A DNA stretch of 64,000 nt from Proteus mirabilis ATCC 29906 (GTDB lineage Bacteria; Pseudomonadota; Gammaproteobacteria; Enterobacterales; Enterobacteriaceae). Under the pieces are notes generated by a model that searched no databases, had not been told where the DNA came from, and worked only from the letters and a program-made list of their open reading frames with translations. The translations under genes and the position numbers were made by a program. The stretch covers positions 80,283 to 144,282 of the forward strand of contig NZ_GG668581.1 of assembly GCF_000160755.1 (NCBI RefSeq), given 5' to 3'. Below are positions 1 through 64,000 of the stretch, one piece after another. Position 1 is the stretch's first letter. Every line of letters begins with the position of its first letter.

Positions 1-49
1 GGCTCATATCGCAGAGTTTTTCATTCAAAAGTGACGTTTAAGGGTTGAT

Positions 50-88
50 GATGAATATTTATTGTATTAAATTGAATATAAATTCAAT
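50..88 (+). promoter_or_regulatory. Tandem ARG boxes (ArgR operator) upstream of argF
   Basis: Two 18-bp ARG boxes are separated by 3 bp, the usual operator spacing. The downstream box (71-88) contains TGAATATAAATTCA, matching the TGAAT-4-ATTCA core perfectly. The upstream box (50-67) contains TGAATATTTATTGT, one or two positions off. They lie 17 bp before the chosen argF start, so hexameric ArgR with arginine should repress argF. The repressor gene itself is in this window (56519). Seen in sequence; regulation inferred from the known family. Confidence 0.85.
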
Positions 89-104
89 TATAGGATACTT
101 ATCT

Positions 105-1109
105 ATGAACCCTTTCTACCAAAGATCATTTTTACGTTTGCTCGACTTCTCATCAGCAGAAATACAACAATTACTGGCTTTATCACTAGAACTCAAACAA
201 GCAAAAAAATCAGGCCATGAACAGCAGTATCTCACAGGAAAAAATATTGCGCTGATTTTTGAAAAAGATTCCACCCGTACCCGTTGTGCCTTTGAAGTGG
301 CCGCCTTTGATCAAGGTGCGAATGTAACCTATCTCGGCGGAGGAAGCCAAATCGGTCATAAAGAATCGATAAAAGATACCGCTCGCGTGTTAGGACGTAT
401 GTATGATGGTATTCAATATCGTGGTTATGGCCAAAAAACAGTAGAAATGCTGGCAAAATATGCTGATGTACCGGTTTGGAATGGATTAACCGATGAGTTT
501 CACCCCACACAATTATTAGCGGATTTGCTCACTATTACTGAACACCAAACAAAACCATTATCAGAAACCATTTTTGCTTATCTTGGTGATGCACGTAACA
601 ATATGGGCAATACCCTACTCGAAGCGGCTGCCTTAACAGGAATGGATTTACGCCTAGTCGCACCAAAAGCGTGTTGGCCACAAGCAGAATTAGTCGCTGA
701 ATGCCAAAATATCGCTCAGCAAAATGGGGGGAAAATTACCTTAACTGAAAATGTCGCAGAAGGCGTTAAAAACGCCGATTTTCTCTACACGGATGTGTGG
801 GTATCTATGGGAGAGCCAAAAGAAGTTTGGAAAGAGCGTATTACGTTACTCAAACCTTATCAGGTTAATATGGATGTAATCAAACTAACGGGTAATCCAG
901 ACGTTAAATTTCTGCATTGTTTACCGGCTTTTCATGATGAAGAGACAACAATGGGGCAAGCATTAGCGGAAGAATTTGGCTTATATGGTGGTTTTGAAGT
1001 CACTAACGAGGTTTTTGAATCAAAACACAGTATTGTGTTTGATGAAGCAGAAAATCGTCTACACACGATTAAAGCGGTTATGGTGGCGACCTTAGCAAAT
1101 CCTTTTTAA
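105..1109 (+). CDS. argF: Ornithine carbamoyltransferase
   Basis: Catalyses carbamoyl phosphate + ornithine to citrulline + phosphate, the sixth step of arginine synthesis, in the cytoplasm as a trimer. The 334-residue product has the carbamoyl-phosphate motif STRTR near residues 56-60 and the ornithine-site HCLP motif near the C-terminus, and follows E. coli ArgI/ArgF along its whole length. An in-frame extension to 45 exists, but it would lie inside the ARG-box operator. The ATG at 105 has AGGA at 92-95 and matches the family N-terminus ([10 protein letters not shown]). It is monocistronic, ending at a hairpin terminator. The symbol could equally be argI. Confidence 0.95.
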
Positions 1110-1125
1110 AAATACATATTCATGC

Positions 1126-1167
1126 AAAAGCACCGTTTTTTAATGATTAAACAAAGGGTGCTTTTTT
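1126..1167 (+). terminator. Rho-independent terminator of argF
   Basis: AAAAGCACC (1126-1134) pairs with GGTGCTTTT (1157-1165) around a 22-nt loop, followed by a T run. It lies 17 bp after the argF stop. Confidence 0.75.
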
Positions 1168-1235
1168 GCCTTTTCTTTAAGCTAATTGATTTTTAAATTA
1201 AAAAAATTTTTTTGCAAAAAATTAAAAGCAAACGC

Positions 1236-1263
1236 TTGCGTGTAAGATAAAGATGCGTATAAT
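1236..1263 (+). promoter_or_regulatory. Promoter of pyrL-pyrBI
   Basis: A perfect TATAAT -10 at 1258-1263 has TTGCGT at 1236-1241, 16 bp upstream. It lies just before the PyrL leader, which starts at 1289 behind a strong GGAGG ribosome-binding site. Confidence 0.6.
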
Positions 1264-1288
1264 GCGCCACAATTTGTCAGGAGGAAAG

Positions 1289-1468
1289 ATGAAACAGCGC
1301 CAATGCCAAGTTGTTGTCACATTACGTACCCTAACCGGTCGTAAGCGCTCTCTTTTTTCCAAAAAGCTATTTTTTAAAACCCCTCTCATTGAGGGGTTTT
1401 TTTTGGTCTGTAGAAAAACACATATCGCACCATTTATCGTATCATCAAAGGAGAACTCTAATGACTAA
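1289..1468 (+). CDS. pyrL: pyrBI operon leader peptide
   Basis: A 59-codon leader ORF with a strong ribosome-binding site (GGAGG at about 1280-1284) sits directly upstream of pyrB and runs through the attenuator hairpin. In E. coli pyrBI, UTP level sets RNA polymerase pausing in U-rich leader DNA and hence coupling to the leader ribosome, which decides whether the hairpin terminates. Here T-rich tracts (about 1351-1358 and 1369-1375) precede the hairpin. The sequence does not resemble E. coli PyrL (44 aa) and is longer. It ends at 1468, eight bases inside pyrB (ATG 1461), so a leader ribosome finishes on the pyrB start. Identified from position and architecture, not homology. Confidence 0.75.
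1376..1404 (+). terminator. pyrBI attenuator
   Basis: AAAACCCCTC (1376-1385) and GAGGGGTTTT (1391-1400) form a 10-bp stem with a 5-nt loop. A run of eight Ts (1397-1404) overlaps and follows the stem. It lies inside pyrL and 56 bp before pyrB, the classical position of the UTP-sensitive attenuator. Confidence 0.9.
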
Positions 1469-2396
1469 TCCGCTCTATCATAAGCATATTATCTCCATCA
1501 ATGATCTGAACCGAGACGATCTGGAGTCTGTTCTCCATGTTGCTGACAAATTAAAACAGCACCCCAATAGCCAATTGTTAAAAGACAAAGTGATTGCCAG
1601 TTGTTTTTTTGAAGCCTCCACCCGCACTCGCTTATCTTTTGAAACAGCAATCCACCGTTTAGGGGCGTCTGTGGTTGGCTTTGCAGATGGTAGTAACACC
1701 TCTTTAGGTAAAAAAGGGGAAACCTTAGCTGATACTATTTCTGTACTACGTACTTATGCTGATGCCATTGTTATTCGTCATCCTCAAGAAGGTGCGGCAC
1801 GTTTGGCCTCTGAATTTGCTGGGGATATCCCCGTTATTAATGCTGGGGACGGTGCCAACCAACACCCAAGCCAAACGTTACTAGACTTGTTTACCATTAA
1901 AGAAACACAAGGCCGATTAGATAACCTCAATATCGCGATGGTAGGTGATTTAAAATATGGTCGCACAGTACACTCACTAGCCCAAGCATTAGCCAAATTT
2001 ACAGGAAATCACCTCTATTTTATTGCCCCAAAAGTGCTGGCCATGCCAGAGCATATCTTGCATTTACTCGAAGAGCATGGTGTTGAATATAGTCAGCATG
2101 AAACTGTAGATGAAGTGATGTCAGAGCTAGATATCCTGTATATGACTCGGGTACAAAAAGAGCGCCTTGATCCTTCTGAATATGCCAATGTCAAAGCCCA
2201 GTTTATCTTAACCAGTGCTGATCTGGTGAATGTAAAAGATAATCTTAAGATATTACACCCCCTGCCACGTATCGATGAAATTACCACCGATGTTGATAAC
2301 ACCCCTTATGCTTACTATTTCCAACAAGCAGGTAATGGTATTTACGCGCGTCAGGCACTACTTGCCTTAGTTCTAAATAAAAACTTAGTTCTTTAA
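1461..2396 (+). CDS. pyrB: Aspartate carbamoyltransferase catalytic chain
   Basis: Catalyses carbamoyl phosphate + L-aspartate to N-carbamoyl-L-aspartate, the committed step of pyrimidine synthesis. The catalytic trimer associates with PyrI into the c6r6 holoenzyme. The 311-residue length equals E. coli PyrB. The carbamoyl-phosphate motif STRTR is near residues 53-57, and HPLPR lies in the aspartate domain. The ATG at 1461 follows AAGGAG at 1448-1453; a longer in-frame ORF from 1389 would start within the attenuator and is rejected. pyrI follows after 13 bp. Expression is set by the upstream attenuator. Confidence 0.97.
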
Positions 2397-2409
2397 TAAG
2401 GAGCACACC

Positions 2410-2868
2410 ATGACTCATGATCACAAACTAAAAGTTGAAGCTATCAAACGTGGGACTGTTATTGATCATATTCCGGCGCAGGTGGGCTTTAAGATCCTAT
2501 CTCTATTTCGTTTAACCGAAACAGACGAAAGAATAACGGTAGGTTTTAATCTTCCTTCTGAAAACCTAGGTAAAAAAGATTTAATCAAAATTGAAAATGT
2601 CTTTTTAACCGCAGAGCAGGCAAATCGCTTAGCAATGTATGCCCCTCAAGCGACGGTTAATATTATTGATGACTACCAAGTCGTCAATAAAATGGCACTA
2701 AGTTTACCTGAATTACTCGAAGATGTTGTACCCTGCCCTAATAGCAACTGTATTAGCCATAATGAGCCGGTACAAAGTAGCTTTCGCGTGAAAAAATTCG
2801 CGTCTGACGTGGTATTAACCTGCAAATATTGCGAAAAAGAATTTGAGCGCCACGCCGTTATTCGTTGA
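2410..2868 (+). CDS. pyrI: Aspartate carbamoyltransferase regulatory chain
   Basis: Allosteric subunit of ATCase that binds ATP (activator) and CTP/UTP (inhibitors) and links catalytic trimers. The 152-residue product has the N-terminal nucleotide-binding domain (to about residue 100) and a C-terminal zinc domain with Cys109, Cys114, Cys138 and Cys141 (CPNSNC and CKYC). AAGGAG precedes the ATG, and the gene is co-transcribed with pyrB. Confidence 0.96.
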
Positions 2869-2879
2869 TTTCTTATTGG

Positions 2880-2908
2880 CTATCTGCCCTGCTTGATAGG
2901 GCAGATAG
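2880..2908 (+). terminator. Hairpin after pyrBI
   Basis: A perfect 11-bp stem (2880-2890 with 2898-2908) and 7-nt loop begins 12 bp after the pyrI stop. No T run follows, so it may stabilise the 3-prime end or act with Rho rather than terminate alone. The rest of 2869-3205 holds only the ridA promoter region. Confidence 0.5.
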
Positions 2909-3125
2909 TAAACACCTACCCTAAAAATAGAATAATCCCCTCTCAATCGCGTTGATCCCTTTTTATGAAAAAATAGAAATAGCTAATAAGCACTATCTTA
3001 GAAAAAAAATTGCTATAAATGGGGGATTTAGATGGGCTAAATATTGTATAAAAAGGCGAGAAAGCGTTAGGATTATTTTCTTTTTATACCTATAGACTTT
3101 ATGATAAAGCCTGATATCTATCATA

Positions 3126-3152
3126 TTGCTCGTCTTCTGCGCTGGCTATAAT
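3126..3152 (+). promoter_or_regulatory. Putative ridA promoter
   Basis: TATAAT at 3147-3152 lies about 54 bp before the ridA ATG, with a weak TTGCTC (3126-3131) 15 bp upstream. The -10 is convincing; the -35 is poor. Confidence 0.45.
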
Positions 3153-3205
3153 AGCGCTGAGCTAATCAAGCGTTAGCATGAATCTTATAAAAACAGGAGT
3201 TCTAC

Positions 3206-3592
3206 ATGTCTTACGAAATTAATACCGAAAAAGCCCCTGCAGCAATCGGCCCTTATGTACAAGGTGTTGATTTAGGTAATTTAGTGATCACATCAGGCCA
3301 ATTACCTGTTGATCCTGCTACGGGTGAGTTTGTGTCTGACAATGCGGCAGAGCAAGCACGTCAATCTTTAGAAAACGTCAAAGCAATTATTGAAAAAGCA
3401 GGTCTAACCGTTGCTAATATCATTAAAACGACTGTTTTCGTAAAAGATTTAAATGATTTCGGTACTATTAATGCAGCTTATGAAGCTTTCTTTAAAGAGC
3501 ATAATGCAGCATTCCCAGCACGCTCTTGTGTTGAAGTTGCTCGTTTACCGAAAGATGCCAAAGTAGAAATCGAAGTTATCGCGATCCGCTAA
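3206..3592 (+). CDS. ridA: 2-iminobutanoate/2-iminopropanoate deaminase RidA
   Basis: Hydrolyses reactive enamine/imine intermediates released by PLP enzymes such as threonine dehydratase, protecting other PLP enzymes from 2-aminoacrylate. The 128-residue product spans the YjgF/RidA fold, with the conserved C-terminal stretch PARSCVEVARLPKD that includes the substrate-binding arginine and cysteine. AGGAG precedes the ATG. Its place after pyrBI and before nrdDG resembles enterobacterial order around pyrBI-ridA. A second, diverged RidA lies at 27062-27439. Confidence 0.95.
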   Translation: MSYEINTEKAPAAIGPYVQGVDLGNLVITSGQLPVDPATGEFVSDNAAEQARQSLENVKAIIEKAGLTVANIIKTTVFVKDLNDFGTINAAYEAFFKEHNAAFPARSCVEVARLPKDAKVEIEVIAIR

Positions 3593-3620
3593 TTTATTTT
3601 TCTACCTGTCATATCAAAGA

Positions 3621-3655
3621 AGCAAAGTACTCTTTATGAGCACTTTGCTTTTTTT
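3621..3655 (+). terminator. Rho-independent terminator of ridA
   Basis: A 12-bp stem with one mismatch (3621-3632 with 3638-3649) is followed by seven Ts. Confidence 0.85.
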
Positions 3656-3753
3656 ATATTCTCAATAAATGAGCAATCATTTATTACTGCCATTTTTATC
3701 TCAGATTTACAATTCAGCCAAGCCCTCTCCAAGCCTGATGTAGCAAAAATACC

Positions 3754-3767
3754 TTGATTTAGATCAG
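3754..3767 (+). promoter_or_regulatory. FNR-like site upstream of nrdDG
   Basis: TTGATttagATCAG matches the FNR consensus TTGAT-4-ATCAA at 9 of 10 positions. Oxygen-dependent control suits an oxygen-sensitive reductase operon. Its centre is about 177 bp before nrdD, so the promoter would lie near 3790-3810. Confidence 0.65.
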
Positions 3768-3794
3768 TTTTACTCAAGATTATTTCGCTTCCAA

Positions 3795-3810
3795 TTACTA
3801 TATATTGTGC
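3795..3810 (+). promoter_or_regulatory. NrdR-box-like site upstream of nrdDG
   Basis: TTACTATATATTGTGC fits the 16-bp NrdR box ACAC-W-ATATAT-W-GTGT at about 13 positions. A weaker candidate partner lies near 3829-3844. NrdR senses (d)ATP and represses ribonucleotide reductase operons. Site assignment is by eye. Confidence 0.5.
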
Positions 3811-3937
3811 TTTAATAAATACACAGATACAAGATATAGTAATTATACACACCTTATCCACAATTAGTCTCAATGCTACGCCATCACCTGTTTTTATGGG
3901 ATTAGAGCCTGTGGATAAATAGTTAAGGAGCCAGATT

Positions 3938-6076
3938 GTGAAAACCATAGTGATAAAACGAGACGGATGTAAAGTCTCTTTTGACCAAACCCGCATCAGC
4001 GATGCTATCAAAAGAGCAGCCGAAGCTTGTCAGATCACTGATGATGATTATTGTGAGTTTGTCGCTCAATCTGTTTCACAATCTCTCGCAGGACGTTCGA
4101 ATGTCGATATCCGTGAGATCCAAGACGCCGTTGAAAATCAGCTGATGGCTGGCGAGCACAAAGATATTGCCAGAGCTTATATTGAATACCGTCATGACCG
4201 AGATGTTGCTCGTGAGCAACGAGGACGATTAACTCAGGAAATCCGCGGTCTTATCGAACAGAGTGATGTCTCTATCTTGCACGAGAATGCGAATAAAGAC
4301 AGTAAAGTTATCCCAACCCAACGCGATTTACTTGCGGGAATTGTGGCTAAACATTACGCAAAATTACATATCCTGCCAAGAGATGTGGTACTCGCTCATG
4401 AGCGCGGTGAAATTCATTATCATGATCTCGATTACTCACCCTTTTTCCCTATGTTTAACTGCATGCTGATTGATCTCAATGGTATGTTAACCAACGGTTT
4501 CAAGATGGGTAATGCAGAAATAGAACAGCCAAAATCCATTTCAACAGCCACTGCGGTGACTGCACAGATTATTGCTCAAGTCGCTAGTCATATTTATGGT
4601 GGCACGACAATCAACCGTATTGATGAAGTCCTTGCACCTTTTGTCAAAGCCAGTTACGACAAACACTATAAAGTGGCGCAAGAATGGCAAATAGCGGATA
4701 AAGAAGCTTATGCCAACGCACGTACAGAAAAAGAGTGTTATGACGCTTTTCAATCTTTAGAATATGAAGTTAACACTCTACATACGGCTAATGGTCAAAC
4801 GCCTTTTGTGACCTTTGGCTTTGGCCTAGGCACATCAAAAGAAGCACGTTTAATTCAACGCTCAATCCTTGAAAATCGCATGGCGGGTTTAGGTAAAAAC
4901 CGCAAAACGGCGGTTTTCCCCAAACTGGTTTTTGCTATTAAAGATGGCTTAAACCATAAATTTGGTGATCCTAACTACGACATCAAACAACTTGCTTTAG
5001 AATGTGCAAGCAAGCGGATGTACCCTGATATTTTAAATTACGATCAAGTGGTAAAAGTAACCGGCTCGTTTAAAACCCCAATGGGTTGTCGTAGCTTCTT
5101 AGGCGTCTATGAAGAAAATGGCGAGATGCTCCACGAAGGGCGCAATAATCTAGGGGTGATCAGTTTAAACTTACCACGTATTGCCATTGAGGCCAAAGGA
5201 GATGAAGCCGCATTCTGGTCGCTGCTTGATAAACGTCTTGAATTGGCTAAAAAAGCCTTAATGACCCGAATTGCTCGTTTAGAAAACGTCAAAGCACGTG
5301 TTGCCCCTATTCTTTATATGGAAGGTGCTTGTGGCGTACGTTTAAAAGCGGATGACAGTGTTGCTGAAATTTTTAAACATGGCCGGGCCTCCATTTCATT
5401 AGGTTATATCGGTGTTCATGAAACGATTAATGCCTTATTTGGTACGCAAAAACACGTCTTTGATGATGAAACATTGAGAGCTAAAGCAATAGCAATTATT
5501 CAGCGTTTACGTGAAGCGACAGATCAATGGAAAGCAGAAACAGGCTATGGTTTTAGTCTTTACAGTACACCTAGTGAAAACTTATGTGACCGTTTTTGCC
5601 GTTTAGATGCAGCGGAATTCGGTATTATACCGGGGGTGACTGATAAAGGTTATTACACCAACAGTTTCCACTTAGATGTAGAGAAAAAAGTCAATCCATA
5701 TGATAAGTTGGATTTTGAAGCCCCTTACCCGCCATTAGCCAATGGTGGTTTCATATGCTATGGCGAATATCCAAACTTACAACATAACCTAAAAGCATTA
5801 GAAGACGTTTGGGATTATAGCTACACCCGTGTCCCTTACTACGGCACAAACACCCCTATTGATGAATGTTATGACTGTGGTTATACCGGCGAATTTTCTT
5901 GTACCAGTAAAGGTTTTACCTGCCCTCGATGCGGTAATCACAACCCTGCAAGAGTCTCGGTGATACGCCGTGTATGTGGCTATTTAGGCAGTCCTGATTC
6001 GCGTCCATTTAATGCCGGTAAACAAGAAGAAGTTAAACGTCGAGTTAAACATCTGGCTAATGGTCAGTTAGGTTAA
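3938..6076 (+). CDS. nrdD: Anaerobic ribonucleoside-triphosphate reductase
   Basis: Class III reductase that converts NTPs to dNTPs without oxygen, using a glycyl radical and formate. At 712 residues it equals E. coli NrdD. An N-terminal ATP-cone (about 3-93) senses dATP/ATP. Four C-terminal cysteines (CYDCG and CPRCG) bind zinc. The glycyl radical residue is Gly681 in RVCGYLG. The start is GTG at 3938, behind AAGGAG (3925-3930). The activase NrdG follows after 4 bp. FNR-like and NrdR-like sites lie upstream. Confidence 0.97.
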   Translation: MKTIVIKRDGCKVSFDQTRISDAIKRAAEACQITDDDYCEFVAQSVSQSLAGRSNVDIREIQDAVENQLMAGEHKDIARAYIEYRHDRDVAREQRGRLTQEIRGLIEQSDVSILHENANKDSKVIPTQRDLLAGIVAKHYAKLHILPRDVVLAHERGEIHYHDLDYSPFFPMFNCMLIDLNGMLTNGFKMGNAEIEQPKSISTATAVTAQIIAQVASHIYGGTTINRIDEVLAPFVKASYDKHYKVAQEWQIADKEAYANARTEKECYDAFQSLEYEVNTLHTANGQTPFVTFGFGLGTSKEARLIQRSILENRMAGLGKNRKTAVFPKLVFAIKDGLNHKFGDPNYDIKQLALECASKRMYPDILNYDQVVKVTGSFKTPMGCRSFLGVYEENGEMLHEGRNNLGVISLNLPRIAIEAKGDEAAFWSLLDKRLELAKKALMTRIARLENVKARVAPILYMEGACGVRLKADDSVAEIFKHGRASISLGYIGVHETINALFGTQKHVFDDETLRAKAIAIIQRLREATDQWKAETGYGFSLYSTPSENLCDRFCRLDAAEFGIIPGVTDKGYYTNSFHLDVEKKVNPYDKLDFEAPYPPLANGGFICYGEYPNLQHNLKALEDVWDYSYTRVPYYGTNTPIDECYDCGYTGEFSCTSKGFTCPRCGNHNPARVSVIRRVCGYLGSPDSRPFNAGKQEEVKRRVKHLANGQLG

Positions 6077-6080
6077 TACT

Positions 6081-6545
6081 GTGAATTACCATCAATATTA
6101 CCCTGTTGATGTTGTCAATGGCCCAGGAACACGTTGCACCCTGTTTGTTGCAGGGTGCGTACACCAATGTCGTGGTTGCTATAATAAATCAACTTGGTCA
6201 CTAACATCTGGCAAGCCGTTTACCCAAGAAGTGGAAGATCAGATCATTGCTGATTTACAAGACACTCGTATTAAACGACAAGGACTATCACTTTCCGGTG
6301 GTGATCCCCTGCACCCCCAAAATCTTTCTGCTATATTAAAATTGGTAAAACGTGTTAAAACGCAATGCCCTGAGAAAGATATTTGGGTTTGGACAGGCTA
6401 TTTATTGGCTGACTTAACCCCAGAGCAACAAGAAGTCGTTAGCTATATTAACGTACTGATTGACGGCAAGTTCGTACAAGAACTTTATGATCCCGCATTA
6501 CTGTGGCGCGGTAGTAGTAATCAGGTGATCCATAAATTGAAGTAA
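6081..6545 (+). CDS. nrdG: Anaerobic NTP reductase activating protein (radical SAM)
   Basis: Radical-SAM activase that makes the Gly681 radical on NrdD using S-adenosylmethionine and a [4Fe-4S] cluster. The 154-residue product has the CxxxCxxC cluster motif at Cys26, Cys30 and Cys33 (CVHQCRGC). A GTG start lies 4 bp after nrdD, so translation is probably coupled. Confidence 0.96.
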   Translation: MNYHQYYPVDVVNGPGTRCTLFVAGCVHQCRGCYNKSTWSLTSGKPFTQEVEDQIIADLQDTRIKRQGLSLSGGDPLHPQNLSAILKLVKRVKTQCPEKDIWVWTGYLLADLTPEQQEVVSYINVLIDGKFVQELYDPALLWRGSSNQVIHKLK

Positions 6546-6571
6546 TACACATTGAATTAACTGGAGGATAT

Positions 6572-6781
6572 ATGCCTTTAAGTGATAATAAATATGTAAG
6601 CTTTTCTGAAGATCATGAACTGAACTACCATTTAAAAAAATGGGGTAAAAAGCAATCGAAAGCCAATCGAGATCAACTCGTGAAGCTAGGCAGTGAATTG
6701 AAAAAGAAACTTGGTGTTAAACATCTCCAACATACTGAAATAGATGCAGAGATAGAAAAAAATCTTTCATTATTTGAGTAA
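6572..6781 (+). CDS. Small hypothetical protein (DUF3606-like)
   Basis: A 69-residue, lysine-rich, soluble protein with no signal peptide or membrane segment. GGAGG lies 6 bp before the ATG, so it is very likely translated. The stretch around residues 12-45 (acidic start, NYHLKKWGKKQS, then QLVKLGSELKKKLG) resembles the helical DUF3606 family of short proteins, but the match is by eye. It lies 26 bp after nrdG, ahead of a terminator, and may be the last gene of the nrdDG transcript. Function unknown. Confidence 0.6.
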   Translation: MPLSDNKYVSFSEDHELNYHLKKWGKKQSKANRDQLVKLGSELKKKLGVKHLQHTEIDAEIEKNLSLFE

Positions 6782-6788
6782 TATCCCA

Positions 6789-6826
6789 TGATCCCCAGTG
6801 ATAAATCACCTTACTACTGGGGATCA
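6789..6826 (+). terminator. Hairpin after the 69-aa gene
   Basis: An 11-bp stem (6789-6799 with 6816-6826) and 16-nt loop starts 7 bp after the stop codon. The T tract is weak. Confidence 0.5.
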
Positions 6827-6962
6827 CTTCACTATTATAAAGCGCTCCTATTTAGTCACCTCCGTTATCAAATGCGAATCATTTTCAAAAACAATAGTCA
6901 AAGTGATTAGTTTTGTTTTATGATTAGTATTCTTAATTCTTCTTTTTATGACAATATTTAAT

Positions 6963-7325
6963 ATGAAATTTGTTTTTTTACCTTTAATTTCAATCGTTTT
7001 AATAACTGGGTGTAGTAGTAAATGGGAGCCTAAAGGGGTACCCGATTACACATTACAAGAAGCAAAGTTAATTTGTGATTTGGATGCGAATACACGTTAC
7101 CCTATTCGTAAAGAGGTACTACAGCACACCGTTTATCGTGATGTAGAAAAAACTTGCCGTAAAGACGACAAAGAGCGTTGTGGGGATAAAAAGACCTATA
7201 CAGAACGTGTTCCGATGACAGAAAGCTATGTAGCAGATATTAATCAAGAAGATAGAAAAACATTCTATACCTCATGTATGTCTTTAAAAGGTTGGGAGCA
7301 AAAAAATTACTACTTTTGGCAATAA
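6963..7325 (+). CDS. Small cysteine-containing lipoprotein
   Basis: A 120-residue protein with a type II signal: MKF, a hydrophobic core, then lipobox ITGC followed by SSK. This predicts a lipidated periplasmic or outer-membrane product. The mature part is charged and has four cysteines (ICDL, KTCRK, ERCGD, TSCMS) that could form disulfides. ATG 6963 is chosen because MKFVFLPL begins a typical signal; ATG 6948 is an alternative 5 codons longer. Neither has a clear ribosome-binding site. I do not recognise the family. Confidence 0.6.
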   Translation: MKFVFLPLISIVLITGCSSKWEPKGVPDYTLQEAKLICDLDANTRYPIRKEVLQHTVYRDVEKTCRKDDKERCGDKKTYTERVPMTESYVADINQEDRKTFYTSCMSLKGWEQKNYYFWQ

Positions 7326-7333
7326 GCAGTAAC

Positions 7334-7774
7334 TTAGTGACGTTGCCAAAAGAGCTTAGTACCAAAGCCGAGCTGATTATTCACCATTTTAATTTCTTGC
7401 AATTGTAATTGCCATAAAGGCACATGGATGGCGGCTAGCGCCACAGGGAAACGTAAGCAATACTGTTTTCTTGCTCTGATGTCGTCATTAGCGGTTAATA
7501 AAGACACTGTACCGGTGAATTGAACGCCTTGCAGATTGGCGACAGAAACCTCTTGAGTACTAATACTGCCCGCAACAAATAAATTTTCCTGCATCATTTG
7601 TGCGTGTCGTGTATGTTTTTCTGAGAGAAAAACAAGTCGCATGTTGCTTTCATCGAACCAATAGAAACAATTCGCGCACCAAATATCCCCTAATGCACGA
7701 GTTGTACATAAGGTAAACACATGGTGACTGGCTATATATTGTTTAATTATTTTGATCGAGTCTGGCGTAGACAT
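7334..7774 (-). CDS. yhbP: YhbP family protein (UPF0306, FMN-binding split-barrel fold)
   Basis: The 146-residue product follows E. coli YhbP (147 aa), with WCAN near residue 33, the motif EKHTRHAQM near residue 52, and the C-terminal LGFGTKLFW. The fold resembles pyridoxamine-phosphate oxidases, but no substrate is established. Convergent with the lipoprotein gene. It begins the yhb cluster that is also contiguous in E. coli (yhbP-Q-S-T-U-V). Confidence 0.85.
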   Translation of the reverse strand: MSTPDSIKIIKQYIASHHVFTLCTTRALGDIWCANCFYWFDESNMRLVFLSEKHTRHAQMMQENLFVAGSISTQEVSVANLQGVQFTGTVSLLTANDDIRARKQYCLRFPVALAAIHVPLWQLQLQEIKMVNNQLGFGTKLFWQRH

Positions 7775-7800
7775 AATTTACCTGCATAGAAACTAAAAGA

Positions 7801-7841
7801 GACGCTGTTTAGGTGATAATTATATCACCAAAACAAGCGTC
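7801..7841. terminator. Long hairpin between yhbP and the DUF1471 gene
   Basis: GACGCTGTTT-A-GGTGATA pairs with TATCACC-A-AAAC-A-AGCGTC, giving an interrupted stem of about 17 bp. On the minus strand it lies after the DUF1471 gene and before yhbP, so it most likely terminates the former. Confidence 0.6.
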
Positions 7842-7889
7842 TTACCGCGTGTCTCTTTGTGCAGGTAACTTATCGAGAATAATGATAAA

Positions 7890-8141
7890 TTAACGATAAA
7901 TTTCCGCATTTACAGTCAGATAATCGTCACCTGTAGCACCGATAACTTTATAACCAGTTGCGCCTTCATCTTTTGCGATTTGTGCAATTTTAGTTGTTAA
8001 GCCATCTAAAGTATCGTTACCTGTAATTGTGATATACTCACCAGTAGAGGTATGGCTAGTTGCTACGCTGTCAGCAGCGATTGAACCGAATGAAATAGCA
8101 CTTAAAGCTAATGTTGCAGCGATTAATGTAGATTTTTTCAT
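7890..8141 (-). CDS. DUF1471 (YhcN/BhsA/YahO-type) small periplasmic protein
   Basis: An 83-residue exported protein. MKKSTL, a hydrophobic stretch and AIS-FGSIAA give a Sec signal with cleavage near residue 23. The mature part ends with the family hallmark of a C-terminal beta strand (DEGATGYKVIGATGDDYLTVNAEIY). E. coli has many paralogues (BhsA, McbA, YhcN, YahO, YdgH domains) linked to stress and biofilm; which one this is cannot be decided. ATG 8141 is preferred over 8153 because GGAG lies 6 bp upstream. Confidence 0.8.
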   Translation of the reverse strand: MKKSTLIAATLALSAISFGSIAADSVATSHTSTGEYITITGNDTLDGLTTKIAQIAKDEGATGYKVIGATGDDYLTVNAEIYR

Positions 8142-8427
8142 GATGAACTCCAATTAAATTCTAAATTTGTTATCTATCGCGGAGTGTGTCTCTGTGATGT
8201 GGATCATATTATGCATTTTAATTTAACTTTAAAATTAGCAATTATTGCTGTTCTTTTTCAAAATAATTGAATGTATTTTTTTAGAAAAACGTTTTTTACG
8301 TCATAAATTTTTTACAACGTGTTGATATAATTACAAGATTTGAAACTTAGTTGTTTGTTAATAACTACCGTTAGAAATTAAGAAATTTTGTTTATTAAAA
8401 TCATAAGTAGCACAAAAAGGAAAAAAG

Positions 8428-8709
8428 ATGGCTGATACTCAATGGTCAATCTATATTGTCAGAAATCGTCTTGGCTCTCTTTATACCGGAATAACAACGG
8501 ATGTTGAGCGACGATTTAATCAGCATCAAAATGGAACTGGCGCGAAAGCACTAAGAGGGAAAGGCCCATTATCATTGGAGTTTTATTGCCAAGTTGGCGA
8601 TAGGCAACAAGCGTCTCAACTTGAATATCGTTTAAAACAGTTAAAAAAAATACAAAAAGAAAAGCTGATCATTGATCAGCCTTCAGACGTTGCACAGTAT
8701 TTAGCATAA
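8428..8709 (+). CDS. yhbQ: GIY-YIG nuclease-superfamily protein YhbQ
   Basis: The 93-residue single-domain GIY-YIG protein has YIV...LYTGIT near residues 8-24, the arginine in VERRFNQH, and a catalytic-site glutamate in [10 protein letters not shown]. coli YhbQ is the same length; DNA cleavage is suggested by family, but its cellular role is unclear. AAGGA precedes the ATG. The 274 bp upstream (8154-8427) is AT-rich and holds divergent promoters, with nothing else recognised. Confidence 0.9.
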
Positions 8710-8725
8710 TGAAAAGATGCGATTA

Positions 8726-9229
8726 TTAAACCTCATCAAATAACGGCGAAAAGTTCACTAAGCCGTGAATATCATCAACATTGCCATTATCTAAAGCATA
8801 AAATTGAAATGCTTCTTCTGTATTCGGCCATTTGCAATGCAAGCCTTGTGATTTTGCCGGTATAAAACCTGATTTTTGATAATAAGTTGGCTCACCTAAT
8901 ACCACAACAGCGCCATAACCAAACTCATTAAGGCTATCAAGCCCTTCATTAATCAATTGACGACCGATGCCCTGACCACGGTATTGTGGCGCCACAGCTA
9001 ATGGCGCAAGTCCTACCCATTGGCAATCTTTTCCCTCAATATCTACAGGTGTAAAACCGATATAACCAACAATCCGGCCTTCGTCATTGATTGCCACCAT
9101 ACCTAAGGTTAATAATCCCTCTTCACGTAAGTGACCAACTAAATCGGCTTCTGCGCCTGTTGGAAATGATTGGCGTAAAAGATCATCAATAGCAGGAATA
9201 TCAACAGGAATTTCAACACGTATTAGCAT
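8726..9229 (-). CDS. yhbS: GNAT-family N-acetyltransferase YhbS
   Basis: A 167-residue GNAT acyltransferase, the same length as E. coli YhbS. Acetyl-CoA-binding motif A is visible as LAVAPQYRGQGIGRQLI near residues 76-92. The substrate is not known. It overlaps the end of ubiT by 7 bp and is probably translationally coupled to it. Confidence 0.88.
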   Translation of the reverse strand: MLIRVEIPVDIPAIDDLLRQSFPTGAEADLVGHLREEGLLTLGMVAINDEGRIVGYIGFTPVDIEGKDCQWVGLAPLAVAPQYRGQGIGRQLINEGLDSLNEFGYGAVVVLGEPTYYQKSGFIPAKSQGLHCKWPNTEEAFQFYALDNGNVDDIHGLVNFSPLFDEV

Positions 9230-9756
9230 GAAGTTGAGCTCAGTTCATGGCTGTGTGCGGTGTCTTCAACTTCATCTTGAAGGCCACTTTTCACAAAATC
9301 AGCCAATTGTAGTAAACCAAAACGCAATACAGATGGCATAGAGTCTAACTCAATTGCATCCATTAGGTTCTTAACATATAACCCAAGTTCTGTATCGCCC
9401 TCAATTTGTAAGCGTCGTTGAAAAAACAAGGTGTCCGGATCTTCTTTACGCGCGGCAATTAAAATAAGATCGTTAGCATTACCACTAAAACTTACATCTT
9501 CTTTTTCAGAACGGCTTACGATTAATTTATCATCACAAACACTGATAAACCACTGCAAATGTAAATCTTTAATTTCTACCTTTAGCCATTTATCTTCCAA
9601 GAAGTGTAAATCCCCCTCAGCTAATGCTTCGCGGAATTGCCAACTTAAAAACTGTTCTAAAATATCACGTTGCAAAGCAAATGGCGTGATTTGCAAAGGG
9701 TAACGCAAGAAACGAGGGCCATCTTTAACTAGGCGGGTGCGAATTTTATTAAACAC
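9223..9756 (-). CDS. ubiT: Anaerobic ubiquinone biosynthesis accessory factor UbiT (SCP2 domain)
   Basis: A 177-residue SCP2 sterol-carrier-like lipid-binding protein, required with UbiU and UbiV for oxygen-independent ubiquinone synthesis in E. coli. The motif EGDTELGLYVKNLMDAIE near residues 119-136 is shared with E. coli YhbT. GTG 9756 is chosen as start because AAGGAG lies 7 bp upstream; the longer ORF from 9774 would place that ribosome-binding site inside its coding sequence. Divergent from ubiUV, so a shared promoter region is likely. Confidence 0.9.
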   Translation of the reverse strand: MFNKIRTRLVKDGPRFLRYPLQITPFALQRDILEQFLSWQFREALAEGDLHFLEDKWLKVEIKDLHLQWFISVCDDKLIVSRSEKEDVSFSGNANDLILIAARKEDPDTLFFQRRLQIEGDTELGLYVKNLMDAIELDSMPSVLRFGLLQLADFVKSGLQDEVEDTAHSHELSSTSC

Positions 9757-9850
9757 TTTCGGACTCCTTAACATTTAATTGCGGCTATTGTGCCAGATAT
9801 AGATAGCGATTCTGCGATCCTACATCAATATTCCGTTAATCGGTTGTTCA

Positions 9851-9889
9851 TATTTTGAGTTATTTAATTTTACTTAAGTAAAACTCAAT
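9851..9889. repeat. Nested palindrome in the ubiT-ubiU intergenic region
   Basis: A perfect 16-bp palindrome (TTTTACTTAAGTAAAA, 9868-9883) lies between TTGAGT (9855-9860) and ACTCAA (9883-9888), which form an outer inverted repeat. It sits between divergent ubiT and ubiUV and may be an operator. It is not a good FNR site by consensus. Confidence 0.4.
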
Positions 9890-9971
9890 ATTCTCTGCCC
9901 TAAATCAAAACCTTTTTTTATCCTGCTTATTACAATTTCTGATCATTTTTAATCTCTAAAGGGAAGTGAAG

Positions 9972-10967
9972 ATGGAATTGTTGTGCCCAGCAGGTAACTT
10001 ACCCGCATTAAAAGCCGCTGTTGATAATGGTGCAGATGCCGTTTATATCGGCTTAAAAGATGACACCAATGCTCGCCATTTTGCTGGCTTAAACTTCACA
10101 GAAAAGAAATTGCAAGAAGCCGTCAATTACGTACATCGCCACCAGCGAAAACTGCATATTGCCATTAATACTTTTGCTCATCCTGATGGATTTGAACGCT
10201 GGCAAAAAGCCATTGATATGGCGGCTCATTTAGGTGCCGATGCATTAATTTTGGCCGATATTGCTATGCTAGAGTACGCAGCTGAACGCTATCCACAGAT
10301 AGAGCGTCATGTATCGGTACAGGCGTCGGCCACTAATACTCAGGCAATCGCATTTTATCAACGCAATTTTGATGTTGCACGTATTGTACTACCACGCGTT
10401 CTTTCTATTCATCAAGTCAAACAATTGGCTCAAAGTAGTCCTGTTCCTTTAGAAGTCTTTGCCTTTGGTAGTTTGTGCATCATGGCTGAAGGACGCTGTT
10501 ATCTTTCCTCTTATCTAACTGGTGAATCGCCTAATACTGTCGGAGCCTGTTCCCCAGCTCGTTTTGTCCGTTGGCAGCAAACACCACAAGGTATGGAATC
10601 TCGCCTCAATGATGTCTTAATAGACCGTTATGCTCCTGATGAAAATGCAGGGTATCCTACTTTATGTAAAGGACGTTATTTTGTTGATAAACACTGCTAT
10701 CACGCCTTAGAAGAGCCAACCAGCTTAAATACGCTAGCGCTACTACCTGAACTTATGGCTATGAATATTGCCTCTGTCAAAATTGAAGGTCGCCAACGTA
10801 GCCCCGCGTATGTTACTGAAGTTGCAAGAGTATGGCGTGCAGCTATTGACCAATGTAAAAAAGATCCTCAAGGTTTTAAAACCCAACCGCGTTGGATGAG
10901 TGCATTAGGAAAAATATCTGAAGGAACACAAACAACATTAGGTGCTTACCACCGGAAATGGCAATAA
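9972..10967 (+). CDS. ubiU: O2-independent ubiquinone hydroxylase subunit UbiU (U32 peptidase family)
   Basis: Forms a heterodimer with UbiV that hydroxylates ubiquinone precursors without O2, using prephenate-derived oxygen chemistry. At 331 residues it is identical in length to E. coli YhbU/UbiU. The four cluster cysteines expected for the [4Fe-4S] site are present (SLCIMAEGRCY, GACSPAR, TLCKGRY). ATG 9972 has AAAGGG upstream; a GTG 6 bp earlier is an unlikely alternative. ubiV follows after 14 bp. Confidence 0.94.
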   Translation: MELLCPAGNLPALKAAVDNGADAVYIGLKDDTNARHFAGLNFTEKKLQEAVNYVHRHQRKLHIAINTFAHPDGFERWQKAIDMAAHLGADALILADIAMLEYAAERYPQIERHVSVQASATNTQAIAFYQRNFDVARIVLPRVLSIHQVKQLAQSSPVPLEVFAFGSLCIMAEGRCYLSSYLTGESPNTVGACSPARFVRWQQTPQGMESRLNDVLIDRYAPDENAGYPTLCKGRYFVDKHCYHALEEPTSLNTLALLPELMAMNIASVKIEGRQRSPAYVTEVARVWRAAIDQCKKDPQGFKTQPRWMSALGKISEGTQTTLGAYHRKWQ

Positions 10968-10981
10968 TAAGGGATAATAAT

Positions 10982-11860
10982 ATGAAATACGCATTAGGCT
11001 CTGTACTTTATTATTGGCAAAAAGAAACACTTGAGACATTTTATCAGCAAGCAAAACAGAGCGATGCTGATATTATCTACTTAGGCGAAACAGTCTGTAG
11101 TAAGCGCCGTGAGACTAAACCACAAGATTGGATTAATCTGGCCAAAGAAGTGGCTAAAAGTGGTAAACAAGTGATCCTTTCTACCTTAGCACTACTACAA
11201 GCGCCTTCTGAACTAAAAGAGATAGCAAAGCTGGTGGATAACGGTGAATTTTTAGTTGAGGCTCATGATTTTGGTGTGATCAATATGCTTTATGAGCGTC
11301 ATTTACCTTTTGTAGCAGGCCATGGATTAAACTGCTATAACGCTTATGCACTACGTTTATTACAGAAACAAGGCATGATACGTTGGTGTATGCCAGTTGA
11401 ACTGTCTCGTGAGTGGTTAAATAATCTTTTAATTCAATGTGAAGAATTAGCGATTAGAGATAAATTTGAAGTAGAAGTATTCGCTTATGGTCATCTTCCT
11501 TTGGCTTATTCAGCGCGTTGTTTTACTGCTCGCTCAGAAAATCGTGCTAAAGATGATTGTGAAACTTGCTGTCAAAAATACCCACAAGGCCGTCAGGTAT
11601 TGTCACAAGAAAACCAACAGGTGTTTGTTTTAAATGGTATTCAAACGCAAAGTGGCTACTGTTACAATTTAGGTAATGATTTAACCTCAATGGCAGGTTT
11701 AGTCGATATCGTCCGTCTTTCACCGCAGTCTGATGAAGTTTTTACTACCTTAAAACAATTTCGCCAAAATGAACAAGGCGCACACCCTATTAACACCATC
11801 CATCATCATGATTGTAATGGTTATTGGCGTAAACTGGCTGGTTTAGAATTAGTTGAATAA
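10982..11860 (+). CDS. ubiV: O2-independent ubiquinone hydroxylase subunit UbiV (U32 peptidase family)
   Basis: Partner of UbiU. At 292 residues it equals E. coli YhbV. Cluster cysteines are visible at ETVCSKRR and in the group ARCFTARSE...DDCETCC. ATG 10982 matches the family start (MKYALGSVLYYW); an upstream in-frame start at 10958 would overlap ubiU and lacks homology. Shares a convergent terminator with the fimbrial operon. Confidence 0.94.
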   Translation: MKYALGSVLYYWQKETLETFYQQAKQSDADIIYLGETVCSKRRETKPQDWINLAKEVAKSGKQVILSTLALLQAPSELKEIAKLVDNGEFLVEAHDFGVINMLYERHLPFVAGHGLNCYNAYALRLLQKQGMIRWCMPVELSREWLNNLLIQCEELAIRDKFEVEVFAYGHLPLAYSARCFTARSENRAKDDCETCCQKYPQGRQVLSQENQQVFVLNGIQTQSGYCYNLGNDLTSMAGLVDIVRLSPQSDEVFTTLKQFRQNEQGAHPINTIHHHDCNGYWRKLAGLELVE

Positions 11861-11880
11861 GTAGATATTTTTTGAAATCT

Positions 11881-11919
11881 AAATAAGGTGGAAAATAAAA
11901 TTATTATTCCACTTTATTT
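11881..11919. terminator. Bidirectional terminator, ubiUV and fimH
   Basis: A 13-bp stem (11881-11893 with 11907-11919, one G-T wobble) with A- and T-rich flanks lies between converging genes. Confidence 0.75.
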
Positions 11920-11929
11920 TAATAAATAT

Positions 11930-12862
11930 CTACTCATAAACAAAGGTCACACCGATAACGGATTTTACATTACCCGCTCTTACTCTTTCTCCCGTTTCAC
12001 CATACGAAGCAGATAGCCTTAAACTCACACTATTATTCGTCACATTGCCTAATTTGACCGGTGTATTAGCAGGAATAACACCATTATTATTTGATATTTT
12101 AATTCCAACCCCTTTAGCAGGAGAGTTAGATGATATATTGGTAAAGACCGTATTATTCACATCAGACGTTGTTCCTGTTAAATAGTAAGAAATATTTTGT
12201 TGTCTAGGACAAAAAATAGATAAAGGAATAGGTTGCGCATTACCCGGATATTCAGGAAGATTAATCGTGACATTTCTACTAGAAAGATCACACCCCCCAG
12301 TAGGCATAATAACATCATTTAATGCGTAAATATTCCATGTAAAAAAACGAGGGTGCCCACCGTCCCAATCTGCAATTTTGTACATTTCTATTTTTGCAAT
12401 TAAATCCCCTTTATTTATTTGCTTCCCTCCCGCAGCACCAATACTTTTCAAATACAATCTAAGATTTAGTGGGATAAAATTTCTGTCTTTAATATTAATA
12501 ACTTTTGTATCATAATAAAGAGGAATAGGATAATAACTGTTATACCATAATAAAGAGCCGTCAAAATTATTCAGCGCGCCTCCAAAAGTCGTTCCACTAA
12601 CTAAATTAACATGGTCAACGTCTATTGGATCTCTAGGTCCACCATAAGAATCATTTTTACAAAGAATTTGTTGAGATAAATCCACTACCAAATTCTGGTT
12701 TACTTCAACTCGAGACGTTAAATTAACGCGTATATTAGCAGCACCATCACCGACAATTTGTCCCGTTGAAGCGACTTTACAAGTAAATGATAGTACTGAG
12801 TTTGAAAATAAACCGCAGCTTAAATACAATAAAAAACGCATTGTTTTTTTATAGCTTATCAT
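11930..12862 (-). CDS. fimH: FimH-like tip adhesin
   Basis: A two-domain fimbrial tip adhesin of 310 residues. After a signal peptide ending VLS, the mature protein begins FTCK, as FimH begins FACK. The lectin domain runs to about the WNIYALNDV...PTGGCD linker; the C-terminal pilin domain ends with SVIGVTFVYE. Phe1, the LVVDLS strand, the NxD-loop pair ND and a later Asp (VDHVNL) correspond to FimH mannose-pocket residues. However, the 133-142 loop of FimH (Gln133, Asn135, Asp140, Phe142) is replaced by unrelated residues (KIADWDGGHPRF). The family assignment is strong; mannose binding is doubtful. Last gene of the operon. Confidence 0.88.
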   Translation of the reverse strand: MISYKKTMRFLLYLSCGLFSNSVLSFTCKVASTGQIVGDGAANIRVNLTSRVEVNQNLVVDLSQQILCKNDSYGGPRDPIDVDHVNLVSGTTFGGALNNFDGSLLWYNSYYPIPLYYDTKVINIKDRNFIPLNLRLYLKSIGAAGGKQINKGDLIAKIEMYKIADWDGGHPRFFTWNIYALNDVIMPTGGCDLSSRNVTINLPEYPGNAQPIPLSIFCPRQQNISYYLTGTTSDVNNTVFTNISSNSPAKGVGIKISNNNGVIPANTPVKLGNVTNNSVSLRLSASYGETGERVRAGNVKSVIGVTFVYE

Positions 12863-12894
12863 AATGTTTTTTCTATAATTTAATTAAATAACAA

Positions 12895-13407
12895 TTACAT
12901 AAATACATAGGTAACATTAATTATTGCCTGTACTGATCCCTGTGTAGGTCTACCATTTACAGAGATGGCTCTTACTCGTAAAGGAAAGATTGCGGCAAAC
13001 GAATACTCACCAACTTCAACCACTTTTTTTGAACCGTTTCTTAATTTATTACCTGCAGTATCTTGTAATTCTAAATGAAGATTTTTAGCTGAGCCCTGAT
13101 TTCTATAGTATCCAGTACTATCATCAAGACCGGTGAATGTCGCTTCAATAGAAGTTGTACCAATAGGACAATTTCTTAACTCCAAATCAACGGGATACCA
13201 TTTAGAGGTAGAGCCAGGGGTCATAAAATCGAATGTATATAGGTCGCCCATGTCCACATTGGCTGTTTTTGTGATTGTTTCACAAGGCCTTGCTATTACA
13301 CTTCCATTAACAGTAATTGTTGCATCTGCAGCCATAGCGAATGAAGTATTGCAGCATAAAATAGCAAATATTACGTTTTTTACTCCTCGCCATTTATATT
13401 TCATCAT
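12895..13407 (-). CDS. fimG: FimG-like minor fimbrial subunit
   Basis: A 170-residue pilin with a signal peptide ending AMA and a mature start ADATITVNGSVIARPC, matching the E. coli FimG N-terminus. Two cysteines (RPCET, RNCPIG) form the pilin disulfide, and the C-terminal strand is INVTYVFM. In type 1 fimbriae FimG links FimH to FimF in the tip fibrillum by donor-strand exchange. Lies 32 bp upstream of fimH. Confidence 0.87.
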   Translation of the reverse strand: MMKYKWRGVKNVIFAILCCNTSFAMAADATITVNGSVIARPCETITKTANVDMGDLYTFDFMTPGSTSKWYPVDLELRNCPIGTTSIEATFTGLDDSTGYYRNQGSAKNLHLELQDTAGNKLRNGSKKVVEVGEYSFAAIFPLRVRAISVNGRPTQGSVQAIINVTYVFM

Positions 13408-13422
13408 TGATTCTCTTTATCT

Positions 13423-13965
13423 CTATTGGTACTCGAGTGTAAAAGTGGCACTGGCTTTAATTTTTCCAGCTAAGACAGGCATATCGGATGCCATTAATCG
13501 ACTATAGAAAAAAACGGTGTTACTTTTTCCTGCAACTAAGGGGATCCATTTAAGTTGGTCACTACTTGGATTAATAGGAATGGGTGACCTTTCACTATCT
13601 AATATTTGTATTCCAACACCAGAAGCAGATGTTGCTATCGGATCTAACGCTAATAATGAAGGATTATTTCTATCTGAAATACCATTAAAATAGAATTTCA
13701 CAGCAATCACTGATTCTCCACAAGGTTCCAGTATTATATGAAAAGGAATAAAGGGTGTTGTTTCTCCCACTTTATATAACCGCTTAACTTCATTATTTAA
13801 TAAATCAATAGTTTGGTATTGTGATTCTGGTGCAACTGCACAGGTGTTATCTCTCATATAACCTGTTATTTGAATAATGCTATCGGCAGAATATGCAACA
13901 TTAGGTGATAATGATAAGAAAAATAACCATAGTGTTGTCAAAATACCCTTAATATTATTAGTCAT
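13423..13965 (-). CDS. fimF: FimF-like minor fimbrial subunit
   Basis: A 180-residue pilin with a signal ending AYS-ADS. GYMRDNTCAVAPES aligns with E. coli FimF (GYVRDNGCSVAAES). A second cysteine lies in LEPCGES, and the C-terminal strand is ATFTLEYQ. It should join the rod to the FimG/FimH tip. Three bp separate it from the usher stop, and 15 bp separate it from fimG. Confidence 0.87.
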   Translation of the reverse strand: MTNNIKGILTTLWLFFLSLSPNVAYSADSIIQITGYMRDNTCAVAPESQYQTIDLLNNEVKRLYKVGETTPFIPFHIILEPCGESVIAVKFYFNGISDRNNPSLLALDPIATSASGVGIQILDSERSPIPINPSSDQLKWIPLVAGKSNTVFFYSRLMASDMPVLAGKIKASATFTLEYQ

Positions 13966-13968
13966 TAT

Positions 13969-16590
13969 TTATTCCTTAATAGGGTGGCACTCTGCACTAT
14001 ATTCAACATAAAGTTTATCTGGATCTTGTGGTGGTAATGTGTAATTTACTAAGCATTGTTGCTCTTTCTTACTACCCCAATTCACTTTTAATTGTCCTGA
14101 AGGTGATAACCCTGTTAAATAAACTTTTCCTTCATCTGCCACAATCCCAGTATTATTACCTGAATCAACGATAGCCCCGAAAGGTACTGGTTTCCCTTTA
14201 TGGGTTAATGTCGTAATTGCTTTTATCCCAACACTAGGCTCAAATGTGATCGCACTAATGGCTCCACGAGTAGGAACTACGCTTTTCACCGCATTATCTA
14301 TTTCAATATTGTTAGAGAATGAATTGGTATCCAATGCAATACGATTTTCTTTATATTCAGAAACATAAGGTAAAACCGCATAACCATTACTGTCTGTCGT
14401 GATGCCACTATTGTTTTCTAATTTTATATTTTTAACTTCAGGTACTTTTACTAACACCGCTGTTTGATATATAGGCTGACTAAGTGTTATACCACCTGAG
14501 TGAGCTAAAATACTGCCACTCATACCATAATTTATTTGATGTGATGTATCGGTATAGTTATAACCTATATTGCTATTCATATAAGAACCGTTATAACTTA
14601 ATGAGGCATATCCTGTTGAGTCCGATTCTTCTTCATGAGAATAACCTGTTTGAATATTGTAACTTAAGTTTTTATCTTCCAATAATGTACCGTTTAATCC
14701 TATAGTATTGTTAAAACGTTTCTTCATGTTATGCGAGGAGTTAGTACTTAAACTCGCATTTTGCCATATAGAATCATTATCAGAACGCATAAAGTTACTA
14801 AAAGGAATACTAGTATTAAATGCTAGCATCTGATCTTTACTATCATTCCATGATGTTTTAGATAAGCTATAATTTAGGCCTAAATTAATACCTTTAATAA
14901 TAGTATTAAGGCCTATCTGTAATTGATTATCTTGTTTTTTAGAATTCCAATAACGCTGATTAGTACCAATAATATATAACGTAGATTGATCACCTATTTT
15001 TTGAGTAATATTGAGTTGTATCCTTTGCCTTTTATTATAAATAAGGTCGTAGTAACTTTGTGGTAATCCACTAACTTCAACAACACCATCCTCCGTTTGT
15101 ATATAATTTCCTCTCATTTTTTTATAAGTAGTCTCTGCTAAAGTATAAAAACCACTCGTCGCATATTTATAACCGGCAAGTTGCACCCTTGTGCCTAATT
15201 CATTGATAGATTTATTATAAAGAATACGTATCGATTGCCCACGGTGTGTAGAGTCATCGGGTAGTATTGATCTCGCTTCGGTAATATCAAATGATAAAGC
15301 CCCAAAACGCCCAATATTTTTACCTACCCCAATACTTGCCGCTTGGTAATTTTTGGATAACTGGGTTCCTCCATAAATGGTCCAACCCGCAGGTAAGCCG
15401 TGGATCACTGATCCTTGTAGAAAATAAGGCCGCTCCTGCTCATCATTACCCGAACGGTAACTACCTACAGTCACTGAATATTTGGTATGCCCTTCCCTTT
15501 GTAATAAAGGGACTGATGAATATGGCACAGTAAAGGTTTGTGTTGAACCATCAGACTCAGTAATGGTTACCTCTAAATCGCCACTGTTACTTGTTGAATA
15601 GAGATCATCAATAACAAAAGGACCCGGTGGAAAAGAGTTACGGTAAATCACATAACCATTTTGCTGTATAGTAACCTCGGCATTAGTCCGGGCGACACCT
15701 CGAATAATCGGAGCAAAACCTCTTTGGCTATCCGGTAACATAACTTCATCAGATGACAGCTGAAAGCCTCTAAAGTTGATGCTGTCGAAAACTTCACTTT
15801 GTGTGTAGCTATCACCAATAATAAGACGAGAATATAATTTATTAATACCACGTTCTATATAAGTATTCAGATGTTTCCAACTTGATTTATTAATAGAATC
15901 ATAAGAATAAATAGAGTTATCACGAAGACGCCATGGCCCAAGATTGATCCCACTTTGTAAATTGAGATGAGTAAAATGAGTATCTGGGCTACCATCGTTG
16001 CGAGTTTTACTCCCATTTAAAATATAGGTAATAAATCCAGCCACAATACCATCATCCCATAACTCTGGTGGAATAAAGCCTCGAGACTGATTGACTAAAT
16101 ATACTTGAGGTATAGTGAGATTGAGCTTTTGTGAACCAACATCAAAATTTGCTGTGGCTTGAGCAATTAATGAAGTAAGTGACTGACAATGTTCATCGAG
16201 CTCATTTTTCTGTTCAACATTATTTTTATCTTTATTTTGTTCATCCGTTATGAGATTTAAATTAACATTCCAACTTTTTAGCTCTGCTTTTGTGATACAT
16301 GGTGATAGCTGCCCTTTATTCTCAATAAAATTGATATATTGGGTTTTTAAGAATATGTCATTTAAGTAAATATCAACCAGATAATTACCTTCAGGTACTT
16401 CTAATCCTTTCTCAAAAGAAGATAGATCAGCGACAGACTCCGGGTTATCTGATAAGAAATAGGGGTTATAGTAAAACTCCTCCTCAGACTTTGAGTCAAC
16501 TGAAAATAGTAGCGCAAGTATAAAAATAAATAATTTTACGTTATTTATTTTTATGCCGCTTAAGCTATTTATACCTGTTGAAAATGACAT
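13969..16590 (-). CDS. fimD: Outer-membrane fimbrial usher FimD
   Basis: An 873-residue usher that receives chaperone-subunit complexes in the periplasm, polymerises them and translocates the fibre. After a signal peptide, the N-terminal chaperone-binding domain (about 40-185) includes FNPYFL-like YYNPYFLSD. The barrel and plug follow (PDSQRGFAPIIRGVA near residue 290), then two C-terminal domains ending in a Cys pair (QQCLVNY, AECHPIKE). Length is normal for FimD (about 870). Overlap-tight spacing with fimF supports one transcript. Confidence 0.93.
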   Translation of the reverse strand: MSFSTGINSLSGIKINNVKLFIFILALLFSVDSKSEEEFYYNPYFLSDNPESVADLSSFEKGLEVPEGNYLVDIYLNDIFLKTQYINFIENKGQLSPCITKAELKSWNVNLNLITDEQNKDKNNVEQKNELDEHCQSLTSLIAQATANFDVGSQKLNLTIPQVYLVNQSRGFIPPELWDDGIVAGFITYILNGSKTRNDGSPDTHFTHLNLQSGINLGPWRLRDNSIYSYDSINKSSWKHLNTYIERGINKLYSRLIIGDSYTQSEVFDSINFRGFQLSSDEVMLPDSQRGFAPIIRGVARTNAEVTIQQNGYVIYRNSFPPGPFVIDDLYSTSNSGDLEVTITESDGSTQTFTVPYSSVPLLQREGHTKYSVTVGSYRSGNDEQERPYFLQGSVIHGLPAGWTIYGGTQLSKNYQAASIGVGKNIGRFGALSFDITEARSILPDDSTHRGQSIRILYNKSINELGTRVQLAGYKYATSGFYTLAETTYKKMRGNYIQTEDGVVEVSGLPQSYYDLIYNKRQRIQLNITQKIGDQSTLYIIGTNQRYWNSKKQDNQLQIGLNTIIKGINLGLNYSLSKTSWNDSKDQMLAFNTSIPFSNFMRSDNDSIWQNASLSTNSSHNMKKRFNNTIGLNGTLLEDKNLSYNIQTGYSHEEESDSTGYASLSYNGSYMNSNIGYNYTDTSHQINYGMSGSILAHSGGITLSQPIYQTAVLVKVPEVKNIKLENNSGITTDSNGYAVLPYVSEYKENRIALDTNSFSNNIEIDNAVKSVVPTRGAISAITFEPSVGIKAITTLTHKGKPVPFGAIVDSGNNTGIVADEGKVYLTGLSPSGQLKVNWGSKKEQQCLVNYTLPPQDPDKLYVEYSAECHPIKE

Positions 16591-16627
16591 AATATCACTC
16601 TTTCAATTCTACAATATTAAATAATGA

Positions 16628-17326
16628 TTATCTAACGTCGACGATTGTTTTTGGTGTGATGGCACCATAATCATTAATAGTTTGAAACGAGAGTTTCCCA
16701 TAAGCTGATGTTGGAATAGAGATAGGCTTATCTTCAAAAGGTGGAACCATAGTGTTCTCTAATTTTTTACCACCAAGTTCTAATTCAGTCATCGTAATAA
16801 AATAAGGTGTCGGATTTTTTATAATAAGTGTGTCATTATTACGTTTAAATTGTAGTTTTTTATAATTTTCATCTGGAGATATGGTGAGATCTTTTGGTCT
16901 ATAAAAGAATTTTATTTTACTAATAATCGCAAGTTGTAACATATTCTCATTAGCAAGTGATTTTTCTACAGCGGGGATAGATTTTACACTCAACCAAAAT
17001 AAAGTTTCTCTATCTTTCGGTAATTTATTGTTAGTTGCATCTATAATTCTTAAAGTATTCTCTTTTTTACCCTGCATAGAAAATAGAGGAGGCGTAATAA
17101 CAAAAGAGTTATCTTTCTTTCCTTCGCTATTTTCTATCCAAGACTGTATTAAATAACGTTTTTCATCATTATTAATTACTGGTAATTTTACTTGCTTTTC
17201 ACCTGCAAAATAAATGACTCTAGTTGCCCCTAATGATACAGCAGCATATGCTTGGTTAATGACACATAGAGTTAAGAGCATTAAAAAAAGAAGCTTTATT
17301 TTAGAAAAAGTTAGAATACTATTCAT
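16628..17326 (-). CDS. fimC: Periplasmic fimbrial chaperone FimC
   Basis: A 232-residue PapD-like chaperone. The signal ends AYA, and the mature start AVSLGATRVIYFAGEKQ carries the conserved subunit-anchoring Arg. GKKENTLRI is the G1 donor strand, and PTPYFITMTELELG lies in domain 2. It aligns closely with E. coli FimC. It binds pilins by donor-strand complementation and delivers them to FimD. It follows fimA after a terminator-like hairpin. Confidence 0.93.
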   Translation of the reverse strand: MNSILTFSKIKLLFLMLLTLCVINQAYAAVSLGATRVIYFAGEKQVKLPVINNDEKRYLIQSWIENSEGKKDNSFVITPPLFSMQGKKENTLRIIDATNNKLPKDRETLFWLSVKSIPAVEKSLANENMLQLAIISKIKFFYRPKDLTISPDENYKKLQFKRNNDTLIIKNPTPYFITMTELELGGKKLENTMVPPFEDKPISIPTSAYGKLSFQTINDYGAITPKTIVDVR

Positions 17327-17380
17327 TTTTATAATCCACTATAGCTAATCTTGGTGTATGTCTTATTAAAATAACCCACA

Positions 17381-17421
17381 AAAAAGTAAAAAAGCCTTAT
17401 ACTAAAAAATAGTATAAGGCT
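17381..17421 (-). terminator. Attenuating terminator between fimA and fimC
   Basis: A perfect 12-bp stem (17393-17404 with 17410-17421), followed on the minus strand by T-rich sequence (TTTTTTAC...TTTTT), begins 6 bp after the fimA stop. Partial read-through would give much more major subunit than assembly proteins, a common fimbrial design. Confidence 0.8.
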
Positions 17422-17426
17422 ATATA

Positions 17427-17993
17427 TTATTCGTATTGGACAGCAAAGGTTGCGTTCGCGTTTGCGATACCAGGTTCAGTTGCACCTAAAGCATAATATC
17501 TTGCTTGGAATGGAATAATATTTTTTCCATCATGTAATTTAGTTGCATTACCGAATCCAGCGCCGTCAAAAGACATTGGTGCACTCTTACTATCTAAAAT
17601 TTGAATACCGACATTTTTAGCACCACCAGCAGAAGAAGAAGATACTGCTAATACGTCATCTTGTCCTGCAGCAGAAACCCCTGTAAAAGCAACTTTTGCA
17701 GTACTAGCTACTTTAGAGTCACAATCATTTAATTGGATAGTAAAATTAGTATTTTCGCTAAAATCACCAGCTTTCGCTAATTTTGCAGTTCTCACTTGAC
17801 CTAATTTAACTATTTGGCCATCAGATGAAGAGTCAACAGCACATGCTGCATTTACTAATTCACCTTTAAAAAATATTTCGCCACCATTCACGGTTACAGG
17901 TCCATTTCCTACAGGATCTTCAGCTGAAACAGCAAAAACAGAACCTACAGATAATGCAGAGATCACAAAAAGTTTCAAATAATTAAGTTTCAT
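17427..17993 (-). CDS. fimA: Type 1-like major fimbrial subunit FimA
   Basis: A 188-residue major pilin. The signal peptide is MKLNYLKLFVISALSVGSVFAVSA. Mature features include VNGGEIFFKGELVNAACAVD and LNDCDSKVAS, with the disulfide pair Cys51 and Cys91. PFQARYYALG precedes the final strand, ATFAVQYE. This tracks E. coli FimA closely. First gene of a six-gene operon (fimACDFGH); there is no fimI homologue between fimA and fimC. Confidence 0.92.
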   Translation of the reverse strand: MKLNYLKLFVISALSVGSVFAVSAEDPVGNGPVTVNGGEIFFKGELVNAACAVDSSSDGQIVKLGQVRTAKLAKAGDFSENTNFTIQLNDCDSKVASTAKVAFTGVSAAGQDDVLAVSSSSAGGAKNVGIQILDSKSAPMSFDGAGFGNATKLHDGKNIIPFQARYYALGATEPGIANANATFAVQYE

Positions 17994-18510
17994 ATAAATT
18001 ACCTTAATTCCTAGAAAATAATAAACACATTTAATTACGATTTTTCATAGACTTTTATCTTATTTAGATAATAAGATAAACGTTACTAAGAAATTAAATT
18101 GACATCAATATAATAATACTTAATTAAAATTTAACAATTAATTTTTTAAAATTTTTATTCTTACTTTAATTGAATGTTTTATTTTGATTATTTTATTTAG
18201 CCCTTCTAAATTAAATTTATTACAATAAGATTGGTTTATTTTAATTAAGTGTCATTACTAGTTTTTATATAATTATTTGTTTTTTATGTTTATATAAAAA
18301 GTAATCAATTTATTTTTTATATATTAAGATAAGGAAAAGCACTTAAAATAGTTCACATCAATTATTATAGCAATAACATTAATTATTTAAGCTTATTAAA
18401 AACATTATTATTATTAAGATAATATCTTTAGATAGAGATTGCATAAAAGTAAAATAATTTAAACAAATTTTTGTTATTAATAGACTATTATAGAAAATTT
18501 ACACTAAAAT
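17994..18510. other. AT-rich non-coding region upstream of fimA
   Basis: About 520 bp of very AT-rich DNA with no credible ORF on either strand. It must hold the fimA promoter, and its composition is typical of H-NS-bound fimbrial control regions. A 10-bp inverted repeat (TTTATCTTAT at 18054-18063 with ATAAGATAAA at 18071-18080) lies in the probable fimA leader. I found no pair of long inverted repeats resembling the fimS invertible switch, and no recombinase gene nearby. Confidence 0.5.
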
Positions 18511-18544
18511 AAAAAAGACGGGATAACTTTTCAGTAATCCCGTC
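18511..18544 (-). terminator. Rho-independent terminator of the HlyD/ABC-2 operon
   Basis: An 11-bp stem (18517-18527 with 18534-18544, one mismatch) is followed on the minus strand by TTTTTT (18511-18516). It lies 29 bp after the last permease stop. Confidence 0.88.
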
Positions 18545-18573
18545 CTATTTACCTAGCATATTACAGATATTAT

Positions 18574-19740
18574 TTACTTTGAACGGTGGTAATGTCTCGC
18601 CCAATGCTTAAATTGATGAGTAATTTTCCTTAACTCACCATTGCGCAACATCCCCACTAACACCCCCAAAATGGTATATATCACGCCTAAAACCAGCATC
18701 ATCACGATATCCCCTAGGATGCTTTGGAATGATAATCCCATCTGGTTAATTCCGGCCATAGCATTTACAGCCCATGTAGAAGGTAATGCAGAGGATATTG
18801 CCAATACCCAATCCGGCATAGCTTGTAATGGCCAAATAGTTCCCGAAATATAGAATACTGGTGTCGTCACAAATGCCAATGTTAAGTAAATCATCTCAAC
18901 ACTGCGCAAGCATTCGGTGATCAACTTACCTAATCCTAATACCGCTAATAAGAATGGGAAGGTCAACATCCAAATTTGATAAAGTGGTGCTTCTTGACGA
19001 TAGCCTAATACCCACGGCCATAGTGCAAAGAACACCGAAGATAAAAAGAGCCAAATCGGTATAAGTGCAGATAGCGCGCCTAAATATACCGCTAACGGAG
19101 GCTTCCCTTTTGGCGTTCCTCTGACGGCGATACTCACTCGTACACAAGCAATTAATAATGAGTGTTGCAATAACATCACTAACAAGCCTGGGAAAATAAT
19201 GGCGGCAAAACTGACCCCAGGGTTATACATGGCGATAGTTTCACTTTGGATCGGTTTTAATAATATTTTTGACTGTGTCGCACTAAAACCCGCATTTTGT
19301 AAGATACGGCCGTTATAGTTATCTAATAATTGCTGATACGCCTGCATTAATTCTTGCTGAATTTGTCCACTAGCAAGGCGGTTGGTCGCATCTCCATACA
19401 CAGGAACGGTAACATTTTTGCCATTAAGCAGTTTTTTTTCAAAATCTGTTGGAATGATAATAATGGCAAACAGTTCACGCATTATCATGTCATGACGAGC
19501 TTCATCTAAATTATCATATCCCTTTAAGCTTAATTTAGGTGTGGCATCTAATGAGCGGATAAGGGCATAACTGGCGGGGCTATGATCTTGATTGATCACC
19601 GCCACAGGCAGATCCCACAATACAGGTTTAGCGTAGACTAAACTCATAATGCAAAGAGAAACCAATAATAACATCCACATCGGTTTTTCTAACATGCCTA
19701 ATAAAACACGCTTAAATGTTTGGAAATACATCTGCATCAT
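18574..19740 (-). CDS. ABC-2 type permease (YhhJ-like), second subunit
   Basis: A 388-residue membrane protein with an N-terminal transmembrane helix (about 18-37), a large extracytoplasmic loop (about 45-170, with VINQDHSPASYALIRSLDATP) and a C-terminal bundle of about five helices. This is the ABC2_membrane_3 layout seen in E. coli YhhJ and YbhS/YbhR. It overlaps the preceding permease by 4 bp (19737-19740), so the two are probably co-translated as a heterodimer. Likely exports drugs or lipophilic compounds with the HlyD adaptor. No ATPase gene is adjacent. Confidence 0.82.
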   Translation of the reverse strand: MMQMYFQTFKRVLLGMLEKPMWMLLLVSLCIMSLVYAKPVLWDLPVAVINQDHSPASYALIRSLDATPKLSLKGYDNLDEARHDMIMRELFAIIIIPTDFEKKLLNGKNVTVPVYGDATNRLASGQIQQELMQAYQQLLDNYNGRILQNAGFSATQSKILLKPIQSETIAMYNPGVSFAAIIFPGLLVMLLQHSLLIACVRVSIAVRGTPKGKPPLAVYLGALSALIPIWLFLSSVFFALWPWVLGYRQEAPLYQIWMLTFPFLLAVLGLGKLITECLRSVEMIYLTLAFVTTPVFYISGTIWPLQAMPDWVLAISSALPSTWAVNAMAGINQMGLSFQSILGDIVMMLVLGVIYTILGVLVGMLRNGELRKITHQFKHWARHYHRSK

Positions 19741-20882
19741 ACGACACCTACCTGTAATTCCAATCTTTTAAAGATGCGTTTGCGAACTAAAAGCGCAATC
19801 GCAAAAGGATAAATCAACAAAAGCGTGCACACATAAAGAATACCTTGTAACGAAACTTCCCTTAAGAAGATATCAAACATAGCATTTAAGGCGTGCGTTA
19901 ACGGCTCTAGATTAGAAATGATTCGAGCAGGTAATATCATCGACAGTTCAGGCACCGCCATCCCTGAAAAAGCTAAGGCGATACTCACTAGCATACCTAT
20001 CATACTGTATGCGGTTATCGCACTATTGGTAAATGTAAACAACAGCAACCCAATACTTTGTGCCGCGATGATATAAAAGAACCCCACCAATATCATATAA
20101 AGCGGATTACCATTGACTTTTGCCCCTGAAAAATGCACTAACGCCGCTAATTCAACCATTAATAATGTTAAGAAAAACAGCGTATAAGGTGCTAATTTAC
20201 CTATTAGGGCAAAAGTGAAAGGTTTTAAGTTTAATAGCATATTACCCCGTGATAAGGAGTAAATCGTGCAGGTGACAACAAAGAGTTGCAGCATATGAAT
20301 GGTTGCAGCAAATTGTTGATAGTAGATATAACTACCACTAGCATTAAACAGGCTGTCATAAGAGAGTGTTACTTTGGCTAAAGGCGGCACTGGCTTATTC
20401 ATCTCTTGCGCTAAAACAGTGCGATATTGAGCATTAAGCTCGGCAATTAACCCGCTAAAATCCTGTATAGCATAGCTACCCGCAGCATAATACAACCCAT
20501 TGTAATACATTCGGGTTGTCGGCTGTTTGCCTGCTAATACATCTTTTTCAAAATGGCGGGGGATCATTAAAATAGCGTAATCTTTTGCACTTCCTAACTG
20601 CTCTAAGGCGGTTCGCGGATTTGTATCTAGCGCACTTAATTTTGCATGAGAGCCTGCATTTAAATCTCGGATCAACGTTTTTGATAGTGGACTATTATCA
20701 TTATTGATAACGGAAACTGGCAAGTTCAGCAAAGTACCTTCTGAAAAGTTAGCACTAATTAATGTGAATAACATTAATGGAAACAGCCAGCTTAGCCAGT
20801 GGAACACTGGACTTCGCACTGCCATATGGGTTTCTCGTGAGAATGCGCTATTAAAACCACGCCAAGCTGCCTTTACTCTCAT
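19737..20882 (-). CDS. ABC-2 type permease, first subunit
   Basis: A 381-residue paralogue of its neighbour with the same plan: first helix about 29-48, extracytoplasmic loop with VINNDNSPLSKTLIRDLNAG, then five or more C-terminal helices and a basic C-terminus. The shared (I/V)IN.D.SP motif in both loops marks them as a related pair. Lies 9 bp after the HlyD gene. Confidence 0.82.
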   Translation of the reverse strand: MRVKAAWRGFNSAFSRETHMAVRSPVFHWLSWLFPLMLFTLISANFSEGTLLNLPVSVINNDNSPLSKTLIRDLNAGSHAKLSALDTNPRTALEQLGSAKDYAILMIPRHFEKDVLAGKQPTTRMYYNGLYYAAGSYAIQDFSGLIAELNAQYRTVLAQEMNKPVPPLAKVTLSYDSLFNASGSYIYYQQFAATIHMLQLFVVTCTIYSLSRGNMLLNLKPFTFALIGKLAPYTLFFLTLLMVELAALVHFSGAKVNGNPLYMILVGFFYIIAAQSIGLLLFTFTNSAITAYSMIGMLVSIALAFSGMAVPELSMILPARIISNLEPLTHALNAMFDIFLREVSLQGILYVCTLLLIYPFAIALLVRKRIFKRLELQVGVV

Positions 20883-20891
20883 TATTCGCCC

Positions 20892-21863
20892 TTACTTATC
20901 CCAACGCCATAATGCGCTCATACCAGGACGTAGTCCTTCAATTTGTGCCGTTGGATACAGTCGAACTTCAAAGGTTTTTAAGTCGAAATCTCCTGTTGCA
21001 CGCGTCGCTCTTTTCGTTGCGTAATCTCCCATAGGAGCAATATAGCGAACTTCTGCTTCCACTTCTTTATTGCCTAACGCAGGAACAGTGATTGTGATGC
21101 GATCGCCTTTGCGGATATCGGCTAAAATATCTTCACGCAAGTTATATACAAAATAGGCTTCAGGGAGACGAATTAACGTAGCTAATGGGCTATTGGCATT
21201 AAAAAGCTCACCCACTTCCGCAGGAATAGGCCCCACTTCGCCGTCAACCGGAGCTTTTACCTGTAAATCTTGTTGCTGAACTTTCAGCTCAATTAATTGC
21301 TGCTCTGCTTGTTGTAGTGCGGCTCGGTATTTCTCACGTAATTCAATACGATCACCGTTTTTCGCTTCATCTAATTCAGCTTGAGCGGCTTTGGCTTGCT
21401 GCACGGCAACATCTCGACGACTACGAGCACTATCAAGCTCATTGGCAGAGACATAACCTTTATTGGCGACCGCACTAAGACGTTGGTAATCTTTCGTTGC
21501 ATTGGTGGCTTGTGCTTGCGCCTGAGATAAGATCGCTTGTAAATTGCGAATGCTTTCTTCTCTTGTACCGTGAATAGAGAGATCTAATTGCGCTTGAGCT
21601 TGGGCTTTTGCCGCTTCCAGTGCAGCCACTTGAGCATTGAGTTCTGGGCTATCTAAGGTGATCATCAATTGCCCCGCTTTAACATCATCACCCCGCTCAA
21701 TATGACGCTCTATAACACGTCCTTTGGCTTTAGAGGCCACAATAACTTCAGGTGCATCCACTTCACCTTGCAGTAATAAATATTGATTATGCGCGCGGAA
21801 AAGAACGGCTAATGCAATAAGTATTAGCATTAATAAAATAAGATAGATGGCTCTTTTTTTCAT
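20892..21863 (-). CDS. HlyD-family periplasmic adaptor (YhiI/YbhG-like)
   Basis: A 323-residue membrane-fusion protein. An N-terminal anchor helix (about 5-24) is followed by a biotinyl-lipoyl half (VIVASKAKGRVIERHIERGDDVKAG), a long Ala/Gln-rich coiled-coil hairpin (about 75-205) and the returning lipoyl and beta-barrel part (KAPVDGEVGPIPAEVGE...). It would bridge inner-membrane permeases to an outer-membrane channel such as TolC. First gene of the three-gene operon, divergent from btsS. Confidence 0.85.
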   Translation of the reverse strand: MKKRAIYLILLMLILIALAVLFRAHNQYLLLQGEVDAPEVIVASKAKGRVIERHIERGDDVKAGQLMITLDSPELNAQVAALEAAKAQAQAQLDLSIHGTREESIRNLQAILSQAQAQATNATKDYQRLSAVANKGYVSANELDSARSRRDVAVQQAKAAQAELDEAKNGDRIELREKYRAALQQAEQQLIELKVQQQDLQVKAPVDGEVGPIPAEVGELFNANSPLATLIRLPEAYFVYNLREDILADIRKGDRITITVPALGNKEVEAEVRYIAPMGDYATKRATRATGDFDLKTFEVRLYPTAQIEGLRPGMSALWRWDK

Positions 21864-21947
21864 ATAACGATTAGACCTTAATAGTGAAGTAGAACACTCA
21901 CTGATAGCGTTATCTTACACAATAACTGGCTATTTCTTTAAGAATTT

Positions 21948-21963
21948 TGTGCGCTAGATCACT
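21948..21963. promoter_or_regulatory. Possible CRP site between the HlyD operon and btsS
   Basis: TGTGCgctagaTCACT matches the CRP consensus TGTGA-6-TCACA at 8 of 10 core positions. It lies in a 235-bp divergent promoter region. Weak evidence by eye. Confidence 0.3.
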
Positions 21964-22098
21964 GACTCAGAGGAAGATTTTCTTTGATAGTGCGATTAAG
22001 TTATTCTTATACCAAATTTTATTACTCCATGAATAGCCTCATTTTATCTACGTTTTTTTAATTTATTAAATAAACACAGAAAGTGGTACACACAACTT

Positions 22099-23802
22099 AT
22101 GTACGAATTTGATTTAATTTTGCTGTTATTACAGCAAATGTGCGTTTATCTCATTATTGCGTGGTTTCTCAGCAAAACGCCGCTATTTACGCCTCTTTTA
22201 CAAGTGACTATCAAACTTCCACATAAATTAATGTGCTATGTGATTTTCTCCATTTTCTGCATTATGGGCACCTATTTTGGATTGCATATTAATGACTCTA
22301 TTGCTAATACCCGTGCTATTGGCTCCGTATTAGGCGGATTATTAGGTGGACCGTATGTAGGCTTTCTCGTTGGCTTCACGGGTGGCTTACACCGCTATTC
22401 CCTCGGCGGGATGACAGCGTTAAGTTGTATGGTATCCACTATCGCAGAAGGATTAATTGGTGGATTAGTTCATCGTTATTATGTAAAACATGGACAAATG
22501 CACCGCATATTTAATCCTTGGACAGCGGCTACCGTCACCTTTTTTGCCGAAATAATACAGATGAGTATTATTTTATTACTCGCTCGTCCTTTTGATGAAG
22601 CACTTTCTTTAGTAAAAAATATTGCCGCTCCTATGATTGTAGCAAATACAATAGGTGCTGCGATGTTTATTAGGATATTACAAGATAGACGTGCCATTTT
22701 TGAAAAATATACTAGTGCTTTCTCCGCTCAAGCATTAAAAATTGCGGTTTGCACTGAAGGTATTTTACGTAAAGGCTTTAACCAAGATAATAGTACTCGT
22801 GTTGCAAAAGTTATCTACCAAGAATTAAAAGTCAGTGCTGTCGCCATTACGGATAGAGATAAACTACTCGCTTTTATTGGTATTGGCGCTGATCATCATT
22901 TGCCAGGTACACCGATTTCCTCAGAACAATCTAAACAAGCCATTAATAATAACGAAGTCGTGTATGCGGACGGCAATGAGACACCTTATCGATGTACCCT
23001 TTCTCCACATTGTAAATTAGGCTCGACACTGGTTATTCCTTTACGAGGAGAAAATAATCGCGTTATTGGCACCATAAAGCTCTATGAAGCAAAGAATCGC
23101 TTATTTAGCTCCATTAATAGAACCTTAGGAGAAGGGATCGCCAGTCTATTATCAGCACAAATTCTTGCCGGACAATACGAAAGAAATAAACAATCACTAT
23201 TAGAATCAGAAATTAAATTACTACACGCACAAGTCAATCCCCACTTTTTATTTAATGCATTAAATACATTACAAGCCGTTATTCGTCGTGATAGTGATCA
23301 AGCAAAACAGTTAGTGCAATTTCTGTCGGCTTTTTTCCGTAAGAATTTAAAAAGACCCGAAGCGATAGTGACACTCAGTGATGAAATTGAACACGTCACG
23401 GCTTATTTACAAATTGAAAAAGCGCGCTTTCAAGAAAGTTTACAGATAGATATTCAGATACCTGAACATTTAGCCACTGCGCGCCTTCCTGCATTTTCGC
23501 TTCAGCCTATGGTTGAGAATGCAATTAAACATGGAACATCACAGTTATTAGGCATCGGAAAGATTACAATTAGAGCGCATCAAGAAGACCACTTAATAGT
23601 GATCGAAATTAGTGATAATGCAGGGCTTTATCATTCGCAAGGCGCATCACATCAGCTCGGTTTAGGAATGAGACTTGTCGATAAGCGGATTAAATTACGC
23701 TATGGTGATCTATATGGTGTACTTGTGGAGTGTCAGCCTGATAACTATACCAAAATAAAAATCTGTTTACCCTTAGAAAAAAATATGGATAACGCAGCAT
23801 AA
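22099..23802 (+). CDS. btsS: BtsS-like LytS-family sensor histidine kinase
   Basis: A 567-residue sensor close to E. coli BtsS/YehU, a high-affinity pyruvate sensor. The N-terminal 5TMR-LYT membrane domain spans about 5-200 and contains [22 protein letters not shown]-like domain follows (about 215-350), then the His_kinase domain with phospho-acceptor His382 in [11 protein letters not shown], and a HATPase domain (VENAIKHG near 474; LGMRLVDKR near 525). The response-regulator gene follows after 2 bp. The cognate transporter gene btsT is not in this window. It could alternatively act like paralogue YpdA. Confidence 0.87.
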
Positions 23803-23804
23803 CA

Positions 23805-24521
23805 ATGAATATATTAATCGTTGATGATGAGCCGCTTGCTCGTGAAAATTTACGTTGTTTACTCGAAGAAGAAAAAGATATTCATATTATTGGTGAATGC
23901 AGTAATGCTATTGAGGCGATAGGAGAAATACATCGTAAAAAACCTGATGTGGTTTTTCTTGATATTCAAATGCCACGTATTACTGGCTTAGAAATGGTCT
24001 CAATGCTTGATCCTGAACATCGCCCTTATATTGTCTTTTTAACCGCATTTGAAGAATATGCTATTCAAGCATTCGAAGAGCACGCTTTTGATTATTTGCT
24101 CAAACCATTAGAGCAAGAGCGTTTAGCCAAAACATTAAGTCGTTTACGCCAAGGCAATAAACAAAATATTGATTTATTATCACCACCAGAAGAACGCTTA
24201 AAGTGCATTCCTTGTACTGGGCATAGCCGTATTTGGCTAATGCCAATCGATGAAGCCGTGTTTGCTACATCACGATTAAGCGGTGTCTATGTCACCAATA
24301 ATCAAGGGCAAGAAGGTTTTACTGAGCTTACATTACGTACTTTAGAAACACGCACTCCGCTGGTACGTTGCCATCGTCAATATTTAGTGAATATGGATTA
24401 TGTCAATGAAATTGTTTTTGGTGATAATGGACAAGCAGAACTTATTTTACATAATAATAAACAAATTCCGGTCAGTCGACGTTACCTTAAACCCTTAAAA
24501 GAAGCGATTGGCTTAATTTAA
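23805..24521 (+). CDS. btsR: BtsR-like LytTR response regulator
   Basis: A 238-residue response regulator. The receiver domain has acidic residues Asp7/Asp8, phospho-acceptor Asp53 (FLDIQMPR) and Lys in the [10 protein letters not shown] segment. The C-terminal LytTR DNA-binding domain (about 135-238) contains RCHRQYLVN and the final [12 protein letters not shown]. It should be phosphorylated by BtsS and activate a carbon-source transporter gene. Codons about 96-162 are duplicated in a degenerate copy at 25601-25800. Confidence 0.88.
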
Positions 24522-24543
24522 TCAGTAAAAAGGAATAAGCTTG

Positions 24544-24918
24544 ATGGAACCCATTTATATTAAAGTTTATATTAATCGCATCGAAGTTCGTGATCTTCAC
24601 ACCAAAAAAGAATTTTCTGTAGAACGTCATTTTACTCATAGTCGAATGTTAATTGGCGATTTTTACCCTGCTATTGAAGCGATACGAACAGCACTTACTC
24701 AAATAGGTATTAACCCATTATCCTTTTTTTGTCGAAAAAGAAATGTGGTAATTCATCCTTTAGAACGTACCGAAGATGGATTATCCCAAGTAGAAATTCG
24801 ATTATTCAATGAAGTCATTGCCGGTGGGTTGAATAACAAATACAAAAAAATCGTTATTAGTGCAAAACTCACACCACTTATGGATGCAGAGGTGATTGAA
24901 TTAATCAATAAATCATAA
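24544..24918 (+). CDS. Small conserved hypothetical (possible MreB/actin-subdomain-like)
   Basis: A 124-residue soluble protein. AAGGA lies 9-10 bp before ATG 24544, which is preferred over the TTG one codon earlier. It starts 22 bp after btsR, so it is probably co-transcribed with the sensor pair. The N-terminus is beta-strand-like (PIYIKVYINRIEVRD), and a later segment (VVIHPLERTEDGLSQVEIRLFNEVIAGG) recalls the MreB strand-helix region around its VPxxAT...ERRAIRE motif. Short proteins of this kind are sometimes labelled rod-shape-determining; that label is unproven here. The C-terminus ends in an acidic helix. Function unknown. Confidence 0.55.
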   Translation: MEPIYIKVYINRIEVRDLHTKKEFSVERHFTHSRMLIGDFYPAIEAIRTALTQIGINPLSFFCRKRNVVIHPLERTEDGLSQVEIRLFNEVIAGGLNNKYKKIVISAKLTPLMDAEVIELINKS

Positions 24919-24945
24919 CCCTACATAAAATCAGTATTTAACCAT

Positions 24946-25424
24946 TTACAAATAAGTGTCTAAATACTTATTAAAAACCTGCTGATATTGTTTTCTAGAA
25001 AATATAAATTGTTTAATAGGTGTTATTCCATGCTTATCCAAATCTAAAGCCTCCTCTCTATCTAATCCATCCTTATATGCAATATTATTCCATTTCACCT
25101 AATGTTCTGTAATATCTAAAGTACAAGAAATCACAGAACAATAATCACTACCACAATGGCAACGATAAAGCACTAATCGATTATTCTCTAATTGACTATA
25201 AACAGGTTTAATACCTAAATATTGTTCGGCTTTACTGTAAATTATTTTATTACGATTGTAATTAGGAAAGTTATCTTTATCAACAATAAAAATATCAAAA
25301 TCAAAATCTAAAAACCGCCAATCCGTTTGCCGATCAAACCCCAACCATTTGTCTAATCCCTTACCATCAATATAGAAATTAATGCACTCTTGGAATATGC
25401 CAATAAAATGTACCCAATTGAGTA
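24946..25424 (-). pseudogene. Decayed gene remnant with internal TAG and missing N-terminus
   Basis: One reading frame on the minus strand runs from about 25424 to a TAA at 24946. It is broken only by a TAG at 25099-25101. Before the stop it contains RCHCGSDYCSVISCTLDI, and after it VKWNNIAYKDGL and a further 40 residues. This matches a family shape (CxCG...CG..S, then VxW..I) that I recall from small uncharacterised or immunity-like proteins. A TAA lies just upstream of the frame with no start codon, so the N-terminus is missing. Likely a dead gene; the family is not identified with certainty. Confidence 0.6.
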
Positions 25425-25446
25425 ATTATTTATTTCTACTTTATAT

Positions 25447-25600
25447 AGAAAAAACCAGCCAATTTTTGTTGACTGGTTTTTCAATTTATATCATCAACTC
25501 AATTGAATACTGAGTGAATTATATTCTTATTGATTATGAGTGCTACTACGGCGACGTGGTACATTTTCGTTATTACCGCCCTCGCTCACCATTTACCTGA
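25447..25600 (-). repeat. Degenerate copy of the deaD 3-prime end and its terminator
   Basis: Bases 25530-25579 match 29460-29509 with two differences and encode the last 16 codons of DeaD in the same orientation (ending RRRSSTHNQ). The following hairpin (AAAAACCAG...CTGGTTTTT, about 25449-25481) is a diverged copy of the deaD terminator at 29390-29420. Upstream, similarity to deaD continues with a deletion to about 25600. Confidence 0.8.
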
Positions 25601-25800
25601 ACAATTTGCTTAATCCATTAGAGCAAGAGCGTTTAGCCAAAACATTAAGTCGTTTACGCCAAGGCAATAAACAAAATATTGATTTATTATCGCCACCAGA
25701 AGAACGCTTAAAGTGCATTCCTTGTACTAGGTATAGCCGTATTTAGCTAATGCCAATCGATGAAGCGGTGTTTGCTAGATCACAATTAAGCGGTGTCTAT
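25601..25800 (+). pseudogene. Internal fragment of btsR (partial duplicate)
   Basis: About 190-200 bp nearly identical (roughly 95%) to 24091-24290 in btsR. About nine substitutions include one turning TGG to TAG (25743-25745), and there is no start. It begins where the deaD copy ends and stops abruptly 2 bp before the stop codon of the MFS gene. Non-functional relic marking a rearrangement joint. Confidence 0.85.
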
Positions 25801-25802
25801 TT

Positions 25803-27056
25803 TTAAGCTATATTTAAAGTGTTATTTATCATTTTAATACGCTTAGCTAATATGGTTGCACAAATAAAACCAAGCAAACTAAAAGTGACCATAATACTAA
25901 ATACATAGTTATATCCTTGAATACCCTCAAAATTATCTAATAATGACCCATAGAGAGCATAAGCAAACATGGAAGGCATATAACCAATAATACATCCAAA
26001 CGCCATCGCTGAACCCGCATATTGTCTTGGTGTTCCAATTTCATCCATTGGTGCAAAGAAAATAGCTCTTTGCGAGAAAATGATTGCACCGAAACCTAAT
26101 GTTGCAGTCATACCTAAATAGACATTCATTGAGTCATGAGGCAACATAATGAAAATAGCCATTGCAATCGCAGATAATAAAAATGTCCATTTCAGATATA
26201 TTGTTGGCGATTTTGCAACTTTGTCAGCTAAAAATCCGCCTAATGGACCACCTATCATTTTTAGTGCATATTGATTAATAATGCCATAGGCACCGATAAG
26301 GGCTATTGGTAGTGCGTAAATATCTTTTAAAAAAGGAATAAAATAAGTTAACCCACAGTAAGCAGAATAAACAAAGAAGATACTCATTGATGCTAACCAT
26401 AAGTTAGGACATTTTACGACATTTTTAATCCCTTCCAAAACTTGGCGATTAGCTTCACTTGCTGAGGAGGTTTCCTTCTTATCGTCATTATCCACAATAA
26501 AATATGTAATTATACCTACTATTATTGTAGCAAGCGTATAATAAATTAATCCTGCTTGCATACCTGCTTTACCTTCACCAAATAAAACAAATATATAAAG
26601 AGCTCCCGAAGCTACTAGAACATCAACAACCCCTCGCCCAGCTTCTAGAAAACCAAACATACGTCCTTGTTCTTCTTTATTTCCTAATAAACGTACCGAT
26701 TTTAGTAAAACAGGCCAATAAACAACCTCGCCGAAAAATGCCATTGCACCAAATGCAATTAAATAACCCGTAAAAGGAGGCAATGTGCTTAAATAAGCAC
26801 CACATAAACCTACCCCAATTAAGCCCGCTGGTAATAAAATTTTCTTAGAGAAGCGATCGGCAATATACAATGATGAAAATAATCCGATTGTTTGAATAAT
26901 GGCATAAATAGTAAAGCCAAAACCAATTTGGGTGTTAGATAATCCCCAATCTTGTTGCATTGGCACATAAAATACATCTTTCATGCTGGATAGTTTGAAT
27001 ATAGTCCCACCACCCAAAATAAGAAAACATAATTTTCCCCATTTATTCATGATCAT
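25803..27056 (-). CDS. MFS transporter of the catabolic islet
   Basis: A 417-residue major facilitator with 12 predicted helices in two six-helix halves and a charged central loop (about 195-210). LYIADRFSKK between helices 2 and 3 and GGFLADKVAKS in the second half are the MFS loop motifs. The overall look recalls YihN-like carriers, but the substrate is unknown. AGGA sits about 3 bp before ATG 27056 and about 9 bp before the in-frame ATG 27050, so the latter may be used. Five bp separate it from the upstream ridA-like gene. The stop codon abuts the btsR relic. Confidence 0.85.
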   Translation of the reverse strand: MIMNKWGKLCFLILGGGTIFKLSSMKDVFYVPMQQDWGLSNTQIGFGFTIYAIIQTIGLFSSLYIADRFSKKILLPAGLIGVGLCGAYLSTLPPFTGYLIAFGAMAFFGEVVYWPVLLKSVRLLGNKEEQGRMFGFLEAGRGVVDVLVASGALYIFVLFGEGKAGMQAGLIYYTLATIIVGIITYFIVDNDDKKETSSASEANRQVLEGIKNVVKCPNLWLASMSIFFVYSAYCGLTYFIPFLKDIYALPIALIGAYGIINQYALKMIGGPLGGFLADKVAKSPTIYLKWTFLLSAIAMAIFIMLPHDSMNVYLGMTATLGFGAIIFSQRAIFFAPMDEIGTPRQYAGSAMAFGCIIGYMPSMFAYALYGSLLDNFEGIQGYNYVFSIMVTFSLLGFICATILAKRIKMINNTLNIA

Positions 27057-27061
27057 ATTTC

Positions 27062-27439
27062 CTATTTTTTATAAGCGATAGCTTCTATTTCAATTAAAAC
27101 ATCTTTAGGTAGACGAGAAACTTCCACACATGAACGAGCTGGGTATTTTCCTGATGTAAAAAAAGAAGAATAAATATTATTAAAAATAGGAAAATCTTTT
27201 ATATCTTTAATAAAACAAGTCGTTTTAACAATATCATCCATTGATGCACCGGCAGCTTCTATAATAGCTTTTAAATTATTCATAGCTTTTAATGTTTGTG
27301 TTTCAATATCATTTCCCATAACAGAACCATCATGAGTATTGAATGGGCAACAACCTGAAATATAAATATGATTTTCAACTTTAATTGCTTGTGAATAAGG
27401 ACCAATAGCTTCTGGTGCTGATGTAGTATTAATAATCAT
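27062..27439 (-). CDS. RidA-family enamine/imine deaminase (second paralogue)
   Basis: A 125-residue RidA-fold protein with PARSCVEVSRLPKDVLIEIEAIAY at the C-terminus, so the substrate arginine is kept. It differs clearly from the housekeeping RidA at 3206, especially in the middle (CCPFNTHDGSVMGNDIE). Placement between an isomerase and a transporter suggests it hydrolyses an imine or enamine intermediate specific to this pathway. Confidence 0.88.
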   Translation of the reverse strand: MIINTTSAPEAIGPYSQAIKVENHIYISGCCPFNTHDGSVMGNDIETQTLKAMNNLKAIIEAAGASMDDIVKTTCFIKDIKDFPIFNNIYSSFFTSGKYPARSCVEVSRLPKDVLIEIEAIAYKK

Positions 27440-27475
27440 GAGATCACTCCAATATTTGATAACTATTTTTATATA

Positions 27476-28438
27476 TTAATAACAATATTTTTTTCTTAGT
27501 TCTTTTAATTTATTAACAGAAACTTGTACACAACGCTCTTGTGCGTCCATTAATGTTTTTAATGCAACAGGAGAAATTTTAGCTGGATAATAATATTCCA
27601 AGGGGTTAATTAATTGCGTATCAAAAGGTGGTGATTTAACTTCAAAGCTTCCACTTAATTCAAATACTCCCCCCGTTCCTTTATCTCTAGCAAAATGAGA
27701 TGTATAGGGAAAACAGTTTTCTAAGTTAATACGTGTTACAGGTGAATGTTCAACTAATAAACGAAAACATTCATCGATATCAATACTCCCTTCACCAAGA
27801 GGCATTCCTGTAATTACCAGTGTTTCATCATCATGTGTAACAATATGATCTTTAAAATGAGTGCTATATGTATAAGGTGCTAATTTGCTCACTGTTACTA
27901 TAGGATCTTCCCACGCCATCATGCCATTACCAATATCACAATGTGCACCAACCCAAATAGAATCAACATTTTTTACAATATTTAAGATTTCATCAGCCGT
28001 TTCATCTTCATGATTTTCTATTGCAAGACGTATACGATATTTTTTTAATAATGGAACAATAGACTTAATATCTTGAATAATTTTAGGGTATTGTTTCGGA
28101 TTGTATTGTCCTCGACGAAACATATAAGTACGTATCACATCAGCACCAATTCCTCGAGCGATATCAATTGCTTTTGTTAATGCCTTTGGTGTTGTAAAAC
28201 GTGTATCTAATTCACAATAAAGATTTTTATCTTCAATTGCCTGACGTACTTTTGCTAAATATTCAGGGCTATCACTTGTTAACACACCAAATTCTGGGTG
28301 TAATCCTTCATCAGGAATGATATTTAATTCGACCCCATCCAGCCCTAATTCAGTTGCTTTATTTATAAAATCAAAAACATCCATTACACCCTGCTGAAAA
28401 AATAGGTGATAGGACTCTGTTTCAATACCTAGTTTCAT
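27476..28438 (-). CDS. Sugar phosphate isomerase/epimerase family TIM-barrel protein
   Basis: A 320-residue xylose-isomerase-like TIM barrel (AP_endonuc_2 family). Likely metal ligands are the Glu and His in AIENHEDE, GAHCDIGN, STHFKDHI and INLENCFP. Family members isomerise or epimerise sugars, inosose, hydroxypyruvate or tagatose derivatives; the substrate here is unknown. First gene of the operon (isomerase, RidA, MFS), divergent from the regulator at 28625. Confidence 0.82.
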   Translation of the reverse strand: MKLGIETESYHLFFQQGVMDVFDFINKATELGLDGVELNIIPDEGLHPEFGVLTSDSPEYLAKVRQAIEDKNLYCELDTRFTTPKALTKAIDIARGIGADVIRTYMFRRGQYNPKQYPKIIQDIKSIVPLLKKYRIRLAIENHEDETADEILNIVKNVDSIWVGAHCDIGNGMMAWEDPIVTVSKLAPYTYSTHFKDHIVTHDDETLVITGMPLGEGSIDIDECFRLLVEHSPVTRINLENCFPYTSHFARDKGTGGVFELSGSFEVKSPPFDTQLINPLEYYYPAKISPVALKTLMDAQERCVQVSVNKLKELRKKYCY

Positions 28439-28624
28439 AATTTCTTCCTCGAATTCCTATACCCGTATTTAGCCATATTAAGAAAATAAAGTATGTGCTT
28501 AGGATCATAAAACTTAACTTAGTATAAAAATATTTTACTCAGTATTATCCGAGTATACTAAACATGGATTTCGACAACTTTTAACGTTAGAATTATTTAA
28601 CTGTAATTATGGGTAAAATTTCTT

Positions 28625-29275
28625 ATGGACCTTCCTACAAACCAAAAGATTACTGAAGAAGATCGGCATCTACTCCGCTCTTATATTCCTTTTCTCGATA
28701 ATTTGGGGCAATTTCTCGGTGATTATTGTGAAATAGTGCTACATAGTTTTGAGGATTTACGCCATTCCGTTATCCACATAGTTAATGGACATGTTACTGG
28801 TCGTGGATTAGGTGCCCCCGTAACAAATATTGCTTTAGAAAAACTCTCAAAATTTAATCGAACAGATCAAATGTGGGAGGTTTATTTCAATACAAAAAGT
28901 GTTCGGCCATTTAAATCATCATCTACTTTAATTGTAAATAATGCAGGTACACCTATTGGTATGATTTGTATGAACTTTGCTCTCGATATGCCATTAAATG
29001 CATTAATAGATAGTTTTACTGATACAAATAATTTAAAACATGAAAATTTTTCACAAGATGTGAATAATCTTGTACAGAATCATCTAGAACCAATTAAAAA
29101 GAGAGTTTACGGAAATAAAAATATTCCAAGTAAATACAAGAATTTAGAGATAATTAAAGAATTAAATGAAAGTGGACTTTTTGAATTTTCAGCAACACAT
29201 AAAATAGTATCCGCCGAATTAGGCATAAGCTCAGCAACAATTTATAAGCATTTAAGAAATTTAAGCAAGAAATAA
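28625..29275 (+). CDS. YheO/DauR-family transcriptional regulator
   Basis: A 216-residue regulator. The N-terminal PAS_6/YheO domain is about residues 15-125 (FLGDYCEIVLHSFEDLRHSVIHIVNG, GMICMNFALD), and the C-terminal HTH_22 is about 165-214 (GLFEFSATHKIVSAELGISSATIYKHLRNL). DauR, the characterised member, controls D-arginine use in Pseudomonas. Divergent from the isomerase-RidA-MFS operon across a 186-bp region, the usual arrangement for a local regulator. The inducer is unknown. Confidence 0.85.
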   Translation: MDLPTNQKITEEDRHLLRSYIPFLDNLGQFLGDYCEIVLHSFEDLRHSVIHIVNGHVTGRGLGAPVTNIALEKLSKFNRTDQMWEVYFNTKSVRPFKSSSTLIVNNAGTPIGMICMNFALDMPLNALIDSFTDTNNLKHENFSQDVNNLVQNHLEPIKKRVYGNKNIPSKYKNLEIIKELNESGLFEFSATHKIVSAELGISSATIYKHLRNLSKK

Positions 29276-29389
29276 TAATAAGATTTACTTATTGTCTAGT
29301 AGGAGATGGGATCACTCCTGTCGTCCTCTAACAGCGCCCTACTTACGGCTGCATATAAGGCGCCAAACACCATGCTCAGCATACTATAA

Positions 29390-29420
29390 AAAAACCAGTC
29401 CATTGTATGGACTGGTTTTT
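29390..29420. terminator. Terminator of deaD (probably bidirectional)
   Basis: A 14-bp perfect stem (29390-29403 with 29407-29420) with a 3-nt loop has A/T tails on both sides. It ends the deaD operon and probably also the regulator. A diverged copy lies at 25449-25481. The rest of 29276-29389 contains nothing recognised. Confidence 0.88.
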
Positions 29421-29457
29421 ATCAATTCAGCTTAAAATTGAATAAACTTTAAGTTTC

Positions 29458-31293
29458 TTATTGATTATGAGTACTACTACGGCGACGTGGTGCATTTTCG
29501 TTATTACCGCGACCACGGAAGTTACCACGCTCGCCATTACCACGGCGTGGTGGTTGATCGCCTTTACTAAAGCGACGACCACCTTGTGGCTGACCATCAC
29601 GACGGCTGCTATTACGGCGCTCACGGTAAGGTTGTGCATCACCCACTAACTGCATATTCAATGGTTTATTCATAATGCGAGTACGAGTGAAGTGGCTTAA
29701 TAAATCGCCTGGCATCCCTTTTGGTAACTCAATGGTTGAGTGAGAGCCATATAATTTGATATTACCAATATAACGGCTACTGATATCGCCTTCGTTGGCA
29801 ATAGCACCAACAATATGACGAACCTCAACCCCATCATCACGACCCACTTCAATACGATAAAGATCCATTTCACCCGCATCACGGCGCTCACGACGTGGAG
29901 AACGTTCGCGATCGTTACGGCGATCGTCACGATCGTTAAATTCACGACGAGGACGACGTACTGGATCAGGTGGCAGAATAAGTGCACGCTCACCTTGAGC
30001 CATTTTCAGTAATACCGCCGCCAATGTTTCCATATCTAACGCTTCTTCACCTTGTGGCGCTAATTTTGGTAACAATGCACGATATTGGTCAAGGTTACTT
30101 GTTTCTAACTGTTGAGCGATTTGCTGAGCAAATTTTTCCTGACGACGCTGACTAATCAGCTCTGCGTTTGGTAACTCAACTTCAGGAATAGACATCTTCA
30201 TCGTGCGCTCGATATTGCGCAGTAAACGGCGCTCACGATTATCAACAAATAGAATTGCACGACCCGCACGACCTGCACGGCCAGTACGGCCAATACGATG
30301 TACATAAGACTCTGAATCCATAGGGATATCATAGTTGACAACCAAGCTGATACGGTCAACATCCAGACCACGCGCAGCAACATCCGTTGCGATAAGGATA
30401 TCTAAACGGCCGTTTTTCAGACGCTCTAATGTTTGCTCACGCAGAGACTGATTCATGTCACCATTCAATGCCGCACTGTTATAGCCATTACGCTCTAAGG
30501 TTTCTGCTACTTCTAAGGTCGCATTTTTTGTACGAACGAAAATAATAGCTGCATCGAAATCTTCTGCTTCTAAGAAACGGATTAATGCTTCATTTTTACG
30601 TGCACCATAAGTCATCCAATAGCTTTGGCTAATATCTGGGCGTGTAGTTACACTGCTTTGAATACGTACTTCTTTTGGATCATTCATAAAGCGACGTGTA
30701 ATACGACGGATAGCTTCTGGCATCGTCGCAGAGAATAATGCAGTCTGGTGCTCTGCTGGGATCTTACTTAAGATATTTTCAACATCTTCAATAAAGCCCA
30801 TACGTAACATTTCATCAGCTTCATCTAATACTAAACCTTTTAGTTTAGATAAATCTAATGTGCCACGGTTTAAGTGATCTAATAAACGACCCGGTGTACC
30901 CACAACAACTTGTGGCCCTTGGCGTAATGCACGTAGTTGAACGTCATAGCGTTGGCCACCATACAGAGCAACGACATTCACTTTTGGTAAATGTTTAGAA
31001 AAATCTTCAATGGCTTCGGCAACCTGAACCGCAAGTTCACGGGTTGGTGCTAACACTAAAATTTGTGGTGCTTTTAATGATTCATCTAGATTGTGTAATA
31101 ACGGTAAGCTAAACGCAGCGGTTTTACCACTACCGGTTTGTGCCATACCTAGAACATCATTGCCATCTAAAAGGAAAGGAATACATTGTTGCTGAATTGG
31201 AGAAGGCTTCTCGTAGCCTAAATCATTCAGTGCAGTCAAAATAGGTGCTGATAAACCTAGATCAGCAAAAGTCATATCGGTTTCAGTAGTCAT
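29458..31293 (-). CDS. deaD: DEAD-box ATP-dependent RNA helicase DeaD/CsdA
   Basis: A cold-shock RNA helicase acting in ribosome assembly, mRNA decay and translation initiation. The 611-residue product has AQTGSGKT (motif I), DEAD in [12 protein letters not shown] (motif III), [11 protein letters not shown] (motif VI), a DbpA/CsdA-type RNA-binding domain (about 485-560) and an Arg/Gly-rich tail. ATG 31293 is preferred over 31308 because GAGG lies 8-9 bp upstream. It lies downstream of pnp-nlpI as in E. coli. Confidence 0.95.
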
Positions 31294-31464
31294 GTCACTG
31301 TGCCTCATTCATTATGGCGGCCAGTTGACATAACATACCGCATGGTTTGTCGGTCTTTATCATCTAAAATGTGAACTGGCTCAAATTATATTATTAAACG
31401 AACAAACAAGCCCTCATCCTATGCAGATGATGGCTTTCAAACTGATCAAAGAAATGTTCGTCAG

Positions 31465-32352
31465 CTATTGCTGGTCCGATTCCGCTAGGTCTTCTTGTTG
31501 GCCTAACAGTGCTAATTCCAACAATGCGTAGCGGTGCTCAACAAAGTTATGTGCGTTGTTGGCAACCGTCAGCTTGAATAACGCTTCAGCGCTATCCATG
31601 TCCCCCAGACTTAGGTAATATTTACCTAAATAGAAGTTAGTTTCACTAAGATGCTCAGCGAGCGAAGTGTTATCGGTTGACGTTTCATTTAGCCTTTCCA
31701 TTAATGTTTTTTCACTAATGTCACCTAAATAAAACTCAACTATATTCCATCCCCATTGTCCCGTTTTATTCGCCTTTAAGTATCGCTGTTTCAGCTGTTT
31801 TTTAGCAGAATCAGAGTCTATCTCTTTTTCAACAAGATATAACCAAAGCGAACGAATGGGATCATTTGGATCGACCTGATAAAACGCCTGCAGATCATCC
31901 TGCGCCAATTTCAATCGGCCACCATAGTATAAAGCGATACCTCGATTAAAACGCGCATTATTGTAAGTTGGATCAAGCTCTAAAACAGAATCAAACGCTT
32001 CATAAGCAGCATCATAATTCGCTGCTTGCGTAAAATAGATACCTAGAAAATTAAAAATCTCTAGCATATCTGGTCTCATTGACAACGCCATTGAAAAATC
32101 ATTGCGCGCCAATGCTCTTAAACCGAGACTATCATACAGCACACCACGCTCATATAAAAGCTGTGCATATTCATCTTCGGTTAATGAACGGCTCGCCAGA
32201 ATTTGTTCTATACGAGCCAATATCACTTCTTGTTGTAAAGAAGGCTGTAGTGGAGTAGCAAAAATAGCATTCTTACGCCATTCTGGACTAGTGCTGCACC
32301 CGGAAATAAAGATGAAAACAGCAATAGAACAACCGCGCAGAAATGTTTTCAT
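31465..32352 (-). CDS. nlpI: Outer-membrane lipoprotein NlpI
   Basis: A 295-residue TPR lipoprotein that in E. coli scaffolds peptidoglycan hydrolases and adapts substrates to the protease Prc. The lipobox is FISGCSTSP, with the lipidated Cys at about residue 19. Several TPR helices follow ([43 protein letters not shown]). Length matches the E. coli protein (294). Between pnp and deaD as expected. Confidence 0.95.
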
Positions 32353-32426
32353 TTCTCACTCCCAAAGTCAGACTCTTTCAACAAAAAGCGTTTTATGACG
32401 TCCTACTTGTCAATCATAATAAGTCT

Positions 32427-32456
32427 CTACCGATACCTATGTCTAGATATCGGTAG
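32427..32456 (-). terminator. Hairpin between pnp and nlpI
   Basis: A 9-bp perfect stem (32427-32435 with 32448-32456) lies 10 bp after the pnp stop. The U tract is poor, so it may be a partial terminator or 3-prime stabiliser. Confidence 0.5.
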
Positions 32457-32466
32457 TAGAATATCA

Positions 32467-34596
32467 TTAATTTGCAGGATCTTCAGAAGAAGTTTCAGCT
32501 GCTTCCTGCTGGGTTGCTTGAGCCTCTTTCATGCTTAAGCGGATACGGCCTTGGCGGTCAATTTCCAGTACTTTCACTGGAACTTCTTGACCCATAGTCA
32601 GGTAATCACTTACTTTCTCAACGCGTTTGTCTGCGATTTGAGAAATATGCACCAGACCTTCTTTACCACCACCGATAGCAACAAATGCACCGAAATCAAC
32701 GATACGTGTTACTTTACCGTTATAGATACGGCCAACTTCGACTTCTGCCGTGATCTCTTCGATACGAGCGATAGCTTGTTTTGCTTGTTCGCCACTAGTA
32801 GCTGCAATTTTCACTGTACCATCATCTTCGATTTCGATAGTGGTCCCAGTTTCTTCCGTTAATGCACGGATAACCGAACCACCCTTACCGATAACATCTT
32901 TGATCTTATCAGCATTGATTTTGATAGTGTGAATACGTGGTGCAAACTCAGAAATTTCTGCACGCGGCTGGCTAATTGCACTTTCCATTACCCCTAAAAT
33001 ATGCAGACGTGCGCTTTTCGCTTGATTTAACGCAACTTGCATAATTTCACGAGTGATACCTTCGATTTTGATATCCATTTGTAATGCACTGACTCCGTTA
33101 CGGCTACCCGCAACTTTAAAGTCCATATCACCTAAATGGTCTTCATCACCTAAAATATCAGAAAGAACAACGAAGTTTTCACCTTCTTTTACCAGACCCA
33201 TTGCAATACCAGCAACAGATTCTTTAATTGGTACACCCGCATCCATCAGTGCTAAAGAAGCACCACAAACAGATGCCATTGAAGATGAACCATTGGATTC
33301 TGTAATTTCAGACACTACACGTACTGTGTATGGGAATTCTTCAATCGTTGGCATAACGGCTAATACACCACGTTTTGCTAAACGACCATGACCAATTTCA
33401 CGACGTTTTGGCGAACCCATCATACCTGTTTCACCGACAGAATATGGAGGGAAGTTGTAGTGCAGTAAGAAGGTATCGGTATGCTCACCCATGATGTCAT
33501 CAATGGTTTGTGCATCACGTGCAGTACCTAAAGTAGCTGTTACTAATGCTTGAGTTTCGCCACGAGTAAATAGCGCAGAGCCATGTGTACGTGGTAATAA
33601 ACCTGTACGAATATCTAAAGCACGTACCATGTCTTTTTCACGACCATCGATACGAGGTTCACCCGCTAATACACGAGCACGAACAATTTTCTTCTCTAAA
33701 CCAGAGAAAATTTCAATGATTTCGCCTTCGTCTAAAGACTCATCTTCTGCTAATAATGTGCTGATCACTTCATCACGAATAGCATCGATTTGCTCATAAC
33801 GCTCTTGTTTTTCAGTAATACGATACGCATCACCAATACGAGTTTGTGCTAATTGAGCAATACGATCATGTAAAGATTGGTTAATAGGCTCTGGTGCCCA
33901 ATCCCATTTTTCTTTACCGACTTCGGCAACTAATGCATTGATATTTTCAATCACAACTTGTTGTTGTTCATGACCAAATACCACTGCACCTAACATTTGT
34001 TCTTCTGATAATAAATCAGCTTCTGATTCAACCATCAGTACCGCACCCGCAGTACCTGCAACCACTAAGTCTAATTTACTAATTTTCAGTTCATCAACGG
34101 TTGGGTTCAGTACATATTGACCATCAATAAAGCCAACACGAGCACCACCGATAGGACCATTGAAAGGTACACCTGATAATGACAGTGCTGCAGAAGCACC
34201 AATCATAGCAACGATATCTGGGTTAACTTGTGGATTAACAGAAACCACAGTCGCAACTACTTGGATTTCGTTTAAGAACCCTTCTGGGAATAGTGGGCGT
34301 AAAGGGCGGTCAATAAGACGCGCGATTAAAGTTTCACCTTCGCCAGGACGACCTTCACGACGGAAGAAACTTCCTGGAATACGGCCAGCTGCGTATGAAC
34401 GCTCTTGATAGTTAACGGTGAGTGGGAAGAAGTCTTGTCCTTCTTTCACTTTTTTCTTAGCAACAACGGTAACAAAAACAGCAGTGCCGTCCATGTCAAC
34501 CATTACAGCAGCCGTTGCTTGGCGAGCCATCATGCCCGTTTCTAACGTAACGGTATGTTGACCGTATTGAAATTTACGAACTGTAGGATTCAGCAA
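32467..34596 (-). CDS. pnp: Polynucleotide phosphorylase
   Basis: 3-prime-to-5-prime phosphorolytic exoribonuclease of the degradosome, 709 residues. It has two RNase PH domains, a KH domain ([17 protein letters not shown], about 560-575) and an S1 domain (about 620-690, [18 protein letters not shown]). The start codon is TTG at 34596 behind AAGGA; E. coli pnp also uses UUG. A long stem-loop in its leader is the likely RNase III site for autocontrol. The C-terminal tail is short and acidic. Confidence 0.97.
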
Positions 34597-34668
34597 AATA
34601 ATATCCTTTATCTTATTGTCGCATGATATTTAGCGACGATGAATAATCTTTTCTCCGCTACGTCCCCT

Positions 34669-34723
34669 CGCGACTAATGGAAATATTTAACTTAACCACG
34701 TTTAAACACTTTCATTAGCCGCG
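34669..34723 (-). promoter_or_regulatory. Long stem-loop in the pnp leader (probable RNase III site)
   Basis: CGCG-A-CTAATG-G-AAA (34669-34683) pairs with TTTCATTAG-C-CGCG (34710-34723) in an interrupted stem of about 13 bp. It lies about 73 nt upstream of the pnp start. In E. coli a leader stem-loop here is cut by RNase III and then targeted by PNPase for autoregulation. Confidence 0.6.
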
Positions 34724-34823
34724 CGAATTGTCGCAACTAGAGAGACTAAATAACCATCACCACATTAAAACATAACGACTCATTTTTGAAATAGCACTTT
34801 CTTAAAAATAGCACTTTCTAGTA

Positions 34824-34849
34824 GAAAAGGGGCCTACGGGCCCCTTTTC
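34824..34849 (-). terminator. Terminator after rpsO
   Basis: A perfect 11-bp GC-rich stem (34824-34834 with 34839-34849) lies 17 bp after the rpsO stop. Read-through would reach pnp, as in the E. coli rpsO-pnp arrangement. A 14-bp direct repeat (34789-34802 and 34806-34819) follows it. Confidence 0.85.
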
Positions 34850-34865
34850 ACTGAAACTCACTTGA

Positions 34866-35135
34866 TTAGCGACGCAGACCTAAACGTTCAATCAGTGCAG
34901 TATAACGAGCTACATCTTTACGTTTCAGGTAGTCCAGCAGATTACGACGGCTGGAAACTTTACGCAGCAGACCACGACGGCTGTGGTGATCTTTTTTGTG
35001 CTCTGAAAAGTGACCTTGCAGGTGGTTGATTTCTGCAGTCAGCAGTGCGATCTGAACTTCGCTTGAGCCAGTATCGTTAGCATCACGACCGAATTCAGCA
35101 ACGATCTTTGCTTTCGCTTCAGTACTTAGAGACAT
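34866..35135 (-). CDS. rpsO: 30S ribosomal protein S15
   Basis: An 89-residue primary 16S rRNA-binding protein, full length for the family, with [27 protein letters not shown] typical of bacterial S15. GGAG precedes the ATG. Ends at a strong terminator before pnp. Confidence 0.98.
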
Positions 35136-35257
35136 AATAAAACTCCAATAAAAGTAAAATTTTCAGATAGCCAATCTCTAATTCAGCTATCCAACTCAGC
35201 CACCTAAACAGATAGCCGCATTATTCTACGCTTCAAACACACTTAGCGCAAGAATTG

Positions 35258-36214
35258 CTATTCAGGGTTATTGAGTGCGTGATAATCCACGACTAATCTT
35301 TTCGGTGCAACTAGACCATCTTTGATGATCGCAAGGCCAATAAATTTTTTCTCATCGCCTTCGGTGACTCTGACCCATTCCCCTTCATCCAAGGTGTGAT
35401 TTACCCGAACCGGTTGCCCCAGTTTTAAGTAACCCGCCATAATGGCGGTTAAATGCACCACAGAGAAATGTGCAACCGCAGTATCCATAGGCAATAATAA
35501 GGCATCTAACGCAGGAAATGGTGACTCATCTTGTTGCTGAGCATCATCAATGATTGCGCGCAATTGCTCAAGCGTCACCATACGCTCTTTCGGATAATCT
35601 GCGACTTCTAAACGACGTAAGAAAATCACATGGGCACCACAGTTTAATTTCTCACCCAGATCATCAATGATAGTGCGAATATAGGTACCTTTAGAACAAT
35701 GAATTTCTAGTTCTAACTCATCGTCTTCCCAGCGAATAAATTGCAATTCATACACGATAATGGGTCTTGCTTCTCGCTCAACTTCAATACCTTGTCTTGC
35801 ATATTCATAAAGTGGTTTACCTTGATGCTTAAGGGCTGAATACATTGAAGGAATTTGCAATGTTTCACCACGAAAACTCTCTAACGCAGCATCGAGCGCT
35901 TGCTGGTTAAACTGTACAGGTCGTTGCTGGATCACTTGTCCATGAGCATCAGAGGTATCTGTTCTTTCACCTAATTTGGCAATCACTCGATAGCGTTTAT
36001 CTGAATCCAATAAAAACTGTGAAAACTTTGTCGCTTCACCTAAACAGATAGGAAGCATACCTGTCGCTAAAGGATCTAAAGCGCCGGTATGCCCCGCTTT
36101 ACTTGCATTAAACATACGGCGTACTTTTTGCAAAGCGTCATTCGATGAAATATCTTGAGGCTTATCAAGCAATAATACGCCGTTAATCTCACGCCCTTTA
36201 CGACGACGCCCCAT
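35258..36214 (-). CDS. truB: tRNA pseudouridine(55) synthase TruB
   Basis: A 318-residue enzyme that makes pseudouridine 55 in the T loop of tRNAs. The catalytic Asp is in [15 protein letters not shown], near residue 48. LLLDKP near the start and a C-terminal PUA-like domain are present. The start overlaps the rbfA stop by one base (TAATG-type junction), indicating coupled translation. Confidence 0.97.
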
Positions 36215-36615
36215 TACTCTTCCTCTTTATGACGGCGTTTTTCATCATCTTTGACAACATTTGACACAAGGTTAGACATACGCATACCTTCAACTAATGA
36301 ATTGTCATAAGCAAATGTTAGCTCAGGAACAACACGTAAGCGCATCGCTTTACCTAATAAAGAGCGAATAAAGCCTGCTGCTTCGTTAAGGGCTTTTAAG
36401 CCATTTTCTACCATTTCTTCATCGCTTTCTTCACCTGCTGATAGGTTTAAAAAGGTGACAAATACTTTGGCGTAAGCCAGATCACGTGAAATTTCAACAC
36501 CGGATACGGTGGCCATTCCAATACGTGGATCTTTTACTTCGCGCTGTAAAATGATGGCGATTTCTTTTTGCATTTCCTGAGAAACACGCTGAGCACGGCT
36601 AAAATCTCTTGCCAT
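36214..36615 (-). CDS. rbfA: 30S ribosome-binding factor RbfA
   Basis: A 133-residue KH-like assembly factor that binds the 16S 5-prime helix region and is needed for 30S maturation and cold growth. ATG 36615 gives [20 protein letters not shown], matching E. coli; GGGAGAG lies upstream. A longer ORF from 36645 adds ten residues containing that ribosome-binding site and is rejected. Confidence 0.96.
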
Positions 36616-36875
36616 TTTATCTCTCCCTGACAATGTCGTTATCACTCTATTGTCATTATTGATCCAATTTTAAAATCGATGATATCTAAAGAGTATACAT
36701 AAAGTCACGTTTCACAACCGCTTTACGCTTTTTTTCTCTTTAGCAATAAATCTGCTCTTTAGCGTTATCTTACCCTGTTCTTTTAATGACATAAATTACT
36801 GAAAGCCAATCTATTTCGCTTATATTGAAAAATACAGAAAAGAATAAAGGGGGAATAGCACAAAGAGAGGAATAA

Positions 36876-36899
36876 GAAGGGAGCCATTAAGCTCCCTTC
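36876..36899 (-). terminator. Hairpin between infB and rbfA
   Basis: A 9-bp GC-rich stem (36876-36884 with 36891-36899) lies 24 bp after infB. The U tract is weak, so read-through into rbfA-truB is likely. The remainder of the 307-bp gap is AT-rich and probably carries a promoter, but none is clear. Confidence 0.6.
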
Positions 36900-36922
36900 C
36901 TTTTTAAATCAGACGTACTCGA

Positions 36923-39673
36923 TTAATCGATAGAACGTTTAATTTCGATAACTTGGAACACTTCAATCATATCGCCAACACGGACATCGTTGTAGTTTTT
37001 CACACCGATACCACATTCCATACCATTACGGACTTCGTTGACGTCATCTTTAAAGCGACGCAGTGATTCAAGCTCACCTTCGTAAATAACCACGTTATCA
37101 CGTAATACGCGAATAGGATTGTTACGTTTAATGTTACCTTCAACCACCATACAACCCGCGATAGCGCCGAATTTAGGTGATTTAAACACATCACGAACCT
37201 CAGCAAGACCCATGATTTCTTGTTTGTATTCAGGCTCTAACATACCGCTCATTGCTGATTTAATTTCATCAATCAAGCTATAGATAACGGAGTAGTAACG
37301 TAAATCAACACTTTCTTGTTCGATAATACGACGAGCAGAAGCATCAGCACGAACGTTGAAACCAAGAATGATAGCATCAGAAGCAGCCGCTAAAGTCGCA
37401 TCTGTTTCAGTGATACCACCCACGCCAGAACCGATAATTTTCAGTTTAACTTCATCTGTAGAAAGTTTAACTAATGCATCAGTGATGGCTTCACAAGTTC
37501 CTTGAACATCCGTTTTCAGTACGATGTTCAGTTCAGAAACTTTACCTTCTTCCATGTTAGCAAACATGTTTTCCAGTTTAGATTTCTGTTGACGAGCCAG
37601 TTTCACTTCACGGAATTTACCTTGACGATATAAGGCAACTTCACGCGCTTTTTTCTCATCACGAACAACGGTTGCTTCATCACCCGCAGAAGGTACATTA
37701 GACAGACCTAAAATCTCAACAGGCATTGATGGGCCGGCAGATTGTACTTCTTTACCTAATTCGTTACGCATTGCACGAATACGACCGTATTCAAAGCCAC
37801 ACAGAACGATATCACCTTTATTCAAGGTACCTTCACGAACAAGGATAGTCGCAACAGGACCACGGCCTTTATCGAGGTAAGATTCGATAACAACACCGCT
37901 TGCCATACCCTCTTTTACTGCTTTCAGTTCAAGAACTTCCGCTTGTAATAAGATAGCATCCAGCAACTCGTCAATACCTAAGCCTTGTTTTGCTGACACA
38001 TGGATAAACTGAGTCTCACCACCCCAATCTTCTGGCAGAATGCCATATTGAGACAGCTCAGTTTTAACACGATCAGGATCAGCTTCTGGTTTATCAATTT
38101 TGTTCACGGCAACAACAACAGGCACATTTGCTGCTTTGGCGTGTTGGATAGCTTCGATAGTTTGTGGCATCACACCATCATCAGCAGCAACAACCAGAAC
38201 AACGATATCCGTTACCTGAGCACCACGGGCACGCATTGAAGTAAATGCGGCGTGACCTGGAGTATCTAGGAAGGTAATTTCACCTTTGTCGGTTTTAACG
38301 TGATAAGCACCGATATGCTGAGTAATACCACCTGCTTCACCTGAAGCCACTTTCGTTGAACGAATGTAGTCGAGTAAAGAGGTTTTACCATGGTCAACGT
38401 GACCCATAATAGTCACCACAGGCGCACGAGATACAGCCATTTCATCGCTAGTATCACGGTCGTTCATCACTTGTTCTTCTAACTCGTTTTCACGACGTAA
38501 GATAACTTTGTGACCCATTTCTTCCGCAACCAGTTGTGCCGTTTCTTGGTCTAAAACTTGATTGATGGTTGCCATTGCACCCATTTTCATCATTGTTTTA
38601 ATGACTTCAGAACCTTTCACTGCCATTTTGTTTGCTAAATCAGCAACTGAAATAGTCTCACCAATGACAACATCGCGGTTTACAGCAGCTGCTGGCTTAT
38701 TGAAGCCTTGCTGTAATGTGCTGTTTTTACGTCCTTTGCCTTTCTTGTTAGAACGGCCAGCAGCGCGAGCTTCTTCACGATCTGCTTTTTCAGAGTGACG
38801 GTTATTTTTCTTTGGACGAGGGGCTTTTGCTGCACGACCACGGCCACGGCCACCTTCAACCTCAGCATCACTTTCATCTTCTGCATCACGCGCATAGCGA
38901 GATGTCGTCACATGATAGTCAGTACCTTCTGTTTCAGATGACGTATCTGAAGTCCATTTTTCAGCATTTTCTTCCGCTAAGCGACGCGCTTTTTCTGCTG
39001 CAATGCGAGCTTCTTCTTCAGCTTTACGACGCTGAGCTTCTTCTGTTTTACGTTTCAGTTCAGCCTGTTCGGCTATGCGACGTGCTTTTTCCTGATCAGC
39101 CTTATCAGCTTTTGGTTTCTCGTTTTGTTTCACTTTGTCTTTTTCCGCTGCTTCGCGCTTAGCTAATTCCGCTGCTTCACGTTTTGCTTCTTCAGCTTCA
39201 CGTTTTGCCTTTTCTTCAGCCTTTTTCTTGGCTTCTTCAGCTTCACGTTTTGCTTTTTCTTCAGCTTCGCGCTGTGCTTTCTCTTGTGCTTCGCGCTGTG
39301 CTTTTTCTTCTGCTTCGCGACGCGCCTTTTCTTCCGCTTCACGCTGAGCTTGCTCTGCCGCTTGTGCTTTTTCAACTGCATCACGGTTCACATAAGTGCG
39401 TTTTTTGCGGACTTCGATGGCTACTGATTTATTTTTGCCACCTGTACCAGGAACACTTAACGTACTACGCACTTTGCGCTGTAACGTTAATTTTTCTGGT
39501 TGGCTGGTTGACTCTTTATCACGGTTCAACCAAGCCAGCAAGGTTTCTTTCTCTTTTTGGGAGACAGAATCAGAGACGGTTTTCTTAATACCGGCATCAG
39601 CAAACTGCTGTACCAAACGTTCAACCGGTGTCTGAATCTCTTCTGCAAGTGATTTTACTGTTTCATCTGTCAT
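36923..39673 (-). CDS. infB: Translation initiation factor IF-2
   Basis: A 916-residue GTPase that brings initiator tRNA to the 30S subunit. The N-terminal IF2 domain is followed by a long Lys/Glu/Ala/Arg repeat region (about 100-235, repeated REAEEKA units). Further on come a second IF2_N domain and the GTPase domain with GHVDHGKTS (near 425), DTPGHAAF and NKID. The beta-barrel and C-terminal fMet-tRNA-binding domains end the protein. Slightly longer than E. coli IF2 (890) because of the charged repeat. Twenty-two bp after nusA. Confidence 0.97.
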
Positions 39674-39695
39674 TCTGTTCCTTCCTGCTCAGTTG

Positions 39696-41758
<2,063 letters not shown>

Positions 41759-41876
41759 TTATGCAACTGGACCCTGTAACTTGCCAATCGAGATAACCTC
41801 TTCTACGGCACATTCCACTCAGGATCATAATCGGTTTACAAGATGATTAATGAGAAAAGTGCTGTATTGTTAGAAG

Positions 41877-41953
<77 letters not shown>

Positions 41954-42013
41954 TTCGAAAAACGTGGCAAATTTTACGCTGATAACAAGCAAAACGCAAG
42001 CTATCTGGAATAA

Positions 42014-42103
42014 TGGTGCCGAGAACGGGACTTGAACCCGTACGCCCGTTTTGTAGGCACTACCACCTCAAGGTAGCGTGTATACCAATTTCACCACCTC
42101 GGC
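42014..42103 (-). tRNA. leuU: tRNA-Leu (GAG)
   Basis: A class II tRNA of about 90 nt with encoded CCA, a long variable arm and anticodon loop CTTGAGG (anticodon GAG). The acceptor stem is GCCGAGG with TCTCGGC. It lies directly downstream of secG, as leuU does in E. coli. Confidence 0.95.
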
Positions 42104-42167
42104 ACTTTAATGAGACTGTTTATTTAACCAAAACCCCAAACAATCTCATTTTTAACTATTACTTAGT

Positions 42168-42512
42168 TTACTGCGGAATATCTGTGTTTGCTGGTGCTAC
42201 AGGCGCTGCTAATTGCTCAGCTTTTTTCGCTTCTTCTGCAGTCTGCTCGATAGACATCCACTTACTGTCTTCACGAACAGTTTTATTGGCACTTAAATTA
42301 CCTAAAATAAGGCAAAGTACAATAAACACTGTTGCTAAAACAGCGGTCATACGGGTCATGAAATTTGCTGAACCGCTTGAACCAAATACTGTACCGGAAG
42401 CACCTGCACCAAAAGAAGCGCCCATATCAGCACCTTTACCCTGCTGTAACAGGATCAGACCAACCAGCCCTGTTGCTGCAATGATAAGAATAACAATGAG
42501 TGCTGTATACAT
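42168..42512 (-). CDS. secG: Preprotein translocase subunit SecG
   Basis: A 114-residue SecYEG subunit with two transmembrane helices (about 3-22 and 53-72) and the conserved loop LLQQGKGADMGASFGAGASGTVFGSSG. The C-terminal tail is variable. Followed by tRNA-Leu. Confidence 0.96.
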   Translation of the reverse strand: MYTALIVILIIAATGLVGLILLQQGKGADMGASFGAGASGTVFGSSGSANFMTRMTAVLATVFIVLCLILGNLSANKTVREDSKWMSIEQTAEEAKKAEQLAAPVAPANTDIPQ

Positions 42513-42678
42513 TTGCGTTACCTATTCTATGGAACTTATCGCCTATGCGATAACCTTCGATTGCTTCACCCGCTTTAGTTCAACGACCTTACTAAGCGGG
42601 TGTGAATACTAACCAAACCTGAACTGACAAGCAAGGTTATTTTACTATAAAGTGATTAATTGAAGAAAAAAACAGCAA

Positions 42679-44016
42679 TTAGCCAACATGTTTTACTGCA
42701 TCAGCAATACGATTCGCCATCGCTGTGACTTGCTCTTCATTTTCGCCTTCAACCATCACTCGAATTAATGGTTCTGTTCCTGATTTACGTAATAAAACGC
42801 GTCCCTTACCACCAAGCTCCGCCTCGACTTCTTTTGCGACTTGCTGAACTTCTGTGGATTGTAGAGGATCGTGATTTCCCGTAAAACGAACATTCACCAA
42901 AATTTGTGGTAATAATTTCATGCCACTGCATAGATCATGCAAGCTCATATGGTTACGAACCATTGCGCTTAATACTTGCAGACCAGCAACAATACCATCA
43001 CCCGTTGTTGTCTTATCAAGTAAAATAATATGACCCGAGTTTTCCGCCCCTAAACGCCAGCCTTTTTCTTGCAATTTCTCAAGCACATAGCGGTCACCCA
43101 CTTTCGCTCTCACAAAAGGAATACCAAGCTGTTTTAAGGCAATCTCTAACCCCATATTACTCATTAGTGTACCGACGGCACCACCACGTAGTTGACCTTG
43201 ACGCAATGCTTCTCGCGCAATGATATAGAGAATTTGGTCACCATCTACTTTTAGGCCTTTATGATCAACCATAATAATACGGTCACCATCACCATCAAAG
43301 GCTAAACCAACGTCGGCCCCCTCTTCTAACACGCGTTTTTGCAACATACGTACATCTGTTGCACCACATTCGTCATTGATATTGATGCCCGTAGGCTCAC
43401 AACCAATAGTGATAACCTCAGCCCCGAGTTCACGAAAAACATTAGGCGCAATATGGTAAGTTGCACCATGGGCACAATCCACAACAACTTTTAACCCATT
43501 TAAATTATTTTCGTTAGGGAACGTACCTTTACAAAATTCAATATAACGGCCTGCGGCATCAACAATGCGATTCGCACGCCCTAATTCTGCAGACTCTACA
43601 CAAGTGATCGGTTTTTCCATTTCCGCTTCAATAGCTTCTTCTACTTCATCAGGTAGTTTTGTACCATCAATGGAGAAGAATTTGATGCCATTATCATAAT
43701 AGGGATTATGAGAAGCAGAAATCACTATGCCAGCTTCTGCTCTGAAAGTACGGGTTAAATAAGCGACCGCGGGGGTTGGCATCGGGCCTGTAAATGAAGC
43801 AGATAATCCTGCAGCAGCAAGGCCTGCTTCTAGAGCCGATTCCAACATATAACCAGAAATACGAGTATCTTTACCGATAATGATTTTTCGTGAGCCGTGA
43901 CGTGCAAGTACTTTACCTGCAGCCCAGCCTAGCTTTAATACAAAATCAGGTGTAATAGGGCTGTCACCTACTTTTCCACGGATACCGTCTGTTCCAAAGT
44001 ATTTACGTTCGCTCAT
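42679..44016 (-). CDS. glmM: Phosphoglucosamine mutase
   Basis: Interconverts glucosamine-6-phosphate and glucosamine-1-phosphate for UDP-GlcNAc synthesis. The 445-residue product has active-site serine motif [12 protein letters not shown] (near 100-110), metal loop DGDGDR (near 241-246) and phosphate-binding [12 protein letters not shown] near the C-terminus. The start overlaps the folP stop by 4 bp. Confidence 0.97.
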
Positions 44017-44855
44017 TCATTATTTTCCTTTGCAGAAAGAGTCGCCTGCACGACTTTCATCGCATCTACAGTCTCTTTAACATCGTGTACACGAATAATT
44101 TGTGCCCCTTGCATTGCAGCAATAACTGCGCAAGCAACACTACCAGCAACACGCTCTTGTGGCGGAACATTGAGTAACTGCCCTACCATTGATTTACGTG
44201 ACATTCCGGCGAGTATCGGTAAACCAAAGTGATGAAAATCACTTAGATGTGCTAATAATTGATAATTATGCGCTAAATTTTTACCAAAGCCGAAGCCTGG
44301 ATCAAGAATAATTTGATTTTTCTCGATACCAGCATCAATACAACGTTGAATATTCTCTGCCAGAAAAGCATCAACTTCTATCATCACATTCTTATACTGC
44401 GGCGAATGTTGCATTGTTTTAGGTAAACCTTGCATATGCATAATACAAACAGGTAACCCCGTTTTTGCAGCCGCCTGAAGTGCTCCAGGTTCGGTAAGTG
44501 AACGTATATCATTGATAATAGAGGCACCCGCTTGAGCGGACTCCGTGATCACTTGTGCTTTGGATGTATCAACAGAAATCCACACATCAAAACGTTGCTG
44601 GATAGCTTCGACCACAGGAATAACACGATGTAACTCTTCATCGACAGAAACATCACTGGCACCCGGCCTTGTTGATTCACCACCGATATCGATGATAGAA
44701 GCCCCTTCAGCAATAAGTTTAGCGGCGTGGTTAATAGCATCATTAAGAGAGTTATGCGTTCCGCCATCAGAAAATGAATCTGGCGTCACATTTAAAATGC
44801 CCATCACTTGGGGTGAAGATAAATTAAGCTCTCTTCCTCTGGCAATTAATTTCAT
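44013..44855 (-). CDS. folP: Dihydropteroate synthase
   Basis: Joins p-aminobenzoate to dihydropterin pyrophosphate in folate synthesis; the target of sulfonamides. At 280 residues it is of normal length. Motifs are [15 protein letters not shown] (near 18-32), [20 protein letters not shown] and [10 protein letters not shown]. No insertion typical of resistant Sul enzymes is seen. Translationally coupled to glmM, downstream of ftsH. Confidence 0.97.
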
Positions 44856-44873
44856 TTCGTTGATACCTATATA

Positions 44874-44899
44874 AAAAAACCCCAGAAAGCCTGGGGTTT
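44874..44899 (-). terminator. Terminator after ftsH
   Basis: ACCCCAG...CTGGGGT with a 5-nt loop is followed by seven Ts on the minus strand. It lies between ftsH and folP, so folP-glmM may rely on read-through or its own promoter. Confidence 0.85.
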
Positions 44900-44936
44900 G
44901 TATTTATAGCTTACTCAATATAGAACCCGATAAGGA

Positions 44937-46877
44937 TTAATGAGTATTGTTATCAGAAGGTGTGTCACTCTCTGATCCTGACTTATTATTTGGCTCATTC
45001 GTCACATGTGTTTGTGTCGGCTGTGCTGTAGCGGTATTTGCACCACTATTGCCATTATTGCCTTCCCAACCTGCCGGTGGACGAACTTCACGACGATTCA
45101 TTAAGTCATCAATTTGAGGTGCATCAATGGTTTCATAAGTCATTAATGCATCTTTCATTGAGTGCAGAATATCTAGGTTGTCCATCAGGATTTGACGAGC
45201 ACGGGTATAGTTACGATCGATGATAGCTTTAATTTCTTCGTCGATAGTACGTGCTGTTTCATCTGACATATGTTGCGCTTTAGCAACTGAACGACCTAAG
45301 AACACCTCACCGTCTTCATCAGCATACAGTAATGGCCCTAATTTTTCAGAGAAGCCCCACTGTGTCACCATGTTACGCGCAATATTGGTTGCCACTTTGA
45401 TATCATTAGAAGCCCCTGTCGAAACATGTTCAGGCCCATAAATGATCTCTTCCGCTAAACGACCACCATAAAGTGTTGAAATTTGGCTTTCCAGTTTTTG
45501 ACGGCTGGCACTGATTTGGTCACCTTCAGGTAAGAAGAAAGTCACACCTAATGCACGTCCACGCGGGATAATCGTCACTTTATGTACCGGATCATGTTCA
45601 GGCACTAAACGACCAATAATGGCGTGTCCCGCTTCATGATAAGCCGTTGATGCTTTTTGTTCTTCGGTCATAACCATTGAACGGCGTTCAGCACCCATCA
45701 TGATCTTATCTTTTGCTTTTTCGAACTCGACCATTGAAACAACACGTTTGTTACCGCGTGCGGCAAATAGTGCAGCTTCATTAACCAAGTTTGCCAAGTC
45801 AGCACCGGAGAAACCCGGAGTACCACGAGCAAGGATCGCAGGATCAACGTCTGGTGATAATGGCACTCGGCGCATATGCACTTTCAGAATTTGCTCACGA
45901 CCACGAACATCTGGTAAACCTACGACGACTTGACGGTCAAAACGACCTGGACGTAATAATGCAGGGTCTAATACGTCAGGGCGGTTAGTTGCGGCAATCA
46001 CGATGATACCTTCGTTGCCTTCAAAACCATCCATTTCGACCAGCATCTGGTTCAGCGTTTGTTCACGTTCATCATGACCACCGCCAAGACCGGCACCACG
46101 TTGACGACCAACCGCATCGATTTCATCGATAAAGATGATACAAGGTGCTGCTTTTTTAGCCTGTTCAAACATATCACGAACACGAGAAGCACCGACCCCG
46201 ACAAACATTTCAACGAAGTCAGAACCAGAAATAGTAAAGAAAGGTACTTTTGCTTCACCAGCAATCGCTTTTGCTAATAATGTTTTACCCGTACCAGGAG
46301 GACCAACCATTAGGATACCTTTCGGAATTTTACCACCTAATTTCTGGAAACGACCCGGATCACGTAAATACTCAACTAGCTCGCTGACTTCTTCTTTTGC
46401 CTCATCACAACCTGCAACATCAGCAAAGGTTGTTTTGATTTGGTCTTCTGTCAACATGCGAGCCTTACTCTTACCAAAAGACATCGCACCTTTACCGCCA
46501 CCACCTTGCATTTGGCGCATAAAGAAGATCCAAAGACCAATCAGTAAAAGCATTGGGAACCAAGACACAAAAATTTGTGTTAGAAGACTTTGACCTTCAA
46601 TGGGTTCACCGGTCACTTTTACATTACGGTTCATTAAAGTGGTCAGCAGGTTATCATCACGCATAGGCATATACGTGCTGTACTTTGAGTTATCTGTTTT
46701 AGTTACATTAATATCATAACCACTTATGCTGACCTCGCGTAACTGGTTATTAGTTAACTCATTGATAAAGGTAGAGTAATCCACCTTACGACTATTCGAA
46801 TCGCTGGGTCCGAAGCTCTGGAATAATGACATCAATACGACTGCAATGACTAACCAGAGGATCAGGTTTTTCGCCAT
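44937..46877 (-). CDS. ftsH: ATP-dependent zinc metalloprotease FtsH
   Basis: A membrane-bound AAA+ protease that degrades LpxC, sigma-32 and misassembled membrane proteins. The 646-residue product has two N-terminal transmembrane helices (about 5-23 and 100-120), Walker A GPPGTGKT, Walker B IIFIDEID, an SRH segment and the HEAGH zinc motif near residue 415. The C-terminal tail is Asn/Ser-rich. ATG 46877 is chosen; TTG at 46886 would add MSD, an alternative also noted in E. coli. Follows rlmE. Confidence 0.97.
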
Positions 46878-46933
46878 GTCACTCAAGGGATTAACCTCAT
46901 ATTACAACTGTGTTAACAAATAGCTTTAGGGTA

Positions 46934-47563
46934 CTAAAGTTTACGCCCTGTGGCTACAATATATACCTCACGAGAACGAGACCGCGAAGCGTCTGGTTTA
47001 CGAACTTTCACTTTCGTAAACAGGGAGCGTATTTGCCCCAGGTACTCATCAAAGCCTTCTCCCTGAAACACTTTGACAATAAAACTTCCCCCGGGAGCCA
47101 GCACATCACGACACATATCAAGCGCTAACTCTACTAAATACATGGATCGAGGAATATCGACCGCGGGTGTTCCGCTCATGTTTGGAGCCATGTCAGACAT
47201 GACAACCTGGACTTTATTATCACCTACTCTATCAAGCAATGCCTTCAATACAAGTTCATCACGAAAATCGCCTTGAAGGAAATCGACACCAACGATAGGA
47301 TCCATAGGTAAAAGGTCACATGCGATGATCCTACCTTTATTTCCTAACTGCTGTACGACATATTGAGACCACCCACCCGGAGCAGCACCTAAATCGACAA
47401 CGGTCATACCTGGTTTGAAAATGTTATCACTTTGCTGAATTTCTTCCAATTTAAACCAAGCTCGAGAGCGAAACCCTTTTTTCTTTGCTTGTTGAACATA
47501 TTTATCACTAAAATGTTCTTGTAACCAGCGGCTAGAGCTTGCCGAACGTTTTTTATTGGCCAT
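46934..47563 (-). CDS. rlmE: 23S rRNA 2-prime-O-methyltransferase RlmE
   Basis: Methylates U2552 of 23S rRNA, needed for 50S maturation. At 209 residues it equals E. coli RlmE/FtsJ. The SAM motif is [15 protein letters not shown]; the K-D-K-E catalytic set includes Asp in [10 protein letters not shown] and Lys in [13 protein letters not shown] 47563 matches the family start. Divergent from yhbY and upstream of ftsH. Confidence 0.96.
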
Positions 47564-47708
47564 TGCGTTTTCCAACTATCATACACTTAGCAATCAAAAA
47601 TTTTACTTCTTCACTCATTTTACCGCATCTTGACGACATTTTATGGTGATAAATGAGAGATGGCGTTAGAATAGACCGTTTTCAATCCCAACTAAGCAAA
47701 AATTAATG

Positions 47709-48002
47709 ATGACTCTTAACAAAAAACAAATTCAACACCTGAAAGGGCTCGCTCATCATCTCAATCCTGTCGTTATGATCGGTAACAACGGGTTGACTGA
47801 AGGCGTTCTTGCAGAAATTGAAATCGCTCTGGCACATCATGAGCTTATCAAAGTCAAAATCGCAGGCGAAGATCGAGATGTTAAAAACTTGATCGTGGCA
47901 GCGATTGTGCGTGAAAGCGGTGCACAGAATGTACAAGTTATCGGAAAAATGGTTGTTCTTTATCGCCCTTCTGAAGCGCGTAAAATTATTTTACCGAAAT
48001 AA
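47709..48002 (+). CDS. yhbY: Ribosome assembly RNA-binding protein YhbY (CRM domain)
   Basis: A 97-residue single CRM-domain protein bound to pre-50S particles in E. coli. The GxxG-like loop is in MIGNNGLTEGVLAEI. ATG 47709 gives the same length as E. coli YhbY; the adjacent ATG 47706 is possible. Ends at a strong bidirectional terminator shared with greA. Confidence 0.93.
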   Translation: MTLNKKQIQHLKGLAHHLNPVVMIGNNGLTEGVLAEIEIALAHHELIKVKIAGEDRDVKNLIVAAIVRESGAQNVQVIGKMVVLYRPSEARKIILPK

Positions 48003-48046
48003 AACTTATACCTTTATATAAAAATGCCATAACTAACTCTATGGCA

Positions 48047-48072
48047 AAAAAGGCCTTTTCAGGCCTTTTTTA
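48047..48072. terminator. Bidirectional terminator, yhbY and greA
   Basis: AAAAAAGGCC (48047-48056) with GGCCTTTTTT (48063-48072) forms a 10-bp stem with a 6-nt loop, between converging genes. Confidence 0.9.
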
Positions 48073-48124
48073 ATATTACCACAGGATAGCATTCTAGTTT
48101 TCTATAGAAACGTAAAATTACAAA

Positions 48125-48601
48125 TTAAATATATTCTACGTTTAAAACTTCATACTCTACTTGGCCGCCTGGGGTGTTAATGACCACCACATCATCTAAC
48201 TCTTTACCAATCAATCCACGGGCAATCGGTGAGTTGACTGAAATTAAGTTTTCTTTAATGTTTGCTTCATCATCACCAACAATGCGGTATTTTTGCTCTT
48301 CTTCAGTATCCACATTGAGTAACGTCACCGTGGCACCAAAAATAATACGTCCATTATTTGTCATTTTAGTGATATCAATGACTTGCGCATTTGATAATTT
48401 TGCTTCAATTTCTTGAATGCGGCCTTCACAGAAACCCTGTTGTTCACGAGCTGCGTGATATTCCGCGTTTTCTTTTAAGTCGCCATGTTCCCGTGCCTCA
48501 GCAATGGCCGCGGTAATTTCTGGGCGACGAACACTTTTTAGATATTCCAGTTCTTCGCGTAATTTTTCTGCTCCGAGAACTGTCATAGGGATCTGATTCA
48601 T
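48125..48601 (-). CDS. greA: Transcription elongation factor GreA
   Basis: A 158-residue factor that stimulates RNA polymerase to cleave backtracked transcripts. The N-terminal antiparallel coiled coil (about 10-75) has the acidic tip residues in [17 protein letters not shown], and the C-terminal FKBP-like domain ends the protein. Length is normal. Confidence 0.97.
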
Positions 48602-49014
48602 GTGTTAATACCTCAATACTATTCCTAATAAAAAATAGGTATCATCCTGATTTTTTATACTAACAACACAGAGAAAAGGTTCTACTTTACTCTTCTCAAG
48701 ACAAAAAAAGACACAGGCAGCCTTAATGAGGGCCTGTCCCTTTATATATTCGATGAATAGAAAATAATTGTAACTTTCTACCCTTTTGGTTGGGAAGTAG
48801 TAAAAACCTCCCTTATCTAAAGCTAAACTAAATCTAACACAAGAGGCCAATGGCTTCACGTCTTATTCTCGTTTTAAAAACAGGATAAGTAATATTTTCT
48901 GATAATCAGATAATCACACGTGTTACCGTTTACTTTTGCCCTCATTGCCCTTTAGTATTAGCCTCTGGCAATCAACACTATAGCGTTAAGCTTATAGTTA
49001 CGGATAGAGAAATT
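48602..49014. other. Non-coding region between divergent greA and dacB
   Basis: A 413-bp gap. An 84-codon minus-strand frame (48605-48859) has an unconvincing composition, no ribosome-binding site and no family resemblance, and is treated as chance. Promoters for greA and dacB are expected; I cannot place them with confidence. Confidence 0.5.
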
Positions 49015-50457
49015 ATGCGCTTATTACCTATATTCCGCGGAATATTTTATACCTTGAGTCTGTTAAGCTTTTCAACCCTCGCCATTCCTGTTGAAAAATA
49101 TATAGAACTTTTGCCTGATGGCACTCAAGTCGGTTTAATCACCCAAACTGTTGGCGCATCCTCCCCTAACCTAACTTATAATGATAATCAATTATCTTTG
49201 CCAGCCAGCACACAAAAAGTGGTCACAGCTTTAGCCGCCCTATTGCAATTAGGGGGCGATTATCAATTTACCACCACAATGGAAACGGAAGGTAAGATAA
49301 AAAACAATCAACTAGAGGGTGATTTAATTTTCCGTTTTAGTGGTGATCCTACGCTAACTCGCCAGCAATTACGAGCAATGGTTGCCGTATTAAAACAATC
49401 TGGCGTCACAAAAATAACGGGAAATTTATTAATTGATACCTCTGCTTTCTCCAGCCATGACAAAGCGCCGGGATGGGTTTGGAATGATATGACCCAATGC
49501 TTTAGTGCCCCACCAAGTGCCGCTATTGTAGATAAAAATTGTTTTTCCGTCTTACTGCAAAGTGGTCAAAAAGAAGGTGATATCGCCACCATACGTAAAG
49601 CGTCTTTTTATCCTGTCACGGTTTTAAGCGAAGTTGAAACCTATGAAAAAGGCTCAACACGAACCCGCTTTTGCGAATTAGACGTCACGGTGAGAGATTT
49701 AAATACTTATGTGATAACAGGCTGCATTCCTAAACGTGAAGAAGCCATGCCGCTGATGTTTTCCATTCAAGATGGTGCGCACTGGGCAGGTATATTGCTA
49801 AAAGAAGAGTTACAACGTGCAGATATTGAGCTGGACGGTTATGTCAAACGCCGCTCCCAACCTAAAGCCCCTGTTACTGTTTTAGCACAAACACAATCTA
49901 AACCGTTACACACTTTATTGACGACGATGTTAAAAGAGTCTGACAATATGATTGCAGATGCCGTATTTAGAACTATTGGTCGTGAATATTATGGTGTTGC
50001 TGGCACTTGGCGTTCAGGGGCGGATGCCACTCGTGCTATTTTAAAACAAAAAGCGGGCATTGATTTAGCTAATACAATTATGGTGGATGGATCTGGGCTT
50101 TCCCGCCATAACCTGATAGCCCCCGCAACCATGATGCAAGTATTACAATATGTCGGACAACATGATAGTGAATTAAATTTTATCAGTATGCTTCCTCTTG
50201 CCGGTCATGATGGTACATTGCAATATCGTGGTGGTTTTACTGAAGCGGGCGTCAACGGTAAAGTTTCCGCTAAAACAGGTTCACTCAAGGGAGTGTATAA
50301 TCTAGCTGGCTTTATGACCACAGCCAATGGACAGAAAGTGGCATTTGTACAATTTATTTCTGCCTACTCTCCCCCTACACAAAATCGCAATGCTGGACGC
50401 GCCTATTTGGTTCGTTTTGAAACGAATTTATATAAAGATATCTATAACAATAAATAG
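49015..50457 (+). CDS. dacB: Penicillin-binding protein 4 (D-Ala-D-Ala carboxypeptidase/endopeptidase)
   Basis: A 480-residue periplasmic class C low-molecular-mass PBP trimming and cutting peptidoglycan cross-links. A signal peptide (about 1-22) precedes the mature protein. Catalytic motifs are SxxK in LPASTQKVV (near residue 65), SDN in KESDNMIAD and KTG in SAKTGSLKGV. The large insert domain between SxxK and SDN is present. Followed by a terminator and convergent with obgE. Confidence 0.96.
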   Translation: MRLLPIFRGIFYTLSLLSFSTLAIPVEKYIELLPDGTQVGLITQTVGASSPNLTYNDNQLSLPASTQKVVTALAALLQLGGDYQFTTTMETEGKIKNNQLEGDLIFRFSGDPTLTRQQLRAMVAVLKQSGVTKITGNLLIDTSAFSSHDKAPGWVWNDMTQCFSAPPSAAIVDKNCFSVLLQSGQKEGDIATIRKASFYPVTVLSEVETYEKGSTRTRFCELDVTVRDLNTYVITGCIPKREEAMPLMFSIQDGAHWAGILLKEELQRADIELDGYVKRRSQPKAPVTVLAQTQSKPLHTLLTTMLKESDNMIADAVFRTIGREYYGVAGTWRSGADATRAILKQKAGIDLANTIMVDGSGLSRHNLIAPATMMQVLQYVGQHDSELNFISMLPLAGHDGTLQYRGGFTEAGVNGKVSAKTGSLKGVYNLAGFMTTANGQKVAFVQFISAYSPPTQNRNAGRAYLVRFETNLYKDIYNNK

Positions 50458-50478
50458 CACTATTATTTGTTAGAAAGT

Positions 50479-50508
50479 AAAAACGCCTGAAAATTCAGGC
50501 GTTTTTTA
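50479..50508. terminator. Bidirectional terminator, dacB and obgE
   Basis: A 13-bp stem AAAAACGCCTGAA with TTCAGGCGTTTTT and a very short loop, then a T run; it lies between converging genes. Confidence 0.9.
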
Positions 50509-50567
50509 TGTCTCGCTATCTGTATGTCTATACGATACCGAGACAACAATACCGATAAAAAGAGAGA

Positions 50568-51782
<1,215 letters not shown>

Positions 51783-51810
51783 TTACCCAGAGATGGCCTT
51801 TTTTAAATAT

Positions 51811-51843
51811 AAAAAGCCCCGCAACAGACTGTGCAGGGCTTTT
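51811..51843 (-). terminator. Terminator after rplU-rpmA
   Basis: AAAAGCCCTGCA pairs with TGCGGGGCTTTTT (one mismatch), followed on the minus strand by a T run. It separates rpmA from obgE. Confidence 0.85.
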
Positions 51844-51868
51844 AACTCGGTGTTTAAAGGACCGGTAA

Positions 51869-52138
<270 letters not shown>

Positions 52139-52145
52139 CTAAACC

Positions 52146-52454
52146 TTAAGCGATACCAGTGATTTTAACATCAGTAAACCACTGACGGTGGCCCTGTTGT
52201 TTACGGCTGTGTTTACGACGACGGAACTTAACAATTTTAACTTTCTCGCCGCGACCGTGAGCAACCACTTCCGCTTTAACTTTAACGCCCTCAAGGATTG
52301 GAGCGCCAATTTGAATGTTGTCGCCATCAGCGACCATCATGACGGTGTCAAACTCAATAGTTTCGCCAGTTGCTACTTCAAGCTTTTCTAAGCGAATTGT
52401 TTGACCTTCGCTGACTCGGTGTTGTTTACCACCACTTTGGAAAACCGCGTACAT
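52146..52454 (-). CDS. rplU: 50S ribosomal protein L21
   Basis: A 102-residue ribosomal protein starting [14 protein letters not shown] and containing [25 protein letters not shown] 52454 has GGAG about 6 bp upstream; the longer ORF to 52517 is leader sequence. Divergent from ispB. Confidence 0.98.
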
Positions 52455-52716
52455 ATAAACTCCGCTTTCCGCACACTCCCAATATGTATAATTTGAGTGC
52501 ACAATTAAAATATTCACATAGGGCGCGAATTCTACGCAAATTTAGTCGCGATGACAAGTATAGATCGCAAACAACCAGCAAAAAAAAGAGTTTTTTACAC
52601 AATATTTATTTCAGCCATTTTTAAAGTACAATCTAAATTATAAGAGAGTAAAATCTATGGCATGATCATTTTTTATTAATTATAACGCGCTCATTGGCGA
52701 GCCAAAGTCGAAAAAC

Positions 52717-53688
52717 ATGAATTTAGAATCTATTATAAAACTCACATCCGCTGATATGGCTGCGGTAAATGACGCAATTCTTTACCAGCTTAATTCAGAT
52801 GTTTCTTTGATAAACCAGCTTGGTTACTACATCATTAGCGGTGGTGGTAAAAGGATCCGCCCAATGATCGCTGTTCTGACCGGCCGAGCTTTGGATTATC
52901 AAGGGGACAAACATATCTCTGTCGCCGCTTTAATTGAATTTATTCATACCGCAACATTATTGCACGACGATGTTGTTGATGAATCCGATATGCGTAGAGG
53001 CAAACAAACAGCTAATGCTGTGTTTGGTAATGCTGCAAGCGTGCTGGTAGGTGACTTTATTTATACACGATCTTTTCAGATGATGACGGATCTTGATTCC
53101 ATGCGCGTGCTAAAGCTGATGTCTAGCGCAACCAATGTGATCGCTGAAGGTGAAGTATTACAATTAATGAATTGTAACGATCCTGACATTACTGAAGATG
53201 ACTATATGCAAGTTATCTACAGTAAAACCGCCCGTTTATTTGAAGCTGCCTCTCATGCGTCAGCCATCCTCTGCGGAGCCACTCCAGAGCAAGAGAAAGC
53301 TTTCCAAGATTATGGTCGTTATCTTGGTACTGCATTCCAGCTGATTGACGATTTACTGGATTATGATGCAGATAATACCCAATTAGGTAAAAATACCGGT
53401 GACGATCTGGATGAAGGTAAACCTACTTTGCCTTTACTTCATGCCATGCACCATGGTAACGAAACAGAATCACAACTCATTCGTCAAGCCATTGAAAAAG
53501 GTAACGGCCGTCATTTACTCGACACTGTGTTAAAAACGATGAAACAGTGTGGCTCACTGGAATATACCCGCCAAAAAGCGGAAGAAGAAGCCGATAAAGC
53601 CATTGAGGCGTTAGCGATTATTCCTGATTCATCTTACAAAGATGCATTAATTGGCCTTGCGCACGTTGCTGTGCAACGACAATCGTAA
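52717..53688 (+). CDS. ispB: Octaprenyl diphosphate synthase
   Basis: A 323-residue trans-prenyltransferase that makes the C40 side chain of ubiquinone and menaquinone. The two aspartate-rich motifs are DDVVDESDMRRG (near 84) and DDLLDYDAD (near 211), with GGGKRIRP near residue 43. Length equals E. coli IspB. Functionally linked to the ubiTUV genes elsewhere in the window. Confidence 0.97.
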   Translation: MNLESIIKLTSADMAAVNDAILYQLNSDVSLINQLGYYIISGGGKRIRPMIAVLTGRALDYQGDKHISVAALIEFIHTATLLHDDVVDESDMRRGKQTANAVFGNAASVLVGDFIYTRSFQMMTDLDSMRVLKLMSSATNVIAEGEVLQLMNCNDPDITEDDYMQVIYSKTARLFEAASHASAILCGATPEQEKAFQDYGRYLGTAFQLIDDLLDYDADNTQLGKNTGDDLDEGKPTLPLLHAMHHGNETESQLIRQAIEKGNGRHLLDTVLKTMKQCGSLEYTRQKAEEEADKAIEALAIIPDSSYKDALIGLAHVAVQRQS

Positions 53689-53718
53689 TTTTCATACCTA
53701 AACCCCATAAAGTATGAG

Positions 53719-53758
53719 AAGCCCGTCAGAGCGACTATGTCGACTCTGGGGGGCTTTT
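53719..53758 (+). terminator. Terminator of ispB
   Basis: AAGCCC...CAGAGCGAC pairs imperfectly with GTCGACTCTG...GGGCTT, followed by a T run. The 3-prime end of the minus-strand gene at 53735 overlaps it. Confidence 0.75.
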
Positions 53759-54151
53759 TAATTTTTGAACCACTTCTTCATTTTCTCGTTCGATCTCTTC
53801 TTGATTGTCAGCATCAATATAGCTAATTAACTTAGCGAGACCTTCTCGTAAAACAAATTTTACGATTTTTTCACGCTCTGATTTTGTTAGCTGATAATAA
53901 GCTTCCACCCAGATAAGAAAGGCATCCTGACGCTTAGATAAATATTCTGCAGGAGGCTCATGCGCCGCTAACACACTCACCACCTCTTCAGGGAGGCTTT
54001 TAACCGAGTACTCAACGGCTTTACCTTGTACTCCACGCTTACGGCGATTTTCCCATCCTTCACGGCGTGCCATTAAATTGACCCCTTGTGGAGAATTAGG
54101 TAACCCTGCAAGCCCTACTAATTCTTTTGCTGTATACCATTCTTTTTTCAT
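53735..54151 (-). CDS. Mu-type winged-helix DNA-binding protein (paralogue A)
   Basis: A 138-residue protein whose first about 65 residues match the Mu-type HTH (HTH_Tnp_Mu_1) at the N-terminus of MuA transposase and in Mu repressor: EWYTAKELVGLAGLPNSPQGVNLMARREGW then KAVEYSVKSLPEE. There is no transposase catalytic domain. The C-terminal helix (KIVKFVLREGLAKLISYID) is shared with paralogue B. The last few codons (SPPEST) run into the ispB terminator, suggesting a recent or extended end. It may be a repressor. Divergent from sfsB. Confidence 0.82.
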   Translation of the reverse strand: MKKEWYTAKELVGLAGLPNSPQGVNLMARREGWENRRKRGVQGKAVEYSVKSLPEEVVSVLAAHEPPAEYLSKRQDAFLIWVEAYYQLTKSEREKIVKFVLREGLAKLISYIDADNQEEIERENEEVVQKLKSPPEST

Positions 54152-54229
54152 GATCTCATCTCACATTCAACTAAGAGGTTAGTCAGATATCGGTTGCGGA
54201 TAACGCAATAGCGCGTTCTTTAAAGTCGC

Positions 54230-54577
54230 TTAATCTTTGACGATCTTTTCTAAAAAACTTCTAATACCATCCCGCAAGATCAGCTCTGTTACTGTTTTTT
54301 GTTCACCATCATTAAGTTGTTGGAATGCTTTCACCCAGATAACGAGTGGCTCCTCTTTATTTAGTTTGTAATGTGCTAATGGTTCATAAAGCTCCAGAGC
54401 AATTAAAGTTTCTTCTGGTAAACAAGAGTAATGATATTCAACGCCATTTCCTTGTTTATTAGTTCTCTTTTGTTTTAACCAAGATTCACGTTTAGCTTTT
54501 GCATTTACACCTTGTGGTGATTTAGGTAATCCACCTATACCCGTCAATTCCATTGCCGTATACCACTCTTTTTTCAT
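54230..54577 (-). CDS. Mu-type winged-helix DNA-binding protein (paralogue B)
   Basis: A 115-residue tandem paralogue of the gene at 53735. It shares MKKEWYTA.EL.G..GLP.SPQGVN, then VEYHYSCLPEE, and a C-terminal TVTELILRDGIRSFLEKI. Like its neighbour it has only the DNA-binding part of the Mu family. It starts 185 bp from the divergent ner-like sfsB gene, across a nested inverted repeat. Probably an autoregulating repressor; targets unknown. Confidence 0.82.
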   Translation of the reverse strand: MKKEWYTAMELTGIGGLPKSPQGVNAKAKRESWLKQKRTNKQGNGVEYHYSCLPEETLIALELYEPLAHYKLNKEEPLVIWVKAFQQLNDGEQKTVTELILRDGIRSFLEKIVKD

Positions 54578-54670
54578 TACGTTTCTCTAAAATTGTTATC
54601 AACTTCAAAAAAGAAATTATTAAGAAAAAAATCAGAAATATTTTTAGAAAAATAATGTTATTTTATTTTC

Positions 54671-54719
54671 TAAATAATCAGTTTAATGCTTTTAAGCATT
54701 TCTAATAAACTGTTATTTA
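54671..54719. promoter_or_regulatory. Nested inverted repeat (probable operator) between Mu-like and ner-like genes
   Basis: The outer arms TAAATAATCAGTTTA (54671-54685) and TAAACTGTTATTTA (54706-54719) are inverted repeats with one extra base. Between them ATGCTT-TT-AAGCAT (54686-54699) is a perfect inner hairpin. It sits 44 bp before sfsB in the divergent region. Confidence 0.65.
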
Positions 54720-54762
54720 TACCACTAACACAGCATTTAATTTTATAGAAAAAGGATTAAAA

Positions 54763-55029
54763 ATGATTTCAAGGAAATCTGATTGGCATCCTGCCGATAT
54801 TATTGCCGCACTCAGAAAACGGGGCACAACACTGGCAGCCATCTCTCGCCAAGCTGGTTTAAGCTCTTCAACACTGGCTAATGCACTGTCACGCCCTTGG
54901 CCAAAAGGTGAGAAAATCATTGCTGACTTTCTAGGTGTAGCGCCTTCGGAAATTTGGCCCAGTCGTTATTTTCATCCTGAAACAGGAGAATTACTTGAAC
55001 GGAAGATACGCGACAAAACCAATAATTAA
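54763..55029 (+). CDS. sfsB: Ner-like DNA-binding regulator SfsB/Nlp
   Basis: An 88-residue lambda-repressor-like HTH protein. SDWHPADIIAALRKRGTTLAAISRQAGLSSSTLANAL is the helix-turn-helix region, and SEIWPSRY is typical of Ner/Nlp. E. coli sfsB also follows ispB, so this is a resident gene. AAAGGA precedes the ATG. Here it stands divergent from two Mu-type HTH genes, the same arrangement as ner and c in phage Mu. Confidence 0.88.
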   Translation: MISRKSDWHPADIIAALRKRGTTLAAISRQAGLSSSTLANALSRPWPKGEKIIADFLGVAPSEIWPSRYFHPETGELLERKIRDKTNN

Positions 55030-55059
55030 CTAATAATTACATATATTATAATTAATAAA

Positions 55060-55090
55060 AAAAACCGCTGATACACTATCAGCGGTTTTT
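55060..55090. terminator. Bidirectional terminator, sfsB and mdh
   Basis: A perfect 14-bp stem AAAAACCGCTGATA with TATCAGCGGTTTTT and a 3-nt loop lies between converging genes. Confidence 0.92.
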
Positions 55091-55129
55091 ATTTAAATTT
55101 ACATTATTTTAAAGCAAAAAAGTTATTTT

Positions 55130-56068
55130 TTATTTATTAATAAATTCTTCGCCAAGAATTATATCTTTTTTCAATACATCCAACATGCCATTAAGAGATT
55201 GTTTTTCAAAATCACTTAATTGACCGATTGGTAGATATTCTTCAACACCATTCTTACCTAAACGAACAGGTTGTGCAAAGAAACGGGCATGTTCACCATC
55301 GCCTTCGGTATAGGTGCATTCAATAACATCTTTTTCGCCATTTAAAGCACGGATCAATGAAAGACCAAAGCGCGCAGCTGCTTGTCCCATTGATAATGTG
55401 GCTGATCCGCCACCTGCTTTAGCTTCAACAACCTCAGTCCCCGCATTTTGAATACGTTTTGTTAATGCAGCAACTTCTTCATCAGTAAATGACACACCGG
55501 CTACTTGAGATAGCAAAGGAAGAATAGTGACACCTGAGTGTCCACCAATGACCGGAACATTCGTTGTTTGTGGATCTTTGCCTTTTAATTCAGCAACAAA
55601 AGTATTCGCACGGATAATATCTAGTGTTGTCACACCAAATAGGCGTTTTTTATCATAAACACCGGCTTTTTTCAGTACTTCAGCAGCGATAGCAACCGTA
55701 GTATTGACTGGATTAGTAATGATACCAATAAGCGCCTTAGGGCAGTTTTGTGCAACTTTTTCAATAAGATTACGCACGATCCCTGCATTTACATTGAAAA
55801 GATCAGAGCGATCCATACCCGGTTTACGGGCAACACCGGCAGAAATTAAAACAACATCTGCATCTTTTAATGCAGGAGAAGGATCTTCGCCAGCAAAACC
55901 TTTTACCCTTACTTGAGTAGGTATATGACTTAAGTCCGCTGCAACACCCGGTGTAACCGGAGCGATATCATATAAAGAGAGTTCACTACCAGCTGGAAGC
56001 TGATTTTTAAGAAGAAGTGCCAGTGCCTGACCAATACCACCCGCTGCACCGAGAACTGCTACTTTCAT
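55130..56068 (-). CDS. mdh: Malate dehydrogenase (NAD)
   Basis: A 312-residue TCA-cycle enzyme oxidising malate to oxaloacetate. The NAD-binding motif is [14 protein letters not shown] at the N-terminus. The substrate arginines are in [12 protein letters not shown], and the catalytic His is in IGGHSGVT (near 177). ATG 56068 has AAGGAG upstream; a longer ORF to 56149 lacks homology. Divergent from argR as in E. coli. Confidence 0.97.
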
Positions 56069-56454
56069 TCTGATACTCCTTAGTTTACGAGATAGTGGAA
56101 CGCCTTTGATATACTCACTATTACGCAACACACCTAGTAAAGAAAACAATTATTTAACAGCTATATTGCATAATAAGGCATTTGTAGTAAAAAATAATAC
56201 TTCGGTTATTCTAAACAAATTGCTTATCTGTTAATGAGATAGCGGGCACTCTTTTGAGAAATAATTCCAATAAATATCGCTAAGTGCTAAACGCGCTATC
56301 TCATATTGCATAATCATTTAAGATTATCATTTAGTTAACAAATTATTTACCTAATCAAGATTATCGCATTCAATATCGAGAAATAAAACTTTTTTGAGTT
56401 AACACACAAAAACACACATCAACCAAGAAGAGAAACAAGATTAACGGAGCTAAT

Positions 56455-56492
56455 GTTGCATAAAAATTCACTTCTCTGCATAATGTGCGAGT
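56455..56492 (+). promoter_or_regulatory. ARG boxes in the argR promoter
   Basis: Box 1 (56455-56472) contains TGCATAAAAATTCA, one mismatch from consensus. A weaker box 2 (56475-56492, TGCATAATGTGCGA) follows after 2 bp, the spacing known for the autoregulated E. coli argR operator. The rest of the 450-bp mdh-argR gap is AT-rich, with no further element recognised. Confidence 0.7.
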
Positions 56493-56515
56493 TATTGATA
56501 ACTCACTAAAGGTGA

Positions 56516-56989
<474 letters not shown>

Positions 56990-57019
56990 ATAGCGACTTC
57001 AGGAAAATAGGTCATAAAC

Positions 57020-57049
57020 AGTAAGCCACTGAAATTTCAGTGGCTTACT
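57020..57049. terminator. Bidirectional terminator, argR and mpl
   Basis: A perfect 30-bp palindrome beginning AGTAAGCCACTGAAA lies between converging genes. Confidence 0.85.
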
Positions 57050-57057
57050 TATTTAAA

Positions 57058-58437
57058 TTAATATTGATCCACAGATGATTTTGGTGTGGCTAATTTCGCC
57101 AGGAGTTTTTCATGTATACCACCAAAGCCACCATTGCTCATGATCAAAATATGATCACCCGGTTTAGCTTCTTTAGCAACCATCTCCACTAATGTGTCAA
57201 TATCCGTGCTCCAACGAGCAGGCTGTACACACTTCTCGGCAATATCACTGACTAACCATTGAATGTTAGGTGGCTGAAATAAGAAAACTTCATCAGCACG
57301 TCCCAATGCTGGGGCGATATCATCTTTACTGATCCCCATCTTCATCGTATTAGAGCGAGGTTCTAATACCGCAATAATACGTGCTGTTCCGCCAACTTTA
57401 CTACGTAACGCTTCAAGGGTTGCTAAAATCGCCGTAGGATGATGGGCAAAGTCATCATAAACACTCACTTGATTTACTTCACCCCGTAACTCTAAACGAC
57501 GACGGGCGTTAATAAATTTATTGAGTGCTGCGCATGCATCTACCGGTAATACACCAACGTGGTGAGCTGCCACAATGGCCATTAAGCCATTTTGCATATT
57601 GTGTTCACCCGAAAGTCCCCAACAAACCTCACCGACTTGCTCACCTTTATGGAACACTGCAAAGTGGCTACTGTCATTACTGATCTTTTTCGCCTGCCAA
57701 TCACCCGTCTCACCGGTGTACTCTTCCTCACTCCAACATCCCATACCAATGGTCTGTTTTAAGTTCAGATCGTTATCAGGCATGATAATTTTGCCACTGC
57801 CCGGCACAATACGGACTAAATGATGAAACTGTTTTTGAATCGCCGTTAAATCATCAAAAATATCCGCATGGTCGAATTCCAGATTATTTAAGATAAGCGT
57901 ACGTGGCGAGTAATGAACAAATTTAGAACGTTTATCAAAGAAAGCACTGTCATACTCATCAGCTTCAATAACAAAAAACGGGCTTTCCCCCAATTGTGCT
58001 GAAACTTGAAAGTTACCCGGCACACCACCAATTAAAAAACCAGGTTGATAACCACAATCTTCTAAAATCCAAGCCAGCATACCTGCCGTAGTCGTTTTAC
58101 CATGGGTACCCGCAACGGCCAAAACCCAACGCTCAGGCAAAATATAGTCATGTAACCATTGTGGCCCTGATGTGTAAGGCAATCCTTTTTCAAGTACCGC
58201 TTCAACACAAGGATTCCCTCGAGTCATCGCATTGCCAATAATCACCATGTCAGGAGCAGGTTCTAATTGTTGTGGATCATAACCTTCGATTAGCTCAATG
58301 CCTTGATTTTCCAATAATGTGCTCATTGGAGGATAAACATTTGCATCAGAGCCAGTTACTTTATGCCCTTTCGCTCGAGCTAAGATGGCAAGACTTCCCA
58401 TAAAGGTGCCACAAATACCAAGAATATGAATGTGCAT
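57058..58437 (-). CDS. mpl: Murein peptide ligase Mpl
   Basis: A 459-residue Mur-family ligase that attaches recycled L-Ala-gamma-D-Glu-meso-DAP tripeptide to UDP-MurNAc. The N-terminal Rossmann part is [14 protein letters not shown], the ATP loop is [13 protein letters not shown] (near 108-120), and [16 protein letters not shown] and [10 protein letters not shown] are typical Mur ligase motifs. Divergent from fbp. Confidence 0.96.
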
Positions 58438-58602
58438 GAATTTCTTTCCAATAGCATGAAGTTGGTCACTATTCTAACCATCAAAAAGCAGATTAGAAAC
58501 GGATTAACCTTTGAATCATGCGATTCTTTGGATAAACTTGCCACTAATAAGGAAACTTTTTTCCTTTTTATATTTTATCCATTCACATTCAGGACCCACG
58601 TC

Positions 58603-59610
58603 ATGAAAACATTAGGCGAATTTATCGTCGAGAAACAACAAGATTTTCCCCATGCAACTGGCGAATTAACGGCATTACTGTCAGCCATTAAGCTTGGGGC
58701 TAAAATTATTCACCGTGATATTAATAAAGCTGGGTTAGTCGATATTCTTGGCACTAACGGTGTTTCTAATGTTCAAGGTGAAGCCCAGATGAAACTGGAT
58801 CTTTACGCGAATGAGAAACTAAAAGCAGCACTTAAAGCTCGTGGTGAAGTTGCGGGGATCGGTTCGGAAGAAGAAGACGATATCGTTATCTTTGAAGGTG
58901 ATCGTGCGGAAAATGCCAAGTATGTGGTATTAATGGATCCATTGGATGGTTCTTCTAATATCGATGTAAACGTTTCCGTTGGTACTATTTTCTCTATTTA
59001 CCACCGTATTACGCCTATTGGCCAACCAGTGACACTAGATGATTTCCTGCAACCCGGTAATCGCCAAGTTGCTGCGGGTTATGTCGTTTATGGCTCATCT
59101 ACTATGTTGGTTTACACTACCGGTTGTGGTGTACATGCCTTTACTTACGATCCTTCTTTAGGGGTTTTCTGTTTATCTCACGAAAGTGTTCATTTTCCGC
59201 CTACCGGAAATATGTATTCAATCAATGAAGGTAACTACATTAAATTCCCATTAGGGGTAAAAAAATACATCAAGTATTGCCAAGAGCAGGATGCAACGAC
59301 TAACCGTCCTTATACAACTCGCTATATTGGCTCTTTGGTTGCGGATTTCCATCGTAACTTGCTCAAAGGGGGGATTTATATTTACCCAAGTACGGCAAGT
59401 CATCCAAATGGTAAATTACGCTTACTTTATGAATGCAATCCAATGGCATTCCTCGCGGAACAAGCGGGTGGTAAAGCCAGTAATGGTAAAGATCGTATTT
59501 TAGATATCAAACCAACAGAGTTGCACCAACGCATGCCATTCTTTGTGGGTACTAAAGCGATGGTCGAACAAGCAGAAGCATTTATGGCTCAATATCCAGA
59601 CGAAGAATAA
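58603..59610 (+). CDS. fbp: Fructose-1,6-bisphosphatase class 1
   Basis: A 335-residue gluconeogenic enzyme hydrolysing fructose-1,6-bisphosphate. Metal-site motifs are GSEEEDDIV (near 87-95) and the [12 protein letters not shown] stretch (near 112-123); [14 protein letters not shown] is near the C-terminus. ATG 58603 matches the family start ([12 protein letters not shown]). The ORF can be extended to 58426, but that stretch overlaps the mpl start and lacks homology. Confidence 0.96.
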
Positions 59611-59635
59611 ATTTTCTTTTTGTCAGGATATAGTT

Positions 59636-59667
59636 AAACCGGGCTTAATTAACGCGTCCGGTTTTTT
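59636..59667 (+). terminator. Terminator of fbp
   Basis: AAACCGG (59636-59642) pairs with CCGGTTT (59658-59664), followed by Ts. Confidence 0.75.
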
Positions 59668-59809
59668 CATCTCCCAAAATAGCTAATTCGTGTATTTGTT
59701 GCTTATTTTTACCTCAAAAGGCAACCTGTACGGCAAAAAACGGGTATTGTTAAAAACTTTTCGCTATACTACGAGCCACGTCAAATTAATTTTTCATAGG
59801 AAATTTTTT

Positions 59810-60337
59810 ATGAGCCTGAATCATGTTCCTGCTGGTAAAGAACTACCAGAAGATATCTATGTTGTTATTGAAATTCCAGCCAATGCTGATCCAATCAAAT
59901 ACGAAGTTGATAAAGAAAGTGGTGCACTGTTCGTTGACCGTTTTATGTCAACAGCGATGTTCTACCCATGCAACTACGGTTACATCAACAACACATTATC
60001 TTTAGATGGTGATCCAGTAGACGTTCTGGTTCCAACTCCATACCCATTGCAACCAGGTTCAGTCATTCGTTGCCGTCCTGTTGGCGTACTGAAAATGACT
60101 GATGAATCAGGTGAAGATGCAAAACTGGTTGCAGTACCACACACCAAACTAAGTAAAGAATACGATCACATTAAAGATGTGAACGATCTACCTGAATTAT
60201 TAAAAGCTCAAATCAAACACTTCTTCGAACATTACAAAGATTTAGAATCTGGTAAATGGGTAAAAGTTGATGGTTGGGAAGGCGTAGAAGCGGCTAAAGC
60301 TGAAATTCTGTCTTCTTTTGAACGCGCAAAAAAATAA
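59810..60337 (+). CDS. ppa: Inorganic pyrophosphatase
   Basis: A 175-residue hexameric family I pyrophosphatase that hydrolyses PPi to drive biosynthesis. Motifs include the metal-binding [14 protein letters not shown] (near 65-78) and [12 protein letters not shown] 59810 has AGGA upstream and matches E. coli ([15 protein letters not shown]). A TATACT -10-like hexamer lies at about 59765-59770, but no matching -35 is clear. The in-frame extension to 59690 is rejected. Confidence 0.97.
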
Positions 60338-60389
60338 TTCTGTGTCATTAGAATTAGCGTTGCTAAGTAATCCATTGGTTGCTTAGCCA

Positions 60390-60420
60390 AAATAAGCCCA
60401 CTTCAAATGTGGGCTTATTT
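60390..60420. terminator. Bidirectional terminator, ppa and MFS gene
   Basis: A 12-bp stem AAATAAGCCCAC with GTGGGCTTATTT and a 7-nt loop, with A/T tails, lies between converging genes. Confidence 0.9.
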
Positions 60421-60425
60421 TATGA

Positions 60426-61607
60426 TTATCTCTTTTTATGGTTTAACCGCATAATAAGCATTACGCCACTCACCAAGGTGATCGCCATAGCGATTATCAT
60501 CAATATATATACTGTCGAAATATTCCCTGTAGAGAAAAAGAGCAATCCCCCAACAATGGGCAAAATCAGTTGATTAAACAAAATAATCAGTGAGGAAATG
60601 CTAGCTAATTGTGTCACAGGAATAATTTCTATTCTTAACATCCGTAAAATATTCCCTGAAAAAACCTTACCAATAATGGATAGGGCATAAAAGAGAATAA
60701 AAGCCGTGATATCATGTTGAAAAATAACCAATAGAAAAGAACTTATTGTGATGATACAAATTGATAGAGACACTAATAATTTTCGATTTAAATAATGGGT
60801 TAGATAACCATATAAATAAGTTCCTATCACGCCACAGATCCCCGCAGAAATATCAATAAAGCCATAATATTTAATGGGTAAATTCATCGATTGGTCGATC
60901 AACGCCGCCCCACTCGACTCAATTAATCCATCAAACATATTATTGCCGATAGCAATTAAAATAGAAAAAACCAAAATAGGAGACGTAAAAATCACCACTA
61001 TCCTTTTCGTCACCTGTAATGTCTCTGTTAGGCTATGTAACTGAGTGGCAGATTGGCGCTGTTTTGGTACTAGGTAAAAGAACAAAAAGAACACGGCGTT
61101 AATGAAATAAAATAGACAGGGAATAATCAGTAAATAATGGTAACCATAATCAATAAATAACATACCGATTAATGGGCCAATGATCATGCCCAAAAAATCC
61201 ATTCGAGACATTATATTAATATGATGTTCTTTATGGCGACTCATCAAGGCAATAATTTTTTCATATGAAATCAGTGTCTGTGAATTACCAATAGAAATTA
61301 AGCTACCCACTAATCCAAAACTAATTGCAATAACTAAATCAGAGGAAAAATCTACTATTAATAAAAATAAACAACCGATAATTTTACAGCTATCGGAAAT
61401 AACAGAAACAGGACGGACACCTAGACCATCAATATATTGACCAATAAGCGGTATTAAAAAAATACGTGGTAACCACCATAAAGCGTATGTCAATCCCGCA
61501 TATTCAATGCTTGTTGTTAATTGATAAACAATAACAGGTGTCAAAAAAACCATTAGACCATCTGCACTTAATACCAAAAAAAGCATATAGAAAAAGACAA
61601 TACGCAT
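60426..61607 (-). CDS. MFS exporter-like protein of unknown operon
   Basis: A 393-residue protein with about 12 hydrophobic helices and a short central cytoplasmic loop with basic residues (PKQRQSATQLHS, about 182-195). QYIDGLGVRPV in the loop after helix 2 resembles the degenerate MFS motif of EntS-type exporters. Very rich in Ile/Leu and poor in GC. Eight bp separate it from the upstream double-cupin gene, so it is the last gene of that operon. The substrate is unknown; export of a small molecule or modified peptide is an inference. Confidence 0.8.
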   Translation of the reverse strand: MRIVFFYMLFLVLSADGLMVFLTPVIVYQLTTSIEYAGLTYALWWLPRIFLIPLIGQYIDGLGVRPVSVISDSCKIIGCLFLLIVDFSSDLVIAISFGLVGSLISIGNSQTLISYEKIIALMSRHKEHHINIMSRMDFLGMIIGPLIGMLFIDYGYHYLLIIPCLFYFINAVFFLFFYLVPKQRQSATQLHSLTETLQVTKRIVVIFTSPILVFSILIAIGNNMFDGLIESSGAALIDQSMNLPIKYYGFIDISAGICGVIGTYLYGYLTHYLNRKLLVSLSICIITISSFLLVIFQHDITAFILFYALSIIGKVFSGNILRMLRIEIIPVTQLASISSLIILFNQLILPIVGGLLFFSTGNISTVYILMIIAMAITLVSGVMLIMRLNHKKR

Positions 61608-61615
61608 AATAGAGG

Positions 61616-62908
61616 TTACACCTTTTCTTTAATTAATACTTTAATAGGCTGATTATTTTCATCATAAACAATAATTGATTTTGGGGTATGATGGGTGGGC
61701 TTATGTTTCATTAACGCTTGTTGTTTAGAAACAAGAAATTGATAATAGGTTAAATCTGCTGCTATTTTATTAACACGATAAGCTTGATAATTTTTATTAG
61801 CGATTTTCCAATCAATCACGTCATGACCCGGAATATATTCTTTTTCTTCGTCCAAATAGATAACAGGTCGATTCACAGTAATGATATTCGCCATATTAAA
61901 TAAGGCATGGGCAACACCACAGGGGATCACTAATTCAATATTGGGTGCCGGATCAAAAACCATTTCATCTTCATAAAATAGCGTAGGCGAATCTTCACGC
62001 ATATCCACCAGCTTAATAGTGATTTTACCCGAGGTATTTCCTAAAAAAGTTAAATGATCTTCTTGCCCTAAATGTAATCCATAAGAGTCGAAATCATAAG
62101 CCTCCTGACCATGTTCGACTAGATACATAGGGGATTGTCGCGTTAATGGGACAATGCCACTCTCTTTGCCCGTATGCAGGGTCGCCATTTCACGAAATTC
62201 AACACCTAAAATAGTGGATGTAGGTAATGACTGTTTTTGAACATCGGCTATTTTCTCTCGCAACCTTACATTAATTTCATCGCCATTATCTAAGCGAATT
62301 TTACGAGTTTCAGAGTGTAAAAATCGATGTTGGCTTAACCACTGCTGTTGTATCTCAGCAACTCGATAGTAGACCAGCGCCGAAGCTTCTTCTGTCATCG
62401 GCTCATAGCCTTCAATCTCATTAATATCGATATCTTCCGGCAGATTTATCACATCATTATTAGGTGACCAATTTAATGTTTCATTTGCTAATTGCTCGAT
62501 AGTAGGTAAAAAAAGAGAGTAGCTATTTAAGGTAAAAACATTTTCTAGATGGGAAAAAGTATGAGCAACTCCTGGGGGAATAATAAGTGTTCTTGCGGAT
62601 GATGGGGTTATCTCCAAACTTAATTCTGATTTAAATGTCGGTGAGTTTTTACGACAATCAATAAATTTAGCCAGTATCTTTTGTTTTTTATCACCTAAAA
62701 AGGTGAGTGTATCTTGCTGGCCAAGATGAATGCCATACTGCCCATATTTAAATTCGCTTTTACCGTGATAAACAATATTAATAGGATAGGTTGTTGCGAA
62801 AGGAATAACATAAGACTGATGTTTTCCATTATTCACTCGCCAGCGTTTAATCCAATGTAATCCGACAATATTAATATCTTTATTAAGTTCATTAATATCC
62901 TTATTCAC
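61616..62908 (-). CDS. Tandem RmlC-like double-cupin protein
   Basis: A 430-residue protein made of two diverged copies of a roughly 210-residue unit (about 1-222 and 223-430). Each unit has a dTDP-4-dehydrorhamnose 3,5-epimerase-like cupin: YG(I/L)HLGQ.D.LTFLG, D.R..SPT, I(P)PxGVAH followed by strands. Each also has a trailing helix and beta segment (YYRVAEIQQQ.../ YYQFLVSKQQ...). RmlC epimerises NDP-sugars, but no sugar-nucleotide genes are nearby and both catalytic sets look altered. Ribosome-binding site GGAG precedes the ATG. Function unknown. Confidence 0.75.
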   Translation of the reverse strand: MNKDINELNKDINIVGLHWIKRWRVNNGKHQSYVIPFATTYPINIVYHGKSEFKYGQYGIHLGQQDTLTFLGDKKQKILAKFIDCRKNSPTFKSELSLEITPSSARTLIIPPGVAHTFSHLENVFTLNSYSLFLPTIEQLANETLNWSPNNDVINLPEDIDINEIEGYEPMTEEASALVYYRVAEIQQQWLSQHRFLHSETRKIRLDNGDEINVRLREKIADVQKQSLPTSTILGVEFREMATLHTGKESGIVPLTRQSPMYLVEHGQEAYDFDSYGLHLGQEDHLTFLGNTSGKITIKLVDMREDSPTLFYEDEMVFDPAPNIELVIPCGVAHALFNMANIITVNRPVIYLDEEKEYIPGHDVIDWKIANKNYQAYRVNKIAADLTYYQFLVSKQQALMKHKPTHHTPKSIIVYDENNQPIKVLIKEKV

Positions 62909-62926
62909 TATTGTCTCCTTTTATTT

Positions 62927-62949
62927 AAAAAGCAGCCTTACGGCTGCTT
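62927..62949 (-). terminator. Attenuator-like hairpin after the 87-residue gene
   Basis: AAGCAGCC-GTAA-GGCTGCTT (8-bp stem, GNRA-type loop), followed by Ts on the minus strand, begins 5 nt after the stop codon. It lies just before the ribosome-binding site of the double-cupin gene, so only part of transcription would continue. Confidence 0.8.
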
Positions 62950-62954
62950 ATTGA

Positions 62955-63218
62955 TTAAAGACTGACGACTTCGATATCATAACCAAGTGACTTCGCACTT
63001 TTTAGTAACGCATCTAAGCTAGTGGTGTTTAATTTTAAATACTTATCATCAGCAGGTGCATTTTTAATACCTGCAAGATAAGCTAATTTATCTAATGCTT
63101 CTGTTGCAACAGTTTTAGTTTGTAGCATCATATCCGTAAAACGATGATTGACTATATTATGTTTTACATCTTTTGGTGGATTATTATAAAGTTGAGTAAT
63201 ATCGTTTAATTTGTCCAT
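62955..63218 (-). CDS. Small protein of unknown function, first gene of operon
   Basis: An 87-residue soluble protein without signal peptide or cysteine. AAGG lies upstream of the ATG, and a near-consensus promoter is at 63281-63309. The C-terminal half (ALDKLAYLAGI, a 15-residue spacer, SLDALLKSAKSLGYDIEV) has the spacing of the end of small XRE/HigA-type HTH proteins, though the recognition-helix segment is atypical. Alternatively it could be a precursor peptide acted on by the cupin protein and exported by the MFS protein. The hairpin directly after it would make it the most abundant product. I do not recognise the family. Confidence 0.65.
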   Translation of the reverse strand: MDKLNDITQLYNNPPKDVKHNIVNHRFTDMMLQTKTVATEALDKLAYLAGIKNAPADDKYLKLNTTSLDALLKSAKSLGYDIEVVSL

Positions 63219-63280
63219 AAATTACCTTATTTCGCTATTTAATAATAAGTCGTTATCTCTTTCCTTCTTAAGCAAAACTG

Positions 63281-63309
63281 TTTTAACACTGAAGTTATTT
63301 TTCTGTCAA
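63281..63309 (-). promoter_or_regulatory. Promoter of the 87-aa/cupin/MFS operon
   Basis: On the minus strand a consensus -35 TTGACA (63304-63309) is followed by a 17-bp spacer and TTAAAA (63281-63286). The predicted start gives a leader of about 55 nt before ATG 63218. Confidence 0.65.
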
Positions 63310-63410
63310 TCAGCTCTACCATTAATTATTTTCATATCAATTTAGATAAAAAACGAAGTAATAATTATTTATTTAAATTTTAAAATATAAATACTACTTT
63401 TAGTAAAAAT

Positions 63411-63440
63411 AAAAAAGCTCGATATATATCGAGCTTTTTT
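63411..63440. terminator. Terminator after tamB-ytfP
   Basis: A perfect 30-bp palindrome starting AAAAAAGCTCGATAT and ending in TTTTTT lies 31 bp after the ytfP stop. Flanking 63219-63410 holds only the operon promoter above. Confidence 0.92.
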
Positions 63441-63471
63441 AATCATTATTGAGTCAGCTTTCGTAAGCCTA

Positions 63472-63819
63472 TTACTCTTCTTCGTGGCGTTTTAGCCAAT
63501 CTCCACTTTTGATTTCTCGCAACCCATCAACTGGCTTTTGATAAAGATAGATCCAAGCACTACCATAAGGTGTTGATATCAACTGGCGCTTGTAATCTTG
63601 ATCATTTTTTTTCAGTTCATCAAGCTCCGTCAAAATGGAAGGCGTGATCCGATAAACTTCACATTCTATTTCACCATCACCTTCAACCACAGCAGGATAA
63701 AACCCTAAATCATAGAGTTTATACCCCGCTAATTTATACTCACCTAATAGCTGTGCGTAGGTCATCCAGTGATGGTTACCCTGATTTCGCCGTAAACTTC
63801 CATAAACAATAATTCGCAT
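63472..63819 (-). CDS. ytfP: Gamma-glutamylcyclotransferase family protein YtfP
   Basis: A 115-residue protein with the family start VYGSLRRNQGNHHWM, a Gly-rich loop and the likely catalytic Glu in ITELDELKK-like LTELDELKK (near 66-74). E. coli YtfP (113 aa) lies directly after tamB, as here (5-bp gap). Enzymatic activity in this subfamily is not established. Confidence 0.9.
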   Translation of the reverse strand: MRIIVYGSLRRNQGNHHWMTYAQLLGEYKLAGYKLYDLGFYPAVVEGDGEIECEVYRITPSILTELDELKKNDQDYKRQLISTPYGSAWIYLYQKPVDGLREIKSGDWLKRHEEE

Positions 63820-63824
63820 ATAAA

Positions 63825-64000
63825 TTAAAACTCAAATTGATAAAGCAGATCTATTGCCTGATTCATACCAGACACTGCTTGTAAATACAACCTGGGCATC
63901 AAGCGATAACGTAATGTTAACGTCGCTAGCGAATCAAATATACCCATCCCATACTTCACTTGTAAATCATCGGTTATCTTACCACTGACGACAACTTGTG
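63825..64000 (-). CDS. tamB: Translocation and assembly module subunit TamB (3-prime end only)
   Basis: The last 58 codons of a gene running off the window edge. The product ends [20 protein letters not shown] and then [20 protein letters not shown], the conserved TamB/YtfN C-terminus. TamB is an inner-membrane-anchored, beta-taco protein spanning the periplasm to outer-membrane TamA. Gene order tamB-ytfP agrees with E. coli. Confidence 0.9.

Follow-up and report, generated by a model that had tools for sequence, protein, structure and literature searches.

What could an 87-residue protein, a tandem cupin and a membrane pump, encoded side by side between ytfP and ppa, be doing together in Proteus mirabilis? 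The window, by which we mean the whole 64,000-nt stretch of contig NZ_GG668581.1 analysed here from the 4.03-Mb assembly of strain ATCC 29906, carries the three genes on its minus strand; the flanking names were taken over from the first-pass annotation, and that of ytfP is consistent with PF06094. In the ORF list, the gene for the small protein (62955..63218), which bears the conserved LAGIK...GYDIEVV segment and is the predicted cupin substrate, is followed after 46 nt by that for the 430-residue RmlC-like cupin (61616..62908), the predicted modifying enzyme, which has a GTG start with AAGGAG ahead of it, and after a further 8 nt by that for a 393-residue MFS exporter (60426..61607). A bidirectional terminator-like hairpin downstream of ytfP, found by the terminator scan at 63410..63441, parts the operon from ytfP, and a hairpin of the form AAATAAGCCCAC-N7-GTGGGCTTATTT (60390..60420), evident in the sequence and absent from the list of that scan, bounds it between the 3' end of the MFS gene and ppa. 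The three-gene unit was thus present as first described, with its ORFs, gaps, TTGACA element and internal hairpin. No Rfam family reached its gathering score in positions 59500-64000, and defence-system models matched neither the three window proteins nor the one relative compared; a TPR neighbour gave one weak match (0.024).

The operon had been credited with a near-consensus promoter of its own, read as TTGACA, 17 bp and TTAAAA. The TTGACA hexamer is indeed found at 63309-63304, but TTAAAA shares only three of six bases with TATAAT, and a better reading of the promoter is TTGACA-N18-TAAAAC, its -10 extended by TGT (63280..63309 on the minus strand, TAAAAC at 63285-63280). This reading is supported by the conservation of the element in Enterobacterales, where TTGACA is exact in nine of 12 sequences and has one mismatch in two others (L025, L030), and where TGnTA follows it in 11 of the 12. 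The arrangement of TTGACA-N18 and TA, with TGn just ahead of the TA, recurs in Proteus, Chimaeribacter, Dickeya, Serratia, Providencia, Pantoea, Winslowiella and Erwinia, Proteus myxofaciens (L020) being the exception among the 12. A promoter scan with the plain consensus found no excess in the region (15 sites against 16.9 expected), and its rules exclude the TTGACA-N18-TAAAAC site.

Co-occurrence across genomes had been named as the check on whether the three genes belong together, and they are linked elsewhere. Scanning GTDB representatives with a cupin profile yielded 30 loci, 27 of them at 35-91% identity and three remote. We built a small-protein model on 26 close relatives, of which every named one belongs to Enterobacterales; at E < 1e-3 it detected a same-strand small-protein ORF upstream of the cupin in 24 of the 27 loci, including 13 of the 16 outside Enterobacterales (two in Pseudomonas, nine in Actinomycetota and two in Pedobacter). 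Each locus holds one small gene, 43-206 nt from the cupin gene or, in L041, 575 nt. In L039 and L044 a short ORF with a GIK or NIK motif occupies its place and scores weakly (E 0.77 and 3.7), and L027, in which no small gene was scored, begins right at the edge of its contig. Small gene and cupin gene together are a real unit, found as a pair in Enterobacterales, Pseudomonas, Actinomycetota and Bacteroidota; profile comparison joins the enterobacterial small-protein family to that of the other phyla at 96.8% (E 3e-10). Pairwise distances of the two proteins correlate across 27 sequences (Mantel r 0.755, none of 2000 permutations as high, host relatedness not removed), and those of cupin and MFS in Actinomycetota do not (r 0.016, matched or exceeded in 777 of 2000 permutations). 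When ORFs within 10 kb were clustered, no family proved common to most loci beyond the small protein, the cupin and the MFS protein.

A wider search, with a query alignment that included sequences of the L045-L047 type, collected 118 small proteins, among them proteins from Burkholderia, Janthinobacterium, Nocardia, Bradyrhizobium and Rhizobium. The members with a source name that come from outside Enterobacterales are annotated as hypothetical or uncharacterised. Many of the 118 lie on a contig equal in length to that of a listed cupin relative, which suggests that they may be linked to a cupin as well. The Xenorhabdus and P. fluorescens loci L045-L047 were not counted, their small protein being unalignable with ours (hhalign 0.1-0.8%, reversed control 0.5%); they repeat the layout with a remote tandem cupin, a 90-92-residue protein and an MFS protein, the small gene lying after the cupin gene.

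The first-pass annotation had recognised in this order the layout of peptide-derived natural products, and expected of a precursor that its N-terminus be conserved and its C-terminus variable. The small-protein family reverses that signature: mean conservation is 0.55 over residues 1-26, rises to its highest value of 0.87 over residues 45-70 and is 0.75 over residues 71-87 (23 of 26 proteins, three fragments or extended copies having been dropped), so that the N-terminus varies and the centre and C-terminus are conserved, with L48, I51, K52 and G79 near-invariant across phyla. No variable core after a conserved leader was found in the family, and we saw neither a leader/core or GG-type cleavage site in the small protein nor a peptidase gene at the locus; the window protein contains no cysteine. 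With Nif11 and Franean1_4349 leaders it shares a similar end of a helical segment (SSQEEFMKFAEENGYSVSI in L039) at weak E-values, but every match falls below curated cut-offs (best TIGR03798 score 19.0 against 32.3 among ten members scanned; L039 against Nif11, E 1.2e-3; Frankia_peptide in five of 68 members, best 1.2e-3) and no core peptide follows the leader-like part. The statement that no known RiPP enzyme family is present also held, as the Pfam and NCBIfam matches of the three proteins include no RiPP-enzyme or leader-recognition model. Comparison with P. penneri L018 only points to purifying selection on the small gene (dN 0.068, dS 0.495) and on the cupin gene (dN 0.044, dS 0.421); a dN/dS value for the MFS gene against L019 resembled that of a mis-registered alignment and was discarded.

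The second protein is the tandem cupin it was taken for, with a PF00908 (dTDP_sugar_isom fold) score of 55.7 bits against a cut-off of 27 and a high-confidence structure model that displays a tandem duplication with added helix-strand segments. Both halves keep the His of the GLH motif and the IPxGxAHxF motif, and both carry an invariant or near-invariant His-x4-Asp...His set. Structure searching returned RmlC/QdtA folds, which cover mainly residues 223-388, one of the listed matches (2ixl) covering residues 1-172; an initial Foldseek pass against the PDB was set aside, as it consisted of long, poor superpositions, mainly on other two-domain cupins, with TM values of 0.2-0.3. Among the cupin relatives (120 listed of 178), 58 of the 120 entered the structure alignment together with the window protein and three L045/L046 proteins. 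Identity to named cupins is highest in two records labelled P. mirabilis (99.1%) and in P. penneri (91%).

That the third gene encodes an MFS protein was borne out by PF07690 (74.9 bits, cut-off 33.4). Its nearest group is the TIGR00900 drug:H+ antiporters, which it matches below the cut-off (2.5e-12). The other pumps compared, two gammaproteobacterial and two actinobacterial, match TIGR00900 below its cut-off too, and the actinobacterial pair gave additional matches to models for EntS, Tap, Tet(V) and Mef, again below cut-offs. The MFS protein falls into the broader group that includes EntS and macrolide pumps, and the pumps of Gammaproteobacteria and Actinobacteria form different branches. 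An MFS gene follows the cupin gene in all 14 gammaproteobacterial and all nine actinobacterial loci; in P. penneri L018 it is broken into two ORFs, and in L041 a TPR gene of the opposite strand intervenes. None adjoins the pair in two Pedobacter loci, one of Chitinophagales and one of Methylocystis, the last two on short contigs. A TPR gene, adjacent or not, occurs in seven of the nine Actinomycetota loci.

Between the small gene and the cupin gene, an attenuator-like hairpin had been proposed within 5 nt of the first gene. We located it as a stem-loop, AAGCAGCC-GTAA-GGCTGCTT, with 8 bp, a 4-nt loop and TTT after it (62930..62949, minus strand), which starts 5 nt past the stop codon of the small gene, and both folding and compensatory changes indicate that it is conserved across relatives. 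Across 12 Enterobacterales sequences the eight stem pairs are kept in 96 of 96 cells with nine double changes, a result equalled by none of 500 shuffles. Folding of the first 60 nt past the stop codon of the small gene in the window and 26 loci gave z < -2 in 21 of the 27 sequences, the hairpin being non-significant in two Pseudomonas loci (L028 and L029) and in L040, L041, L043 and L044. The window hairpin has z = -3.6, but 11% of random 60-mers of the window fold equally well, and only 12 of the 27 sequences rank in the top 5% when each is compared with random 60-mers from its own locus, because hairpins elsewhere and GC-rich DNA fold well too. The stem-loop is not among the terminators listed by the terminator scan because its outer pairs consume T's of the run; in half of the 12 Enterobacterales sequences at least five T's directly follow the GC stem. 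The simplest reading is a partial terminator or protection of the 3' end of the mRNA after the first gene, from which we infer that the small protein would be made in excess of the enzyme.

We tentatively prefer, at somewhat less than even probability, a RiPP-like cassette in which the small protein is the dedicated substrate of the cupin and the MFS protein exports the product, the product region being conserved rather than variable. The hairpin would end or protect most transcripts after the first gene, so that the small protein would exceed the enzyme, as a substrate would; both cupin halves might then modify either the conserved C-terminus or the LAGIK region, which is conserved as well, after which a cellular protease may release the product and the pump would expel it or a fragment of it. 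Since the centre and end of the small protein are conserved, one conserved compound would be expected rather than a diversified bacteriocin, and PQQ and mycofactocin are precedents for such a compound. The natural-product layout first proposed is supported in part, by linkage, hairpin and pump, and is not supported in the variable core, cleavage site and peptidase gene. Rather unlikely, in our estimate, is the bolder claim of a new ribosomal product class, in which a tandem RmlC-like cupin would be the sole modifier of a conserved small protein, for instance by epimerisation or oxidation of its conserved LAGIK or GYxxE segment, and would yield one conserved product, exported by an EntS-like pump, across Proteobacteria, Actinobacteria and Bacteroidetes.

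The strongest competing account, possible though on balance doubtful, makes the small protein a partner that serves the cupin as subunit or chaperone or inhibits it; the cupin would then act on a small sugar- or drug-like molecule for export by the MFS protein. Conservation of the small protein and the want of a cleavable core keep this model close: its conserved centre and end, its occurrence as a single gene per locus and the correlated distances would all be expected of a partner, for which a conserved helical protein is as suitable as for a substrate, and the pump is of drug type and the known ligands of the RmlC-type fold are sugars. The conserved hairpin, however, predicts unequal amounts, which would be unusual for a stoichiometric subunit, and the ORF clustering found no further shared family. 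Conserved gene order, hairpin and pump lead us to favour a small protein that the cupin consumes. We regard it as highly improbable that the cupin is an ordinary nucleotide-sugar 3,5-epimerase joined by a transporter and a hitchhiking ORF, as the PF00908 score, the RmlC/QdtA folds and six RmlD_sub_bind matches above cut-off in the genome might propose. RmlC has an Arg-His-Tyr-Asp catalytic set, and in an alignment with ten single-domain RmlC proteins the cupin retains only the catalytic His (H61, H279), while the Arg before it, the Tyr and the Asp are not kept. The TIGR01221 score of 37.8 stands against a cut-off of 155.75; the cupin is the sole PF00908 protein of its genome, which has no canonical RmlC in addition; the RmlD-type matches cover mainly the N-terminal part of the model, like those of other short-chain dehydrogenases; and the small gene accompanies the cupin too regularly, in 24 of 27 loci, for a hitchhiker. 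The cupin seems not to be the established sugar-nucleotide epimerase that would have made the locus commonplace.

The small protein had also been suspected of being a degenerate HTH regulator, and NCBI labels it 'XRE family transcriptional regulator', which would leave the rest as an efflux or detoxification operon under a degenerate XRE-type regulator of its own. The segment LAGIK...SLDxLLKSAKxxGYxxEV can be aligned to HTH_37 (E 0.11) and to 2a6c (E 0.43), and foldable palindromes lie near +1 in nine of the 11 Enterobacterales sequences with a readable promoter (z < -2 in only two of the 11). Despite the label, no significant HTH or DNA-binding family match emerged from Pfam, NCBIfam, the 68-member scan or profile comparison: HTH_37 appears at E <= 1 in only two of 68 members (best 0.028), and comparison with 11 HTH_37-like proteins gave 6% (E 0.006) for one subset and 0.1% for the other, against 0.1-0.3% in reversed controls. 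Moreover, structure prediction was poor (pLDDT 64) and held no confident HTH, the most conserved stretch, KNAPADDKY, occupies the place of the would-be recognition helix, and one would not expect a local regulator to be paired with a cupin across phyla. Although the faint HTH_37-like pattern makes distant HTH descent possible, a regulatory role is clearly improbable.

The cassette is rare and unevenly distributed. It was found in three of 198 genomes of the family, its own included, and in its own genome only among 369 of the class and 398 of the phylum; an order-level count of 16 of 197 was rejected, since apart from its own genome it consisted of short matches to single-domain RmlC-like frames. 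No operon DNA was found in E. coli genomes and no cupin in phage records, and the cupin is present on Chimaeribacter and Pantoea plasmids as well. Nine of 20 Proteus genomes, including its own, carry the cassette at one site between ytfP and ppa; six have ytfP directly next to ppa, and in the other five different DNA follows ytfP and ppa lies outside the stretch examined. In one copy of the cassette (L074) most of the cupin is lost, and in another (L065) the match is limited to residues 1-76 of the small protein. Such rarity, patchiness and decay is typical of a trait that is dispensable and transferred.

Microcin C and pantocin A are RiPP cassettes that use an MFS exporter, and the present locus resembles such cassettes in having a small gene first, an enzyme second and an MFS exporter. 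The pbs cluster combines an MFS gene with PbsQ, a cupin-like hydroxylase whose substrate is a precursor peptide (PMC12257519). PbsQ, which has a JmjC protein as a relative, belongs to a set of several pbs enzymes; our locus differs in that its sole enzyme is an RmlC-like tandem cupin and its small protein is without a variable core. For marine Synechococcus, a further report mentions a Nif11 domain/cupin cluster that includes a putative epimerase (PMC10783134). RmlC-type dTDP-4-dehydrorhamnose 3,5-epimerases share with the cassette protein the cupin fold as well as the GLH His and IPxGxAHxF, both kept in each of its halves, but the cassette protein is tandem, has added helix-strand segments, lacks the Arg/Tyr/Asp set and is paired with a small protein. 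We found no published description of the cassette in the open-licence literature.

To our knowledge, the RmlC-like fold has so far been tied to nucleotide-sugar chemistry. The cassette may be an overlooked route to a peptide-derived compound; if so, polypeptide chemistry would have taken over a fold known from sugar epimerases, and the cassette is compact enough for transfer and testing as a unit. The annotations 'XRE family transcriptional regulator' and 'dTDP-4-dehydrorhamnose 3,5-epimerase family protein' would then have to be corrected to the substrate and enzyme of one system. Even with a subunit role for the small protein, the two would constitute an uncharacterised enzyme pair conserved across phyla.

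The ytfP-ppa junction (window positions 60338-63471) is an accessory slot in Proteus, as comparison of 20 genomes of the genus (L060-L079) shows. The cassette of small protein, tandem cupin and MFS pump occupies it in 9 of the 20, ytfP lies directly beside ppa in six, and the slot holds other DNA in the remaining five (L064, L067, L069, L071 and L076); these five appear similar to each other. Some copies of the cassette are decaying, namely those in the Proteus loci L074, where the cupin gene carries a big internal deletion (2200-2880), and L065, where the small-protein match ends at residue 76 (2163-2390), and that in P. penneri L018, where the reading frame of the MFS gene is split (11302-12479). 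We also note that two P. mirabilis records filed in the plasmid collection, NZ_OL790811 and NZ_OL790812, are 4.1 Mb each and are probably chromosomes.

Beyond Proteus, a gene for a TPR protein, with ORFs of about 160-300 amino acids, lies near the cassette in seven of nine actinobacterial loci (L034, L036, L037, L038, L040, L041 and L043). Xenorhabdus mauleonii (L045, 6977-11140) has two remote tandem cupins on either side of a 92-amino-acid gene and an MFS gene, a layout of the same kind as that of the cassette, although its small protein is unalignable; P. fluorescens L046 and P. neuropathica L047 each have one cupin, a 90-amino-acid gene and an MFS gene.

Just 3' of the -10 element, at the probable transcript start, a foldable palindrome of the GAAAnnT...AnnTTTC type was found in 9 of the 11 promoters read (L019, L021-L026, L030 and L031), with a folding z below -2 in only two of the 11. 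The window and L018 are missing this palindrome. Where present, it could serve as an mRNA 5' stem-loop or as an operator.
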